64,000 nt of DNA from an uncultured Lachnospiraceae bacterium (GTDB lineage Bacteria > Bacillota > Clostridia > Lachnospirales > Lachnospiraceae), in NCBI GenBank assembly GCA_947173945.1, contig CAMWGV010000001.1, forward strand, positions 1 to 64,000, given 5' to 3'. The notes under the pieces are model-generated. The model saw nothing but the letters and a program-made list of their open reading frames with translations, made no database searches and was not told where the DNA came from. Position numbers and translations under genes: made by a program. Numbering within the stretch: the first letter of the stretch is position 1; the number at the start of each line of letters is the position of its first letter. Of the stretch, positions 1 to 64,000 are shown in pieces.

Positions 1-73
1 CAATATGTTTGAGGGCTTTTCAATTCAAAAAACTATGTTTTAAAAGGATTGAAAAAAATATTTTAGATTATAC

Positions 74-132
74 TTGACAGAAAAAATACTTATGTTATAA
101 TACACTTAAACATATGAACGATTGTTCATATG
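74..132 (+). promoter_or_regulatory. Sigma-A-type promoter (TTGACA 74-79, 16-nt spacer, TATAAT 96-101) followed by a perfect 9-4-9 inverted repeat CATATGAAC-GATT-GTTCATATG (111-132), probable ArsR/SmtB-family operator
   Basis: Motifs read directly; located upstream of a metal-efflux operon that encodes its own ArsR-type regulator. Confidence 0.75.
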
Positions 133-166
133 AAATTTAATAATAAAATTCAAGGAGGAATTCGAT

Positions 167-385
167 ATGAAGAAGACTTATAAAATTGATGTTGATTGTG
201 CAAACTGTGCTAATAAAATGGAGGATGCTGCCAAAAAGACCGCAGGTGTTAAGGATGCACTTGTAAATTTTATGACACTTAAAATGACAGTCGAGTTTGA
301 GGAGGGGCAGGATGCAGGTACCGTTATGCAGGAAGTATTAAAGAACTGCAAAAAGGTTGAAGACGATTGTGAGATATATTTATAG
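167..385 (+). CDS. Heavy-metal-associated (HMA) domain protein, CopZ-like
   Basis: 72 aa with CANC metal-binding motif, directly upstream of a P-type ATPase. Confidence 0.85.
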   Translation: MKKTYKIDVDCANCANKMEDAAKKTAGVKDALVNFMTLKMTVEFEEGQDAGTVMQEVLKNCKKVEDDCEIYL

Positions 386-426
386 TCATATGGAATGGCT
401 GATGTTCAGTGTGGGAGGACAACAAT

Positions 427-2295
427 ATGAATAAGAAACAGAAAAAGGTACTTATAAGGATTATAATTGCAGCGTTGCTGATGATTATATTTTCCCTGCT
501 TCCACTTAAAGGCATAATTGAGCCAATCTTATTTATGATTCCATACCTTGTTATTGGCTATGATATACTAAAAAAAGCGCTTAAAGGAATTATCAACCGA
601 CAGGTATTTGATGAAAACTTTTTGATGGCGGTTGCAACGATTGGTGCAATGGTGCTGGGAGAATATAAAGAGGGCGTTGCAGTTATGCTCTTTTACCAAA
701 TCGGGGAGTTGTTTCAGAGCTATGCTGTCGGAAAGAGCAGAAGAAGCATAAGTGATTTGATGGATATCCGTCCTGATTATGCAAATATAGAGCGGGATGG
801 GGAAATTGTACAGGTTGACCCAGACGAGGTTGAAATCGGAAGTATAATTATAGTAAAACCGGGAGAAAAAATTCCTATTGACGGAATTATACAGGAAGGA
901 AATACATCACTTAATACAAGTGCACTTACAGGTGAAAGCGTTCCAAGGGATGCGGTACCGGGTGACGAGGTCATAAGCGGATGTATAAACATGACAGGTG
1001 TTTTAAAAATAAAAACAACGAAAGAATTTGGAGAGTCCACGGTGTCAAAAATTTTGGATTTGGTGGAAAATTCCAGTTCTAAAAAGTCTAGGTCAGAAAA
1101 TTTTATTTCGCGGTTTGCAAAGTATTATACACCAGCTGTATGCTACAGTGCACTTGCACTTGCAATATTGCCGCCCCTTGTAAACATGACACTTATGAGC
1201 GCATCGCCGCAGTGGGGTGTCTGGGTATACAGGGCACTTACATTTCTCGTTATAAGCTGTCCATGTGCGCTTGTTATCAGTATACCATTAAGCTTTTTTG
1301 CAGGTATTGGCGGAGCAGGAAGACAGGGTGTGCTTGTAAAGGGCTCAAATTATCTGGAAACCTTATCCAAGGTCCGATATGTAATATTTGACAAAACAGG
1401 AACAATGACGCAGGGAATATTTGAGGTTGCAGGAATACATCACAGCAAGCTTGAGGAGGAAAAGCTTGTAGAATATGCGGCACTTGCAGAAAGCTTTTCG
1501 TCACATCCGATAAGCAAAAGTCTTACCAGGGCATATGGAAAAGCCATTGATAAATCAAGAGTTACGGATATTGAGGAAATAAGCGGTCATGGAGTAACTG
1601 CAAAAATTGACGGTATTACGGTAGCTGTGGGAAATCACAAGCTTATGAAAAAGCTGGGCATAGAATATAAGGAATGCCATCATGTGGGAACGGTAGTTCA
1701 TGTAGCCATAGATGGAGCCTATTCCGGACATATTTTAATAGCGGATGTGGTAAAGCCTCATGCGAAGGAGGCTATTTCAAGCCTTTATAATGCAGGTATA
1801 AAAAAGACGGTTATGCTGACAGGAGATGCCGATGCGGTTGCGCAAAGTGTTGCAAACGACTTGAACATATCCGAGGTTTACAGCGAGCTCCTTCCATCAG
1901 ATAAAGTTTCAAAGGTTGAGGAGCTTCTTGAGAAAAAGGATAAAAAGGAAAAGCTTGCATTTGTAGGTGATGGTATAAATGACGCACCGGTTCTTTCAAG
2001 GGCTGATATTGGGATTGCTATGGGAGCTCTTGGATCTGATGCGGCCATTGAGGCAGCAGATATCGTCCTTATGGATGATGACCCACTAAAAATATCCGTG
2101 GCTATAGGAATAGCAAGAAAATGTCTCCGTATAGTATACGAAAATATTTATTTTGCTATAGGCGTGAAGCTTATATGTCTTATTTTGGGAGCACTTGGTA
2201 TAGCAAACATGTGGCTTGCCATATTTGCGGATGTAGGTGTTATGGTTATAGCGGTAATAAATGCCATACGGGCACTTTATTATAAGCAGAAATAA
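427..2295 (+). CDS. Heavy-metal-translocating P1B-type ATPase (CadA/ZntA-like)
   Basis: SCPCAL (CPC) membrane motif, DKTGTMT phosphorylation site, GDGINDAP; ATG at 427 preceded by GGGAGGA (the supplied ORF start at 409 is a GTG). Confidence 0.92.
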   Translation: MNKKQKKVLIRIIIAALLMIIFSLLPLKGIIEPILFMIPYLVIGYDILKKALKGIINRQVFDENFLMAVATIGAMVLGEYKEGVAVMLFYQIGELFQSYAVGKSRRSISDLMDIRPDYANIERDGEIVQVDPDEVEIGSIIIVKPGEKIPIDGIIQEGNTSLNTSALTGESVPRDAVPGDEVISGCINMTGVLKIKTTKEFGESTVSKILDLVENSSSKKSRSENFISRFAKYYTPAVCYSALALAILPPLVNMTLMSASPQWGVWVYRALTFLVISCPCALVISIPLSFFAGIGGAGRQGVLVKGSNYLETLSKVRYVIFDKTGTMTQGIFEVAGIHHSKLEEEKLVEYAALAESFSSHPISKSLTRAYGKAIDKSRVTDIEEISGHGVTAKIDGITVAVGNHKLMKKLGIEYKECHHVGTVVHVAIDGAYSGHILIADVVKPHAKEAISSLYNAGIKKTVMLTGDADAVAQSVANDLNISEVYSELLPSDKVSKVEELLEKKDKKEKLAFVGDGINDAPVLSRADIGIAMGALGSDAAIEAADIVLMDDDPLKISVAIGIARKCLRIVYENIYFAIGVKLICLILGALGIANMWLAIFADVGVMVIAVINAIRALYYKQK

Positions 2296-2324
2296 AGCTA
2301 TTTGAAAGGATAAAAGGTGATTGT

Positions 2325-2693
2325 ATGGCAGAACATGAAAAACCGGAAGGGTGTTGCGACACAGTTTGTGTGCATGATAACTTACTGAAAATTGTAAATG
2401 AATCATTGCCACCGGAAACGGAGCTGTATGATTTGGCAGAGCTGTTTAAAATATTTGGTGATTCTACCAGAATAAGAATATTGTTTGTGCTGTTTGAAGT
2501 GGAGGTTTGTGTGTGCGATTTGGCGGCAGCATTAAATATGACACAGTCGGCTATTTCGCATCAGCTTAAAATACTTAAACAAAGCAAATTGGTCAAAAGC
2601 CGTAGGGAAGGAAAGTCAATTTTTTATTCTCTTGCAGACGATCACGTGAGAACGATTATTGCTCAGGGGTGTGAGCATATTGAAGAAAATTAG
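2325..2693 (+). CDS. ArsR/SmtB-family metalloregulator
   Basis: Winged-helix core ELFKIFGDSTRIRILFVL..EVCVCDLAAALNMTQSAISHQLKILKQSKLV; ELCVC-like alpha-3 Cys site. Confidence 0.9.
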   Translation: MAEHEKPEGCCDTVCVHDNLLKIVNESLPPETELYDLAELFKIFGDSTRIRILFVLFEVEVCVCDLAAALNMTQSAISHQLKILKQSKLVKSRREGKSIFYSLADDHVRTIIAQGCEHIEEN

Positions 2694-2781
2694 AACTATT
2701 AAAATTAAATGATACATGATATAATGACGGATAGGGACTGTCTCAGTCTCTATCCATATTGCTGTTTCGCAGGTGTATATT

Positions 2782-3393
2782 ATGAGAACTATTATTTTAG
2801 CTTCCCAGTCGCCCAGAAGACGTGAGCTTTTGGAGCAGGCAGGGTATATATTTAAGATAATTCCATCTACAGTAGAGGAGACGGTTACATGTAATGAGCC
2901 GTCAGAGGTTGTGAAGGAGCTTGCAATGCAAAAGGCAAGGGATGTATTCGAAAAATGCAGCAGGGACGCATCAGATGATGGATACACTTCGGCTCAATTA
3001 CTTGTTATAGGTGCAGATACTGTAGTTGCGGCTGATGGTAACATTCTCGGAAAACCCGAATCCGTAAAACATGCAAAAGAAATGATACATTGCCTGCAGG
3101 GAAAAACACATTATGTTCATACAGGGGTCGCTTTTGTGTGGGCTGACGAGCGTACAGGGTTGCTCAGAACACACTGCTTTAGTGAGAGTACCGCTGTGAG
3201 CTGTTATCCTATGACAGAGGAAGAAATTACTGCTTATGTAAATACCGGAGAATGTATGGATAAAGCAGGGGCTTATGGGATACAGGGCAGGTTTGGGATA
3301 TTTATCAGAAATATAACAGGCGATTATAATAATGTAGTAGGGTTGCCTATTTCTGCTGTTTATCATCAGCTTATAAAATGTGGACTTCAATAA
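2782..3393 (+). CDS. maf: Maf family nucleoside triphosphate pyrophosphatase
   Basis: N-terminal IILASQSPRRRELLEQ; VIGADTVV; KAGAYGIQG. Confidence 0.93.
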   Translation: MRTIILASQSPRRRELLEQAGYIFKIIPSTVEETVTCNEPSEVVKELAMQKARDVFEKCSRDASDDGYTSAQLLVIGADTVVAADGNILGKPESVKHAKEMIHCLQGKTHYVHTGVAFVWADERTGLLRTHCFSESTAVSCYPMTEEEITAYVNTGECMDKAGAYGIQGRFGIFIRNITGDYNNVVGLPISAVYHQLIKCGLQ

Positions 3394-3428
3394 TTTTAAA
3401 ATAAATTATAGTTAGCCGGAGGAACAAA

Positions 3429-5081
3429 ATGGCATTTGATTGGGGTTTAAAATCAAAATCAAAAAAAATAAAGGTGAAAGAAGAAAGTCTGGCCATGTAT
3501 GAGCTTTGTCTTAAAAGGGCAAGGAGCATAGGAAGGGCTGAGTATATCCGTACGGAAGGAAGGGTTGACCTTGCTGAATCCTATAGAACGGATATGCTTA
3601 ATTTTCTTGTATATCTTGCATATTCAGATGGGGAGCTTTCTATAAGTGAGCTGAAATACATAGATATATTCTTTGATATGCCATATGAATTTAAAGATTT
3701 ATCAAAGTATGCAGATATGTGGGATTTAAAAACAGAAAGTATCAGGGAAAAACCGCCTATAACGCTGGAGGCTTTTGTAAGGTCTAACATTGGCCCCGAA
3801 ACAGGAGAAATAAGCCATCAGTATTATGACCTTGTTATGCTTTATGTTACAACGTTCAATTATGTGGGAAATGATTTCATAGCCTGTGATGATGAGGTAA
3901 CTTCTAATGAGATTGCAGCACTCTCGGGTTATATGATGATGCTCAGGGAATATATAGATGTCATTAAAGAAAAGATTGCTGAATATAAGCCAACGATAGC
4001 ATATAAGTCAGGAAGCAGCATCAAACTTGAAACAATAAGCTATAACAAGCCGACTGCAGAATTCAGACCAAAGAATAAGGATGTGCAGGAAATTTTGGGC
4101 TTTGATAGTACAATACCACTTGCCGACAGAAAGAAATTTGTAAAAGAAGAGAAGGAAGAGAAAAAAGAGGAGAGCCTCAATGCAGATATAACGCCAAAGG
4201 CTGTTGAGGAAAAAGAGGATGAAACTAAATTTGTAGGAAAGATTTCAGAAACTGAGGAGGCTGTAAATCTTGAGGAGCTTTTAGTGGAGCTAAACGGACT
4301 TACAGGAATGGACAGCGTCAAGAAAGAGGTTAACAATTTGGTCAATCTTCTTAAAATATGCAGGATAAGACAGGAGAAAGGCTATAAAATTCCGCCTACG
4401 ACAAATCATCTTGTGTTTTTGGGTAATCCGGGAACAGGAAAAACGACTGTTGCCAGAATCCTGGCAAAAATATACCATAGTCTTGGAGTGCTTTCAAAGG
4501 GGCAGCTTGTAGAGGTTGACAGGTCAGGATTGGTTGCCGGATACATGGGACAGACCGGTATAAAGGTAATGGAGGTAGTTGAAAAGGCAAAGGGAGGAGT
4601 CCTTTTCATCGATGAGGCATATGCGCTTTCCACAGGTCAGGAGGGAGATTTTGGAAAGGAAGCAATTGATGTATTAAATAAAGCGATGGAGGATTATAAG
4701 GATGATCTTATAGTTATAGTAGCCGGATATCAAAAGGAAATGCAGAGCTTTTTAGATGCCAATCCGGGACTTCGCTCCAGATTTAACAGGACGATTCACT
4801 TTCCGAATTATAGTGCTGATGAGCTTATCACTATTATGAAAAACAGGGCTGATAAGCTTGACTACAGCATTACGGAGGAGGCAATAAAACATATAGAGAA
4901 TTATTTTGATGAGGTTCTTGCATTGCCGCCTGACAATTTTGGAAATGCCCGTTCTGTCAGAAATTATTTGGATAATGCTATAAATAATCAGGCAAACAGG
5001 CTTGTAAATGTCCCTGAATTTACAGATGCGGATTTAACAACAATTGTAATCGCTGATGTTAAGGACTTAGAGCTTACGTAG
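3429..5081 (+). CDS. AAA+ ATPase of the SpoVK/CbbX type with N-terminal TerB-like region
   Basis: GNPGTGKTTVARILAKIYHSLG, GYMGQTG, GGVLFIDEAYAL; N-terminus has TerB-like acidic motifs (YSDGELSISEL, CDDEVTSNEI). Confidence 0.85.
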   Translation: MAFDWGLKSKSKKIKVKEESLAMYELCLKRARSIGRAEYIRTEGRVDLAESYRTDMLNFLVYLAYSDGELSISELKYIDIFFDMPYEFKDLSKYADMWDLKTESIREKPPITLEAFVRSNIGPETGEISHQYYDLVMLYVTTFNYVGNDFIACDDEVTSNEIAALSGYMMMLREYIDVIKEKIAEYKPTIAYKSGSSIKLETISYNKPTAEFRPKNKDVQEILGFDSTIPLADRKKFVKEEKEEKKEESLNADITPKAVEEKEDETKFVGKISETEEAVNLEELLVELNGLTGMDSVKKEVNNLVNLLKICRIRQEKGYKIPPTTNHLVFLGNPGTGKTTVARILAKIYHSLGVLSKGQLVEVDRSGLVAGYMGQTGIKVMEVVEKAKGGVLFIDEAYALSTGQEGDFGKEAIDVLNKAMEDYKDDLIVIVAGYQKEMQSFLDANPGLRSRFNRTIHFPNYSADELITIMKNRADKLDYSITEEAIKHIENYFDEVLALPPDNFGNARSVRNYLDNAINNQANRLVNVPEFTDADLTTIVIADVKDLELT

Positions 5082-5092
5082 GACAGTATAAC

Positions 5093-6463
5093 ATGAAAAA
5101 ATATATTGTTGAAAAATTACAATCATATATTGATGGAAATAACATTCCGTGGCATATGCCGGGGCATAAAAGAAAAGGCTTTGGTAACATGGCAGAAGAT
5201 ACGGCTATCAAGAATATTATATCAGCTGTTCATCATATAGATGTTACAGAGGTTTATGGTCTGGATGATTTGCACATGCCTGAGGGAATGATTGCGAAAT
5301 CACAGGAGGAGCTTGCAAGGGTATATAATACCTTTGCAAGCTATTATCTTGTAAATGGTTCAACCTGTGGCATTATGACCGCAATAGCTGCATGTTGCCG
5401 AAGAGATGATGGGAAAGTGGTACACAATATTATTGTGGCAAGAAATTGTCATAAATCAGTTATAAATGCGGCAGAGCTTTTAGGTGTTGAACCAATTTAT
5501 ATTGAGCCCAAGAAGGTTTCACTGGCAGATGAAAATGGGCATGAATATCCGGATCAATTTTATGGGGACATAGACCTTGAGAAGCTTGAGAAATTGTGCC
5601 GTGAAAATACAGACATATCTGCAATGGTTATTACAAGTCCAACCTACGAGGGAATCATATCTGATATAAAGGAAATAAGCAATATTGTACACAGGCATGG
5701 TATTCCTTTGATTGTTGATGAGGCACATGGTGCACATTTGCCGTTTATGCAAAAATCGGCCAGTGCCATAGGGCTTGGTGCAGATTTGGTTGTGCAGAGT
5801 CTGCATAAGACAATGCCTGCCATGACGCAGACAGCACTTATCCATGTTGTAAATTCCCATCTGGATGAGTCTGTCAGAAAATATAAATCAATGTTTATGT
5901 CCTCGTCGCCATCGTATGTCATGCTTTGCAGTATGGAACTGGCGGTCTGCTGGGGTGCAGATTATGATTATAGACCGTATTTAACGAGGTTGGAAAGCTA
6001 CCGAAACAAAATATCACAGTTGAAAAATATTACACTGCTAAAGACAGCATGCTATGATTTATCACGGATTGTAATCGAAGCTGACGTACATGGTTTTGTT
6101 ATGGAGGAGGAGCTTCGTAAAAGCGGAATAATATGTGAAATGTCGGGCACTCATTATGTTGTGCTCATCTCAACACCGTTTGACAGCGAAGAGGACTTTG
6201 AGTATCTTTATGAAGTCCTAAGCAGGATAGACAGTCAGCTTTCACTTGGGCAGCTTGGAGCTGATGTTCCGGCAGAAGAAAAAATTGAGGAGACTAAGAA
6301 TCGTATAAGGGCATTGCTTGGAACAAGGGCGAAAAACAACATATATGTATATCCGCCGGGAAGCTATATTGTTGTCAAGGGCGAGGTTATAGCCCAGAAT
6401 CATATTGATATGCTGTTGTCATATGCCGACAGCCGAAAAGAGATTAGGGGACTTGGGCAGTAA
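5093..6463 (+). CDS. Orn/Lys/Arg decarboxylase-family PLP enzyme
   Basis: WHMPGHKRK N-terminus, DEAHGAHLPF, SLHKTMPAMTQTA (PLP lysine). Confidence 0.9.
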   Translation: MKKYIVEKLQSYIDGNNIPWHMPGHKRKGFGNMAEDTAIKNIISAVHHIDVTEVYGLDDLHMPEGMIAKSQEELARVYNTFASYYLVNGSTCGIMTAIAACCRRDDGKVVHNIIVARNCHKSVINAAELLGVEPIYIEPKKVSLADENGHEYPDQFYGDIDLEKLEKLCRENTDISAMVITSPTYEGIISDIKEISNIVHRHGIPLIVDEAHGAHLPFMQKSASAIGLGADLVVQSLHKTMPAMTQTALIHVVNSHLDESVRKYKSMFMSSSPSYVMLCSMELAVCWGADYDYRPYLTRLESYRNKISQLKNITLLKTACYDLSRIVIEADVHGFVMEEELRKSGIICEMSGTHYVVLISTPFDSEEDFEYLYEVLSRIDSQLSLGQLGADVPAEEKIEETKNRIRALLGTRAKNNIYVYPPGSYIVVKGEVIAQNHIDMLLSYADSRKEIRGLGQ

Positions 6464-6629
6464 TACAGTCATAAATAGTGTTATAAGAGGATTGTAGTAA
6501 TATCGACAGAATATTTCAAAATTAAATTAAATTTCCCGATTTATTTTTATAAAATGTCGATGTATGTTGTTGATTACAGAGAAAAATTAGCGACATAAAA
6601 ATTTTTTATGCAGGTTTTAAAGTTAATTG

Positions 6630-6658
6630 TTGAAAAACATGTGGTTAATGTTTATAAT
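6630..6658 (+). promoter_or_regulatory. Probable promoter for MATE gene (TTGAAA-17-TATAAT)
   Basis: -35/-10 match with 17-nt spacing upstream of ATG 6705. Confidence 0.55.
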
Positions 6659-6704
6659 CTTTTCCTAATCAGTAGTACAATTCGACACATTTTCAAGTCT
6701 GAGG

Positions 6705-8051
6705 ATGGAGGATTTAAGCGTGAAGGAATTAACGAGTGGAAAGCCTTGGAAAATTATTTTAATGTTTGCCATACCTATAATGTGTGGAAATATTTTTCAG
6801 CAGCTTTATAATCTTGCAGATAGTAAAATAGTAAGTACATATATAAGCACAAATGCTTTTGCGGCAGTTGGTGCCACAAGTGTTATATCTAACACTGTAA
6901 TTGGTTTTATAAATGGTTTGACTCAGGGGTTTGCAATACCTGTGGCAAACAGTTATGGCGCACGTGATTATAATAAAATGAGACGGTTTATAGCAGGTTC
7001 CATGATACTTACAACTGCAATTGCAATTTTACTTACCATAGCAGGACAGGTTTTTATATCTGATCTGTTGATGGGTCTTGATACCCCTTCAGATATAATG
7101 AGTGATTCACTGGCATATGTCAAAATTATTTTATATGGAATCATTCTGACTGCAGTATACAATTTAAGTGCAAATCTGCTCAGGGCGGTTGGTGACAGCA
7201 AAACACCTCTTTACTGCCTTATTGCTGCAGTTATAGTAAATGTATTGCTGGATTTTGTTTTTATAAAGTTCATGCAAATGGGAATACAGGGTGCAGCTTA
7301 TGCAACCGTTATATCACAGGCACTGGCTGGCGGACTTTGTGTTATATATATAATTAAAAAGTTTAAAATAATAATCCCTGAGAAGAAAGACTGGCATTTG
7401 GAAAAAGGGCAGTATCCTGAGCTTATTACGACAGGAATGTCTATGGGATTTATGTCCTGCATTGTAAATATAGGCTCAATCGTTCTTCAAAATGCGATAA
7501 ACAAGCTTGGTACTGTTTATGTGGCAGCGCATACGGCGGCCAGAAAGCTTTTTGATATATTAACGGTATCTCTTTACTCCGTAGGACTTGCAATGACTAC
7601 CTATGTAAGCCAGAATATGGGAGCAGGAAAATATGCACGTGTTATACAGGGTATAAGACATGCCATTTTAATTGTAACGGCAGAAACGACAGTTCTTATA
7701 ACTTTATGCTTTGCATTTGGTAATGGAATATTAAGATGGATCACAAGTACGGATGACGGGACAATCATTTCCGCGTCAGTGATGTATTTAAGGATAAGTA
7801 TATTATTTTTCTATGTACTTGGACCACTGTTTGTGTTGCGCTGTTCGCTTCAAGGCATGGGACATAAGATTGTACCGGTGTCCTCAAGTGTTTTAGAGAT
7901 GGTTGTTAAAATTTTGTCGGCAAATTTAATCGTTCCGGCCTTTGCATATAAAGGAGTGGCATTTACGGAACCGATAAGCTGGGTACTGATGACAATTCTT
8001 CTCGGTGTGGCATATCTGATAGTAAAGCCTGCACCTGCAACCGATCAGTGA
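6705..8051 (+). CDS. MATE family efflux transporter
   Basis: 448 aa polytopic protein; KPWKIILMFAIPIMCGNIFQQLYNLADS typical MATE N-terminus. Confidence 0.93.
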   Translation: MEDLSVKELTSGKPWKIILMFAIPIMCGNIFQQLYNLADSKIVSTYISTNAFAAVGATSVISNTVIGFINGLTQGFAIPVANSYGARDYNKMRRFIAGSMILTTAIAILLTIAGQVFISDLLMGLDTPSDIMSDSLAYVKIILYGIILTAVYNLSANLLRAVGDSKTPLYCLIAAVIVNVLLDFVFIKFMQMGIQGAAYATVISQALAGGLCVIYIIKKFKIIIPEKKDWHLEKGQYPELITTGMSMGFMSCIVNIGSIVLQNAINKLGTVYVAAHTAARKLFDILTVSLYSVGLAMTTYVSQNMGAGKYARVIQGIRHAILIVTAETTVLITLCFAFGNGILRWITSTDDGTIISASVMYLRISILFFYVLGPLFVLRCSLQGMGHKIVPVSSSVLEMVVKILSANLIVPAFAYKGVAFTEPISWVLMTILLGVAYLIVKPAPATDQ

Positions 8052-8181
8052 TACGACTTGATATTTAACAGCAAATAGGACGAGGGTGGAAATGTGTGGT
8101 TTATCTTGAAAAAAATAAAATAAATGTGTTATAATAAAAGAGAGGCTATGTATTGATTTTCTTTGAGAATGGAGGGTTATT

Positions 8182-8406
8182 TTGGCTGGTGTAAAAAAGG
8201 CAAAAAAGCCTAAAAAAGCGAAGGCGCCTAAAAAGGCGGTAAAATATAAGCTTACCAAAGAGCAAAAAAGACTGCTTAAGGAAGCGGTCAAGCATAGAAA
8301 GGACATTAAAAAAGCTGTTACAAGATATGTCAGCGTTTTGGCAGTTCTGTTATGTATCATTTCATCAGGACTGGATGTGCTTATAAATAATAAAAAGAAA
8401 GGATAA
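8182..8406 (+). CDS. Small Lys/Ala/Pro-rich protein with C-terminal transmembrane segment
   Basis: 74 aa, TTG start with GGAGGG RBS; KKAKKPKKAKAPKKA tail then VSVLAVLLCIISSGL hydrophobic helix. Confidence 0.65.
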   Translation: MAGVKKAKKPKKAKAPKKAVKYKLTKEQKRLLKEAVKHRKDIKKAVTRYVSVLAVLLCIISSGLDVLINNKKKG

Positions 8407-8414
8407 AAAGACAA

Positions 8415-9323
8415 ATGAATAATTTTGATGCATTACTTGATAAGGTAAAATCATGCAGCATGAAGAAGCTGGCAGTTGCAGTTGCACAGGACGATGCGGT
8501 ACTGGAGGCAGTTTCGGTAGCTAAGGAGAGAAATATTGCAGATGCTATTCTTGTAGGAGATGAGGACAAGATAAAAGAAATAGCAGCAAGTGTAAATATA
8601 GACCTTAGCGGTTTTGAAATCATTGATGTTAAAGATGTTACGGAAGCAGCACGTACTGCTGTTAAGCTTGTACATGACGGAAAGGCTGACATGTACATGA
8701 AGGGACTCATTGACACAAAGGGATTTCTTAAGAGCGTGCTTGATAAGGAAGTTGGGCTCAGAACAGGTAAGCCGCTTTCACACGTTGCACTTTTTGAGAT
8801 AGAGGGATATGAGAAAATGTTCTTCCTTACAGATGTTGCATTTATTCCTTATCCTACTCTTGAAGATAAGGTTGGAATTATAAACAATACAGTTGAGGTT
8901 GTTCATGCTTGTGGTATCAGCAATCCGAAGGTTGCTCCTCTTGCTGCAGTTGAGGTTGTAAACCCTAAGATGCCTGCAACCGTTGAGGCAGATCAGCTCA
9001 CTAAGATGAACGAGGAAGGAAAGATTACAGGATGTATTATAGATGGTCCTCTTTCCATGGATCTTGCGATTGACCCGGAGGCAGCAAGACATAAGGGTGC
9101 TACAGGACGTAAGATTGTAGGAGATGCAGATATATTGCTTTTCCCTGATATACATGCAGGAAATCTTACATATAAGACTCTTGTACATACTGCAAAAGCA
9201 AAGAATGGATGTATTCTCACAGGAACAAAGGCACCGGTTATACTTACATCACGTTCCGATACATGTGAAACAAAAGTAAACTCAATAGCGCTTGCAGCAG
9301 TGGTAGCTGAAGCTATGTCCTAA
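8415..9323 (+). CDS. ptb: Phosphate butyryltransferase
   Basis: Phosphate acetyl/butyryltransferase family sequence and position next to butyrate kinase. Confidence 0.9.
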   Translation: MNNFDALLDKVKSCSMKKLAVAVAQDDAVLEAVSVAKERNIADAILVGDEDKIKEIAASVNIDLSGFEIIDVKDVTEAARTAVKLVHDGKADMYMKGLIDTKGFLKSVLDKEVGLRTGKPLSHVALFEIEGYEKMFFLTDVAFIPYPTLEDKVGIINNTVEVVHACGISNPKVAPLAAVEVVNPKMPATVEADQLTKMNEEGKITGCIIDGPLSMDLAIDPEAARHKGATGRKIVGDADILLFPDIHAGNLTYKTLVHTAKAKNGCILTGTKAPVILTSRSDTCETKVNSIALAAVVAEAMS

Positions 9324-9326
9324 TAT

Positions 9327-9455
9327 GTCCTAAGGAGGGACCCAACGAAGTTGGGAGGATACCTTAGGACAGACCCGCGAAGCAGGAGGGAATATAGCAG
9401 GGTCCGAAGGACCGTGCCCTCAGGGCTCCGTCTGCTCCGCAGACACCTCAGGGCA
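9327..9455. repeat. GC-richer intergenic palindromic repeat cluster: GTCCTAAGG..CCCAAC-GAA-GTTGGG..CCTTAGGAC, GGTCC-GAA-GGACC, TGCCCT..GTCTGC-TCC-GCAGAC..AGGGCA
   Basis: Nested inverted repeats read directly; outer stem GTCCTAAGG/CCTTAGGAC is identical to the element at 43274-43312. Confidence 0.8.
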
Positions 9456-9508
9456 AATACAGACCCGCAGGGCAACACTGTTACAACGAAGCAGAAAGGA
9501 ATAAAAAA

Positions 9509-10579
9509 ATGGGATATAAGTCACTTATTATTAATCCTGGTTCAACATCAACAAAGATTGGTGTATTCGAGGATGAAACATTACTTTTTGAGGAAACACT
9601 CAGACATGCAACAGAGGTTATAGCACAATATGACAGTATAGTAGCACAAAAGGACTTCCGTAAGGAGGTTATTACAAATGTACTGAAAGAGAAAAATTTT
9701 GATATTAAAACACTGGATGTGGTAGTTGGACGTGGAGGTCTTTTAAAGCCGATTCCAGGCGGAACCTATGCGATAAGCGATGCACTTGTTAAGGATTTGG
9801 TAGAGGCAAAGAGAGGCGAGCATGCCTCAAATCTCGGCGGCATCATTGCAAAGGAAATTGCAGACGAGCTTGGAGTACCATCATTTATAGTTGACCCTGT
9901 AGTCGTTGATGAGCTTCAGGATGTTGCAAGACTTTCCGGTCATCCTGAGCTTCCAAGAACAAGTATATTCCACGCACTTAACCAGAAGGCAGTTGCAAAG
10001 AGGTATGCAAAAGAGGCTGGAAAGAAGTATGAGGATTTAAATCTTATTGTAGTTCATATGGGAGGCGGAGTATCAGTAGGTGCTCATAAGAACGGCAAGG
10101 TTATAGATGTATTTAACGCTCTTGACGGAGACGGAGCATTTTCACCGGAGAGAGTTGGAGGAGTTCCGAACGGTGAGCTTATCAAGCTTTGCTACTCAGG
10201 TAAATATACAGAAAAAGAAATGGTTAAGCAGCTTGTTGGTAAGGGTGGATATAACGCTTACCTTGGAACAAACGATGCAAGAGATGTTGAGGACCTTGCA
10301 TTTAATAAAAAGGATGAAAATGCAAAGCTTGTTCTTGATGCATTCAGCTATCAGGTATGTAAGGATATAGGTGCACAGGCAGCAGTTCTTTCGGGAAAGG
10401 TTGACCAGATTATACTTACGGGAGGCATCGCATATTCAGCATATACAACAGGCAGAATCAAGGATATGGTTTCATTTATAGCACCTGTTACTGTGTATGC
10501 AGGTGAGGATGAACTTCTTGCCCTTGCACAGGGTGCATTAAGAGTGTTAAACAAGGAAGAGGCAGCAAAAACATATTAA
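9509..10579 (+). CDS. buk: Butyrate kinase
   Basis: [17 protein letters not shown]-terminus, [26 protein letters not shown] kinase family. Confidence 0.93.
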
Positions 10580-10616
10580 TTGTTATGGACAATGTTCCAT
10601 TCGGAAGGAGTAAAAA

Positions 10617-12926
10617 ATGGATAATGGCAATAATAGCTCATTTAATCTTAAGCAGGACCAGCCGACGCCTCAGGTGAACCAGCCGATGCCTGAAATGAAT
10701 CAGCAGACATACGGTCAGGCGCCTCAGATGAACCAGCAGGCATATGGTCAGCCATCTCAGATGAATCAGCCGGTATATGGACAGACACCTCAGATGAACC
10801 AGCCTGTCTATAATCAGCCACAGGCTCCGATGGGAGGTGGCAATGGTGGTTCAGGGCAGCCGCCTAAGGTAAAGAAGCCTTTGACAGGTGGTAAGCTTGC
10901 CGGGATTATAGCTGGCGGTGTCGCTGCAGTAGCAGCAATTGTGTGTGGTGTTATATTTATACCAAAGCTTTTCAGAACCGATAAAGAGGTTGTGATTGAT
11001 GCTTTCAACGCATCATTTCAGACAGAGGTTGTTGAAACAAACACAGATGATGCACTCGGCTCCCAAGAGATTGAAAAGAAGCTTCGTGATAACGGCGGAG
11101 AAATATCCGTAGTATTTAATCTTAACGAGATAGACGGTGTAAAAGGAAATGCAACAGTTAATATCAACGAGATTTATAATCCGATTGACAAGCTTGTTAA
11201 TTATACAATTAACGCAGCGGCTGAGGGCAAGGATGTATTTGCATTTAACTTAATCGGTGAACAGGATAATACATACATCGAATTTGTCAATCTTATAGAC
11301 GGATATTTTATGCTTCCGAACAACGATATGGATGGTGCAATTAACAGTTCATTTCTTGGTGAGCTTTTAAGAGAAGAAGATGTAACGATACCAGATATCA
11401 ATGTAGATTATTTTTCTGATGGTTCTGATGAGGTGAATGTTCCGGCAAATATCAATTCAGATTATGTCAAAGCTTTCGAAAAACTCTGGGATTCAATGGA
11501 GTATAAAAAACAGGGAAATGCAAAGATTGATGTAAACGGAACAACTGTTAAAGCGAAGGAGTACACCGTTACTCTTAAGGAGGAAAATATCGAGGAAACA
11601 TTTGCTACCATGTTTGATGGCGTATTACAGGCTGCTTTAGCGGATCCGTCTGCTTTAGAGGATTCAGGACTTACCGCAGCAGATTATGAAGCTGCTTTAA
11701 AGCAGGTAAAGGCCATGATTCCTTCCCTTATAACCGGTGACTTTGTATTAAATGTTTATATAAAGGATGATAAGGTTGTAAAGTGTACATCATCAGATGA
11801 TATTTCGCTCTACGGAATGAAGTTTGGTTATGATTTTTATGTAGATATTGACGAAAATAATGTTTCAGGTAAGTTAAACTTTGATGTTATGGGCGAGAAG
11901 GCAGGCATTTCATTTGAAGTTAAGGATATGAAGAGCAATCCAAATGGTAAGTTCTCAGTTTTTGCCCCTGACAATTATATTGACCTTACATTTACTTCCA
12001 ATGTTGAAAATACAGACACGGCAAAAAAAGCCAATTTGGATATGAGCTTAGTATATAATAGCGATGAGCTTATGACTATAAAGCTGAACTGTGATGGTAA
12101 TAAGACAGACCATTCATTTAACGTAAGTGGAAACATGACGATGCCTAAAGATAATTCCTCAATGGATTTCAATATGTCAGGAGAGGTTACGGATATTGTT
12201 AAGGGAACATCATATAGCTGGGTTATTGATAATATGAATATTTCAATTGACGGTTCCGTTGTTGTTGGCATGGATGGAAGAATAGATGTTGATACCACCA
12301 ATAATGTTGCGGTTGCTCATGACGCAAGCAAAAAGATTTATGAAGTGGCAACACTCACACAGAATGATTTTATAAATATATTAAGTGATAACGAGCAGAT
12401 GCTTAACAACTATTTACAGGATTTGGGAATTTCAGGATCTTCAAAGGAGGATACTGAAAGCACAAAAGAAGAATCATCGAATAATGACAATAACGTAGAT
12501 GGACCAAAGATACTTCGGGCAGGCGACACAGAGATAGAAATTCTCAAAAGCTATGCAGGAACAAAATGTACATTTAATGATGAGTATTATATATCTTTTG
12601 CGGATGATAATCAGTCAATTTCGATAGATTATACTTTATATAATAACTATGATGCCAGCGAGCTGGTTCAAAATGGGTTCTATCAGGAGGAGTCATCGGG
12701 AGATGGAGATATTGATGAGATCAATGTGGAAAAGACACTGTCGGATTCATCAAAGGTAGTTTACTCCTATACAAAAAGAGGAGATGCTATTCCATATGTG
12801 ACAGCATATATTGTAAAGCAGATAGGGGAAGATTGTCTTGCAGTTTCAGTATATGTATATGGTGAGGAGATATCTTCAGACGAGCTTGCAGAGATTCTTG
12901 CAGATGCAAACTTCAAGGTGAAGTAA
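10617..12926 (+). CDS. Membrane-anchored protein with N-terminal Gln/Pro/Met repeats (QMNQPxYGQ), single TM and large extracellular domain
   Basis: 769 aa; repeats at residues ~8-70, TM LAGIIAGGVAAVAAIVCGVIFI; function unknown (possibly DUF6583-like). Confidence 0.7.
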   Translation: MDNGNNSSFNLKQDQPTPQVNQPMPEMNQQTYGQAPQMNQQAYGQPSQMNQPVYGQTPQMNQPVYNQPQAPMGGGNGGSGQPPKVKKPLTGGKLAGIIAGGVAAVAAIVCGVIFIPKLFRTDKEVVIDAFNASFQTEVVETNTDDALGSQEIEKKLRDNGGEISVVFNLNEIDGVKGNATVNINEIYNPIDKLVNYTINAAAEGKDVFAFNLIGEQDNTYIEFVNLIDGYFMLPNNDMDGAINSSFLGELLREEDVTIPDINVDYFSDGSDEVNVPANINSDYVKAFEKLWDSMEYKKQGNAKIDVNGTTVKAKEYTVTLKEENIEETFATMFDGVLQAALADPSALEDSGLTAADYEAALKQVKAMIPSLITGDFVLNVYIKDDKVVKCTSSDDISLYGMKFGYDFYVDIDENNVSGKLNFDVMGEKAGISFEVKDMKSNPNGKFSVFAPDNYIDLTFTSNVENTDTAKKANLDMSLVYNSDELMTIKLNCDGNKTDHSFNVSGNMTMPKDNSSMDFNMSGEVTDIVKGTSYSWVIDNMNISIDGSVVVGMDGRIDVDTTNNVAVAHDASKKIYEVATLTQNDFINILSDNEQMLNNYLQDLGISGSSKEDTESTKEESSNNDNNVDGPKILRAGDTEIEILKSYAGTKCTFNDEYYISFADDNQSISIDYTLYNNYDASELVQNGFYQEESSGDGDIDEINVEKTLSDSSKVVYSYTKRGDAIPYVTAYIVKQIGEDCLAVSVYVYGEEISSDELAEILADANFKVK

Positions 12927-12955
12927 TTGATTTGGTAATTTAGAAAGGTTAACCT

Positions 12956-13732
12956 ATGAATTCTATAAATATAAAAGGAATATGTATTGGGTCAGGATGC
13001 CCTAAGATATGTGTTCCGTTCATGGGTGCAACTATAGAGGATTATGAAAGCAATGCGGATGAGCTACATAGTTCATCCGCAAATGCTTTTGTGGATATAG
13101 TTGAGATCAGGGCAGACTATTTTAAGAGCCTGAATAACATGAACGAGCTAAACACTTTAATGAAAAAAATGAATGAGACGCTTGCTGATAAGGTGATTTT
13201 ATTTACAATACGGAGCGAAAGCGAGGGAGGACAAAAGCTTGATTTTGGCACGCCCCCAATTAAAGATATAATTAGCTACGTAATCGAAAATAAGCTTGCT
13301 GATATTGTAGATGTTGAGTTGAATCAGGGAGATAAGGTCTTTGAGTATTTAACAGAGCTTGCGAAAAAAAATGATGTAAAGATAGTTGCATCATATCACA
13401 ATTTCCATGAGACTCCGTCGAATGGGGAGATAAGGAATAAGCTTATAAAAATGCAGAATTGTGGAGCGGATATAGCGAAAATAGCAGTCATGCCAAATAA
13501 TATCCATGACGTGTTTACACTGATGGACGCAGCGGCAACAGTAAAAGAAAGTGGAAAAACTCCAATCATCGCCATTTCCATGGGGGGACGGGGCGCCTTA
13601 AGCCGGGTGGCAGGTGAATTGTATGGAAGCGATGTGACATTTGCCTCCATGGGAGAAAGCTCTGCACCCGGTCAGCTTCCTGTAACACAGTTGAAAAACA
13701 TAATGAATAGTCTGACTGCCGTTATTCCATAG
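12956..13732 (+). CDS. aroD: Type I 3-dehydroquinate dehydratase
   Basis: DIVEIRADYF, FTIRSESEGG, ASYHNFHETP, IAKIAVMP, ISMGGRGALSR family motifs. Confidence 0.93.
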   Translation: MNSINIKGICIGSGCPKICVPFMGATIEDYESNADELHSSSANAFVDIVEIRADYFKSLNNMNELNTLMKKMNETLADKVILFTIRSESEGGQKLDFGTPPIKDIISYVIENKLADIVDVELNQGDKVFEYLTELAKKNDVKIVASYHNFHETPSNGEIRNKLIKMQNCGADIAKIAVMPNNIHDVFTLMDAAATVKESGKTPIIAISMGGRGALSRVAGELYGSDVTFASMGESSAPGQLPVTQLKNIMNSLTAVIP

Positions 13733-14702
13733 GGAATTTTATTTTCCATGCACCACGGGTAGCGTCCAAAAATTTCATTGTATTAATAATCTGCTCATGG
13801 GAGTATTCCAGCATTTCCGTTTTTCCTGTGATGATACTTTCGCGCGCAGATAGAAATTCGTATTCGTATCCTGAAATATGATTTTCAGGAAGCTTGACTT
13901 CCGTTACAAGAGTATGATTGCCCTGATATATGCGGTATGCTTCAGGGCAATTTATATTGTCAATTTCTATATATCCCCTGTCGCCATATATTTTCGCACC
14001 ATTGTCGGCATCATACATAATTGATATAAAGGCAGATGCAGTAACGCCACCTTTATATCCAAGCTGCAGGGATGCCTGTGCATCTACCCCTGTTTCAAGC
14101 TTAACACATGAGGATGCAACAGTTGCCGGTGACATGCCATAAACCATCTGGAATAGATTGATAGGGTAAACACCCAAGTCAAGGAGTGCTCCTCCGCCTA
14201 AGGAAAGCTCCTTGATACGTTCTTTATTAAAAACCTTGTAGCCAAGGCTGCAGGTTATATTGTAAACCTTTCCGATAATACCCTCACCTATATTGTAAAG
14301 CAGTCTTTCATACATTGGAAGACAGCGTATCCACATGGCCTCTGAGGCAAATATATTTTTTTCTTTTGCTAAAGAGAGAACCTTTATCGTAGTACTTGCA
14401 TCATAAGAGAAAGGTTTTTCTACAAGAACAGGTTTTCCTGCATTGATTGCAAGCTCAGCATGCTCTGCATGGAGTGAGTTCGGAGTAGCAATGTAAACAA
14501 GCTCTACATCAGGATCATTTACAAGCTCCTCATAAGAACCATACCTCTTTTTAATATTATATTTATCGCCAAATGTATTTGCCCGTTCTATGTCTCTTGC
14601 AGCAATGGCATAAGGCTCAAAGCTGTCTAAGCTGTTAAGGGTAGCTGCAATTTTTTCAGAAATATTTCCGGCTCCTAAAATGCCGACCTTAAAATTTATC
14701 AT
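13722..14702 (-). CDS. Gfo/Idh/MocA family oxidoreductase
   Basis: GILGAGNISEKIA Rossmann motif, VEKPFSYD, LLDLGVYPI. Confidence 0.92.
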   Translation of the reverse strand: MINFKVGILGAGNISEKIAATLNSLDSFEPYAIAARDIERANTFGDKYNIKKRYGSYEELVNDPDVELVYIATPNSLHAEHAELAINAGKPVLVEKPFSYDASTTIKVLSLAKEKNIFASEAMWIRCLPMYERLLYNIGEGIIGKVYNITCSLGYKVFNKERIKELSLGGGALLDLGVYPINLFQMVYGMSPATVASSCVKLETGVDAQASLQLGYKGGVTASAFISIMYDADNGAKIYGDRGYIEIDNINCPEAYRIYQGNHTLVTEVKLPENHISGYEYEFLSARESIITGKTEMLEYSHEQIINTMKFLDATRGAWKIKFPME

Positions 14703-14803
14703 AAATCATTACCTCTCATTTTCAAATTTCACAAATAAAAACTACCTTTTATTATACTTTAATCTTTAATATTATTCAACCAAGTTTATTTGGGGGCTTT
14801 TCA

Positions 14804-14833
14804 TTGACAGATTAAGTGCACTTAGGGTATACT
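14804..14833 (+). promoter_or_regulatory. Promoter for ileS (TTGACA-18-TATACT)
   Basis: -35/-10 motifs; leader of only ~40 nt before ATG 14880. Confidence 0.65.
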
Positions 14834-14879
14834 AAAAAATTGGTGGAGACTAAGATTTTAGAAGAAAGGAAATACAAAT

Positions 14880-17800
14880 ATGTACGAAAAAGTTTCTACA
14901 AAACTCAATTTTGTTGAACGTGAAGACAAGGTACTTCAATTTTGGAAGGATAACAAAGTATTTGAAAAGAGTATTCAGGAAAAGCAGGATTTGCCAACCT
15001 ATACATTTTATGATGGACCTCCTACGGCAAACGGAAAGCCACATATCGGACATGTGCTTACCCGTGTTATAAAGGATATGATTCCGAGATACCAGACTAT
15101 GAAGGGGCATAAAATTATAAGAAAGGCAGGATGGGATACACATGGTCTTCCTGTTGAACTTGAGGTTGAAAAGCTTCTTGGGATAGATGGTAAGGAGCAG
15201 ATAGAGGAATATGGACTTGATCCATTTATTACGAAATGTAAAGAATCTGTTTGGAAGTACAAGGGAATGTGGGAAGAGTTTTCCGGTAAGGTCGGATTTT
15301 GGGCCGACATGGACGACCCATATGTAACCTATGAGAATTCCTTTATCGAATCAGAGTGGTGGGCTCTCAAAAAGATTTGGGAGCAGGGACTTTTATATAA
15401 GGGCTTTAAAATTGTACCATATTGTCCAAGGTGTGGAACACCTCTTTCAAGCCATGAGGTTGCACAGGGATATAAGGCTGTTAAGGAGCGCTCGGCAGTT
15501 GTTCGATTTAAATGTATAGGCGAGGATGCGTATTTCCTTGCATGGACAACTACTCCGTGGACGCTTCCAAGTAACGTTGCGCTTTGTGTACACCCGGATG
15601 AATCTTACTGTAAGGTAAAGGCAGCAGATGGGAATACTTATTATATGGCGGAAGCACTTCTTGATAAGGTGTTGGGTGGACTTGCAGCTGAGGGTGAGAA
15701 GGCTTATGAAGTACTTGAGAGCTATAAGGGTTCTGATCTTGAGCATAAAGAATATGAACCACTTTTTGAGTGTACCGCTAATGCTGTTAAGAAGCAAAAC
15801 GGGAAAGGACATTATGTGACATGTGACACATATGTAACTATGTCAGATGGTACAGGAATTGTCCATATCGCACCTGCATTTGGTGAGGATGATGCGAATG
15901 TCGGCAGGGCTTATGATCTTCCTTTCGTACAGCTTGTAAACGGAAAGGGAGAGCTTACCGAGGATACTCCTTATGCAGGAATGTTTGTAAAGGATGCCGA
16001 TCCAAAGATTCTTGTTGACCTTGATGCAAAAGGACTTTTGTTTGATGCACCTAAATTTGAGCATGATTACCCATTCTGCTGGAGATGTGATACGCCTCTC
16101 ATTTATTATGCAAGAGATACATGGTTTATCAAAATGACGGCAGTCAGGGACAAGCTTGTAAAAAATAATAATACTGTAAACTGGATACCGGAGAGTATAG
16201 GAAAGGGACGTTTTGGTGACTGGCTGGAAAATGTTCAGGACTGGGGACTTTCACGTAACCGTTATTGGGGAACACCTCTTAATATCTGGGAGTGCCCTTG
16301 CGGTGAAAGACATGCGATTGGCTCCATTGAGGAGCTTAAGAGTATGAGCAAAAACTGTCCGGATGATATTGAGCTTCATCGTCCGTATATTGATGATGTT
16401 ACAATTGCATGTCCAAAATGCGGAGAGGAAATGAAACGAGTTCCGGAGGTTATTGACTGCTGGTTTGACTCCGGTGCGATGCCTTTTGCACAGTGGCATT
16501 ATCCGTTTGAAAATGAAGATATATTTAACGATAATTTCCCTGCGGATTTTATAAGTGAGGCTGTTGACCAGACAAGAGGATGGTTCTATTCTCTTATGGC
16601 AATTTCAACACTTATATTTGACAAGGCGCCATATAAGAATGTTATCGTGCTTGGTCATGTTCAGGATAAGGATGGACAGAAGATGTCCAAGTCAAAGGGA
16701 AATGCGGTTGACCCTATGGAGGCACTCAATAAATACGGTGCAGATGCCATAAGGTGGTATTTTTACAGCAACTCGGCACCGTGGCTTCCAAACCGTTTCC
16801 ATGAGGATGCGGTTATAGAGGGACAGAGGAAGTTTATGGGAACCCTTTGGAATACGTATGCATTCTATATATTATATGCAAACATAGATGAGTTTGACCC
16901 GACAAAATATGAGCTTTGCTACGACAAGCTTTCTGTTATGGATAAATGGCTGTTATCAAAGCTTAATTCAGTTGTTAAGGCGGTGGATGATAATCTGGGT
17001 GCATACAAGATACCGGAAGCAACAAGGGCATTGTCGGAATTTGTTGATGATCTTAGTAACTGGTATGTAAGAAGATGCCGTGAGCGTTATTGGGCGAAGG
17101 ATATGCCGGAGGACAAGGTAAATGCATATATGACATTGTACACAGCACTTGTTACTTTGTGTAAGATTGCGGCACCTATGATTCCGTTTATGACAGAGGA
17201 TATTTATCAGAACTTAGTGAGAAGTGTAGACAAGAGCGCACCTTTAAGTGTTCACCTCTGTGATTTTCCGGCAGTAAATGATAAATATATTGATGCTGAG
17301 CTTGAGGCAAGTATGGATGAGGTTTTAAAGTGCGTTGTATTTGGACGTGCGGCAAGAAATACCGCAAACATTAAGAGCAGACAGCCAATAGGAAATATGT
17401 ATATTAAAGCTGAGAAGTCGCTGGATGATTACTTTGTCGAAATTATAGAGGAGGAGCTTAACATTAAAAATGTTGAGTTCAAGGAGGATGTGTCATCATT
17501 TACAACTTACAGCTTTAAGCCACAGCTTAAAACAGTGGGTCCAAAGTATGGCAAGCAGCTTGGAGGAATAAAGGAATACCTTTCATCCGTTGATGGAAAT
17601 CAAGCAATGAATACACTTAAGACAGATGGAGCATTAAAGTTCACTGTCGGCGATGTAGAGGTTTCTCTGGCGGAAGAGGATCTCCTTATAGATGTTGCCA
17701 AGATGGATGGATTTGTTTCTGAGGGGGATAATTATGTAACGGTAGTTATTGACACAACCCTCACACCTGAGCTTATTGAGGAGGGCTTTATAAGAGAAGT

Positions 17801-18032
17801 TATTTCCAAGGTTCAGACGATGCGTAAGGAAGCAGACTTCAATGTTATGGATAAGATTAAGGTATATGTATCAGGAAATGATAAGATAGCTGATATTATT
17901 ACAGGTAACAGTGATGAGATAAAAACCGTTTGTCTTGCAAATGAATTTGTAATAGGTGAGACAACAACAAATTCAAAGGAATGGAATATTAACGGTGAAA
18001 AGGTTACAATTGGAGTTGCTGTGGACGCATAA
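14880..18032 (+). CDS. ileS: Isoleucyl-tRNA synthetase
   Basis: 1050 aa; PPTANGKPHIGH (HIGH) and KMSKSKGN (KMSKS) motifs, long IleRS type. Confidence 0.97.
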   Translation: MYEKVSTKLNFVEREDKVLQFWKDNKVFEKSIQEKQDLPTYTFYDGPPTANGKPHIGHVLTRVIKDMIPRYQTMKGHKIIRKAGWDTHGLPVELEVEKLLGIDGKEQIEEYGLDPFITKCKESVWKYKGMWEEFSGKVGFWADMDDPYVTYENSFIESEWWALKKIWEQGLLYKGFKIVPYCPRCGTPLSSHEVAQGYKAVKERSAVVRFKCIGEDAYFLAWTTTPWTLPSNVALCVHPDESYCKVKAADGNTYYMAEALLDKVLGGLAAEGEKAYEVLESYKGSDLEHKEYEPLFECTANAVKKQNGKGHYVTCDTYVTMSDGTGIVHIAPAFGEDDANVGRAYDLPFVQLVNGKGELTEDTPYAGMFVKDADPKILVDLDAKGLLFDAPKFEHDYPFCWRCDTPLIYYARDTWFIKMTAVRDKLVKNNNTVNWIPESIGKGRFGDWLENVQDWGLSRNRYWGTPLNIWECPCGERHAIGSIEELKSMSKNCPDDIELHRPYIDDVTIACPKCGEEMKRVPEVIDCWFDSGAMPFAQWHYPFENEDIFNDNFPADFISEAVDQTRGWFYSLMAISTLIFDKAPYKNVIVLGHVQDKDGQKMSKSKGNAVDPMEALNKYGADAIRWYFYSNSAPWLPNRFHEDAVIEGQRKFMGTLWNTYAFYILYANIDEFDPTKYELCYDKLSVMDKWLLSKLNSVVKAVDDNLGAYKIPEATRALSEFVDDLSNWYVRRCRERYWAKDMPEDKVNAYMTLYTALVTLCKIAAPMIPFMTEDIYQNLVRSVDKSAPLSVHLCDFPAVNDKYIDAELEASMDEVLKCVVFGRAARNTANIKSRQPIGNMYIKAEKSLDDYFVEIIEEELNIKNVEFKEDVSSFTTYSFKPQLKTVGPKYGKQLGGIKEYLSSVDGNQAMNTLKTDGALKFTVGDVEVSLAEEDLLIDVAKMDGFVSEGDNYVTVVIDTTLTPELIEEGFIREVISKVQTMRKEADFNVMDKIKVYVSGNDKIADIITGNSDEIKTVCLANEFVIGETTTNSKEWNINGEKVTIGVAVDA

Positions 18033-18209
18033 AAAAGTACAATTTCATTGACAATTTGCATAAAAATAGCCAAATATATTGCATTTATAGGATAATATAA
18101 CGAAAAAAATTTATGCGGTTGTATAATAATGTATTTTTTGCTAAACTTATAAAGGTTTATTGTGTACTTGACCAGACAGTGTTTGGTTAACATATTAAGG
18201 AGGACAAAT

Positions 18210-20651
18210 ATGAAAAAAGTAACGAACTTTGATAAGGAGAGCTTCAAAAAGGAAGTCATTAACAATGTTAAAGGATTGTTTAGAAAAACCATTGATGAAG
18301 CATCCCCAAAGCAGGTATTTCAGGCTGTAGCATATGCAGTTAAGGATGATATTATAGATCGTTGGATTGCTACACAAAAGGAATATGAAAAGAAGAATGT
18401 AAAAACGGTTTATTATCTTTCCATGGAATTCCTGATGGGTAGAGCACTTGGAAATAACCTTATCAACCTTACCTATTATGACCAGGTTAAGGCGGCACTT
18501 GATGAATTAGGCTTTGACCTTAACTTTATAGAGGATCAGGAGCCTGATGCAGCACTTGGTAACGGAGGACTTGGAAGACTTGCAGCATGTTTCCTTGATT
18601 CACTTGCAACACTTGGTTATCCTGCATATGGCTGTGGTATAAGATACCGCTATGGTATGTTCAAGCAGGCTATTAAGGATGGTTTTCAGGTTGAAAAGCC
18701 AGACAACTGGTTGAAGGATGGAAATCCATTTGAGGTAAGACGTTCGGAGTATACAGTTGAGGTTAAGTTTGGTGGATATGTCCGCGTTGAAAACAGAGAC
18801 GGAAAAAATATATTTATACATGACGGATATCAGTCAGTGCGTGCAGTACCATATGATCTTCCGATTATTGGATATGGAAATAATATAGTTAATACACTTA
18901 GAATCTGGGATGCGGAGCCTATGCAGGAGTTCAATCTTGACAGTTTTGACAAGGGTGAGTACCAGAGAGCTGTTGAGGAGCAAAACCTTGCAAGAAACAT
19001 TGTTGAGGTACTTTATCCAAATGATAACCATTATTCAGGTAAAGAGCTCAGACTTAAGCAGCAATATTTCTTCGTATCAGCATCTGTACAGAGAGCAATA
19101 CTTAAGTTTAAGGAAAATAACGATGATATTCATAAGCTTCCTGAAAAGGTTACATTCCAGCTCAATGATACACATCCTACAGTAACAGTAGCTGAACTCA
19201 TGAGAATACTTGTAGATGAGGAAAATCTTGAGTGGGATGATGCATGGGATATCGTTTGCAGAACATGTGCATATACAAATCATACAATCATGGCAGAAGC
19301 ACTTGAAAAGTGGCCGATAGACCTTTTCCAGAGACTTCTTCCAAGAGTTTATCAGATCGTAGACGAGATAAACAGAAGATTTGTTGCCAAGATTGAGGAT
19401 ATGTACCCGGGAAATCAGGATAAGGTTAGAAGCATGGCAATCCTTTATGATGGTCAGGTTAAGATGGCTCATCTTGCAATTGCAGGAAGCTATTCTGTAA
19501 ACGGTGTTGCGCAGCTTCATACAGATATTCTTAAAAAGCGAGAGCTTAAGGATTTCTATGAGATGAGACCGGACCAGTTTAACAACAAGACAAATGGTAT
19601 TACCCAGAGACGTTTCCTCCTTCATGGTAATCCACTTCTTGCAGACTGGATTAACAAGAAGATTGGTAATGATTGGATTACAAATCTTCCAGCTATTGAG
19701 AAGCTGAAGCCACTTGCAACTGACAAGAAGGCTCAGAAGGAGTTCATGGATATTAAGTATAAGAATAAGGTTCGACTTGCGGAGTACATTAAGGCTAAAA
19801 ACGATATAGACGTTTCACCTGATTCAATATTTGATGTTCAGGTTAAGAGACTGCACGAGTACAAGAGACAGCAGCTTAACATTCTTCATGTAATGTACCT
19901 TTACAATGAGCTGAAGGCTAATCCTGATATGGACTTTACACCGACAACATTTATCTTTGGTGCAAAGGCAGCAGCAGGATACATGACAGCAAAGCTTACG
20001 ATTAAGCTTATAAATGCCGTTGCAGATGTTGTAAACAATGACAAGTCAATCAAGGATAAGATTAAGGTTGTATTTATAGAAAATTACAGGGTGTCAAATG
20101 CTGAGATGATATTTGCGGCAGCAGATGTAAGTGAGCAGATTTCAACAGCTTCAAGAGAGGCATCAGGAACAGGAAACATGAAGTTCATGCTTAATGGTGC
20201 ACCTACACTTGGAACTATGGATGGAGCAAATGTTGAGATTGTTGAAGAGGTTGGTGAAGAGAACGCATTTATCTTCGGTATGTCAGCAGATGAGGTTATG
20301 AAATATGAGCGTGAGGGTGGATACAATCCTATGGATGTGTACAACTCAAACTCAGAGCTTAGAAGAGTACTTGACCAGCTTGTAGATGGAACATACTCAC
20401 CTGATGATAAGGAGAGATTCAGACCATTGTTTGACTCGCTTACTAAGAAGGATGTATATTTCACACTTAAGGATTTTGATTCTTACAAGGCAGCTCAAAA
20501 GAGAGTAAATGAGGCTTATAAGGATAAAACAAATTGGGCTAAAATGGCAATGCTTAACACTGCATGTTCCGGTAAGTTTACTTCAGACAGAACGATTGAG
20601 CAGTACGCTCAGGAAATCTGGAAACTTGAGAAGGTTCAGGTAAAGCTCTAA
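18210..20651 (+). CDS. glgP: Glycogen/starch/alpha-glucan phosphorylase
   Basis: NGGLGRLAACFLDSLATL, EASGTGNMKFMLNGA; ATG at 18210 preceded by AAGGAGGA. Confidence 0.95.
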   Translation: MKKVTNFDKESFKKEVINNVKGLFRKTIDEASPKQVFQAVAYAVKDDIIDRWIATQKEYEKKNVKTVYYLSMEFLMGRALGNNLINLTYYDQVKAALDELGFDLNFIEDQEPDAALGNGGLGRLAACFLDSLATLGYPAYGCGIRYRYGMFKQAIKDGFQVEKPDNWLKDGNPFEVRRSEYTVEVKFGGYVRVENRDGKNIFIHDGYQSVRAVPYDLPIIGYGNNIVNTLRIWDAEPMQEFNLDSFDKGEYQRAVEEQNLARNIVEVLYPNDNHYSGKELRLKQQYFFVSASVQRAILKFKENNDDIHKLPEKVTFQLNDTHPTVTVAELMRILVDEENLEWDDAWDIVCRTCAYTNHTIMAEALEKWPIDLFQRLLPRVYQIVDEINRRFVAKIEDMYPGNQDKVRSMAILYDGQVKMAHLAIAGSYSVNGVAQLHTDILKKRELKDFYEMRPDQFNNKTNGITQRRFLLHGNPLLADWINKKIGNDWITNLPAIEKLKPLATDKKAQKEFMDIKYKNKVRLAEYIKAKNDIDVSPDSIFDVQVKRLHEYKRQQLNILHVMYLYNELKANPDMDFTPTTFIFGAKAAAGYMTAKLTIKLINAVADVVNNDKSIKDKIKVVFIENYRVSNAEMIFAAADVSEQISTASREASGTGNMKFMLNGAPTLGTMDGANVEIVEEVGEENAFIFGMSADEVMKYEREGGYNPMDVYNSNSELRRVLDQLVDGTYSPDDKERFRPLFDSLTKKDVYFTLKDFDSYKAAQKRVNEAYKDKTNWAKMAMLNTACSGKFTSDRTIEQYAQEIWKLEKVQVKL

Positions 20652-20676
20652 AACATAATATTAACACGTATAATTC

Positions 20677-20716
20677 AAGGATGCTGTGATGTGCTATCAC
20701 AGCATCCTTGTTTTTT
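20677..20716 (+). terminator. Rho-independent terminator after glgP
   Basis: AAGGATGCTGTGAT-GTGCT-ATCACAGCATCCTT followed by GTTTTTT. Confidence 0.92.
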
Positions 20717-20818
20717 ATGAACCGCTGTATTGCGGTATGTCTCACAAAGAAACTGCATACACTAATACAAGAAACCATTAACAATTGTCTGTTGAACTAT
20801 ATATTGGGAGGGGTTTAT

Positions 20819-21253
20819 GTGAAAGAAAGGTTAGTCGGATTTTTTATTGGATTGGGAATTTTTTTGTTTGTCCCGTATTTAATGACTGTCATTTTAAATG
20901 GAAGACCAAAAACAGCCGGCTCACGTATTGCAAATTTGAATACGGGACGTGATGTTATCGTTCATGTTGAAAATGGCAATAAGCTCATAGATGTTGAACA
21001 GTACATAGCAGGTGTGCTCCCTTCCGTAGTGTCGGCTGACAGCAGCCAGGAGGTTATGGAGGCACAGGCAGTTGCGGTAAGGACCAAGGTATATTTTTCG
21101 ATGGGAAATAACACAATTATAGATGCAAATGATTTGGAATTTGATTTTTTATCTGAAAAGCAAATTAAGGATAAGCTGGGAGAAAAAACATATACGAAAA
21201 ATATAAGAAAGTATGAAAATGCTGTTTTAAATACAGTCGGAACCACAATGTAA
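20819..21253 (+). CDS. SpoIID-like protein, C-terminally short and lacking the conserved catalytic region
   Basis: N-terminal TM, DVEQYIAGVLPSV...QEVMEAQAVAVRTKVYF SpoIID/LytB-like motif; GTG start at 20819 with GGGAGGGG RBS; ends after ~145 aa. Confidence 0.7.
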   Translation: MKERLVGFFIGLGIFLFVPYLMTVILNGRPKTAGSRIANLNTGRDVIVHVENGNKLIDVEQYIAGVLPSVVSADSSQEVMEAQAVAVRTKVYFSMGNNTIIDANDLEFDFLSEKQIKDKLGEKTYTKNIRKYENAVLNTVGTTM

Positions 21254-21376
21254 TATGTAAGATGTAACACTTCTTATATTAAAAAGTAAAATTTAATTCC
21301 ATAGCAAGTAAAATAGTATGAATAAATATTTCCACCTTTGCCAATAATATCAGCATAGATTAAGGAGGCATTTATT

Positions 21377-22186
21377 ATGAACAAAGTATGGGAAATATTC
21401 AGATCAAAAATATTTTATGTTGCTCTTGGTGTGGGAGTTGTTGCATTTGCAAGCTTGGTAGTGGCATATAACTATAAGGATGCCAAGAAAGAGCTTTCTA
21501 CCGGACAGGCAATAGATTTAAATCAGCCGGTAGATGAACAGATTGCAGGTAACACTAATGCCGACGAGAACAATGAACCTGTCGCTCAAATAGGAAAAAT
21601 AAATGAAGACAGCAAAAAGGATAAAACAAATAAAACAACAGAAAAACCAGCAAGTGTTAAAGAGGAAGAGGATAGAAATAAGAATGCTGCCAAGGAAGAT
21701 GAGTCAACAGAAGAATCAGCAGTAGCTGCATCAAGTGATGGTGCTGTTGCAGACAGCAAAAAAGAATTTAACTACAATGGGGGACAAGATCTTTCATGGC
21801 CACTCATTGGGGACGTAATACTTCCATATAGTATGGATACAACCGTGTATTACCAAACTTTGAATGCGTACAAGTGTAATCCTGGTATGTTAATCAAGGG
21901 TGCTGAGGGAGCAAATGTAATGTCTGTGTTTGAGGGAGTAGTGGAAAATATCTATGAAACAAAGGAACATGGAACAGTTGTTGAGATTAATCTTGGAAAT
22001 GGCTACATGGCAACATATGGACAGCTTATGAATGTGTGTGTAAACGTTGGTGATGTGGTAAGTGCGGACCAGAATATAGCAGAGGTAGGACCGGTCAGCA
22101 GCTATTATACAGAGGAGGGTACACACCTCTATTTCCAGATTTCAAAGGATAATGAACCGATAAATCCATTGACACTTATAAAGTAA
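21377..22186 (+). CDS. SpoIIQ-like M23/LytM-fold protein with degenerate active site
   Basis: N-terminal TM, C-terminal LytM-like fold (GDVILPYSMDTTVYYQTLNAYKCNPGMLIKG...GTHLYFQISKDNEPINPLTLIK); canonical HxxxD and HxH not present. Confidence 0.75.
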   Translation: MNKVWEIFRSKIFYVALGVGVVAFASLVVAYNYKDAKKELSTGQAIDLNQPVDEQIAGNTNADENNEPVAQIGKINEDSKKDKTNKTTEKPASVKEEEDRNKNAAKEDESTEESAVAASSDGAVADSKKEFNYNGGQDLSWPLIGDVILPYSMDTTVYYQTLNAYKCNPGMLIKGAEGANVMSVFEGVVENIYETKEHGTVVEINLGNGYMATYGQLMNVCVNVGDVVSADQNIAEVGPVSSYYTEEGTHLYFQISKDNEPINPLTLIK

Positions 22187-22198
22187 TAAAAACATGAC

Positions 22199-22284
22199 AA
22201 AACACGCTTTTGCTTGTCTGAGACGAGCGAAAGCGTGTTTTATGTGTATATAGCAGCATGTGACTACCGCAGGCAAGCCTACAA
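22199..22284. repeat. Partial copy of the 31279-31634 element: hairpin AAAACACGCTTTTGCTTGTC..GACGAGCGAAAGCGTGTTTT then TATGTGTATATAGCAGCATG; likely also acts as a terminator
   Basis: Shares GACGAGCG(A/G)AAGCGTG and TTTTATGTGTATATAGCAGCATG with 31501-31601. Confidence 0.75.
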
Positions 22285-22335
22285 TACTACAATATAGTCA
22301 TTCTAGGGCGGCAACCCTTATATTTTTTGATAGTG

Positions 22336-22722
22336 TTAAGATGTGCAGTCCTCACACGTTCCGGAAAAAAGAACCGTTGCTTCCTTTATTTTAAAAGGAG
22401 AATGGTTTTCCGCTTCTGTAATCAGGCTGTCCATTGGTTTCATGTTTATATCCTTAACAGCACCACAGCATGTACATAGAAAATGATAGTGTGGCTTTGT
22501 AGTGGCATCAAAATGGTCTGTTTTCCCATTGCAGGAAAGTCGGTTTATAATACCGGCATCTGCTAATTGGTTTAAATTTCTATAAACGGTGGCAAGACTG
22601 ATATTTGGTATATCTAAACGTATATCCTGAAAAACCATTTCTGCAGTTGGATGGTCATAACGGGATTTTAAGTTATTTAATATAGCTTCTCTCTGATGAC
22701 TGTATTTTATAGGTGCGGACAT
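22336..22722 (-). CDS. Fur-family regulator, PerR-like
   Basis: SHQREAILNNL, HPTAEMVFQDI, SLATVYRNLNQLADAG, HYHFLCTCCGAV, GTCEDC; probable ATG at 22722. Confidence 0.88.
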   Translation of the reverse strand: MSAPIKYSHQREAILNNLKSRYDHPTAEMVFQDIRLDIPNISLATVYRNLNQLADAGIINRLSCNGKTDHFDATTKPHYHFLCTCCGAVKDINMKPMDSLITEAENHSPFKIKEATVLFSGTCEDCTS

Positions 22723-22744
22723 ATTATTTCCTCCATCTAAAAAC

Positions 22745-22770
22745 AATAACAATTATTATTTTTATTATAA
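22745..22770 (-). promoter_or_regulatory. Possible Per/Fur box upstream of the PerR-like gene
   Basis: AATAACAATTATTATT and overlapping AT-rich dyad just upstream of the start codon; suggests autoregulation. Confidence 0.5.
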
Positions 22771-22857
22771 AGGAAAGTAACAGGTTATGTCAAGAACAAA
22801 GTTTCTTATTAAAAAGTTAATCATTATAATATTTTAGTACATTTAAATAGTATTTAA

Positions 22858-22886
22858 TTGACATAACTATGTTAAATTGGTATATT
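22858..22886 (+). promoter_or_regulatory. Promoter TTGACA-17-TATATT
   Basis: Motifs upstream of ATG 22940; rules out the upstream TTG start at 22877. Confidence 0.6.
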
Positions 22887-22939
22887 TTAATAGTAAGAGT
22901 TTAAATTGGCGTTTTAGTGTTGTTAGGGAGCTTGAAAGC

Positions 22940-24619
22940 ATGAATTTTAGTGAAATCAGGGAATCTGTAGATATTGACGGTGCAAAAAGTATTATAGATT
23001 CAATTTTGAATGTATCTTACCGTGCTACAGTCATAGTTGACAGGCAAACGTTTGAAATCGTATATATGAATAAGCTTGCAAAAGATATGTTTGGAAGCAA
23101 AGTTGACTGCCTGTGCTATGAGACATTTTGCACAAGAGAGGTTCCGTGTCAGGGATGCAACCTTGTCAGCTTAGAGAGCGGTTCTGTTGTTGCATCTGGA
23201 TATTCTGAGATTCTGGATAAACAGGCTACCTGGAAATATTCCAAAATTAACTGGTTTGACGGCAGGGATGTTGTTATGGCAACGCTGATTGAAGTGGATG
23301 ATGAACAGAATCCTATAGCAAAAGAAATATCTGCTAAAATAGCAAAGAGTGTAAGCGTAGACCGAAGCGAAATGGATGAGCTTACGAATATACCGGGTTA
23401 TGCAAGATTTTATGTAAATGCAGAAAAAGCCATTCATGCGAATACTGACAAGGAATATGCAATAGTTGTATTTGATATAGACCGCTTTAAAAATATAAAT
23501 GATTTATATGGTATGACAAAGGGCGATGATATTCTGAAGCACGTTGGAGAAGTGTTGATGGATATATTCGGGTACAATGAAAATTACGCAAGAATGCATT
23601 CTGACATGTTTGCCTTTTATATCGAATATGAAAGAAAGCTGGATATTATCCGTACTATAGAAAAAATCAGAAAAAAGATAGGGAGTAAGGAAAACGAGAC
23701 TGAGGTGAATACATCGTATGGTATTTATCTTGTACAGGATAGAAGTGTACCTATAAATCTTATGTGTGACAGGGCTATGGTGGCAAGTAGAACTACTAAG
23801 GGCGATGTAATGAGATTTTGTGCCTTTTATGATGAGCAGTATCGGGAAGATATGATAAGAATCAGCGAGATTGAGCATGATATGGTTAAGGCTCTTGAAG
23901 AGGGACAGTTCCAAATGTATTTGCAGCCAAAGTTCAAGCTGGATACAGAGGTGCTTTGTGGTGCTGAGGCATTAGCAAGATGGTTGCATCCGAGCAAAGG
24001 CATTATTCCACCATCCGATTTTATTCCATTGTTTGAGAAAAATGGCTTTATATTAAAATTAGATGAATACATGTGGGAGGAAGCGTGCAAAACTATCAGA
24101 AATTGGATGGATGCGGGTAAAGAGCCGATTCCTATTTCTGTAAATGTATCGAGGTACCACATAAAGCACAACAATTTAGAGAATGTGCTTGTTGACATGG
24201 TCAAGAAATATGATATTGACCCTAAACTGTTACATTTGGAAATAACAGAGTCGTTGTTCTTGGATGAACCTGCAAAGCTGAACCGAGTTATGGAGAAGCT
24301 GAGAGGATTTGGATTTAAGCTTGAAGTAGATGATTTTGGTTCAGGATTTTCATCCCTTAACCTTATTAGAAATATATCTGTGGATACAATTAAGATTGAT
24401 AAGGAGTTTCTTGACAATGAGATAGCTTCTGAAAAGGGAAAAATAGTAGTAAACCACACGATAGATATGGCAAAGGAGCTTAAGCTTCAAGTTATTGCTG
24501 AGGGTGTTGAAACAAAAGCTCATGTTGACTTCCTTAAAAAGTCAAAGTGTGACATTGCTCAGGGCTATTATTTTGCAAAGCCTATGCCACTTTCAGAGTT
24601 TGATAAATTAAGTTCATAA
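22940..24619 (+). CDS. PAS-GGDEF-EAL protein; GGDEF degenerate, EAL intact (probable c-di-GMP phosphodiesterase)
   Basis: GGDEF position reads MHSDMF; EAL motifs GAEALARW, LEITES, DDFGSGFSSL, IKIDKEF, AEGVET. Confidence 0.9.
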   Translation: MNFSEIRESVDIDGAKSIIDSILNVSYRATVIVDRQTFEIVYMNKLAKDMFGSKVDCLCYETFCTREVPCQGCNLVSLESGSVVASGYSEILDKQATWKYSKINWFDGRDVVMATLIEVDDEQNPIAKEISAKIAKSVSVDRSEMDELTNIPGYARFYVNAEKAIHANTDKEYAIVVFDIDRFKNINDLYGMTKGDDILKHVGEVLMDIFGYNENYARMHSDMFAFYIEYERKLDIIRTIEKIRKKIGSKENETEVNTSYGIYLVQDRSVPINLMCDRAMVASRTTKGDVMRFCAFYDEQYREDMIRISEIEHDMVKALEEGQFQMYLQPKFKLDTEVLCGAEALARWLHPSKGIIPPSDFIPLFEKNGFILKLDEYMWEEACKTIRNWMDAGKEPIPISVNVSRYHIKHNNLENVLVDMVKKYDIDPKLLHLEITESLFLDEPAKLNRVMEKLRGFGFKLEVDDFGSGFSSLNLIRNISVDTIKIDKEFLDNEIASEKGKIVVNHTIDMAKELKLQVIAEGVETKAHVDFLKKSKCDIAQGYYFAKPMPLSEFDKLSS

Positions 24620-24647
24620 AATTAAAATAAAAAATGGCGTTGTATCC

Positions 24648-24676
24648 TTGACATATATATATAGCTGTTGTATATT
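24648..24676 (+). promoter_or_regulatory. Promoter for acp (TTGACA-17-TATATT)
   Basis: Motifs read directly upstream of ATG 24747. Confidence 0.65.
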
Positions 24677-24746
24677 GAAGAACATAAAGAACAAACCGAT
24701 GGTATGGCTGTCGGAGAGATATAAAGAAAAAGGAGAATATTAAATT

Positions 24747-24980
24747 ATGTTAGAGAAAATGAAAGAAATTATTGCTGAACAGTTGGGAGTAGATGCTGCT
24801 GATGTAGAGCTTTCAACATCCTTTAAAGACGACCTTGGCGCTGATTCTCTTGATTTATTTGAACTTGTTATGGCACTTGAGGAGGAGTTCAACTGTGAGA
24901 TTCCTTCAGATGATTTAACATCAATAGCAACAGTAGAGGATATCATCAAGTACCTTAAGGAAATGGGTATTGAAGAGTAG
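24747..24980 (+). CDS. acpP: Acyl carrier protein
   Basis: 77 aa; [21 protein letters not shown] with phosphopantetheine serine (DSL). Confidence 0.95.
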
Positions 24981-25010
24981 TCAATTGTAATGACTACTAC
25001 ATATAAAATA

Positions 25011-25034
25011 AAAAGAGGCTTTTGCCTCTTTTTT
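25011..25034 (+). terminator. Rho-independent terminator after acp
   Basis: AAAAGAGGC-TTTT-GCCTCTTTTTT. Confidence 0.88.
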
Positions 25035-25052
25035 GTTTATACAGAAAAAATA

Positions 25053-25085
25053 AAAGAACAGGAACCATTTGGATTCCTGTTCTTT
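25053..25085 (-). terminator. Terminator for the GH94 gene (minus strand)
   Basis: AAAGAACAGGAA..TTCCTGTTCTTT inverted repeat at the convergent 3' ends. Confidence 0.75.
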
Positions 25086-25099
25086 ATGTTTATTTGATA

Positions 25100-27583
25100 T
25101 TAGCCCATAATTACTTCAACTGTATGAGTTTTTCCGTCTCCTATAACAGGGATAACATTTCCGTCAACAGCCTTTCCGTCTACAACAAGGCTCTTAACAC
25201 CCTTGTTAACGTGATTTGGGTTAGTAACCTTAATATCGTAAGTATCGCCACGGAACTGACGTGTTGCAGTAAGTCCGTCCCAAGCGGCAGGAATTGAAGG
25301 GTCAATCTTAAGTCCGTCCCAATCAGGTTGAACACCTAAAATGTACTGTGAAATTGCTACCATATTCCATGCAGCAGTACCTGTAAGCCATGAGTTCTTA
25401 CCCTGTCCGAAGTGGTTGCCCGGTTTTCCGATATCGGAACCTGCATCCTTACCGCCAATCATCTGACCATATACATATGGCTCTGTCTTGTGGATGTCAG
25501 ACGTCTCCTCAGTGAAGGCAGGAGCAATCTTTGAATAGTATTCAAATGCCTTATCTCCACGTCCTGCGTAAGCCTCAGCACAGATAATCCATGCATTGTT
25601 ATGAGTAAATATTCCGGCATTTTCCTTGTAACCGCCCGGATATGTTGAAATCTCACCATACTGAATGTAATACTTGGTAAATGCAGGATTGTTAAGTACA
25701 AGACCGAAGTCTGTGTTAAGGTATTTATCAATAGAGTTCAGCGTCTTTATGTCAGCGCCTTCCTCCTTGCCAATCTCTGACATAACTGCAAAGCCCTGTG
25801 GCTCAATAAATATCTTACCTTCCTCACATTCCTTAGAGCCCATCTTAGCGCCTGTTGAGTCGTAAGCTCTGAGGAACCAATCACCGTCAAATGCATGCTC
25901 CATAACATTCTTTTTCATCTTATCAATCTCTGCCTGAGCAGCTGCAGCCTCGTCATCCTTGCCTAAGTGCTTTAAGATAGCTACATAGTTTGGTCCGGTA
26001 TAAGTAAAGAGTGTAGCAACCATAACTGATTCGGCAACCTTTGAGTAGCCTCCTTCTGCTGCAAACTTAGGGTTTGTATATGTCTGGAAGCTTTCGCCAG
26101 GTGTATCTGAGAAGCATGAAAGGTTGATACAGTCATTCCAGTCAGCTCTCATTGCAAGCGGAAGTCCGTGTGGTCCGAGATTATTTACTATTTTGTAGAA
26201 TGAAACCTTAAGGTGGTCAAGCATTGGCTTAGCCTTTGACTCGTCATTGTCGTAAGGAACCATTTCATCAAGAATAGCCCAGTCGCCTGTTTCCTTGATA
26301 TATGCTGACACTGAAAGAATCATCCATAATGGGTCATCGGAGAAATCTCCGCCTATATCTGAATTACCCTTCTTTGTAAGAGGCTGGTACTGGTGGTAGC
26401 AGCCGCCGTCAGGAAGCTGTGTGGAGGCAATGTCGATAATTCTCTCTCTTGCACGATCCGGAATCTGATGAACGAAGCCGAGAACGTCCTGGTTAGAATC
26501 ACGGAAGCCCATACCACGACCGATACCTGACTCGAAGTAGGAAGCGGAACGTGAAAGGTTAAAGGTAACCATACACTGATACTGATTCCAAATATTAACC
26601 ATACGGTTTACCTTATCATCAGGAGTGTCTACTGTTAAAATGCCAAGAAGCTTGTCCCAAGTTTCCTTCAGCTCTGCAAGACCGGCAGCAACCTTCTCAG
26701 GTGTATTGTACTTGTCCATCATGGCAAGAGCCTTAGTCTTGTTTATTGTTTTGCCGTCAGCTTCAAATTTTTCGTCAACAGGCATCTCAACATAGCCGAG
26801 AATAAATACTAAGGTCTTTGTCTCGCCCGGAGCAAGAGTAATCTTCTTGTAGTGTGAAGCGATTGGTGACCAGCCATCTGCAAATGAGTTGTTAGCGGCG
26901 GCTGCTTCAACTGCCTGTGGATTGTTAAATCCGTTGTAAAGACCGATGAAGGCATCCCTGTCTGTATCGTAGCCGTCAATTTCGTCATTTACTGTGTAAA
27001 ATGCGAAATGGTCACGTCTGTCTCTGTATTCTGTTTTGTGGTAGATTGTTGAACCTGCAACTTCCACACGACCTGTAGAGAAGTTTCTCTGGAAGTTTGT
27101 GCAGTCATCCTGAGCGTCCCACAAGCACCACTCAGCAAATGAGAAAAGTGAAAATGTCTTTTCAGCTGACCCCTCGTTAGTGAGAACGAGCTGCTGAACC
27201 TCACCATCATAGTTTTGTGGCACGAAGAATGTAACCTCTGCCTTCAAATCATTTTTCTTACCGGTAATAATAGTGTAACCCATACCGTGACGACACTCAT
27301 AAGCGTCAAGCTCAGTCTTAACAGGTGACCAACCCGGATTCCAAATTGTACCGTTCTCATTGATATAAAAATAACGGCCGCCCATGTCAATAGGAACATT
27401 GTTGTAGCGATAACGGGTGATTCTTCTAAGACGAGCATCCTTGTAGAAAGAGTATCCTCCGGCTGTATTGGAAATCAGAGAAAAGAAACCCTGTGTGCCT
27501 AAGTAGTTAATCCACGGATATGGAGTCCTAGGCGAAGTGATTACATACTCTCTTTTGGAGTCATCAAAGTAACCAAATTTCAT
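25100..27583 (-). CDS. GH94 family glycoside phosphorylase, cellobiose phosphorylase-like
   Basis: [30 protein letters not shown]-terminus, [15 protein letters not shown]-type GFRDSNQD motif; ATG at 27583. Confidence 0.9.
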
Positions 27584-27714
27584 GTAGTATACCTTCCTTT
27601 CATAAAACACTGTCTCTATTATATAATAAAAATGCCCAAAAGACAACAATATTTCTCGTCTGAAATTTACAAAATATACAAAGAAAAGAACTTATTTGTG
27701 TAAAAAAGAAAGGA

Positions 27715-27748
27715 GCCCTTGCAATGTCATCAAGGCAAATGCAAGGGC
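27715..27748 (-). terminator. Terminator between the epimerase and GH94 genes (minus strand)
   Basis: GCCCTTGCA..TGCAAGGGC; T-rich tract downstream on the minus strand. Confidence 0.65.
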
Positions 27749-27801
27749 GTAGTTATGAAAAAATAAGTATTGATTTGTTACAGGGGTAGCGTATTTACAA
27801 A

Positions 27802-28803
27802 TTAAACCGTGTAGATGCGCTCTGTTATTGTTTTTGATTCTCCCGGTGCCAGCTCTACATAACCGGATTCATCAGCGGGAATAGGCTGGTTTGGTGCATC
27901 AATAATCCATGTACATGGTTCCGGGCAGAAGTATCCTTTATCGCCATGGTCATTCCAGATAATCCAGAACTTAAAGTCTTTACAAACCTCATAGACAATC
28001 TTTTTACCGGTAATATTGTCAGAAATAAGGGCACCATAGAAAGGCTTATCGTCAATTGTACCCATTTCAGCAAAAAATACGTCGTTGTCTATATCGTGAA
28101 GTACAGGAACCTGTGAACCGGTCATGTACTGTCTGTCATGGTTAGTCATAGGAAGAAATTCTCCTGTAGGGATACAATGCTTGTCAAGCTTCCACTTGTC
28201 TCCAACCGGAATATAAAGTCTTGTATCAAGTCCATTTCCATCTTTGATAAAAGGTCCGTTTATAGTTGTATGGTTACATACACCGAACGGAAGCTGCTTG
28301 GATGACGTATTTGTCATCGTAAATGAATAATCAAGTCCGGAAGCAGAAAGAGTAAATGTAAACTCCGCCTTAAAACTCACAGGATAATACTGGAAAAATT
28401 CATCATTTTCGTCATATATATATTCGGTTTTTGCAATTGCACTTTCTCCACTTGTTTCGGCACTTACTATTGTATGTTCTCTTTTGTGCAGGAATCCGTG
28501 AATGTGATTTCCAAGTGGGTCATTGATAGGTAGATGATAGGTTGCGTCAGAAACCTTAAGCACGCCGTTTGCTAAACGATTTGGAAGATATAAGGTCGGA
28601 AGACCATAAACTTCGGCTGATTCCTTGAGTTCATCTGTGGTAAGCGTCTCATCATATCTGAAAATCTCTATATTAGCAATGGTATCCCGCATACGGATAA
28701 CGTTACTTCCCAAAAATGGGGCTATAACCGCTCTGTACTTGTCTGCAACGAGCTCGATAACTTCCTTATCCTTGTAGCTTGTAATGTTAGCTGAATAACT
28801 CAT
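27802..28803 (-). CDS. Aldose 1-epimerase family protein
   Basis: GNHIHGFLHKREH, GVCNHTTINGPF, PEPCTWIIDAPN; ATG at 28803. Confidence 0.85.
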   Translation of the reverse strand: MSYSANITSYKDKEVIELVADKYRAVIAPFLGSNVIRMRDTIANIEIFRYDETLTTDELKESAEVYGLPTLYLPNRLANGVLKVSDATYHLPINDPLGNHIHGFLHKREHTIVSAETSGESAIAKTEYIYDENDEFFQYYPVSFKAEFTFTLSASGLDYSFTMTNTSSKQLPFGVCNHTTINGPFIKDGNGLDTRLYIPVGDKWKLDKHCIPTGEFLPMTNHDRQYMTGSQVPVLHDIDNDVFFAEMGTIDDKPFYGALISDNITGKKIVYEVCKDFKFWIIWNDHGDKGYFCPEPCTWIIDAPNQPIPADESGYVELAPGESKTITERIYTV

Positions 28804-29023
28804 AGCGCTACCTCCCATCCTTTTATGAATACAATCCATTCAAAAAGTAAAAATATTATTATGACAAATAATAGCATAGAAGAGGTGTTATGTCCAGCAA
28901 TAAAGTTTCATAAACGGGGTATTTTATTTTTCAGAAAAACAACATTGATTTTTATAGTAGGTAGTGATATAAATATATTTGTCTGATTTAATAGGAAACC
29001 ATATGAATTGTGAGGAATGAATA

Positions 29024-29527
29024 ATGAAGAAAAAAATAATTTATACATTAATAATTGCGGTGATGTTAATGGCAGTACTTACTGCATGCGGTGAAAATGA
29101 CAAAAAGGATGATTCGGAGAATGCCTCCGGCGGAAAAGAAATAGATGTACAGGCCGCCGCAGATAAAATCCTTTCGGATGGGGATTTTAAGGACCAGCTT
29201 GCCGCAGTTGATAAGAGTATGGCACTTGGTAGACTTTACAGCCTGGATGAGTCTTCGATTGAGGCAGCAGCATTTTATACAAATTCCAATTCAACAGCAG
29301 AGGAGATTGCAATTATAAAGGCAAATTCATCTGATTATGTTGAAACTATAAAGGCTGCTTATGAAAAAAGAGTTTCTGATCAGAAAGAGGCATGTAAGGA
29401 TTATCTCCCTGACGAGATGCCAAAGCTTGAATCGGCGGTAATATATACAAATGGAAATTATGTTGTGCTATGTGTATCAAATGACAACAGTAAGGCAGAG
29501 GATATAATAAAAGAGTTATTTAAGTAA
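29024..29527 (+). CDS. DUF4358-like lipoprotein
   Basis: Signal peptide with lipobox LTAC; 167 aa. Confidence 0.75.
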   Translation: MKKKIIYTLIIAVMLMAVLTACGENDKKDDSENASGGKEIDVQAAADKILSDGDFKDQLAAVDKSMALGRLYSLDESSIEAAAFYTNSNSTAEEIAIIKANSSDYVETIKAAYEKRVSDQKEACKDYLPDEMPKLESAVIYTNGNYVVLCVSNDNSKAEDIIKELFK

Positions 29528-29548
29528 TAGATATCTGTTTAAAATCAC

Positions 29549-29624
29549 AAAAGACAAGCAGTCTGAGTATAGTATACTATAAGTCCATGCGGCCTATATC
29601 AACTATACCATGTGCTTGTCTTTT
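29549..29624. terminator. Long-stem terminator-like hairpin (AAAAGACAAGCA..TGCTTGTCTTTT) between convergent genes
   Basis: 12-bp perfect arms plus internal TATAGTATACTATA palindrome, T-rich downstream. Confidence 0.6.
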
Positions 29625-29685
29625 CCTTTTTGTCCCTTTGTTAAAATACCAAACCCTCGGTTGCATGTTTATATATTTTTCTGCT

Positions 29686-30027
29686 CTACAATTTGAACTT
29701 GATTTTTACCGGTTCTCCTAATGTCTGACCGCCTCTTGACTTTACATTTGTTGTTATAATGAGGTAATAATACTCATTTGTAGCGTAAGGCTCAAGAGGT
29801 TCAACCTCTATGAGTTCATTTTCTGTATCATATTTGATGATGGTATTAAGCCGCTGGTTTTGTGAGTCAGCAACATACATAGTTTCTTTGTTTACCGTCT
29901 TAGGATCCAAAGGGGTGCTAAAACGGACACGCCATACAAAATTTCCTGTTCTAAATTTCAAATCCTGTTTAACCCTGTTGGCAAGGGTAGGTGGGATATC
30001 TTCAATCTCAATCATTGTTCTTGACAT
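29686..30027 (-). CDS. Small protein with SbsA/Big_5-like Ig fold
   Basis: VRFSTPLDPKTVNKETMYVADSQNQRLNT...YYYLIITTNVKSRGGQTL pattern. Confidence 0.6.
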   Translation of the reverse strand: MSRTMIEIEDIPPTLANRVKQDLKFRTGNFVWRVRFSTPLDPKTVNKETMYVADSQNQRLNTIIKYDTENELIEVEPLEPYATNEYYYLIITTNVKSRGGQTLGEPVKIKFKL

Positions 30028-30329
30028 ACTGCAACACCTCGAAAAATATGATTTTTGAATAAGTCTAAGCCATATTGGGCATTATTATAAAGTGTACCAT
30101 ATAAATGGTGTTAATACAAATGATTTTTTTCTCAAAATATGTATTAATACGACGACCGATGGGGGCTTTACATTGGTTGTAAGGTATTTTACAATCTAAT
30201 TGTTACAAAAGTATTACGAAACATTACGCAAATATGTATTATGTATGTATTGTGTGAACAGGTTGTATAAAATGTATGGTTGGGCGCTGAAAAAACCATA
30301 TGTTTTAAAGTTTTATTTTTAAGGGTTGT

Positions 30330-30455
30330 GTCAAGTTTTTTATAAAAACTTGACATGTAGCATCAGCCCTTTGCTGAAAGCAAATTATGTTATATAGGAA
30401 ACTGCGTTTCCTGTATGCACGTTCCAAAAGGAACTTGCTAAGAAATGGGCTGATG
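30330..30455 (+). ncRNA. Candidate structured 5' leader: GTCAAGTTTTT hairpin plus a four-way-junction-like fold closed by CATCAGCCC/GGGCTGATG
   Basis: Three internal hairpins: TTTGCT-GAA-AGCAAA (30370-30384), TATAGGAAAC-TGC-GTTTCCTGTA (30393-30415), GTTCC-AAAA-GGAAC (30421-30434). Confidence 0.55.
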
Positions 30456-30477
30456 TTCATAGTTAAGGAGATTGAAA

Positions 30478-31245
30478 ATGAAAAATTATTTAAAATACTC
30501 CTACGGAAGAAAAAGCAGAGAAAGATATGCGAAAACATTTTTTTTAATGACCATAACAGTGGCAATATTAACAGCTTTATTATATGAAGGACGTCTTTCG
30601 GCAGGAGAAATAATTCCTCACAAGGACGTATATACAGCAGCAAAGGTTACGTCATATGCTGAGCCGATTTATATGCCATGTATGTACGTATATGATGATA
30701 CAATGGATGCCGGTGAAATTGATGTAAAACAGTCACAGGTGGTAGGCAGTCGCGAAATTACGGTTATGGAAGTTTACTACAAGGGCATGACGGTTGAAAA
30801 CAAGGTTATAGACACAGAGCTTGTGAAGGAAGCGGAACCACAGGTAATACACATAGGCACATATGTTCCACCAGAGTATATTGAGCCTGTAACAGATTAT
30901 TTTATTACATCCGAATTTGGACCAAGATGGGGCAGAAATCACAATGGAGTGGATATGGCAGTCTGCATGGGAACAGAGGTCAAAGCAACTGCAAGCGGGG
31001 TTGTCACAAGGTCATCATGGTACAATGGGTATGGTCTTTGTGTTGACATTGACCATGGAAATGGTGTGACAAGCAGATATGCACATTTAAGTAATCCGCT
31101 GGTGGAGGTTGGACAAGAGGTAACACAGGGAGAGTGTATTGCACTTTCAGGCAGCACCGGAAACAGCACGGGACCACATCTGCATTTTGAGTTAATATTT
31201 GACGGGCAGGCAAGAAATCCTGTTGACTATATGGAGAAGGAATAA
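30478..31245 (+). CDS. M23 family metallopeptidase with intact active site
   Basis: HNGVDMAV, YAHL, HLHFEL; N-terminal TM; ATG 30478 with AAGGAG RBS. Confidence 0.88.
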   Translation: MKNYLKYSYGRKSRERYAKTFFLMTITVAILTALLYEGRLSAGEIIPHKDVYTAAKVTSYAEPIYMPCMYVYDDTMDAGEIDVKQSQVVGSREITVMEVYYKGMTVENKVIDTELVKEAEPQVIHIGTYVPPEYIEPVTDYFITSEFGPRWGRNHNGVDMAVCMGTEVKATASGVVTRSSWYNGYGLCVDIDHGNGVTSRYAHLSNPLVEVGQEVTQGECIALSGSTGNSTGPHLHFELIFDGQARNPVDYMEKE

Positions 31246-31278
31246 AGAAGATAAGAGGCGTCGTGTATCAAGAAAAGA

Positions 31279-31634
31279 TTACATGGTATGCCCCTGCCTG
31301 ACACAGTCACCATGCTGCTATATACACATAAAACACGCTTTCGCTCGTCTCCGACGTAACGGTACTAAGAATTGTCTGTACGGATGCACCCTATACAGTA
31401 ACGAAAAACCGTTTGAAGACGTCGGTACTTAAATTGCCGGCTTGGGAATTCTATTATTGTGCTATCTTAAACCGGCAATTTCTAGTACCGTTACGTCGGA
31501 GACGAGCGGAAGCGTGTTTTTTCGTTACTGTATAGGGTGCATCCGTACAGGCAATCCAAGTACCGACGTCTTCAAACGGTTTTATGTGTATATAGCAGCA
31601 TGGTGACTGTGTCAGGCAGGGGCATACCGTGTAA
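31279..31634. repeat. ~356-bp mosaic inverted-repeat element (55-bp terminal arms, four further internal complementary pairs)
   Basis: Pairs: 31279-31333/31580-31634; 31334-31367/31483-31516; 31369-31408/31518-31557; 31409-31430/31558-31579; 31431-31440/31472-31481. Confidence 0.92.
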
Positions 31635-31669
31635 TCTTTTTTTGTGTAATGCCCCTTTCATTCCATTCA

Positions 31670-31697
31670 TAAAGTTTTCTTCCCAAAAAACCGATAA
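31670..31697 (+). promoter_or_regulatory. Sigma-28/SigD-like flagellar promoter TAAAGTTT-N12-ACCGATAA
   Basis: Near-consensus -35 and -10 read directly upstream of ATG 31747. Confidence 0.7.
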
Positions 31698-31746
31698 AAA
31701 GTAAAGAAGCTGAAAATAAAATACATTACAGAAGTAGGGTGTTAAT

Positions 31747-34700
31747 ATGGGAAATGTAATCGACAACAATATAATCAAAGCGAATTCCGCATATGCCAAG
31801 AGCAATGAAATTCCAACCAAAAACTATAGCAGAGATATAGCAGAGCCATCGGTAAAGCCGGAGGAAAGTCTGTCTTATATATTTGATGGGGAAAAGGCAG
31901 AGGATCGCAGAAAGCTATCAACGGAAAATCATTTTGAGGATTATTTAAATGCACAGAGGGAAAAGGCAGAGCAGGACGGAATTGACAGTGAATCAAAGGA
32001 AAAACAGGACAAAGAGGCTGCAAAGGAGATAAGGAACAGCCTTTCACGAGAGGAAATAAAAAAGCTGGAAATGATGGGCATTGATTTGCAGGGGGCTACA
32101 CTTTCCGACTTAATGGGAATTGTAAACACAATGAGGTCAAATGCCCATAGAGATGAAATGTCAGAGATGTTTGCTGAAATTAAGGCAGCAGGTGGAGATG
32201 TGGAGAACTTAAATATTGTTGGCGGTAGTGTGAAGGTTGCAGGTACAAATGCTGAGCTTGACAATGTATCTGTATCTGATGTTATAGCCGAATCCGAAGC
32301 AGCAGACAATACAGAAACAAATGTGAGAGCAACAGAGAGCAAGACATCTGATGCAATGCCAGTTCACGAAACAACAGATAATATGTCTTCTGGTGAGAAA
32401 TTTGATATAAGCAACGATGAATTGGTTTACATAATAAAAAATAATCTTAAGGTTACGAAGGAAAATATTTACAAGGCGCACTATAGTGGAAGCAGGCATG
32501 AGGAAGGTATTGCGGCACAGCAGCTCGTTGACTCAATGAAAGGTCAGATTGACCGTGTACTTGAGCAGGCAGGATATGAAAATGATCCTAGGAAATATGA
32601 GTGTGCCAGATTTATGATGGATAACGGTTTACTTCTTAATACTGACACTGTAAAAAACTACATGGAATATCAGAACTATATTGGCACAGACATCCGCATG
32701 GCAGAGCTTCCGATGACTGATGATGAGGTGGTTTCCCAGGCTGGTGAACAGTTATACGAAAAAGTAGAGAATATTCGTTTTGACGTTGTTTATGACATGG
32801 CAAAGAACGATAAAGAAGTAACAATAGCCACAGCATATAATGAAAGTGTTTCAAGGAATGACAAAAATACAATTCTTGACGATACTGACAAAGAAATAAT
32901 AAGAAAATACATGTCTGATGGAGACCTTCCTACTGATTCTGAGCTTACAGAGGAACAACTCAGGGCTGTAACGGCAATTAGGCAGATGCAGGAAATAAGA
33001 TTATCCATGACATTAAGTGCAGCAGGAAGACTTGCGAAAATGGATATAAATATTGATACGAGAGAGCTTTCAAAGGTTGTAGATACTCTTAAAGCAGTGG
33101 AAAACAAAATGATAGAGCAGAAGCTTTATGCAGCAGGGGTAGAGGTGACAGATGCAAATATAGATATTTACAAGTCGCTGGAGCAGGATGTTGTATCGCT
33201 TGGAAATGCTCACGCAAAGGTACTTGGCTCACCACTTATGGACGGAGAGTATACGGTGCATGGACTCCTTATGGCAGATGATACTGAGGCAGATGCATCA
33301 GGCTTTGAAAAGGTAAGAAGAAATTATGAGGCGCTTATGACAGCGCCAAGAAGCGATATGGGAGACAGCATTACTAAGGCATTTGCAAATGTTGATGACA
33401 TTCTTGCTGACCTTGGATATGATATTACGCCGGAAGCACAAAGAGCAGTACGTATACTGGGATATAATTCCCTTGAGATAACGCCTGATAACATAAATCA
33501 GATTATAAATTATGACAGACAGGTCAATGAGCTTGTGGAAACATTTTATCCTGAGGCGGTGCTTGGCATGATAAAGGATGGTATCAACCCTCTGGATGTT
33601 TCAATAGAGGAGCTTGTGGATACTGTACGAGCACACAATTACAACGAGGGTGTTACGGAGACAGACAACTTTGCAACATATCTGAGAGACGTTGAAAAGC
33701 AGGGAAATATAAGTAAAGAAGAACGTGAAAGCTACATAGGTATATACAGGGTTATGAATAAGCTTGCAAAGTCAAAGGACAGGGAGGCAGGCTGGATTTT
33801 TGCAAATGGCAGCAGGCTTACAATACGAAATCTTGTTTCCGCCATGAGGAGCAGAAGGGCAGCCGGTATTGATGTGGGCGTTGATGATAATGTTGGATTT
33901 CTCGAATCCGGAAGCATTACAAACGGCATAACAGAACAGATTGAGAGTGCGTTTGCAACAGACAGTGAAGCTGTAGCGGAATTTGCGGATTTGCCGCAGT
34001 ATGTGGAAGATTTCATAATAGAAAACAATATTTCCTACACTATGACCAACGCATTTGCGGTGAATGCCATGATGAGTGCCGACAACGGAATATATGATAT
34101 GGTTTCACAGGTTATGGCAAAGCTTAGATTTGACACTAACACGAAAGAAAATGCAATTGATGAGGAAACAGAAAACATTTACAGGTCACTATCCGGTGAT
34201 GATGTAGAAATAGATTTCTCTATGAATGGCATACTTGAGGCTTTGCAAAATGGCGGGGACATATCATATAAATATGCCGACATGAGGGATGAGATTACAA
34301 AAATGATGTACAATGCAGGTGCATCAGGAATTATAAGCTCCAAAGACATTTCAGCAATAAAAACTGTAAATGCAGCGCTGAATATAGTAGGAGCCATGGC
34401 TAAGGAAAGCAATTACCAGATACCGGTGGACACAAGGCAGGGAACAAAGATAATGAACCTGAAAATAAAGTCTGATGGTGAAAGCAGGGGTACGATAGAA
34501 ATATCAATTAAGGGTGAAGCAATGGGAGAAATAAGTGCTAAAATCACTATGTCCAATGATGGAAGCCTGATGGGATATGTAGAAAGTACGACCAGCGATG
34601 GAAATTACGGGCTTATGGAAGCATCAGAGGAGTTTAAGACATATATGTCAAACGAAGGTTTTGACAGTGAAAATATACAAATGGGTACAAGGGCTAAATC

Positions 34701-34791
34701 CGTATCAAATAAAGAATACACAGGAGATGGTACAAGAATATATAAGGCATCTGTGGCTCTTGTAAAAGCAGTTGGTAATATTCTGAGGTAA
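31747..34791 (+). CDS. Large protein, DUF6240-like, candidate flagellar hook-length-control (FliK)-related protein
   Basis: 1014 aa, upstream of flagellin; C-terminus LKIKSDGESRGTIEISIKGEAMGEISAKITMSNDGSLMGYVES resembles FliK C-domain pattern. Confidence 0.55.
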   Translation: MGNVIDNNIIKANSAYAKSNEIPTKNYSRDIAEPSVKPEESLSYIFDGEKAEDRRKLSTENHFEDYLNAQREKAEQDGIDSESKEKQDKEAAKEIRNSLSREEIKKLEMMGIDLQGATLSDLMGIVNTMRSNAHRDEMSEMFAEIKAAGGDVENLNIVGGSVKVAGTNAELDNVSVSDVIAESEAADNTETNVRATESKTSDAMPVHETTDNMSSGEKFDISNDELVYIIKNNLKVTKENIYKAHYSGSRHEEGIAAQQLVDSMKGQIDRVLEQAGYENDPRKYECARFMMDNGLLLNTDTVKNYMEYQNYIGTDIRMAELPMTDDEVVSQAGEQLYEKVENIRFDVVYDMAKNDKEVTIATAYNESVSRNDKNTILDDTDKEIIRKYMSDGDLPTDSELTEEQLRAVTAIRQMQEIRLSMTLSAAGRLAKMDINIDTRELSKVVDTLKAVENKMIEQKLYAAGVEVTDANIDIYKSLEQDVVSLGNAHAKVLGSPLMDGEYTVHGLLMADDTEADASGFEKVRRNYEALMTAPRSDMGDSITKAFANVDDILADLGYDITPEAQRAVRILGYNSLEITPDNINQIINYDRQVNELVETFYPEAVLGMIKDGINPLDVSIEELVDTVRAHNYNEGVTETDNFATYLRDVEKQGNISKEERESYIGIYRVMNKLAKSKDREAGWIFANGSRLTIRNLVSAMRSRRAAGIDVGVDDNVGFLESGSITNGITEQIESAFATDSEAVAEFADLPQYVEDFIIENNISYTMTNAFAVNAMMSADNGIYDMVSQVMAKLRFDTNTKENAIDEETENIYRSLSGDDVEIDFSMNGILEALQNGGDISYKYADMRDEITKMMYNAGASGIISSKDISAIKTVNAALNIVGAMAKESNYQIPVDTRQGTKIMNLKIKSDGESRGTIEISIKGEAMGEISAKITMSNDGSLMGYVESTTSDGNYGLMEASEEFKTYMSNEGFDSENIQMGTRAKSVSNKEYTGDGTRIYKASVALVKAVGNILR

Positions 34792-34814
34792 CACTTCATT
34801 AAGAAGAGAAAATT

Positions 34815-34822
34815 GCCGATAA
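34815..34822 (+). promoter_or_regulatory. Sigma-28 -10 element (GCCGATAA) upstream of flagellin
   Basis: Exact -10 consensus; -35 region poor (TTAAGAAG). Confidence 0.55.
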
Positions 34823-34892
34823 ATACAAAGTAAACATAAAAGTAATTAGTTTTTAAATAAATGATGATTACATATTTGGGAGGTACATAAAT

Positions 34893-36320
34893 ATGAGAAT
34901 AAACCACAACTCACTTGCACTGAATGCCAGCGACCATTTCGCAAAGATAAATGCTAATCTTGCAAAGTCTATGGAAAGACTTTCTTCTGGATACAAGATA
35001 ACAAGCCCGGCAGACGATGCTGCAGGTCTTGCAATATCAACCAGAATGGATGCACAGATACGAGGTTTGAAAAGAGCTTCATTAAACTCGAATGATGGTA
35101 TATCAGTTATCCAGTCTGCTGAGGGTGGACTTAATGAAATCCACAGCATATTGGCAAGAATGAGGGAGCTTGCTGTTCAGGCAGCACATGATGTAAATTC
35201 CGAGGAAGACAGAGATTCCATTCAGGAAGAGATTGATTCTCTTGTTGAGGAGCTGAATCAGATTACAGATACGACAGCATTTAACGGACAGAAGCTTTTA
35301 AATGGAGACATGACAAGACGTACACTTTCAAGTGAGTACAGTCTTCAGGCAACATACATTTCTGAGGAGGTAAGTGTAGGAAACTACCAGCTTGAAGTGA
35401 CAACAATGGCTACGCAGGCTGTTTATACAACTGGAATTACAAACTCAGCAGCTGTAGTGACAGAGGAACAGGCAGGAGCAATTACGATAAATGGATTTTC
35501 GGTAGCCATAAATGAGGGCATGACTATGACAGATGTATATAGTGCGCTTCAGTCACATTTACACAAAATTGGAATAGATGTAATGGCATCCAATGACGGT
35601 GGCGCTACGGAGGCTGATTTTGCATCAGGTGCATCAGTAATATTCAAAACTCAGGAGTATGGTTCAAGTCAGGAGATAAATATACAGGTATCCAATGATG
35701 AGCTTGCTGCACTTTTGGGTGTAACAGATGGGGATATGGTAGCAGGAACTGACTGTGAAGCATCACTTACAGTGTCCGATGATGGATTTTCTTCAACTGC
35801 TACATTTACAACAGACGGAAATGAGATAACCGTAACTGACAGAAATGGTTTTAAGATGATAATAGAGGCTGACCCTGAGACAGCCGGTACCGGCACATTG
35901 ACTACTAATATAGAAGTATTTTCGGCAGGAGTGATGGTTATACAGACGGGAGCCAATTCAGGAGAACAGCTTTCTCTTGATATACCGGCACTTGATGCAA
36001 AGGGGCTCCGTGTTGACAATTTGATTATGTATACACATGCACATGCATCCAAAGCGATTGAAGCAATCGATGAGGCTGTTAAAATGGTTTCAAGCATTCG
36101 GTCAAAGCTTGGTGCATATGAAAACAGAATGGATGGTATTTATGACAGCCTTGAGATTCAGAGTGAGAGCCTTACAGAAGCTTATTCCAGAATTATGGAT
36201 ACAAATATGGCTGAGGAAATGTCAAACTATACACAGCTTGATGTGCTTTCACAGGCAGCTATATCAATGATGCAGAAGTCAAATGAGCGTCCGGAGAGTG
36301 TATTGCAGCTTTTACAGTAA
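34893..36320 (+). CDS. Flagellin
   Basis: MRINHNSLALNASDHFAKINANLAKSMERLSSGYKITSPADDAAGLAIS; conserved C-terminal D0 domain. Confidence 0.95.
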   Translation: MRINHNSLALNASDHFAKINANLAKSMERLSSGYKITSPADDAAGLAISTRMDAQIRGLKRASLNSNDGISVIQSAEGGLNEIHSILARMRELAVQAAHDVNSEEDRDSIQEEIDSLVEELNQITDTTAFNGQKLLNGDMTRRTLSSEYSLQATYISEEVSVGNYQLEVTTMATQAVYTTGITNSAAVVTEEQAGAITINGFSVAINEGMTMTDVYSALQSHLHKIGIDVMASNDGGATEADFASGASVIFKTQEYGSSQEINIQVSNDELAALLGVTDGDMVAGTDCEASLTVSDDGFSSTATFTTDGNEITVTDRNGFKMIIEADPETAGTGTLTTNIEVFSAGVMVIQTGANSGEQLSLDIPALDAKGLRVDNLIMYTHAHASKAIEAIDEAVKMVSSIRSKLGAYENRMDGIYDSLEIQSESLTEAYSRIMDTNMAEEMSNYTQLDVLSQAAISMMQKSNERPESVLQLLQ

Positions 36321-36340
36321 GCTAGCATGGAGGTAGCAGT

Positions 36341-36820
36341 GTGACAAAGGAACAGATAAGAGATTTCACATTGAGGGTAAGTCAGGCAAATCACAGTGGA
36401 TTAGTTGTGTTGCTGTTTGAGATTGAGGAGGCATATTTAAAGGATGCACAGGTAGCATATTCCGATGGGGATATTGAGCAGTATATGAGATATATGGAGC
36501 TTGCCAAAAGAGCACATAATGAGATTATGTCCGCCGTAAATCCAAGGGATAAATCCGGTGCTAAAATGCTTTCGGTACTTAGATATATATACAGCAGGCT
36601 GATAGACTCCACGGTGAAAAGGAAACCTCAGGAGCTTGACCGTTGTATGGGTATGATGGAACGTTTCAAGGTATGCTTTGAAAAGCTTCAGGAGATTGAT
36701 GATCCTGAACCGGTTATGCAAAACACACATCAGGTATATGCGGGACTGACATATGGAAAGGGTACGCTGAATGAAAGTGTGGATATGTCAGGCTACAGCA
36801 GCAGGGGATTTAGAGTATGA
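36341..36820 (+). CDS. FliS-like flagellar export chaperone
   Basis: Helical 159-aa protein immediately downstream of flagellin; GTG start. Confidence 0.7.
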   Translation: MTKEQIRDFTLRVSQANHSGLVVLLFEIEEAYLKDAQVAYSDGDIEQYMRYMELAKRAHNEIMSAVNPRDKSGAKMLSVLRYIYSRLIDSTVKRKPQELDRCMGMMERFKVCFEKLQEIDDPEPVMQNTHQVYAGLTYGKGTLNESVDMSGYSSRGFRV

Positions 36821-36836
36821 CCGAAGGAGGAACGAT

Positions 36837-37253
36837 ATGAAAAAGGATGATTGTATATTTTGTAAGATAGCAGCAGGTGAAATTCCGTCAACGACAATTT
36901 ATGAGACGGGAGAGTTCAAGGTGATTTTTGATATAGCACCTGCAAGTAAGGGACATGCACTTATTATACCGAAGGAGCACTACGATAATGTATTTTCCAT
37001 AGACGCAGAAGTAGCATCAAAGCTTTTTCCCTTGGCAACAAGTGTTGCGAAGGCACTTAAGGCCGAGACAAACTGTGACGGAATGAATTTGCTTCAAAAT
37101 AACGGAGCGGTAGCAGGACAGACGGTTAATCATTTTCATTTGCATCTTATACCAAGGTATGAGGGAGATGGAGTAAAGCTTGCTTGTGAGCCGGGTGACG
37201 CTGATAAGGAATACCTTGCTGAGTTAGCAGAAAAAGTAAAAAAGAGAATATAA
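36837..37253 (+). CDS. HIT family hydrolase
   Basis: CIFCKIAAGEIPS, HFHLHLIPRY; ATG 36837. Confidence 0.93.
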   Translation: MKKDDCIFCKIAAGEIPSTTIYETGEFKVIFDIAPASKGHALIIPKEHYDNVFSIDAEVASKLFPLATSVAKALKAETNCDGMNLLQNNGAVAGQTVNHFHLHLIPRYEGDGVKLACEPGDADKEYLAELAEKVKKRI

Positions 37254-37301
37254 TTGTCTTAACGGAATAAGAACAAATATTGAGAAAAAATGTAAGACAG
37301 T

Positions 37302-38042
37302 TCAGTTGGACAATTGCATGTAAATAAAGTAAAGAAGGGTCAGGTGTAATGGGTAGTATATATAAAATACATACTTCATGGACGGACCCTTTTTTCCGTT
37401 GTACAGTAAAATAGGAATAAGGGCAAAGAGCGAATATAGCTGGGTCGGAGGCTGAAGCAGCAGACAATCCAGAGTCATGGTGGCAAATATTTTAACAGGC
37501 TGTTCCCTGAATACATAAAATATAAGTATTAAAAGTATGCCGTATATGCTATAATCAGTGCTAGCCACAATGGACAGGGTTGACAGTATACTTATTATAA
37601 TGAAGCAAATTGGATATGGCATGGCATGATTTGTTATTGTATTATCAATCAAAGCAACGCATATAAGACCTATTGCAAGTGTAAATAGGGTATTCAAATC
37701 CGAAAAGTAAAAGGGTTCTTTCATAATAGCCAATGAAAAAGGAATTTGGGATATAAATGCAAATATTGTTAATCGCAATACATACTTTTTTACACTTCTT
37801 GTGAAAAAAAAGCCTTCAACAATAAGATAGCAATATATAGGAAATGCAAGCCTTCCAAGACAACGCATAGTATTGTAAGCATTTTGGGAAATCAGGCTGC
37901 TGTAATATAAACGTCCAGAGACTGGTTTTGTACCGATGACGACAGCTGCATGGTCAACTGTCATAAATATAATTGCCATAAGCTTAAGTGTAAAGGTATT
38001 AATAAATTTATAGCTTTTTTTAACTGTGTCTTCGTTGCCCAT
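37302..38042 (-). CDS. TraX family integral membrane protein
   Basis: LKLMAIIFMTVDHAAVVI...MRCLGRLAFPIYCYLIVEGFFFTRSVKKYVLRL. Confidence 0.8.
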   Translation of the reverse strand: MGNEDTVKKSYKFINTFTLKLMAIIFMTVDHAAVVIGTKPVSGRLYYSSLISQNAYNTMRCLGRLAFPIYCYLIVEGFFFTRSVKKYVLRLTIFAFISQIPFSLAIMKEPFYFSDLNTLFTLAIGLICVALIDNTITNHAMPYPICFIIISILSTLSIVASTDYSIYGILLILIFYVFREQPVKIFATMTLDCLLLQPPTQLYSLFALIPILLYNGKKGPSMKYVFYIYYPLHLTLLYFIYMQLSN

Positions 38043-38212
38043 TGCAGTTGCTCCCGATAAAAAATGTATTAAACTTTTGTTATTATGATATAAAGGGATT
38101 TATATGTCAACGATTTTTGTTTGATGAAAAAGGTTGAATTTTAAGAATATTTGTAGATTTTGCACTAAAAAATACGGATTTCATCCAAAATATAACAAAA
38201 TGCAAATAAGGC

Positions 38213-38241
38213 TTGAAACCGACGTTTTTCTGTGCTAAAAT
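38213..38241 (+). promoter_or_regulatory. Promoter (TTGAAA-17-TAAAAT) for the exopolysaccharide operon
   Basis: Motifs ~39 nt upstream of ATG 38280. Confidence 0.55.
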
Positions 38242-38279
38242 GTCAACCGATAAAATGTTTGCAGGATGGATGTGCGGTT

Positions 38280-38975
38280 ATGGATGTTATAGATTTTCAT
38301 TCTCATGTGCTGCCGGGAATTGATGATGGCAGCAGGAATTTAGACACCACAGCAGGAATGCTTGGTATGTGCTATGACAATGGAGTGAAAATGATGATTG
38401 CCACGCCGCATTTTTACGCAGAGCACGACAGAATAGAAGTTTTTTTGGAACGAAGGCAGAAAGCATATGAGCAGGTTATGAGCCTGCAGCTTGAAAGGAG
38501 TCCAAAGCTTCGATTAGGTGCAGAGGTTGCATACTTTAAAGGCATCAGTAAAGCAGAAAAAATACCGCTTCTTACTATACAAGATACGGATATTATGTTA
38601 TTGGAGATGCCTTTTTATACTTGGGACAAGAGTGTGATTACTGAGGTTAAGGAGCTTATTGAAAAGAGACATTTGAGACTCATTATTGCACATCTTGAAA
38701 GATACATAAAGCTTTCGGGAAATAAGTCGGCTGTAGCAGATTTATTGGAGCTTCCGGTTATTATTCAGATAAATGCAGGAAGTCTTCTGGATTGGAAGCA
38801 GCGTGGGGCGTTGCTTAAGCTGTTTAAGACTGGTAAGGCACAGCTTCTTGGAAGTGATTGCCATGGAATGAATCATAGGCCTCCAAATTTATGGCTGGGC
38901 AGGGAAGTAATAAAGAAAAAACTTGGCGATGATGTATTGAAGAAAATAGATGAGGTTGGAAACGGGCTTTTTTAA
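38280..38975 (+). CDS. cpsB: CpsB/YwqE-type PHP tyrosine-protein phosphatase
   Basis: DFHSHVLPGIDDGS, ATPHFYAEH, LGSDCHGMNHR; ATG 38280. Confidence 0.9.
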   Translation: MDVIDFHSHVLPGIDDGSRNLDTTAGMLGMCYDNGVKMMIATPHFYAEHDRIEVFLERRQKAYEQVMSLQLERSPKLRLGAEVAYFKGISKAEKIPLLTIQDTDIMLLEMPFYTWDKSVITEVKELIEKRHLRLIIAHLERYIKLSGNKSAVADLLELPVIIQINAGSLLDWKQRGALLKLFKTGKAQLLGSDCHGMNHRPPNLWLGREVIKKKLGDDVLKKIDEVGNGLF

Positions 38976-38997
38976 AAGTCGGTTATCAGGAGGAAAT

Positions 38998-39120
38998 ATG
39001 TCAAAGAAAATATCGATAGCAATCAGTGTTGTTTTGTTTATTATATTGGTAGTATTGGTAGTTTGTGAAAGAAGCTGGCCGGAGGCTGGGTCTGCTTTCA
39101 TAAATGGGTTATTTGGATAA
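38998..39120 (+). CDS. Small membrane protein (40 aa) in the EPS operon, absent from the ORF track
   Basis: AGGAGG RBS + ATG 38998; MSKKISIAISVVLFIILVVLVVCERSWPEAGSAFINGLFG. Confidence 0.55.
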   Translation: MSKKISIAISVVLFIILVVLVVCERSWPEAGSAFINGLFG

Positions 39121-39132
39121 GAGTGATGTGAC

Positions 39133-40137
39133 ATGCGGTATAGCAGAGAAGAAAAAATTCATATGATAAAAAAGCTATCGATAGCGTGTGCAGTTTTATT
39201 GGCTGTTTGTATTACATGTGGGATAGTTATTTATGCTATTGACAAAAAAAATGCTGGCAGTGTACAGAAACAGGAAATACCGGAAGATGTAATAGAGATT
39301 GACGGAAAGAAGTATGTTCCTAAGAAAAATATCGAGACTTACCTTTTTATCGGTGTTGATAATTATGATAAGGTCAAAAAAGCAGAGGACTATGGAGAAA
39401 GCGGACAGTGTGATGTTATTATGCTTATGGTAAGGGATATCAGTACAGGAACCTTCAAAACACTGAGCATAAACAGAAACACGCTTATGGATGTAAAGAC
39501 GATAGATTTGAATGGCGAATATTTGGGAATATCTCCAGACATTCAGCTTGCATTTGCCCATGCCAGCGGAGACGGAATGGAGCTTAGCTGTGAAAATGTA
39601 GTGGATGCTGTTTCAGGATTTCTCTGGGGACAAAAAATAGATGGATATGCTGCCGTGAATATGGGTGGTGTAGCTGTAGTGAACAACATGGTTGGCGGAG
39701 TTACCGTCACGGTTGAGGATGATTTCTCAAATGTAGATGCTACACTTGTTCAGGGAGAAACCATTACCTTGAATGACCAGCAGGCACTTACATTCATACG
39801 TGGAAGAATGGGTGTTGGGGAAGGAAAAAATACGGACCGAATGAGAAGACAGTCCGTGTATATGGCAGATTTGAAGGTAAAGCTCAGGGAAAAATGTAAT
39901 CAAAGTAGTAAATTTCCGCTTGATTTATATGACAATATGGAAGAATATATGGTTACAGACATTTCAAAACAGAAGTTCAGTAAGATTGCACTTCTCATAG
40001 CAAAGGACAAGGACGAGGGAGAGCTTTCCATAGAGGGAACAACCGGAGAAGATGAACTGGGATTTGCGACCTTTGAGGCGGACGAGGACAGCTTACAGGA
40101 TGTTATACTGGAGTTGTTTTATAAGGAATACAAATAG
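39133..40137 (+). CDS. LytR-CpsA-Psr (LCP) family protein
   Basis: TM + FIGVDNYD, DVIMLM, NRNTLMDV, FIRGRMGVGEGKNTDRMRRQ. Confidence 0.88.
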   Translation: MRYSREEKIHMIKKLSIACAVLLAVCITCGIVIYAIDKKNAGSVQKQEIPEDVIEIDGKKYVPKKNIETYLFIGVDNYDKVKKAEDYGESGQCDVIMLMVRDISTGTFKTLSINRNTLMDVKTIDLNGEYLGISPDIQLAFAHASGDGMELSCENVVDAVSGFLWGQKIDGYAAVNMGGVAVVNNMVGGVTVTVEDDFSNVDATLVQGETITLNDQQALTFIRGRMGVGEGKNTDRMRRQSVYMADLKVKLREKCNQSSKFPLDLYDNMEEYMVTDISKQKFSKIALLIAKDKDEGELSIEGTTGEDELGFATFEADEDSLQDVILELFYKEYK

Positions 40138-40158
40138 ATAGGTTTTGGAGGATAAATA

Positions 40159-40971
40159 ATGAGTGTTGAAAAGATGGAACATCAGGACAAGCTTAGTGCT
40201 GACAATAAGCAGGAGCAGGTAAGATCCCGTTCTGATTCCGAAGAGGAAAAAGAGATTAATTTGCTTGAGATAGGTTCCATATTACTTGACAGGCTTCATT
40301 TTATAATTATGTATATGCTGCTTGGAGCAGTGCTGTTAAATGCATGTTCGTATTTTTTAATAGAGCCTACATACACATCCACAGCAAAGCTGTATGTAGT
40401 CTCAGCGTCAGATGACTCGGTGGTAAATCTGTCTGATTTGAATATTGGAACATCGCTGACAAAGGATTATGAGCAACTGATATTAAGTTACCCTGTATTG
40501 GATAAGGTTATAGCAAGGCTTGATCTTGATATGACTTTTAGCCAGCTTGTGGGAATGATTTCGCTTAGAAATCCGGATAGTACGCGTATACTCAATATTA
40601 CCGTCACAACGACAGATCCAGAGTTATCAATGAATATAGCTAATACAGTTGCAGAGGTATCTGCGGAATATCTACCTGAAGCAATGAGCACACAGGCACC
40701 AAATATAGCACAGGTTGCAAAGCTTGCCACCCATAAGTCGGGGCCTAGTTGCATGAGATTTACTATTTTGGGAGCGATTTTGGGTACTGTTATATATTGT
40801 GGAATTGTTATCGTTCAGATGCTTCTTGATGATACGATTCATACTGCTGAGGACATGGAGAAGCATTTTGGAATTGTACCACTTACCTCTATACCTGAAA
40901 GTGAGGAGTTCCGTCAGAGTGATGGACAGGACGAGGAAAAAACAGGGCGTCATAGGAGGAAAGGTGCATGA
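40159..40971 (+). CDS. Wzz/YveK-type capsular polysaccharide co-polymerase
   Basis: Two TMs flanking extracytoplasmic domain; PTYTSTAKLYVVSASDD...ARLDLDMTFSQLVGMISL. Confidence 0.88.
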   Translation: MSVEKMEHQDKLSADNKQEQVRSRSDSEEEKEINLLEIGSILLDRLHFIIMYMLLGAVLLNACSYFLIEPTYTSTAKLYVVSASDDSVVNLSDLNIGTSLTKDYEQLILSYPVLDKVIARLDLDMTFSQLVGMISLRNPDSTRILNITVTTTDPELSMNIANTVAEVSAEYLPEAMSTQAPNIAQVAKLATHKSGPSCMRFTILGAILGTVIYCGIVIVQMLLDDTIHTAEDMEKHFGIVPLTSIPESEEFRQSDGQDEEKTGRHRRKGA

Positions 40972-41702
40972 GAAAAATAAATGTTGAGTTCAAGGATATG
41001 CCTTACGCAGTAGAGGAGGCAATGAACCGTCTTCGTATAAACATAAAGTTTTGCGGAAAGAATACGCGAAAAATCCTTATTACAAGTAGTGTTCCAAACG
41101 AAGGTAAGAGCTCAGTGTCCATTAACCTGTGGAAAATGATGGCTGAGGCAGGCTTTCCGGCCGTGTTTGTGGATGTTGATTTGAGAAAATCTGTCATAAA
41201 GGACAGACACCAGATAAACAGTGAAGATGAGATACAGGATTTGGGATACTATCTTTCGGGACTTGCTGAGTATGAGGATGTCGTCTGTGAGACAAACGTA
41301 AAAAATGGTTATATCGTGCCATGCTGTAACCTGCTTGAAAATCCTTCGGCACTTTTGGAGGATGCAAGATTTAAGGAGTTGCTAGACAGGCTGGCACAGG
41401 ATTATAGATATGTTATTATCGATTCGCCACCACTTGCAAGTGTAGCGGATGGTGCTATTGTAGCATCGGTTTGCGATGGTGCAGTGTTGGTTGTCCGAAG
41501 CGGAATGACGTCAAGAGGGCTTATCAGACAGTCGTTCCAACAGCTTGAGCAGGTTAACTGTAAGCTTTTGGGTGTTATACTTAACAGAGTGGAAAGCACC
41601 GGACGAGCTTACAAGAAATACTATGGTAAGTATGGAAATAGCTATGAATATGGTTATGGCTATGGGAAGAAAAAGGACTCCGATAAGGAGGAAAAGAAAT
41701 AG
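40968..41702 (+). CDS. cpsD: CpsD/CapB family BY-kinase
   Basis: ITSSVPNEGKSSVSINL Walker A, VFVDVDLRKS, YVIIDSPPLASVADG; C-terminal Tyr cluster YKKYYGKYGNSYEYGYGYG. Confidence 0.9.
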   Translation: MRKINVEFKDMPYAVEEAMNRLRINIKFCGKNTRKILITSSVPNEGKSSVSINLWKMMAEAGFPAVFVDVDLRKSVIKDRHQINSEDEIQDLGYYLSGLAEYEDVVCETNVKNGYIVPCCNLLENPSALLEDARFKELLDRLAQDYRYVIIDSPPLASVADGAIVASVCDGAVLVVRSGMTSRGLIRQSFQQLEQVNCKLLGVILNRVESTGRAYKKYYGKYGNSYEYGYGYGKKKDSDKEEKK

Positions 41703-41820
41703 GAATCCGGTTGCTGTGCAACCACCTTTTGACATGGGTCTCAAGGAATCCGACTGCTATGCAGTCACCTTAAGACATGTAGTCATAAGGAATCCGGTTG
41801 CTGTGCAACCACCTTTTGAC
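41701..41820. repeat. Three tandem copies of a ~39-bp palindromic element (41701-41733 partial, 41738-41776, 41782-41820)
   Basis: Consensus GTCNNAAGGAATCCGRYTGC-TRT-GCARYCACCTTNNGAC; copies 1 and 3 share an identical 34-nt stretch. Confidence 0.9.
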
Positions 41821-41863
41821 AGAGGATAACTCAGTCTGCGACGTGGCTTACAGACTGTTTATC

Positions 41864-41883
41864 ATATAAAATATATTTTATAT
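41864..41883. repeat. Perfect 20-bp AT palindrome ATATAAAATATATTTTATAT following a CAGTCTG..CAGACTG hairpin (41824-41863)
   Basis: Read directly; possible terminator/regulatory junction before the 41924 gene. Confidence 0.5.
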
Positions 41884-41923
41884 CCAATATGAAATAAGCT
41901 GGAAAGGAGGATATATTTAAGAC

Positions 41924-42520
41924 ATGAAGAAGTTAAAGAAATTACTTGCAGTTGTTATGATGATTGCTCTTATGATTCCTGTAACTGCTTTCGCAGCAGA
42001 GGGAGGTTCAGCTACAAAGGTAGATATCTCAAAGGCAACTACAAAGGTAACTGTATCTAGCGTTACTTTCAACGGTAAGAAGGCTAATCCGACAATTAAG
42101 GTTACTGTTAATGGTAAGACCCTTACAAAAAATAAAGATTACAAGGTAGCTATCACTAATGCTAAAACTGGTGGAACATATGCTAAGGGAGTTAAGATTG
42201 TTGGTATTGGTAAATATACTGGTACAAAGTATGCAAAACTCACAATCAAGGCAGCAGCTAACCCTGTAAAGGTGTCAAAAGGCAAGAACCTTGGTGCAGC
42301 TGGTTTAAAGAAGAAGGCTAAGACTTGCCAAATTACTGTTAAGAATGCTAAGGGTAAGGTAACTTACAAGAGCGGTTCTAAGTACCTTAAAGTTTCTTCT
42401 AAGGGCAAGGTAACAGTTGCTAAGGGAACTAAGAAGGGAACTTACAAGATTGCTGTTAAGGTAGCAGGAAATAAGAATTACAAGGCTGTGACTAAGATTT
42501 TCACAGTTGCTGTTAAATAG
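41924..42520 (+). CDS. Secreted Lys-rich protein with Ig-like repeat
   Basis: Signal peptide MKKLKKLLAVVMMIALMIPVTAFA; KVTVNGKTLTKNKDYKVAITNAKTGGTYAKGVKIVGIGKYTGTKYAKLTI repeat pattern. Confidence 0.7.
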   Translation: MKKLKKLLAVVMMIALMIPVTAFAAEGGSATKVDISKATTKVTVSSVTFNGKKANPTIKVTVNGKTLTKNKDYKVAITNAKTGGTYAKGVKIVGIGKYTGTKYAKLTIKAAANPVKVSKGKNLGAAGLKKKAKTCQITVKNAKGKVTYKSGSKYLKVSSKGKVTVAKGTKKGTYKIAVKVAGNKNYKAVTKIFTVAVK

Positions 42521-42540
42521 TTTTGATTTTCAATTTACAT

Positions 42541-42576
42541 AACGGTCATCCTTGCCACGAAGGATGGCTGTTCTTT
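42541..42576 (+). terminator. Rho-independent terminator
   Basis: AACGGTCATCCTT-GCCACG-AAGGATGGCTGTT followed by CTTTT. Confidence 0.75.
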
Positions 42577-42664
42577 TAAAATTAATGAAAAGAGGGCTAT
42601 CTGTCAGAGGCAGCAGCCCTTTCTAAATAATTGGATGTATAAGATAAACTGGATAGTTACAGGA

Positions 42665-42720
42665 TTAGGTAATTACGAAGCTGATTTTGCGTTTAAAGGA
42701 TTAGCTTCGTAATTATCTAA
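42665..42720. repeat. Inverted repeat TTAGGTAATTACGAAGCT / AGCTTCGTAATTATCTAA upstream of the DegT gene
   Basis: 18-bp arms with one mismatch, 20-nt loop. Confidence 0.75.
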
Positions 42721-42741
42721 TAGTATGTTTTAGGAGAAAAA

Positions 42742-44046
42742 ATGAAAAAAGAATTTATTCCATTTGAAAATAGAATATGGTTAAGCTCCCCTACCATGCA
42801 TGGACAGGAGCTTGTTTTTGTTAAAGAGGCATATGACACAAACTGGATGTCTACGATGGGAACAAACATAAACGAGATAGAAAAAAAGATTTGTGAGTAT
42901 GTTGGTTGTAAATATGCCGTTGCACTTGGAACGGGAACATCTGCATTACATATGGCTGTAAAGCTTGCAGGAGTGAAACCGGGAGAAAAGGTATTTTGTT
43001 CTGACCTTACATTTGCGGCAACGGTAAACCCGGTAAAGTATGAGGGCGGAGAACCGGTATTTATAGACAGCGAGTACGAAACATGGAATATGGACCCTGT
43101 TGCACTGGAACAGGCATTTGAGCTTTATCCGGATGTGAGGGTTGTTGTCATGGCGCATCTTTACGGAACACCGGCAAAAATGGATGAGCTTACTTCCGTG
43201 TGTCAAAAACATGGGGCAGTAATCATAGAGGACGCAGCCGAATCACTTGGAGCTACATATAAGACTCAAAGTGGTCCTAAGGAATCTGGCTGCTCCGCAG
43301 CCACCTTAGGACAAGAAACCGGGACCTTTGGAAAGTATAATGCCATATCATTTAACGGAAACAAAATTATAACAGGTTCATCAGGGGGAATGTTCCTTAC
43401 CGATGACAGGGAAGCAGCTGACAGGGTGAGAAAGTGGTCAACCCAGTCAAGGGAAAATGCACCGTGGTATCAACATGAGGAGATTGGCTACAATTACCGC
43501 ATGAGTAACGTGGTGGCAGGAATCATAAGGGGGCAGCTACTATATCTTGATGAACATATAGCAAGAAAAAAGGAAGTTTATGAACGGTACAGGGAGGGTT
43601 TTCAGGATTTGCCTGTAAGCATGAACCCATACGATGAAAAATGCTCGGAGCCAAACTTCTGGCTGAGCTGTTTATTAATCGATGAAGAAGCCATGTGCAG
43701 GCAGATTAGGGATGAACATGAGGCACTTTACATAAGTGAGGCAGGGAAAAGCTGTCCGACTGAAATTTTGGAAATGCTTGCAAGATATAATGCAGAAGGA
43801 CGTCCGATATGGAAGCCGATGCACATGCAACCAATATACAGAATGAATGGATTTGTAACCAGAGAGGGAGACGGACGGGCTGTAATAAACACAGGAAAAA
43901 GCGGAACTGTTATGGGTCATGACGGAAAACCACTTGATGTGGGAAACGATATATTTAACAGAGGCCTCTGTTTACCAAGTGACGTAAAGATGACAGAGGA
44001 GCAACAGGATACAGTAATAGAAATGGTTAGGAGCTGTTTTGAGTGA
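42742..44046 (+). CDS. DegT/DnrJ/EryC1/StrS aminotransferase
   Basis: GTGTSALHMAVKLAGVKPGEKVFCSDLTFAATVNP, IIEDAAESLGATY, SFNGNKIITGSSGGM. Confidence 0.92.
   Translation: MKKEFIPFENRIWLSSPTMHGQELVFVKEAYDTNWMSTMGTNINEIEKKICEYVGCKYAVALGTGTSALHMAVKLAGVKPGEKVFCSDLTFAATVNPVKYEGGEPVFIDSEYETWNMDPVALEQAFELYPDVRVVVMAHLYGTPAKMDELTSVCQKHGAVIIEDAAESLGATYKTQSGPKESGCSAATLGQETGTFGKYNAISFNGNKIITGSSGGMFLTDDREAADRVRKWSTQSRENAPWYQHEEIGYNYRMSNVVAGIIRGQLLYLDEHIARKKEVYERYREGFQDLPVSMNPYDEKCSEPNFWLSCLLIDEEAMCRQIRDEHEALYISEAGKSCPTEILEMLARYNAEGRPIWKPMHMQPIYRMNGFVTREGDGRAVINTGKSGTVMGHDGKPLDVGNDIFNRGLCLPSDVKMTEEQQDTVIEMVRSCFE
43274..43312 (+). repeat. 39-bp palindromic element in frame within the DegT gene (GTCCTAAGGAATCTGGCTGC-TCC-GCAGCCACCTTAGGAC)
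   Basis: 9-bp outer and 6-bp inner perfect arms; same architecture as 41738-41820. Confidence 0.9.
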
Positions 44047-44822
44047 AAAGGGAAAATAGGCTTGTCAGGATTATAAGAAAAATAGTGTCAGTTATTGTAT
44101 GTATTTCAGCAGCTTTGAGTGTAGTGGCTCTTTTTAAGGAATTAAAGGAAAGAAATCTACAGAAAGAAAAGATGCGTGGAATATATGCAGACTACATAAA
44201 AAGATTTCTCGATGTGTTTTTGGCTACAGTGGCACTTATAGCATTAAGTCCTGTGTACCTTGCTGTTGCAGTGCTTGTAAGGCTGAAGCTTGGTAGCCCT
44301 GTCATATTTAAGCAGGAGCGTCCGGGCAAAAAGGATGCGGTTACGGGAAAGGAAAAGATATTCTGTTTGTATAAGTTCCGCAGTATGACAGATGAGAGGG
44401 ACGCCGATGGAAATCTTCTGCCGGATGAGGTAAGACTTACGAAGTTTGGAAAATGGCTGAGGAGTACAAGTCTTGATGAACTGCCTGAGCTTGTGAATAT
44501 CATTAAGGGTGATATGAGTATCGTGGGGCCGAGACCTCTTTTGGTGTCGTATCTGCCATATTATACGGAGGAAGAAAGACGACGTCATGACGTGAGACCG
44601 GGACTGACAGGGTTGGCACAGGTAAATGGCAGGAATTACGTAGGATGGGATAATAGGCTGACATTTGATGTAAACTATGTTGACAATGTTAATCTTTTTA
44701 ATGATGTAAAAATTGTTATTAAGACAATACAGATGATTGTTTTAAAAAAGGATATTGCCACAGATACGAGTAAGGTAGAAACAAATTTTGCACAAGAACG
44801 TCAAGGGATAGAAGAGTTGTAG
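44043..44822 (+). CDS. Sugar transferase (initiating polyprenyl-phosphate glycosyl-1-phosphate transferase)
   Basis: KRFLDVFLATVALIALSPVYLAVAVLVRLKLGSPVIFKQERPG, LDELPELVNIIKGDMSIVGPRPLL. Confidence 0.92.
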   Translation: MKRENRLVRIIRKIVSVIVCISAALSVVALFKELKERNLQKEKMRGIYADYIKRFLDVFLATVALIALSPVYLAVAVLVRLKLGSPVIFKQERPGKKDAVTGKEKIFCLYKFRSMTDERDADGNLLPDEVRLTKFGKWLRSTSLDELPELVNIIKGDMSIVGPRPLLVSYLPYYTEEERRRHDVRPGLTGLAQVNGRNYVGWDNRLTFDVNYVDNVNLFNDVKIVIKTIQMIVLKKDIATDTSKVETNFAQERQGIEEL

Positions 44823-44832
44823 AGGAAGAACA

Positions 44833-45828
44833 ATGAGTACGAATGTTTTAGTGTTAAGTGCAGGAACAAGAAATAAAATTATACAATATTTCAAAATGGC
44901 ATTAACAGACAAAAGTGGAAAACGTATTGGGAATGTCATTGCTACTGATATGAGCGAGCTTGCACCATCTGTATATGAGGCTGATAAATTTTATAAGGTT
45001 CCAAGAATGACAGCGGATGGTTATATAGACGTAATTTTAGATATATGCAAAAAAGAAAAAGTAACAGGTGTATGTAGCCTGATTGATCCTGAATTGAGTT
45101 TATTGGCGGAGCATAATCGTGAATTCAAGGACATTGGTGTAACTGTAATTGGTTCCGCTTATGAAATATGTGAAAGCTGTCTGGATAAATGGAAAATGTT
45201 CTGCTGGTTAGAGGAGCATCATTATAATTGTGCCAAAACTTATATTGACAAAGAATTGTTTTATAAGGATTTAAATGAGGGGAAAATACAGTTTCCAGTT
45301 TTTGTAAAGCCGGTAAAGGGAAGTGCGTCTATTGCTATTTCAAAAGTACATAGCAGAGAAATGCTTGATGCTTTGTTCAGTAATACTGATTCGCAACTTA
45401 TGATTCAAGAGTATTTGTCAGGTCAGGAAATTGGTGTTGACTGTTATATTGATATGCTTTCAAAAGAGGTTGTATCTATATTTTGCAAAAACAAGATTGT
45501 TATGAGAGCAGGGGAAACGGATAAGGCAGTCAGCTTTAAGGATGATCGCCTATTTCAATTAGTAACACAATTTGTGAGGGAATTCGGCTTTTGTGGACAA
45601 ATTGATATTGATATCTTTGAGGTGGATGGTAAGTATTATATATCGGAGGTAAACCCACGGTTTGGTGGAGGTTATCCACATGCGTACGAATGTGGGGTAA
45701 ATCATATGGAGCTAATTGTGAATAATCTGAATGGTATAGTGAATAAACCAAATATTGGCAGATATGCAGAGGGTATTTATATGATGAAATACAATGAGGT
45801 AATGATTAAAAATGGTGAACAAATTTAA
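44833..45828 (+). CDS. ATP-grasp domain protein
   Basis: FPVFVKPVKGSASIAISKV, MIQEYLSGQEIGVDCYID, ISEVNPRFGGGYPHAYECG. Confidence 0.88.
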   Translation: MSTNVLVLSAGTRNKIIQYFKMALTDKSGKRIGNVIATDMSELAPSVYEADKFYKVPRMTADGYIDVILDICKKEKVTGVCSLIDPELSLLAEHNREFKDIGVTVIGSAYEICESCLDKWKMFCWLEEHHYNCAKTYIDKELFYKDLNEGKIQFPVFVKPVKGSASIAISKVHSREMLDALFSNTDSQLMIQEYLSGQEIGVDCYIDMLSKEVVSIFCKNKIVMRAGETDKAVSFKDDRLFQLVTQFVREFGFCGQIDIDIFEVDGKYYISEVNPRFGGGYPHAYECGVNHMELIVNNLNGIVNKPNIGRYAEGIYMMKYNEVMIKNGEQI

Positions 45829-47011
45829 AAAAGATATTTTGATAATTTCTCATTTCGTTAATTTTCCTGAGGAAAAAGGAAATGACAGGTTTTGCTACTT
45901 AGCCGATCTGTTATGTAATAGAGGCAATAGTGTAGAAATTATTACATCTGATTTTATCCACTTTAAAAAGGAACATCGTCATTCCAAAAGGGAAAAATAT
46001 AAATATAAATATCAGTTAATACATGAGCCGTCATACAAGAAAAATATTTGTCTGCGACGGTTTTACAGCCATTATATATTTGCCAAAAACGTTAAAAAAT
46101 ATTTAAACACAAGAAGAAAGCCTGATGTAATATATTGCGCAATTCCTTCGTTAGATGTGGCTAAGGTAGCTGCAAAATATGCAAGAAAAAATCATATTAA
46201 GTTTATTGTTGATGTCCAGGATTTATGGCCGGAGGCTTTTAAAATGGTTTTCCATGTCCCAATTGTCAGTGATTTGATTTTTGCACCAATGAAAATAAAA
46301 GCAAATTATACATACAGGCAGGCGGACGGGATTGTTGCAGTATCGGATACCTATGTGAATCGTGCATTAGCTGTAAATGAAAAATGTAGTCAGGGGCTAA
46401 GTGTTTTTTTAGGAACAGATTTACAGAAATTTGATAAATATAAAAGTACTGCAAAATTGAGTGAAAAAGACGGGATTATTCGGCTGGTTTATATTGGAAC
46501 TTTGGGACACAGCTACGATTTAACATGTGTATTTGATGCAATGGTGCAGTTAAAAGAAGAGGGATATGACGATATTAGATTTCAGGTTATAGGAGATGGT
46601 CCGTTAAAATCTAAATTTCAGGAGTACAGCAATAAACTAAAACTTGATGTGGAGTATACAGGACGTTTAGAATATTCTGATATGGTTTCCCGATTGACAG
46701 AGTGTGACATTGCCGTAAATCCGATTGTTGCAGGATCAGCAGCGAGTATAATAAATAAAGTTGGTGATTATGCCATGTCCGGCTTACCGGTAGTTAATAC
46801 TCAGGAGTGTGAGGAGTATAGAAGACTGGTAGAGCACTACAATATGGGGTTTAACTGTAAAAATAATGATGCAGAGGATTTAGCAAATAAGCTTATCCTA
46901 CTTATAAAGGATGCAAAGCTACGTGAAGAGATGGGAAGTAATGCCAGAAGGTGTGCTGTGGAGATGTTTGCCAGGGAAATAAGATATACGAAAATATTGG
47001 ATTTGATTTAA
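45812..47011 (+). CDS. Glycosyltransferase family 4
   Basis: IVDVQDLWPEAFKMV, LVYIGTLGHSYDL, QVIGDGPLKSKFQEY. Confidence 0.88.
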   Translation: MVNKFKKDILIISHFVNFPEEKGNDRFCYLADLLCNRGNSVEIITSDFIHFKKEHRHSKREKYKYKYQLIHEPSYKKNICLRRFYSHYIFAKNVKKYLNTRRKPDVIYCAIPSLDVAKVAAKYARKNHIKFIVDVQDLWPEAFKMVFHVPIVSDLIFAPMKIKANYTYRQADGIVAVSDTYVNRALAVNEKCSQGLSVFLGTDLQKFDKYKSTAKLSEKDGIIRLVYIGTLGHSYDLTCVFDAMVQLKEEGYDDIRFQVIGDGPLKSKFQEYSNKLKLDVEYTGRLEYSDMVSRLTECDIAVNPIVAGSAASIINKVGDYAMSGLPVVNTQECEEYRRLVEHYNMGFNCKNNDAEDLANKLILLIKDAKLREEMGSNARRCAVEMFAREIRYTKILDLI

Positions 47012-47038
47012 ACAGAAGAATTACAAGGAGAAATTAAA

Positions 47039-47950
47039 ATGTCATTTTATAAGGATGTGTTGAATTCTCAACCCAATAATCATAAAAATAATGACGGCGA
47101 AGTGGAGCTAATACAAGGCTGCCTTATCAAGATGCTCAATGAAATAAATCCTGTTTTTAAAAAATACGGAATTAAGCCTGTCCTCATTGAAGGAAATGCA
47201 CTTGGAAAAGTCAGACACAATGGTTTTATTCCATGGGATGATGATTTGGATATTGCGCTTATAAGAAGTGATTATAAAAAATTTGAAGCAATATTTGAGG
47301 ATGAGCTTTCTGACAGATATGTAATTTCGTCTCCGGTTGGAAAGCATAAGGCAAGTAATAGATTTATCCAAATTGGCAGAAAAGGGACAAAAATAAAAGG
47401 CTTGTATCAAGAAAAGGAAGATTTAAATAGTCCTACCCAACATATATACATAGATATTTTTCCAATAGATTATGTACCTGATAATGTAATAATCAGGGTT
47501 GTAAAGGGAATATGGGTTAATTTTATAATGGCTTGTGCCGGGTGTGTTTCATATTGTAAAAACAGAAATGCTAAGGTTGATGCCATATTAAAATCCAGTT
47601 TTCGTGGTAAAGTGGAACTGTTTTGTAGGATTTTTTTGGGAACAATACTCAGCTTTTGGTCAGAGACTAAGTGGATGCATATAGTTGATAAGTCAGTGGA
47701 AGGGAAAAAAGAGACAAACCATTTGGGTATTACTGTGGCTAGAAATCACTATTTTGGGGAAATAATGGAAAAAAATGTGTATTTTCCATTAAGAGAAACA
47801 GACTATTGTGGTGTCAATGTTTATCGTCCAAATAAAATTAAAGAATATTTACGAAAAGTATATGGAGATGATTATATGATGCTCCCTCCAGAAGAGAAAA
47901 GAGAAAGTCATCATGCTATGTATGTAAAGATTGACGAAGGGATTTTTTAA
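47039..47950 (+). CDS. LicD family protein (nucleotidyl/phosphocholine-transferase-like)
   Basis: LIEGNALGKVRHNGFIPWDDDLDIALIRSDYKKF. Confidence 0.9.
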   Translation: MSFYKDVLNSQPNNHKNNDGEVELIQGCLIKMLNEINPVFKKYGIKPVLIEGNALGKVRHNGFIPWDDDLDIALIRSDYKKFEAIFEDELSDRYVISSPVGKHKASNRFIQIGRKGTKIKGLYQEKEDLNSPTQHIYIDIFPIDYVPDNVIIRVVKGIWVNFIMACAGCVSYCKNRNAKVDAILKSSFRGKVELFCRIFLGTILSFWSETKWMHIVDKSVEGKKETNHLGITVARNHYFGEIMEKNVYFPLRETDYCGVNVYRPNKIKEYLRKVYGDDYMMLPPEEKRESHHAMYVKIDEGIF

Positions 47951-48011
47951 TTTGTTAACAAAAATTATTTAAGGAAAAAGTGTGTTAACTATATGAGAAG
48001 GATGGGCGATT

Positions 48012-48836
48012 ATGCATTATAAACAGATTTATATAGGTATCAACTATCAAACACCAGAAAAAACGGTAAATTGGGTCGATAAATTGAGAAATCAAGTTGT
48101 AGATACTTTGATTATTGTGGTTGATAATTCTTATAGTGATAATCCGTTGTTAGAAAAACAATTACAAGATTTAAAGATTAATAATGTTCTATATCTAAAC
48201 ACAAATGATAATTTAGGTTATTTTAATGGTGCGTCTTATGCATTAAATTATGTACAGGAAAAGGGAGATACTTTTGATTGGCTTATTGTTTCTAATGTAG
48301 ATATTGAACTTGAGTCAGAAAACATTGTTGATATATTAAATGAATACGATAAGACAGATATTGGAGTGGTTGCGCCTGGAATAATCTCAGTGGATGGTGG
48401 TTATGATAAAAACCCATATAAAATACAACGATGTACGAAAGGACATATGTATATTAGGAAAATAGCATTTTCTAATATGCTTTTTGCTAATATATATAGC
48501 GGGCTGGTGAGATTAAAAAATAAATTAGTGGTTAAGGCATTAGATGGAGAAAACAAGTGTCAGGAAGGCACTGAGATTTACATGCCTTATGGTGCATGTA
48601 TTTATTTTAACAAAAAATATTTTGAACATGGGGGTAAAATCAGCATTCCCCTGTTTCTGTTTGGAGAGGAATTATTTGTTGCAGAGACATGTAAAAAGCT
48701 GGGATTAAAAATAATATATGTTCCCCGCATTCGGTTTAAAAATTATGAGCATGCATCTACATCTAAGTTAGCAAATAAAAGAATTGTTAAATATAATTAT
48801 AAAGCTATTTGCTTTATAATAAAGGAATTTTTCTAA
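48012..48836 (+). CDS. Glycosyltransferase family 2-like
   Basis: IIVVDNSYSDNP, NDNLGYFNGASYALNYV, DWLIVSNVDIELE. Confidence 0.85.
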   Translation: MHYKQIYIGINYQTPEKTVNWVDKLRNQVVDTLIIVVDNSYSDNPLLEKQLQDLKINNVLYLNTNDNLGYFNGASYALNYVQEKGDTFDWLIVSNVDIELESENIVDILNEYDKTDIGVVAPGIISVDGGYDKNPYKIQRCTKGHMYIRKIAFSNMLFANIYSGLVRLKNKLVVKALDGENKCQEGTEIYMPYGACIYFNKKYFEHGGKISIPLFLFGEELFVAETCKKLGLKIIYVPRIRFKNYEHASTSKLANKRIVKYNYKAICFIIKEFF

Positions 48837-48861
48837 TATACTGGGTGGTGACGGGTACATA

Positions 48862-49875
48862 ATGAAAGTATTTATGGTAGGGGATTTCATTAATGATGAT
48901 GGTCCCGGTGTTGCAAATAAGCAATTGAAAATAGGTTTAAGTGACAAAGATGTTATATATTGTGAAGCTTCAGGAAAAATTGCCAGAGTAGTAGAATTAT
49001 TCAAAATGATATGGAAAAGTGATGTGGTTTGTTTTTGCAGTCCATCAAATATTAATACAATTGGATTGCTTATTGCTAAAATGATGAAAAAGAAATCATT
49101 TTATCGTGCTCATGGATTTTTATATATTGAAAGTGCTTTATCTAATAACATAACAGAAAAAATACGCGGGAAAATTCTAAAAAAAGAAAAATTTTGGTTT
49201 AAAATGGCAGAAAAAACATATTGGGTGTCAAAACATGCAAAAAATGAAGTGCTTAAGTATTTACCAGAATATGAAGAAAAATTTGATTATGTATATAATG
49301 GTATTGATTTTTCTAATATAGAAAATATTATTAACAGGAGTAATTGTAAAAGACAGAATAATTATATAATTTCTGTTGGGGGTGGAATGAAACGTAAAAA
49401 TAATCTTATGATATGTAGGGCAATAAATTCCTTAAATCAAAAGGGATATAATTTGCGTTTTATTGTAATAGGTAAACCTTACACTGAAAAAGATAAAATT
49501 TGTAAATATGATTTTGTAGAATATTATGAGAAGATACCGCATGATAAAGTTATCGAAAAAATGAAATCGGGATATTTATATATTCAAAATAGCGATTTTG
49601 AAACATTCGGTATGGCTGTAGTAGAAGCTATTTTTTCGGGATGTAATATATTGATTTCAGATGCAGTTGGTGCAATTGATGTTTTGGATACAATAGAGGA
49701 TTCGGACTTGATTCGTAATACTCAGGATTTAGAGGAAATTGAGGAAAAAATCAAAAATATATTAAGTAATCCAAATAATCAAAGAATAAAAGAAGGATTA
49801 AATATTGAAAAAATTGATAACCGAAATATTGGTCATATGCTTTATGAAAAAATGTTAGAAGAGTATAGGAGATAG
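48862..49875 (+). CDS. Glycosyltransferase family 4
   Basis: YVYNGIDFSNIE, SDFETFGMAVVEAIFSGCNILISDAVGAIDVL. Confidence 0.85.
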   Translation: MKVFMVGDFINDDGPGVANKQLKIGLSDKDVIYCEASGKIARVVELFKMIWKSDVVCFCSPSNINTIGLLIAKMMKKKSFYRAHGFLYIESALSNNITEKIRGKILKKEKFWFKMAEKTYWVSKHAKNEVLKYLPEYEEKFDYVYNGIDFSNIENIINRSNCKRQNNYIISVGGGMKRKNNLMICRAINSLNQKGYNLRFIVIGKPYTEKDKICKYDFVEYYEKIPHDKVIEKMKSGYLYIQNSDFETFGMAVVEAIFSGCNILISDAVGAIDVLDTIEDSDLIRNTQDLEEIEEKIKNILSNPNNQRIKEGLNIEKIDNRNIGHMLYEKMLEEYRR

Positions 49876-49882
49876 ATGACAA

Positions 49883-51010
49883 ATGATTACTCGTTACTTA
49901 GATGTATTAGAATATGATATAAAATATATAGCAGTTGCGGCACTGTTTGTATTTATATATCATAAGTTTGATAAATATAATTCAAAAATACAATTTATTG
50001 ATATTCTGGCAATATTATTTTTAGTTTGTATTACTGGATATCGTTGTAATGTTGGGTCGGATTTTTATTCATATTATCGTATATACGACTTCTATTCGGA
50101 ATATGGTTTATTGGCTTTTAAAGTAGCAGAAGAAAAATTATTTTATATTATGTGCTATTTTATTAGTCAAATATCAGATAATCCGTTTGCTTTATTTTGG
50201 GCGGTTGCAATTATTCTGTATCCTGTTTTAATTATTTTGTCTAGAAAAATCACAATGAGACCGAGTCTGGTAATGGGAGCTTATATTTTCTTGGGCTTTT
50301 TTGGAATGTCACATAATATTTTGCGCCAGATTATTGCAATGCAATTCATAATTTTATGCTATTATGGATGGCATGGGAAAAAACGAATTCTTTCTGTTTT
50401 ATGCGGAATGATTGCTATTGGATTTCATACATCTGCGATTGTTGCGATTGCTCTGATTGTGATTGCTGAATTTATAAAGCCTACTTTTAAAAGTCTTTTA
50501 ATTAGCGTGGGAACAGGCGGATTTATATTATTGTTTTGGAAATATATTGTATTATATATCTTGGGTAATATTCCAATCTTAAATCGGTATACAGGTTATG
50601 TCGAGCGTTCAGAAACCTTAGGTGATATTGTCTTAAGAATAGGAGTTTGGGGATATATAATTGTTTTTACAATCCTTGCTACGGTGTTTGTGGCGAAAAG
50701 GAATGAGATTAAGGAAATTTCACATACAGCATATAAACAAATAACATTGATTATTTTAGGAATACCCCTTAGTATGGTTGCGGTAAAGATTTGGGTGGTT
50801 AACAGAATTGCAGTATATTTGTACCAGTTTGCAATTTTCATAATACCAATATTATGGAATATAAAATATAAACATAATTCGAAAGCGGTGGTTAGGGTCA
50901 GTTTAGTTTTACTATTGGTAGCTTGGCTTGGCTTTATTAATATTTTCGGTTGCGAAAATAGGTATTATTCTTATTCGTTCCAATGGAATGAAACGCCGGC
51001 ATCATATTAG
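49883..51010 (+). CDS. EpsG/Wzy-like polysaccharide polymerase
   Basis: Polytopic, TGYRCNVGSDFYSYYRIYD, GFHTSAIVAIALIV. Confidence 0.8.
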   Translation: MITRYLDVLEYDIKYIAVAALFVFIYHKFDKYNSKIQFIDILAILFLVCITGYRCNVGSDFYSYYRIYDFYSEYGLLAFKVAEEKLFYIMCYFISQISDNPFALFWAVAIILYPVLIILSRKITMRPSLVMGAYIFLGFFGMSHNILRQIIAMQFIILCYYGWHGKKRILSVLCGMIAIGFHTSAIVAIALIVIAEFIKPTFKSLLISVGTGGFILLFWKYIVLYILGNIPILNRYTGYVERSETLGDIVLRIGVWGYIIVFTILATVFVAKRNEIKEISHTAYKQITLIILGIPLSMVAVKIWVVNRIAVYLYQFAIFIIPILWNIKYKHNSKAVVRVSLVLLLVAWLGFINIFGCENRYYSYSFQWNETPASY

Positions 51011-51042
51011 GCAAATGTTAGAGAGAGATTTAGGTAAACAAT

Positions 51043-52167
51043 ATGAAAAAGTGTGCAATAATTACAATAACACATGGAACTAATTATGGGAATCGATTGC
51101 AAAATTATGCTTTGCAAAGCGTGCTAAAAAAAATGGAATTGGATGTTGATACAATTTTGCACACTCCCCTATCAGGAGAACATAATAAAAGGAAACACTT
51201 AAAAAATAAATTTGAATTTTGGGAAAAATGTACGTGGGGTGAAATTATTGTAGATATTAAGAATCATCTTTATCTTTTTTTTCCTAAAAAAAGGAATATT
51301 AAGAAAAGATTAGCTGAGCACAGATATATTAATTTTTCAAAATTTAACAACCGATATATACAAGCTGTTCCTGATAAAAATTATAAACAGGAATTATATG
51401 ATTATGTCATATTGGGAAGTGACCAAATTTGGAATCCCTATGGAGAGGGTAGAGATACTTTCTATTTTCAGCCTGACGTTGCAGGTGAAAAAAAGGTAAC
51501 ATATGCCCCAAGCTTTGGAGTGGATGCGATTCCCGATGATAAGGATGCTTTTTATGAGGAGATGCTTAGTGGATATGGTACGGGAGCTGTCAGAGAGGAA
51601 AGCGGAAAGCTTTTGTATGAAAAGTATACAGGGAAAAGTGCGGAAATTTTAGTTGACCCTACAATGTTATTGTCTGAAAATGATTGGTCACAATTATGTA
51701 TAGAAGAAAGTGCACCACAAAAAAAATATATTCTTGTTTATTTTCTCGCTTTGAAATCAGAGAAAGTATATAGAATTATAAAAAAGTATGCACAGAAGAA
51801 TGGCTATGAGGTTATTTTGTTATTACAACAAAATAAGTATTATGCGTATGGTCCGACACAGTTTGTGAATTTAATAAAAAATGCAGAACTATTAATTACA
51901 GATTCGTTCCATGGCTGCGTTTTTTCTATTATCATGCATACAAAATTTCAGGTACTTTCAAGAACTGCTAAAAACAGTAAAGAGAATATGAACTCCAGAA
52001 TTGACACATTGCTTTCGAAATTTAGCATGCAAAATGCAATGGTGGATAACAGCCAGCTTTGCAATAAAGAGATAGTATATGATTTCGGGCATAGTGATAA
52101 GGTACTGGAGGCTGAAAAAGGGAAAGCTTTAAATTACCTGTCTGAAAAGTTGGGGAAAGGAAAGTAA
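51043..52167 (+). CDS. Polysaccharide pyruvyl transferase family protein
   Basis: THGTNYGNRLQNYALQSVL, VILGSDQIWNP, ITDSFHGCVFSIIM. Confidence 0.9.
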   Translation: MKKCAIITITHGTNYGNRLQNYALQSVLKKMELDVDTILHTPLSGEHNKRKHLKNKFEFWEKCTWGEIIVDIKNHLYLFFPKKRNIKKRLAEHRYINFSKFNNRYIQAVPDKNYKQELYDYVILGSDQIWNPYGEGRDTFYFQPDVAGEKKVTYAPSFGVDAIPDDKDAFYEEMLSGYGTGAVREESGKLLYEKYTGKSAEILVDPTMLLSENDWSQLCIEESAPQKKYILVYFLALKSEKVYRIIKKYAQKNGYEVILLLQQNKYYAYGPTQFVNLIKNAELLITDSFHGCVFSIIMHTKFQVLSRTAKNSKENMNSRIDTLLSKFSMQNAMVDNSQLCNKEIVYDFGHSDKVLEAEKGKALNYLSEKLGKGK

Positions 52168-52168
52168 G

Positions 52169-53164
52169 ATGAATGGAAATCCGTTAGTCAGTATTATTAC
52201 ACCTTGTTACAATGGAGAAAAATATTTAGCAAGATTTTTGGATTCAATTGTAGCACAAACATATGACAATTTAGAATTTATATTTATAAATGATGGCTCC
52301 GTTGACAAAACAGAAAATATATTTAATAGCTATATAAGTAAATTTAAAGATAAAAATATAAAGTATAGGTATGTCAAGCAAGTAAATCAAGGACAAGCTG
52401 CGGCAATAAATGCTGGTTTAAAATATGTTTCCGGCAAATATATTACATGGCCGGATAGTGATGATGTACTTTATAGCGAAAATATTTCTAAAAAAGTAGA
52501 GTTTTTAGAAAAAAATCAAGATTGTTCATTTGTAATGTGCCAGGCAGAGGCTGTTGATGTGAATATGAAACAATTATATACGATGAAGCGTCAGCACACA
52601 AATAATGAGAATCTGTTTAAAGATCTTGTCGTGGAAAATAATGTTTTTTTCGCCCCCGGTCTATATATGATTTCAGCTGATGCATTTTTTAAAGTGAACA
52701 GTAAAAAGGAGATTATTGTTTCAAAAACAGGGCAGAACTGGCAGATGCTATTGCCTATGGCATATCATTATAAATGTGGTTATATTGATGAAATACTTTA
52801 TAAATATGTTGTTCATAGAGGAAGTCATTCCAGGTCTGCACGTGATTATGCGTCAGAGATAGAAAGATTTTCTCATCATGAGAATTTATTAAATCAATTG
52901 ATGGATGATATATGTAAAGATGATTGCTCATATTTTAAAGGATTAATTAAAGAAAAATATTCGCATATACGATTAAAACTTGCATGGAAATATAATAAAA
53001 AGGATGCACTGAAAAAAGAATATACGTATTTAGAATCAATTGGCAAATTAAATGAGCTAGATAAAAAGTATTACAGGTATTGTAAAAGTAAGGTGGTTTG
53101 CGGTGCATATCAACTTTGTAGGCGCCTGTGGCATTTATATCAGGGATTGGTAAGGAGAAATTAG
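52169..53164 (+). CDS. Glycosyltransferase family 2
   Basis: VSIITPCYNGEKYLARFLDSIVAQTYDNLEFIFINDGSVDKT. Confidence 0.92.
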   Translation: MNGNPLVSIITPCYNGEKYLARFLDSIVAQTYDNLEFIFINDGSVDKTENIFNSYISKFKDKNIKYRYVKQVNQGQAAAINAGLKYVSGKYITWPDSDDVLYSENISKKVEFLEKNQDCSFVMCQAEAVDVNMKQLYTMKRQHTNNENLFKDLVVENNVFFAPGLYMISADAFFKVNSKKEIIVSKTGQNWQMLLPMAYHYKCGYIDEILYKYVVHRGSHSRSARDYASEIERFSHHENLLNQLMDDICKDDCSYFKGLIKEKYSHIRLKLAWKYNKKDALKKEYTYLESIGKLNELDKKYYRYCKSKVVCGAYQLCRRLWHLYQGLVRRN

Positions 53165-53165
53165 C

Positions 53166-54308
53166 ATGTTGGATGTTATAAACAAAGAGAAATGTTCTGG
53201 CTGTTATGCGTGTGCTAATAAATGTCCTCAAAATTGCATTAAAATGAAAATGGATAAAGAGGGATTTCGTTATCCTTGCATTGACAAAAATAAATGTATT
53301 GATTGCCATTTATGCGAAAAGGTGTGTCCTATCATAAATCAAGAAGGCATTGACAATAATCCAAAGGCGTATGCATGTATCAATAAAAATGAAGATATTC
53401 GGTTAGAGAGTTCATCAGGAGGAATATTTTCACTATTAGCGGAATGTGTAATTGAGCAAGGTGGTATTGTATATGGAGCGGCATTCAATGATAAATATGA
53501 AGTAGAGCATATTGGTATTACAAATATAGACGAGTTATATAAATTAAGAGGCTCTAAATATGTCCAAAGTAATATTGGAAATGTATATAGTGAGATAGAG
53601 AAACAATTAGAGGCCGGACAATTGGTGTATTTTAGTGGTACACCTTGTCAGGTGGGAGGGTTGTTATCCTTTTTATCGAAATCATATAACAACCTTATTT
53701 GTCAGGATATTGTATGTCATGGAGTTCCATCACCTAAGATATGGAAGCAGTATTTAGAGATGCATAATCGGGAGTACAATGATATTCCGACTCAAATAAA
53801 TTTCAGACAGAAGGACGCTGGCTGGAGCATGTATGAATTGAATATAAAATATATGAATAATAATTCGTACAAATGTTATCATAGGAATGATGTTTATATG
53901 AAAGCCTTTTTGGGCAATATGGATTTACGACCTAGCTGTTACCATTGTCATTTTAAATCTCTGAACAGGCTCAGTGATATAACATTGGCAGATTTCTGGG
54001 GCGTTGACAATGTAGTAGATGATATGAACGATAATAAGGGAACTTCACTTGTTTTTATCAATTCGGAGCATGGAAATATCCTGTTTCATAAGATTAAAGA
54101 TGAAATGATATATAAGGAAGTAGACATAAATAAAGCAGTTGTAAGTAATCCCTGTGCATATGAGTCAGTTCAGGAACCTAAGGTAAGAAAACATTTTTTT
54201 GATAAGATAGATAAAGTTGGTTTTGATAAATATATTAAAAGAGTAACAAAAGATAAACTTATTTTAAAGGTAAAAAGAAAAATTTACAGTATATTGAAAA
54301 GCAGGTAA
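53166..54308 (+). CDS. 4Fe-4S / coenzyme F420 hydrogenase beta-subunit C-terminal-like protein of EPS clusters
   Basis: CSGCYACANKCPQNCI, CIDCHLCEKVCPI, SGGIFSLLAE, FSGTPCQVGGLLSFL. Confidence 0.9.
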   Translation: MLDVINKEKCSGCYACANKCPQNCIKMKMDKEGFRYPCIDKNKCIDCHLCEKVCPIINQEGIDNNPKAYACINKNEDIRLESSSGGIFSLLAECVIEQGGIVYGAAFNDKYEVEHIGITNIDELYKLRGSKYVQSNIGNVYSEIEKQLEAGQLVYFSGTPCQVGGLLSFLSKSYNNLICQDIVCHGVPSPKIWKQYLEMHNREYNDIPTQINFRQKDAGWSMYELNIKYMNNNSYKCYHRNDVYMKAFLGNMDLRPSCYHCHFKSLNRLSDITLADFWGVDNVVDDMNDNKGTSLVFINSEHGNILFHKIKDEMIYKEVDINKAVVSNPCAYESVQEPKVRKHFFDKIDKVGFDKYIKRVTKDKLILKVKRKIYSILKSR

Positions 54309-54329
54309 ATTGGAAGGACAATCAATCAG

Positions 54330-55859
54330 ATGGAAAAATCCAGAACGTATAATAGTGTTAAAAATGTTATATTTTCAATTGGAACATACATAATTACTCT
54401 TATATTGGAATTTGTTAGCAGAACAATTTTTATACATCTGTTAACAGAGGAATATTTAGGGTTGAATGGATTGTTTGCCAATATTCTTTCTTTTCTTTCT
54501 TTAGCGGAACTTGGTGTTGGTACTGCTATGAGTTATGCATTGTATAAACCGCTGAAAGAAAATGATACAGAAGTTGTAAAATCAATTATGTACTTATATC
54601 GTAAGCTTTATTGCATAATTGGGTTTATAGTATTGGCGGTTGGTTTTATGCTGACACCATTTTTACCACACCTTATAAAAGAAATGCCTGAAAATATGCC
54701 ATATCTTTATTTATATTATATATTATATGTATTGAATTCAGGAATATCTTATTTTTATACATATAAACGATCAATTATAATATGTGACCAAAAGGAATAT
54801 ATCTCCACTATCTCAACTACTATTGCCGGCATATCAAGATTGCTGTTGCAGATTATAGTATTGCTGGTTACGAAAAGCTACAGCCTTTATCTCGTTGTGA
54901 TGATTTTAACTACCTTAGGCGAAAATATTGTAATTTCAACAATTGCAGGTAAGCAATATCCATATCTGAAGGAACGTAACGTTGACGCCTTAAGCTCTGA
55001 AATAACAACAACAATCAAAAAGAATGTTTTTGCTATGTTATTTCATAAGATTGGAACTGCTGTTGTATCTGCGACGGATAATATTATTATTTCAAAATTC
55101 GTTGGACTGGTTGCATTAGGTGTATATTCCAATTATGTTTTGATCGTGAATGCAGTTACTAATTTGTTAAATAAAATATTTACTTCGCTCACGGCTAGCA
55201 TTGGAAATTTGGCATTGGCAGATGATAAGGAGCATGTTGAAAAGGTATTTTACAGAACATTATTTATGAATATATGGTCACGGGGCTTTTGTGCTATTTG
55301 TTTGTTGTGTTTATTGCAGCCGTTTATAAACCTATGGCTGGGCAATCGGTTTTTATTAACGAATGCTACGCTTATCATAATTGTAATTAATTTTTATTTA
55401 AAAGGAGTAAGAAGTACGGTTTTAACATTCAGGGATGCAACCGGAATTTTTTGGTATGACAGATACAAGCCATTAATTGAGAGTGTATGTAACTTGGTTT
55501 TTTCAATACCATTAGCAATAAAGTATGGAATTAGTGGAGTTTTACTTGGGACAATTTTAAGTACGATTTTGGTTCCGTTATGGGTTGAGCCGTACGTCTT
55601 GTTTAAGTACTATTTTAAAAAGGGAATAGGGCAGTATATGGCATGTCAATGCAAATATGCTATTGTAATTATTATAATTGCATGTATGAATTATAAAATT
55701 TGTTCTGTCCTTCCGATGGCAGGAATTGGCATATTTATATTGAAATTGCTTATATGTATAATTGTGCCTAATGTATGCATGATTTTATTGTGGCATAAAA
55801 AAGAGGAGTATCAATATTATTATCATTTAGTATTGAAAGTTTTGGGGAAAGCAAAATAG
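54330..55859 (+). CDS. Wzx-type flippase (oligosaccharide translocase)
   Basis: MEKSRTYNSVKNVIFSIGTYIITLILEFVSRTIFIHLLTEEYLGLNGLFANILSFLSLAELGVGTAMSYALYKPL. Confidence 0.92.
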   Translation: MEKSRTYNSVKNVIFSIGTYIITLILEFVSRTIFIHLLTEEYLGLNGLFANILSFLSLAELGVGTAMSYALYKPLKENDTEVVKSIMYLYRKLYCIIGFIVLAVGFMLTPFLPHLIKEMPENMPYLYLYYILYVLNSGISYFYTYKRSIIICDQKEYISTISTTIAGISRLLLQIIVLLVTKSYSLYLVVMILTTLGENIVISTIAGKQYPYLKERNVDALSSEITTTIKKNVFAMLFHKIGTAVVSATDNIIISKFVGLVALGVYSNYVLIVNAVTNLLNKIFTSLTASIGNLALADDKEHVEKVFYRTLFMNIWSRGFCAICLLCLLQPFINLWLGNRFLLTNATLIIIVINFYLKGVRSTVLTFRDATGIFWYDRYKPLIESVCNLVFSIPLAIKYGISGVLLGTILSTILVPLWVEPYVLFKYYFKKGIGQYMACQCKYAIVIIIIACMNYKICSVLPMAGIGIFILKLLICIIVPNVCMILLWHKKEEYQYYYHLVLKVLGKAK

Positions 55860-55926
55860 GAATAGTCAGTTGTGTATAATTACATTGTAGGAAAATATAA
55901 TAATATTGATTTTTCTTTGTTTTGAT

Positions 55927-56958
55927 TTAATTCACGATTTGATTTAAAAATCTATTATCTAATTTATAGATAATAAATCCAACCACAAATGTTGAAATTA
56001 CAGTTAGAAAGAACATTGGTGTTGCAGTAATATTCATATGTAAGAAGTGATTTCCTAACACGGATAGGCATAGAATAAAAAATGGATGTGAATAATAGGT
56101 GAAATTTGCTAAGGTTCTACATCCATTTGAGATTTGAGAAAGCATGGTATTTTTAAGTGGATTCTCAAGCAAAATCAATAATGTTACAGTAACAAGCAAA
56201 TATAGTCCAAATGTAACAATAATATTAACCTCCCATTTTAGCATGCGGACAATATAAATTTCTACTAACCAAATTGCAACAGCCATTACCTCCCCACACA
56301 ACAGTTTATTCATGGTGATATTGCGGCTTTTTATTTTATATACTAAGTATCCGCTTACAAAAAAAGGTACACCCATAAGTAAAACCCGTCTAATCAAGTT
56401 GAAATGCGGTGATAAGAATAAATTTCTTAAAATGGGTATCTGAATTCCTATTTCATAATATGAACATCCGAAACAACCGATGATATATAAAAAGATACTT
56501 AAAGGAATGAGTACTTTGTCACATTTAATTTTAAATAAAAATGTAGTAAAGCAAACAGCAAAAATAAGTGCTGGAAAAAACCAAAAATGATAGTAGCTCC
56601 CTGTAATAATAAACGAATATACACTATTGACAATAAAATCTTTCAAATTTAAGTTTCCTCTTCTTATAAAAGCTATGAAATAATATAAAAGGCTCCAAAG
56701 AAAATAAGTAGATATCAATCTTATAAAATAAGCGAAAAAGGGCTTTTGGGCTTTTTCTAATTTTTGAATGTAAAAATACCCTGTTACCGCAAAGAAGAAT
56801 GGCACTCCTATTCGAGGGATAATTTCAGTAAATATATAACCTAATTCTTTATTAATCTCCGAAAATGGGCTTGTATGGATTGCCACTACCATTATAGCAC
56901 ATACATATCTAAAAATATCTATTGAACAAATTCGTGTTCTAGCGTTATCTGTTGTCAT
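55927..56958 (-). CDS. Acyltransferase family 3 membrane protein
   Basis: SIDIFRYVCAIMVVAIHTSPF, RIGVPFFFAVTGYFY; start at MTTDN (56958) favoured by an adjacent GGGGGT RBS. Confidence 0.88.
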   Translation of the reverse strand: MTTDNARTRICSIDIFRYVCAIMVVAIHTSPFSEINKELGYIFTEIIPRIGVPFFFAVTGYFYIQKLEKAQKPFFAYFIRLISTYFLWSLLYYFIAFIRRGNLNLKDFIVNSVYSFIITGSYYHFWFFPALIFAVCFTTFLFKIKCDKVLIPLSIFLYIIGCFGCSYYEIGIQIPILRNLFLSPHFNLIRRVLLMGVPFFVSGYLVYKIKSRNITMNKLLCGEVMAVAIWLVEIYIVRMLKWEVNIIVTFGLYLLVTVTLLILLENPLKNTMLSQISNGCRTLANFTYYSHPFFILCLSVLGNHFLHMNITATPMFFLTVISTFVVGFIIYKLDNRFLNQIVN

Positions 56959-57213
56959 TGTAACCCCCAATTCTTCTGACATGCATATGTTAATTCTCAA
57001 AAATCCATTTAATTGTAATATATGTTAACATGTGCTGATACAAAAAGCAATGTTCATTGAATTTATATTATTTGAGAATTTTTCAAAGTTGTTTATGTGA
57101 ATATTGGTAAAATTGGAGCATTGTGAATAAAACTGCAGAAACTCAAAAAATATAAGATATTGAAAATTGTCGATTGTTGTAGTAAAATGTAAAAGCAATA
57201 CAAGGGGAGAATT

Positions 57214-57726
57214 ATGAACGGAGCATTTCAATTTACAGCAAACGACACAATTAAAACTTTTATTATTATTGTTGCTAGTGTAGGAATTTTTTTTCAAATT
57301 TTACTTAGCATGTCTTCTTATCCATTTAAAAAATTTATAAGTATAATGTATAAGTATCCCAAATTAAATTTAGAACAATATTATTTTTATTATCAAAAGG
57401 CAACAGCATATAGAATGTTGTATATGGCACATATTTTATTTGGTAAAACGCTGAAAATTTTGAGCGTCACGGCAACATTTATAACAGTTTATTGTGCAGT
57501 TGACAACAATGATTTTATTTTACTATTTTCTTTAATTGCAGCAATGTGTGAAGTTATTTTATTATCGATTCCAGTAGACACATATTCTAAAATATATGTT
57601 AAGGCAGCAAGAAAATTAGAATATGTATTGAACAATGGGGACAATATTCAAGAACCAGAGTTGTCACGAGAATTAAATAGTACATATCAAGAGGCAGAAG
57701 AGATTATTGAAAAAGGTTTTCAATAA
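57214..57726 (+). CDS. Hypothetical membrane protein
   Basis: 170 aa, hydrophobic segments, plausible RBS (AGGGGAG). Confidence 0.6.
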   Translation: MNGAFQFTANDTIKTFIIIVASVGIFFQILLSMSSYPFKKFISIMYKYPKLNLEQYYFYYQKATAYRMLYMAHILFGKTLKILSVTATFITVYCAVDNNDFILLFSLIAAMCEVILLSIPVDTYSKIYVKAARKLEYVLNNGDNIQEPELSRELNSTYQEAEEIIEKGFQ

Positions 57727-57957
57727 TCTTATCAATGAAACAATAAATATAAAGAAGGAGAGTAGTGGTTATATAGCTACTACCTTTTCTGTAAATTCAA
57801 AGTTTATGATTGGGTTGTAATATAGCATTGTTTTTTGAAAAATATGTATTTTGGGCTTAATGCTAGAAACGTTTGCGAAATTTTACAATGGTTGGTAACA
57901 AAAATTTATAGTTGGTTATTTTTAATATAGACCTTAATGAAGGAGGCAAGAATAATT

Positions 57958-59685
57958 ATGGCAGATGAAAGGGTTATTTTACAAGCTGATTTGAATCAAA
58001 TAGCAAATAACCTAGGTGCTATCCATGGTGATTTGCGGACTATTGATTCCAGAGTTGGATCTGTCGATGAAAACGTTAAAGTGGTTTATAATGAAATTGG
58101 CAGTTTAGCTAGGGAATTCCATGAGTTTGTAAACATTCAGCAAAAGGCAAATAGACTTGGTCAGGCAGAGACTCGATTAGTAAGAATCAGGCAGGAATTA
58201 GAAAAGAAATATGGACATTATGATATTGTTAGAAGAACCACTACGGGAATTCTTCAAGCCGATGATCTTGGTATTGTTAAAAGAGATACTCTTAGCAATG
58301 CAACAGAAGAATTAATGATTTCAACACCTGGATACTGGCTTGCACCATGTCTTGTAGCATTGGCGGCATGGATTAATGATCAACATGAATTAGCAGAGAA
58401 GGCTTTGAAGGAAGGGATAAAGCGTAATGACGAGAAGACAGCCCTGTTCTTTGCTTTAATCTGTCGTAGAGCAGATAGAAAGAATGCTTGTTTAAAGTGG
58501 ACTCAGCGGTACTTAGCTAATCAAGACGAAGAAAATCTTGACAGAAAGACGGTAATTGTATTGGATGCATTTGCTAGTGGTTTGCTGGGGGCAGATACAG
58601 AGGGCATGATTTCACGACAGATGAATGAGTGGCTAGCACATCTTGAAGAAAAACCTGGATTTACTGAACAGCAAACACAGCGATGGTCTGATGCTATAAA
58701 TTTGAAAAGGAAGTCTATTGATACATCATCATATATTTATTTAAGAAAATATAGTAAAACATGGCCAGTGCTTCAAGATATATTAGAAGGTGCATATCTT
58801 CACGCAGAAATGTTTGGATATCTAACTTCTATTTTCGAGCAGGAGGCATCAACTGCTTCGGTAAAAGAACAGTTGGATGAACTGCTGGATAGTTTAGTTA
58901 CGGATTTTGACGATGAAGAGATACCACTTCGTAAGGAAGAAAAGTTTGAACAATTCGTTGTTGATTTTGGTGGTGATGAAAAACGTGCAAGCCAGAATAT
59001 GGCAATAGAGCAGACAACATTTGATACACATAAGGATTTTACTCAACTTCTTACGGATGCTGCTATGAAACCGGAAAATTCTCATTCTAGTGTTTCTGCA
59101 CAGAAGTTTGCGTTTGCTCTATCCAAGGACTGGGTATCTAATGCATACAACGATATCGTTGCACAGAATAGAATGAAGATTCCTAATGAAATTGAAATCA
59201 ATGTAGATATATTTAATGATAAAACAACGGATGGACAGAACGAGGCGGTATTAATTAATAAGTTTAATGCTTTGGTAGAAAATGAAAAGCAGAAGGCACT
59301 GGCTCAGCATGTGTTAAGTGGTTTTGAAAAATTCTGCTTATATGGTGGAAGCGCAATTGCGGTCATAGGCGTATTTATGTGCATTGCAGGCGAAGCTTTT
59401 CTTGGTCTGATTGCATTGATTGCTGGAGTTGGTATGATTATAAATCATTTTTCGCACAAACAGAAAATTGAAATTAACCGTCAAAATATTGAGAGACAAT
59501 TTATAGAGAAGCGTAATAAAGGAGCACAGATTATCAGAGCAACAATTGCTGAAATTGTTGACTTTAGAGTTGAGTTTGCTGATAAAGATGCTGAAAGCCA
59601 GCAGGTTATTGATTTCTTGGAACAGTTAGCACCAGATCAGTATATCAGAAAGCTGTCAGATTCGAATAGAAGAATAAAAATGTAA
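57958..59685 (+). CDS. Helical protein with TPR-like middle and C-terminal transmembrane hairpin, unknown family
   Basis: Start MADERVILQADLNQIANN with GGAGG RBS; TM FCLYGGSAIAVIGVFMCIAGEAFLGLIALIAGVGMIINHF. Confidence 0.7.
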   Translation: MADERVILQADLNQIANNLGAIHGDLRTIDSRVGSVDENVKVVYNEIGSLAREFHEFVNIQQKANRLGQAETRLVRIRQELEKKYGHYDIVRRTTTGILQADDLGIVKRDTLSNATEELMISTPGYWLAPCLVALAAWINDQHELAEKALKEGIKRNDEKTALFFALICRRADRKNACLKWTQRYLANQDEENLDRKTVIVLDAFASGLLGADTEGMISRQMNEWLAHLEEKPGFTEQQTQRWSDAINLKRKSIDTSSYIYLRKYSKTWPVLQDILEGAYLHAEMFGYLTSIFEQEASTASVKEQLDELLDSLVTDFDDEEIPLRKEEKFEQFVVDFGGDEKRASQNMAIEQTTFDTHKDFTQLLTDAAMKPENSHSSVSAQKFAFALSKDWVSNAYNDIVAQNRMKIPNEIEINVDIFNDKTTDGQNEAVLINKFNALVENEKQKALAQHVLSGFEKFCLYGGSAIAVIGVFMCIAGEAFLGLIALIAGVGMIINHFSHKQKIEINRQNIERQFIEKRNKGAQIIRATIAEIVDFRVEFADKDAESQQVIDFLEQLAPDQYIRKLSDSNRRIKM

Positions 59686-59699
59686 GGGGAGGACTTGTA

Positions 59700-60191
59700 A
59701 TGGATGCAAAATCAAAAGCTATTTTTATCAATTCGGTTGCTGGTGGTAAAAAAATTCCTTGTCCGATATGCAATGTTTTAAATGATTCAGATGCAATGTT
59801 TTGTTTTTCTTGTGGGAATATACTTAAAGCTGTAAAAGAAGAAGATACAGTAACAAATGTAGAAACTATTGAATGTCCAATATGCCATGAGAATAACGAA
59901 ATTGGGTATATGTTTTGTTTATCATGTGGTGCAAAGTTGAGTTCAGATAATAGTCAAACTTTAGAACAATCTTTTAAAACTGCTGAGGCTGAGAAAGTTG
60001 AAGAAATAAAGTCTGAAGAAAAAAGCCAGACCATATCTCCAGTGGCAGTTCAGGAAAAACGAGTATTTAAGTCAGTTGCCATGGAAGTTGCAGGGCAGCA
60101 ATCGGAGGAAATGAGTGCGTTTGCACAGGGGCTTCCTTCGTGGGATTTAGTACCACCACAGATTATGGTTAGGAGGAAAAAGAAAAAATGA
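59700..60191 (+). CDS. Double zinc-ribbon protein
   Basis: CPIC..CFSCG and CPIC..CLSCG knuckles. Confidence 0.8.
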   Translation: MDAKSKAIFINSVAGGKKIPCPICNVLNDSDAMFCFSCGNILKAVKEEDTVTNVETIECPICHENNEIGYMFCLSCGAKLSSDNSQTLEQSFKTAEAEKVEEIKSEEKSQTISPVAVQEKRVFKSVAMEVAGQQSEEMSAFAQGLPSWDLVPPQIMVRRKKKK

Positions 60192-60649
60192 TTCCTGTAC
60201 CACATACATATTCAGAATGGGTATATGTACTTACAATTTTTAAAAATAAATCAAATGATGTAGATGCTTTAAGTGCAATGAGAACAGGTACGATTGAATG
60301 GCAATCTGGGGTCGCTGAGCGATTTTCGCAGAAGCTTATAGATGCAGTTAATGAGAGAATGAATGTGGCTTCTGATAAATTTCAATTAGAAATGTCAAGA
60401 GCAGGAGGTCAGGAGGGAGCCATTGTACAAGCTATTCTTGCTTTAAGGAAGGAAATGGCATTTTTGGCTCAAGCAATAAATTTGCCTGCACTTCCAGAAA
60501 AAGAAAGGAAGTATTATTTGAATCTTGTAGTTCAGCAGGCTGATGTAATGCAAAAATCATTGGAAGACTCTGCCAGGAATGATCGTTCAGGGAAACTTTC
60601 AAGTATTATACGTAATCATAAAGTAAATTTTTTAGAGGAGAAATATTAA
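60188..60649 (+). CDS. Small helical protein of unknown function
   Basis: 153 aa, ATGA overlap with upstream gene, abuts the next gene. Confidence 0.7.
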   Translation: MIPVPHTYSEWVYVLTIFKNKSNDVDALSAMRTGTIEWQSGVAERFSQKLIDAVNERMNVASDKFQLEMSRAGGQEGAIVQAILALRKEMAFLAQAINLPALPEKERKYYLNLVVQQADVMQKSLEDSARNDRSGKLSSIIRNHKVNFLEEKY

Positions 60650-62215
60650 ATGAGTGATATAGCTAAGAGCAAAGAGCTCATAATGAGGTATTCAATTGCA
60701 AGAATTCCATTCATTGCAATCAATACTATTGAGCCAAGCAGAGCATTAGACATGCTAAAAGAGATATCGGAGGAGTTACAACTTCCGTTCAACGTACATA
60801 CATTGACAAAGGGTGTTTATGATTTGACATCAGACAAGAATATTAGTGATGACAAATCAGTATATGGTGCAATTGATTTCATGACAGAGCAGATGAAGAG
60901 AAAACAATATCAGACAATTGTCTTGACTGAAGTTCCAGATTTGAGCTCAGAAAACTCAGATTCCAAGCAGATACTAGCCCTTGTTAATTTGGCAAATGAA
61001 TCGGGGGGCATGGTAATTGTTTTTACAAATTCATCTGTTTGGAATCAATTACAGCGACAGGGAATGACAATCAAAATTGATCTTCCTAATGAAGATGAAA
61101 TGTATGCAATTATAAAAGAATACATTGACGATTATAGAAATGAAATCTATATTGAGTGGGATAACACAGACATTCGTGAAGCTGCAACGACTTTGAATGG
61201 AGTAACTAGAATAGAGGCAGAGAATGTAATTGCAGCATTGATTGCAAATAAATGTATTAAAAAAACTGATATGGATGAAGTTCGGTTTGCCAAAGATCGT
61301 CTATTTTCTGATATTTCGGGTTTGGAAAAGATTGAAGTAGATGAAAGTGTTAAAGATGTGGGTGGTTTGGAAGGACTTAGAAAGTGGCTAAATGAAAAGA
61401 GGGAACTCCTTACACCAGAGAAGAAGGATAAATTGAGATCCAAAGGTCTCCAGCCACCAAGAGGGATTTTACTCGTAGGTGTGCCTGGTTGTGGGAAGTC
61501 TTTATCAGCAAAATCTATATCTGCAAACTGGAAACTTCCGTTATATAGATTGGATTTTGCAACTGTGCAAGGCAGTTATGTAGGTCAGTCAGAGCAACAA
61601 TTAAAAGACGCATTGACAACAGCTGAAAATGTTTCGCCTTGCATTTTGTGGATTGATGAGATTGAAAAAGGTTTGTCTGGAGTGGGTGATGGTGGTGTGT
61701 CTACAAGAATGGTTGGGCAATTTCTATTTTGGATGCAGGAGTGCAAAAAACAGGTGTTTGTAGTGGCAACAGCTAATGATGTTTCTTTGCTACCATCAGA
61801 GTTGTTACGGAGAGGACGTTTTGATGAATTATTCTTTGTTGATCTTCCGACTGCTGATGAAAGAAGAGACATATTGTCACTCTATATGAGGAAATATTTG
61901 AATCTTGATTTTTCAGGCGACTTTGCGGAGAAAGTTGTTCAGATAAGCGATGGCTTTACAGGTGCTGATTTAGAGTCTACTGTTAGAGATTTGGCGTATA
62001 GATCAATTGCAAACAATACTTTTGTTTTAAATGAAGAAAACATTGTCACAGCCTTTAATAATGTGGTTCCGCTTTCTCAGACAAGTCCTGAGAAGATAGA
62101 ATTAATAAGAGACTGGGGTAGAGAGCGTGCGGTGCCAGCTTCTGGCAAACCTATAGGCAAAGAAGAACTTGTTCAGAAGAAAAACGGACCAAAGACAAGA
62201 AAAGTTTTAGTGTAA
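60650..62215 (+). CDS. AAA+ ATPase, Ycf46-like (degenerate N-terminal ATPase-like half plus active C-terminal AAA)
   Basis: GILLVGVPGCGKSLSAKSI Walker A, CILWIDEIEKGLSG Walker B, LLRRGRFDELFFVDLP. Confidence 0.85.
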   Translation: MSDIAKSKELIMRYSIARIPFIAINTIEPSRALDMLKEISEELQLPFNVHTLTKGVYDLTSDKNISDDKSVYGAIDFMTEQMKRKQYQTIVLTEVPDLSSENSDSKQILALVNLANESGGMVIVFTNSSVWNQLQRQGMTIKIDLPNEDEMYAIIKEYIDDYRNEIYIEWDNTDIREAATTLNGVTRIEAENVIAALIANKCIKKTDMDEVRFAKDRLFSDISGLEKIEVDESVKDVGGLEGLRKWLNEKRELLTPEKKDKLRSKGLQPPRGILLVGVPGCGKSLSAKSISANWKLPLYRLDFATVQGSYVGQSEQQLKDALTTAENVSPCILWIDEIEKGLSGVGDGGVSTRMVGQFLFWMQECKKQVFVVATANDVSLLPSELLRRGRFDELFFVDLPTADERRDILSLYMRKYLNLDFSGDFAEKVVQISDGFTGADLESTVRDLAYRSIANNTFVLNEENIVTAFNNVVPLSQTSPEKIELIRDWGRERAVPASGKPIGKEELVQKKNGPKTRKVLV

Positions 62216-62365
62216 GTATGAATAGTATAGGTGCGGAAGATTATAAAGTGATTTAGAAAAGCATCCTGCCATATACAAAGCATGAAAATTCTAAAAAGAT
62301 ACATGAAAATTTGTATAAAGGAATGTCAAGAAGATAGTTTAATATCAAGAGAAGGAATTAAAAAG

Positions 62366-62854
62366 ATGCCAAGACCAATACTAAAAATGTCACAGAGCCA
62401 AACACAGACTCATACAAATAATCTGTCGAGAACAACATACAGTAATCAGCAGCAACAAGTGGATAAGATAAAAATGGATAAGTTGTTGAGGAAAAGTAGA
62501 TCAAAAGAATACATGGACGCAATTCATAAATTAGACGCAGGGGGACATGCTCATAACCAGAATAAGTTGAACGATATTATAAACATTATTAAAGGAGAAT
62601 TTCCTGAAATTGAATTGAGTGAAATTCTTTTGGGATACGTTGCGATTTGTTATTTAGGGAAACCGTATGAGGTACATACTTTAGATATTGCAGGCGGCAT
62701 AATTGAGCACTATAAAGCAGGTCAAACACTTCCAAATGGACTTGAGCAAGCTAGAAGCATAGCAATGAGAGGCGGATATGACTTTATTGAAGTGTATGTA
62801 GATTGTTGTAGAGCTATAAGTTCAAATGGGGCAGTTTCCGTAATATATTGTTAA
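62366..62854 (+). CDS. Conserved-looking protein of unknown function
   Basis: Probable start MPRPILKMSQSQ (62366); globular C-terminus PYEVHTLDIAGGIIEHYKAGQTLPNGLEQARSIAMRGGYDFIEVYVDCCRAIS. Confidence 0.6.
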   Translation: MPRPILKMSQSQTQTHTNNLSRTTYSNQQQQVDKIKMDKLLRKSRSKEYMDAIHKLDAGGHAHNQNKLNDIINIIKGEFPEIELSEILLGYVAICYLGKPYEVHTLDIAGGIIEHYKAGQTLPNGLEQARSIAMRGGYDFIEVYVDCCRAISSNGAVSVIYC

Positions 62855-62870
62855 ATCGTGGATGTGTATA

Positions 62871-62954
62871 ATGAAATGTTCAAATTGTGAGGAAGTTATT
62901 CCTGTCACTGCCAAGTTTTATATTAAGTATGTAACATCTGTTATTCAAAAATGA
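62871..62954 (+). pseudogene. Possible remnant of a zinc-ribbon protein gene (MKCSNCEEVIPVTAKFYIKYVTSVIQK*)
   Basis: Starts as CxxC zinc ribbon; the expected second CxxC reads YIKY, then stop. Confidence 0.4.
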
Positions 62955-63178
62955 GAAGTCTATGATACTCAATTTACATGTTAAAACTTTAGTATAGGTG
63001 AGTGATTTGACGTATGCTTTCGGGCTCTTGGGTATACAATATATCAATGTTTTATATTCTGCTGTGGTTAAGTCTTGTCTTAAAATTTTAATATAGACAT
63101 ATTATTTATATAATATAATAAAGTATCATAATGTAGATTAGAAATTCGTTTGGTTTTAGTTTGTTTTATATAAAAAAC

Positions 63179-63207
63179 TTGATGTTTTTATATAAGTGAG
63201 GTAGAAT
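63179..63207 (+). promoter_or_regulatory. Promoter TTGATG-17-TAGAAT upstream of the L10-leader-like motif
   Basis: -35/-10 motifs with 17-nt spacer. Confidence 0.5.
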
Positions 63208-63220
63208 ATTTATATGTGCA

Positions 63221-63262
63221 GTACCAAAGACAGTAGGTAGCTAATAATATCCTACCGAGGGA
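63221..63262 (+). ncRNA. L10 (rplJ) leader-like RNA core without a downstream rplJ
   Basis: ACCAAAGACAGTAGGTAGCTAATAATATCCTACCGAGG resembles the L10-leader signature AAGACAGUAGGU...UCCUACCGAGG. Confidence 0.6.
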
Positions 63263-63398
63263 AGTGAGTTGAGTAAAAGTAGGTTACTTGTGCAAGTCTT
63301 ATTTTTTTCATATTATTTGTTGGACGAGCATTATCGGTAGTAGCAAGGCATAGATATGGTATAGCATAATAAGCTATGTTGAAAGAGGAGAATATTAT

Positions 63399-63776
63399 AT
63401 GAGAATAGTGTGTTCTAGGCCACCAATAAGTTCCTATAATTTTATGCGGTATCTATGTGCATCATTAACGAAAAGTAAAAAAGTAATTATTGACCTGCAA
63501 ATTATTGTTCAACATATATATAATTTTAAAACAGAAAATGAACAATTGCAATATATGTTTGAAGACATTGAGTTTCGAAAAGGAATCAATAATGTTACAT
63601 CAAATGATATTTCAGAAGGGATAAATAATTTGCAGACTTTTGGCTTAGTGGGGAAATTAAACCCTAAATATGAGAAATTGATTATATATTTAACAGAAGA
63701 AGAAGCAGATGCCATTTTAGCAGAATGTGATGCAAGTATTAGAGAGGCTATGCGACATCTGGCGGAATCATTTTAA
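63399..63776 (+). CDS. Hypothetical protein (125 aa), winged-helix-like
   Basis: Good RBS (GAGGAG) and a coding ORF; family not recognised. Confidence 0.55.
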   Translation: MRIVCSRPPISSYNFMRYLCASLTKSKKVIIDLQIIVQHIYNFKTENEQLQYMFEDIEFRKGINNVTSNDISEGINNLQTFGLVGKLNPKYEKLIIYLTEEEADAILAECDASIREAMRHLAESF

Positions 63777-63799
63777 AAAGTGATATTGTGGAGGATAAA

Positions 63800-64000
63800 A
63801 TGGGGAGAATTAAAAATATAATGATTTCTCCAGAATATAAAGAGATAGAAAAAGACGTTGAGTCTTTTGTTAAAGAAAGGCTTGAAAATTATATTCCGGC
63901 AGATACAGGAAAAAAGACAATTCATGATCCGGTTTGGGGTTCTATAGATTATTCAGAGTGGGAAATGCAACTTATTGACTCACCACTGTTCCAAAGACTA
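63800..64000 (+). CDS. HD-domain phosphohydrolase-like protein (partial, truncated by window end)
   Basis: N-terminal HDPVWGSIDYSEWEMQLIDSPLFQRL resembles the dGTPase/HD-superfamily entry motif DPVHG..x..E..LIDTPxFQRL. Confidence 0.65.
   Translation, partial: MGRIKNIMISPEYKEIEKDVESFVKERLENYIPADTGKKTIHDPVWGSIDYSEWEMQLIDSPLFQRL

Follow-up and report, generated by a model that had tools for sequence, protein, structure and literature searches.

A modular palindromic repeat of Lachnospiraceae with concentric, alternating levels and a bulged GNRA hairpin

Architecture and nested pairing of the palindrome

The window, the whole 64,000-nt stretch of Lachnospiraceae DNA that was analysed, carries a long imperfect palindrome at 31269-31644 (Table 1). 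Its neighbours, an M23 peptidase gene and a DUF6240 gene, are in tandem, not convergent, and none of the ORFs accounts for the region 31279-31634 as coding sequence, in agreement with the initial annotation. That annotation described five inverted-repeat arms, A to E, all of which are recovered by self-comparison of the window roughly where they had been placed, arm A being longer (66 nt as against 55). The right-hand arms B', C' and D' are indeed in direct order. A pattern scan of the window copy for a GC-rich stem directly followed by a T-run, as in a U-tract terminator, was negative; by eye, GGGGCTG..CAGCCCC ends flanked by A/T are present in other copies. A sigma-70 promoter in the arms was also considered and set aside: a TATA-like sequence adjoins the modules, but no consistent -35 element is seen by eye and a scan of the window gave nothing above chance.

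Table 1. Arms, boxes and modules of the palindromic element in the window
Feature	Position	Strand	Basis or remark
Two-level nested hairpin, whole, arm A to A'	31269..31644	.	arms 66 nt, 97% complementary; nested minimum-energy fold
Arm pair A/A'	31269-31334/31579-31644		66 nt, 97% complementary
Arm pair B/B'	31330-31379/31471-31520		90% complementary
Arm pair C/C'	31371-31408/31518-31555		97% complementary
Arm pair D/D'	31405-31438/31550-31583		94% complementary
Arm pair E/E'	31431-31443/31469-31481		92% complementary
Outer arm A	31269..31329	+	arm self-comparison
Beta box, outer level (arm B)	31330..31370	+	HMM hit L001:1552-1592
Mini-hairpin GCTTTCGC in outer beta box	31337-31344		reads GCGAAAGC (GNRA) on minus strand
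Stem C (left), copy-specific, complementary to C'	31371..31404	+	arm self-comparison
Delta box, inner level (arm D)	31405..31432	+	HMM hit L001:1627-1654
Innermost stem-loop E	31433..31482	.	arm self-comparison
Inner module (delta-E-beta')	31404..31521	+	covariance model R1, E = 2.0e-18
Beta' box, inner level; partner of delta 31405-31432	31483..31520	-	HMM hit L001:1705-1742
GCGGAAGC (GNRA) in inner beta' box	31506-31513	+	
Stem C' (right)	31521..31556	-	arm self-comparison
Delta' box, outer level; partner of beta 31330-31370	31557..31583	-	HMM hit L001:1779-1805
Outer arm A'	31584..31644	-	arm self-comparison
Collapsed remnant copy (L026): beta joined directly to beta' and part of right outer arm	22199..22265	.	

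The folding energy of the element (-248.7 kcal/mol) is 32 s.d. below that of dinucleotide shuffles (-98.0 kcal/mol), none of 100 being as low, and on either strand it lies far from the shuffles. In the fold of minimum energy, which is nested, B pairs with D' and D with B'; the partial complementarity between B and D, already recognised at the outset, turns out to be the key to the structure. From the outside in, the levels are arm A, beta:delta', stem C, delta:beta' and core E, where beta (AAAACACGCTTTCGCTCGTCTCMGACGTAACGGTACTA) and delta (AAAACCGTTTGAAGACGTCGGTACTT) denote the boxes in arms B and D. Beta looks like delta enlarged by an extra AA and by an insert of some ten bases that can fold on the opposite strand as a GC-GNRA-GC mini-hairpin. 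The two boxes are the halves of one module. This 87-nt module is the unit of the repeat: its delta and beta' halves pair around the core, the beta' side carries both the bulged mini-hairpin with its GNRA loop and a bulge of 2 nt, and the whole is flanked by self-complementary arms that are kept as pairs and not as sequence.

When the boxes are placed by two small HMMs across all fetched loci, all 131 intact levels are beta:delta' pairs, and orientation alternates at every one of the 54 steps from level to level in intact copies. One level is present in 27 intact copies, two levels in 46 and three in 4, the stem between levels being mostly 32-35 nt and most commonly 34 nt long. The only homotypic pair is found in the collapsed deletion copy of the window, and the other incomplete patterns are decayed or cut by contig ends. 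Since stems C are 91% complementary inside one copy and 56% alike across copies, it is pairing, not sequence, that is kept in the stems, while the boxes keep both. Part of the agreement between arms could come from arm-to-arm correction instead of selection, to which the covariation of the boxes is less exposed because beta and delta differ. At 17 paired box positions, same-level partners changed together 29 times, as against a mean of 3.9 and a maximum of 15 in 2000 shuffles.

The direct order of B', C' and D' had been taken to mean that their pairings cross. The sequence does contain crossing complementarity, and one copy has its inner part inverted relative to the outer boxes (L014 compared with L015 and L016). 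Nevertheless, crossing pairs that arose by shuffling, or that serve as a switch between alternative structures, are very improbable. The joint changes in two-level elements fall on nested partners (12), not on swapped-level (0), crossing beta-beta (0) or crossing delta-delta (1) partners, the computed folding is nested, and alternation is unbroken among intact copies, which free shuffling would not give. That crossing partners match at all follows from the closeness of every beta box, and of every delta box, to its own family consensus. It is not the crossing pairing that is maintained, and a pseudoknot is ruled out by the confinement of covariation to nested partners. A mosaic, rearranging, multi-copy element had been proposed as well, and this much is correct; the free shuffling of its segments is not, given the strict alternation of beta and delta.

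Copies, range and rearrangement

Copy numbers were derived from sequence searches and are probably lower bounds, as copies of the palindrome probably break assemblies. The genome to which the window belongs (2.84 Mb, 108 contigs) has 124 local matches to the 356-bp query, about 25 of them long copies, and several further one-level copies. The 356-bp sequence finds DNA matches in 19 of 61 genomes searched, all within the genus, while a covariance model built from aligned one-level modules of the genus finds matches in 36 of the 37 genus genomes, with up to 60 hits each. In an order-wide sample of 146 genomes, those with the module number 11, all of them among the 15 of Lachnospiraceae, and none of the 131 genomes from other families of the order has a match to the model. 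An assembly artefact, the first of two outcomes named beforehand as speaking against the element, is excluded because seven or more independent assemblies show the structure, and the other, a single-copy, invariant state in relatives, did not occur. The element is multi-copy, dispersed, intergenic, non-coding and self-complementary, as interspersed repeats are. An origin in plasmids or phages was discarded, as plasmid and phage records gave no match and viral contigs gave none for two box patterns. Several public MAGs (JAMPBO records; L074, L080, L083-L085, L091 and L092) titled 'Bacteroides sp.' or 'Clostridium sp.' match the window's Lachnospiraceae genus, and their titles look mislabelled. 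The draft contigs of L099, L101, L103 and L069 (JAAVIA010000060.1, 47, 58 and 42) start inside elements.

Three near-identical copies of about 420 bp (L014, L015 and L016) lie at unrelated sites with unrelated flanks, their identity ending sharply at GGCTGTCGCAC/GTGCGACAGCC. Such blocks suggest that the element is, or has been, mobile. The inversion of segments between arms, also proposed initially, is seen in part: it affects the inner part of one of these three copies, relative to an outer box pair. The outer ends GGGGCTGTCGCAC..GTGCGACAGCCCC recur as plain short hairpins with A/T flanks, and the short hairpins that share these ends but lack the module look like larger copies after internal deletion. 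Of one element that is complete in genome G019, genome G024 retains the right arm alone. In the window's own genome, the terminal sequence is found at palindromic elements, in short hairpins or alone, and nowhere else. No target-site duplication was seen by eye among the compared copies, and the comparisons yielded truncated copies or diverged junctions, with no clean empty site.

Outside the beta/delta levels, in the outer parts of L014, L015 and L016 and in L087 and L102, the further unlike boxes ATGTTTTTATTGGTATTTGACAGCATGAGTTG and ATGTTTTTTATCTGTCAGTTGCTTATGAGTTG pair with each other, as a module of another type that has no fixed orientation relative to the inner levels. Two elements of genome G034, L143 (~1229-1462) and L184 (~1560-1768), have their beta box interrupted by another small hairpin, TGTCCTGAGG..CCTCAGGACA; this insertion suggests a second mobile hairpin family there.

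The initial annotation also pointed to a link with REP elements and their Y1 (RAYT) transposases. This link finds no support: the Y1 transposase (PF01797) is absent from the window genome and the high-copy genomes of its clade (G000, G036, G034, G014, G028, G021 and G001), and membership of the REP/BIME-RAYT group was rejected on this ground. Ten of the 37 genus genomes do have a Y1 transposase, among them the repeat-poor or repeat-free G027, G031 and G007. The Y1 family was the one searched, and no enzyme linked to the elements was found. The idea of gene cassettes flanked by modules, raised by G019 and G024, was dropped because the genes concerned are ordinary-looking leu, pur and ilv operon genes (named by eye).

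Covariation and the folding strand

Inside the module, doubly changed cells number 24 as against 4.3, and the excess is maintained in alignments of 80 matches (397 as against 96 in shuffles) and 105 matches (484 as against 130), which lean towards the covariance model because they were fitted to it, though the margin is large. Slid controls are well below the match alignments. The mini-hairpin loop is a GNRA tetraloop (GAAA, GAGA, GCAA, GGAA, GGGA or GCGA) in all 68 distinct modules and in 153 of 159 in a larger set. Membership of a known structured RNA family was dropped, since neither the window copy nor seven loci of other species matched any of the 4227 families of Rfam 15 up to E = 1. A likeness of 'CTGA...GAAA' to the hammerhead was also given up, since conservation does not extend to the CTGA part.

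A mismatch that reads G.U on one strand reads A.C on the other, which allows the folding strand to be recognised. In the arms around single modules, the GNRA strand carries the G.U in 151 cases and the opposite strand in 63; this bias persists at distances from the module of 4-8, 9-14 and 15-28 nt, and 25 of 28 untied genomes, by our own count of the table, lean the same way. The one-level arms in the window's clade show it too (21:7). Stacked elements are balanced, both in the outer arms (25:29) and in stems C (36:35), which fits the fact that alternating levels would render the two strands equivalent; any wobble bias in core E was left out of this comparison because the core is nearly identical in most copies and hence not independent. 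Within the module, the excess of G.U over A.C is weak (35:28, and 66:31 in the larger set). Compensatory changes and strand-specific wobble pairs, both marks of structured RNA, are thus present, and a strand-specific single-stranded form is supported. This form is most likely the GNRA strand as RNA rather than as single-stranded DNA, although G.U pairs within the module are not much above A.C and so leave room for a form at the DNA level.

Hairpins recognised by enzymes of the IS200/IS605, REP/RAYT or integron attC type carry bulges, and d(GCGAAAGC) is a very stable DNA hairpin. The GNRA strand might therefore fold as single-stranded DNA for a transposase or recombinase of this kind; the bulges of the module resemble those in such hairpins, the wobble bias suits any strand-specific single-stranded form, and the orientation of the modules to genes is almost free. 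Such a DNA element is nonetheless distinctly unlikely. The Y1 transposase is lacking in the window genome and the other high-copy genomes of its clade, orientation shows no preference relative to GC skew (90:71, p = 0.16), and a purely DNA role predicts neither the loss of strand bias in stacked copies nor their clustering at convergent gene ends. Nor is the GNRA strand clearly the sense strand of the neighbouring genes: single modules are sense-oriented in 68 cases and antisense in 52 (p = 0.17), with genera leaning in opposite directions, so that read-through RNA is not required for every copy. It is conceivable, though quite improbable, that a non-autonomous element has the module as its RNA and spreads via its own folded transcript, as a mobile unit that is RNA-templated or RNA-guided. 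The pairing on one strand, whatever the orientation of the neighbouring genes, would then be explained, as would the lost strand bias of stacked copies, which have a module on each strand.

Neighbouring genes and relation to known repeats

Stacked elements lie mainly between convergent genes: their 51 neighbourhoods are convergent in 38 cases, tandem in 11 and divergent in 2, as against 19, 153 and 33 of 205 background gene pairs at the same loci (p = 3e-20), with gene calls being simple longest ORFs, so that individual contexts may be wrong. Outside the window's clade, 118 of 143 single modules are between tandem genes, one setting being a leu-ilv operon, and over all tandem cases the median distance from module to next start codon is 71 nt. 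The 3' ends of aspS and polC have elements with unrelated stems in several species and a plain hairpin or truncated copy in others; that of polC in one close relative has a plain hairpin only. In four genomes (G023, G024, G015 and G022; L155, L159, L160 and L162), the polC 3' end has a long imperfect palindrome with a CTCGCTTCGCTCAG-like centre, and these relatives are without the beta/delta element there.

The convergent stop codons around stacked copies, the recurrence at aspS and polC and the plain short hairpins with the same outer ends are all expected if the elements are non-mobile bidirectional terminators, owned by the host and elongated in place, with arms and boxes selected for strong termination between convergent genes. 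Such an origin is unlikely, as it leaves unexplained the near-identical whole units at unrelated sites, the unrelated stems at the same junction in different species, the polC junction with a plain hairpin alone, the single modules in operons close to start codons, and a conserved GNRA-hairpin module that termination does not need.

The element is probably a non-autonomous, modular palindromic repeat, similar to MITEs and BOX elements, which in the window's clade is stacked into a two-way 3'-end hairpin. Lachnospiraceae would have a family of such interspersed repeats. In this clade the units are stacked concentrically and neighbouring levels face opposite ways, which gives both strands of a two-level stack a correctly oriented module. 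Stacked copies between convergent genes may then act, probably as RNA, as two-sided 3'-end hairpins in termination or 3'-end protection, and such long hairpins would be useful there, or at least tolerated.

Although the element shares its life style with several known repeats, it has its own distinctive features. REP sequences and BIMEs are dispersed extragenic palindromes with asymmetric features, which alternate in orientation within BIMEs. The Lachnospiraceae units are likewise dispersed and alternating, but BIME units of about 35 nt lie side by side, the unit here is 87 nt plus arms, and the window genome has no Y1 gene. Integron attC sites have conserved ends (the core sites) and a variable centre, the reverse of the conserved centre and variable arms seen here. 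With bidirectional intrinsic terminators, the element shares its position as a hairpin between convergent stop codons, and plain short hairpins of the genome share the outer stem sequence; it differs in being far longer, in having a conserved module with its own bulges, and in the occurrence of single modules in operons.

The pneumococcal BOX, RUP and SPRITE elements are dispersed, multi-copy, hairpin-forming intergenic repeats over-represented between convergent genes; the number of inner units varies in BOX, which is modular, and SPRITE is terminator-like (PMC3049150). By description, the Lachnospiraceae element resembles them in being dispersed, modular, hairpin-forming and, when stacked, enriched between convergent genes. 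Its levels are concentric and strictly alternating, unlike the inner units of BOX, which lie side by side, and, unlike all three, its arms vary with pairing kept and its module has a bulged GNRA hairpin. ERIC, NEMIS/Correia and YPAL measure 100-200 bp, are imperfectly palindromic and occupy intergenic regions that are transcribed; they have been proposed as MITEs working through hairpins in RNA (PMC2229807). The present element is also an imperfect intergenic palindrome; its arms differ among copies, however, no terminal TA or target duplications were found, and it is stacked, a feature that the parts of that source consulted do not describe for these three families. The open-licence literature yielded no description of this repeat family and no described family that matches the concentric, strictly alternating stacking, the palindromic candidates of PMC8040213 standing outside the sequence comparison. 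The best-supported placement is beside BOX/RUP/SPRITE and ERIC/NEMIS in life style, as a member of no named family.

A structured multi-copy element with very strong covariation and no Rfam match is thus present in a major gut family, in 11 of the 15 genomes sampled. If the folded form is RNA, the element would represent a widespread class of two-sided 3'-end structures; if it is not, it would point to mobilisation by a system recognising one folded strand. In both cases the rule is the same: strand bias in one-level copies and none in stacked copies.
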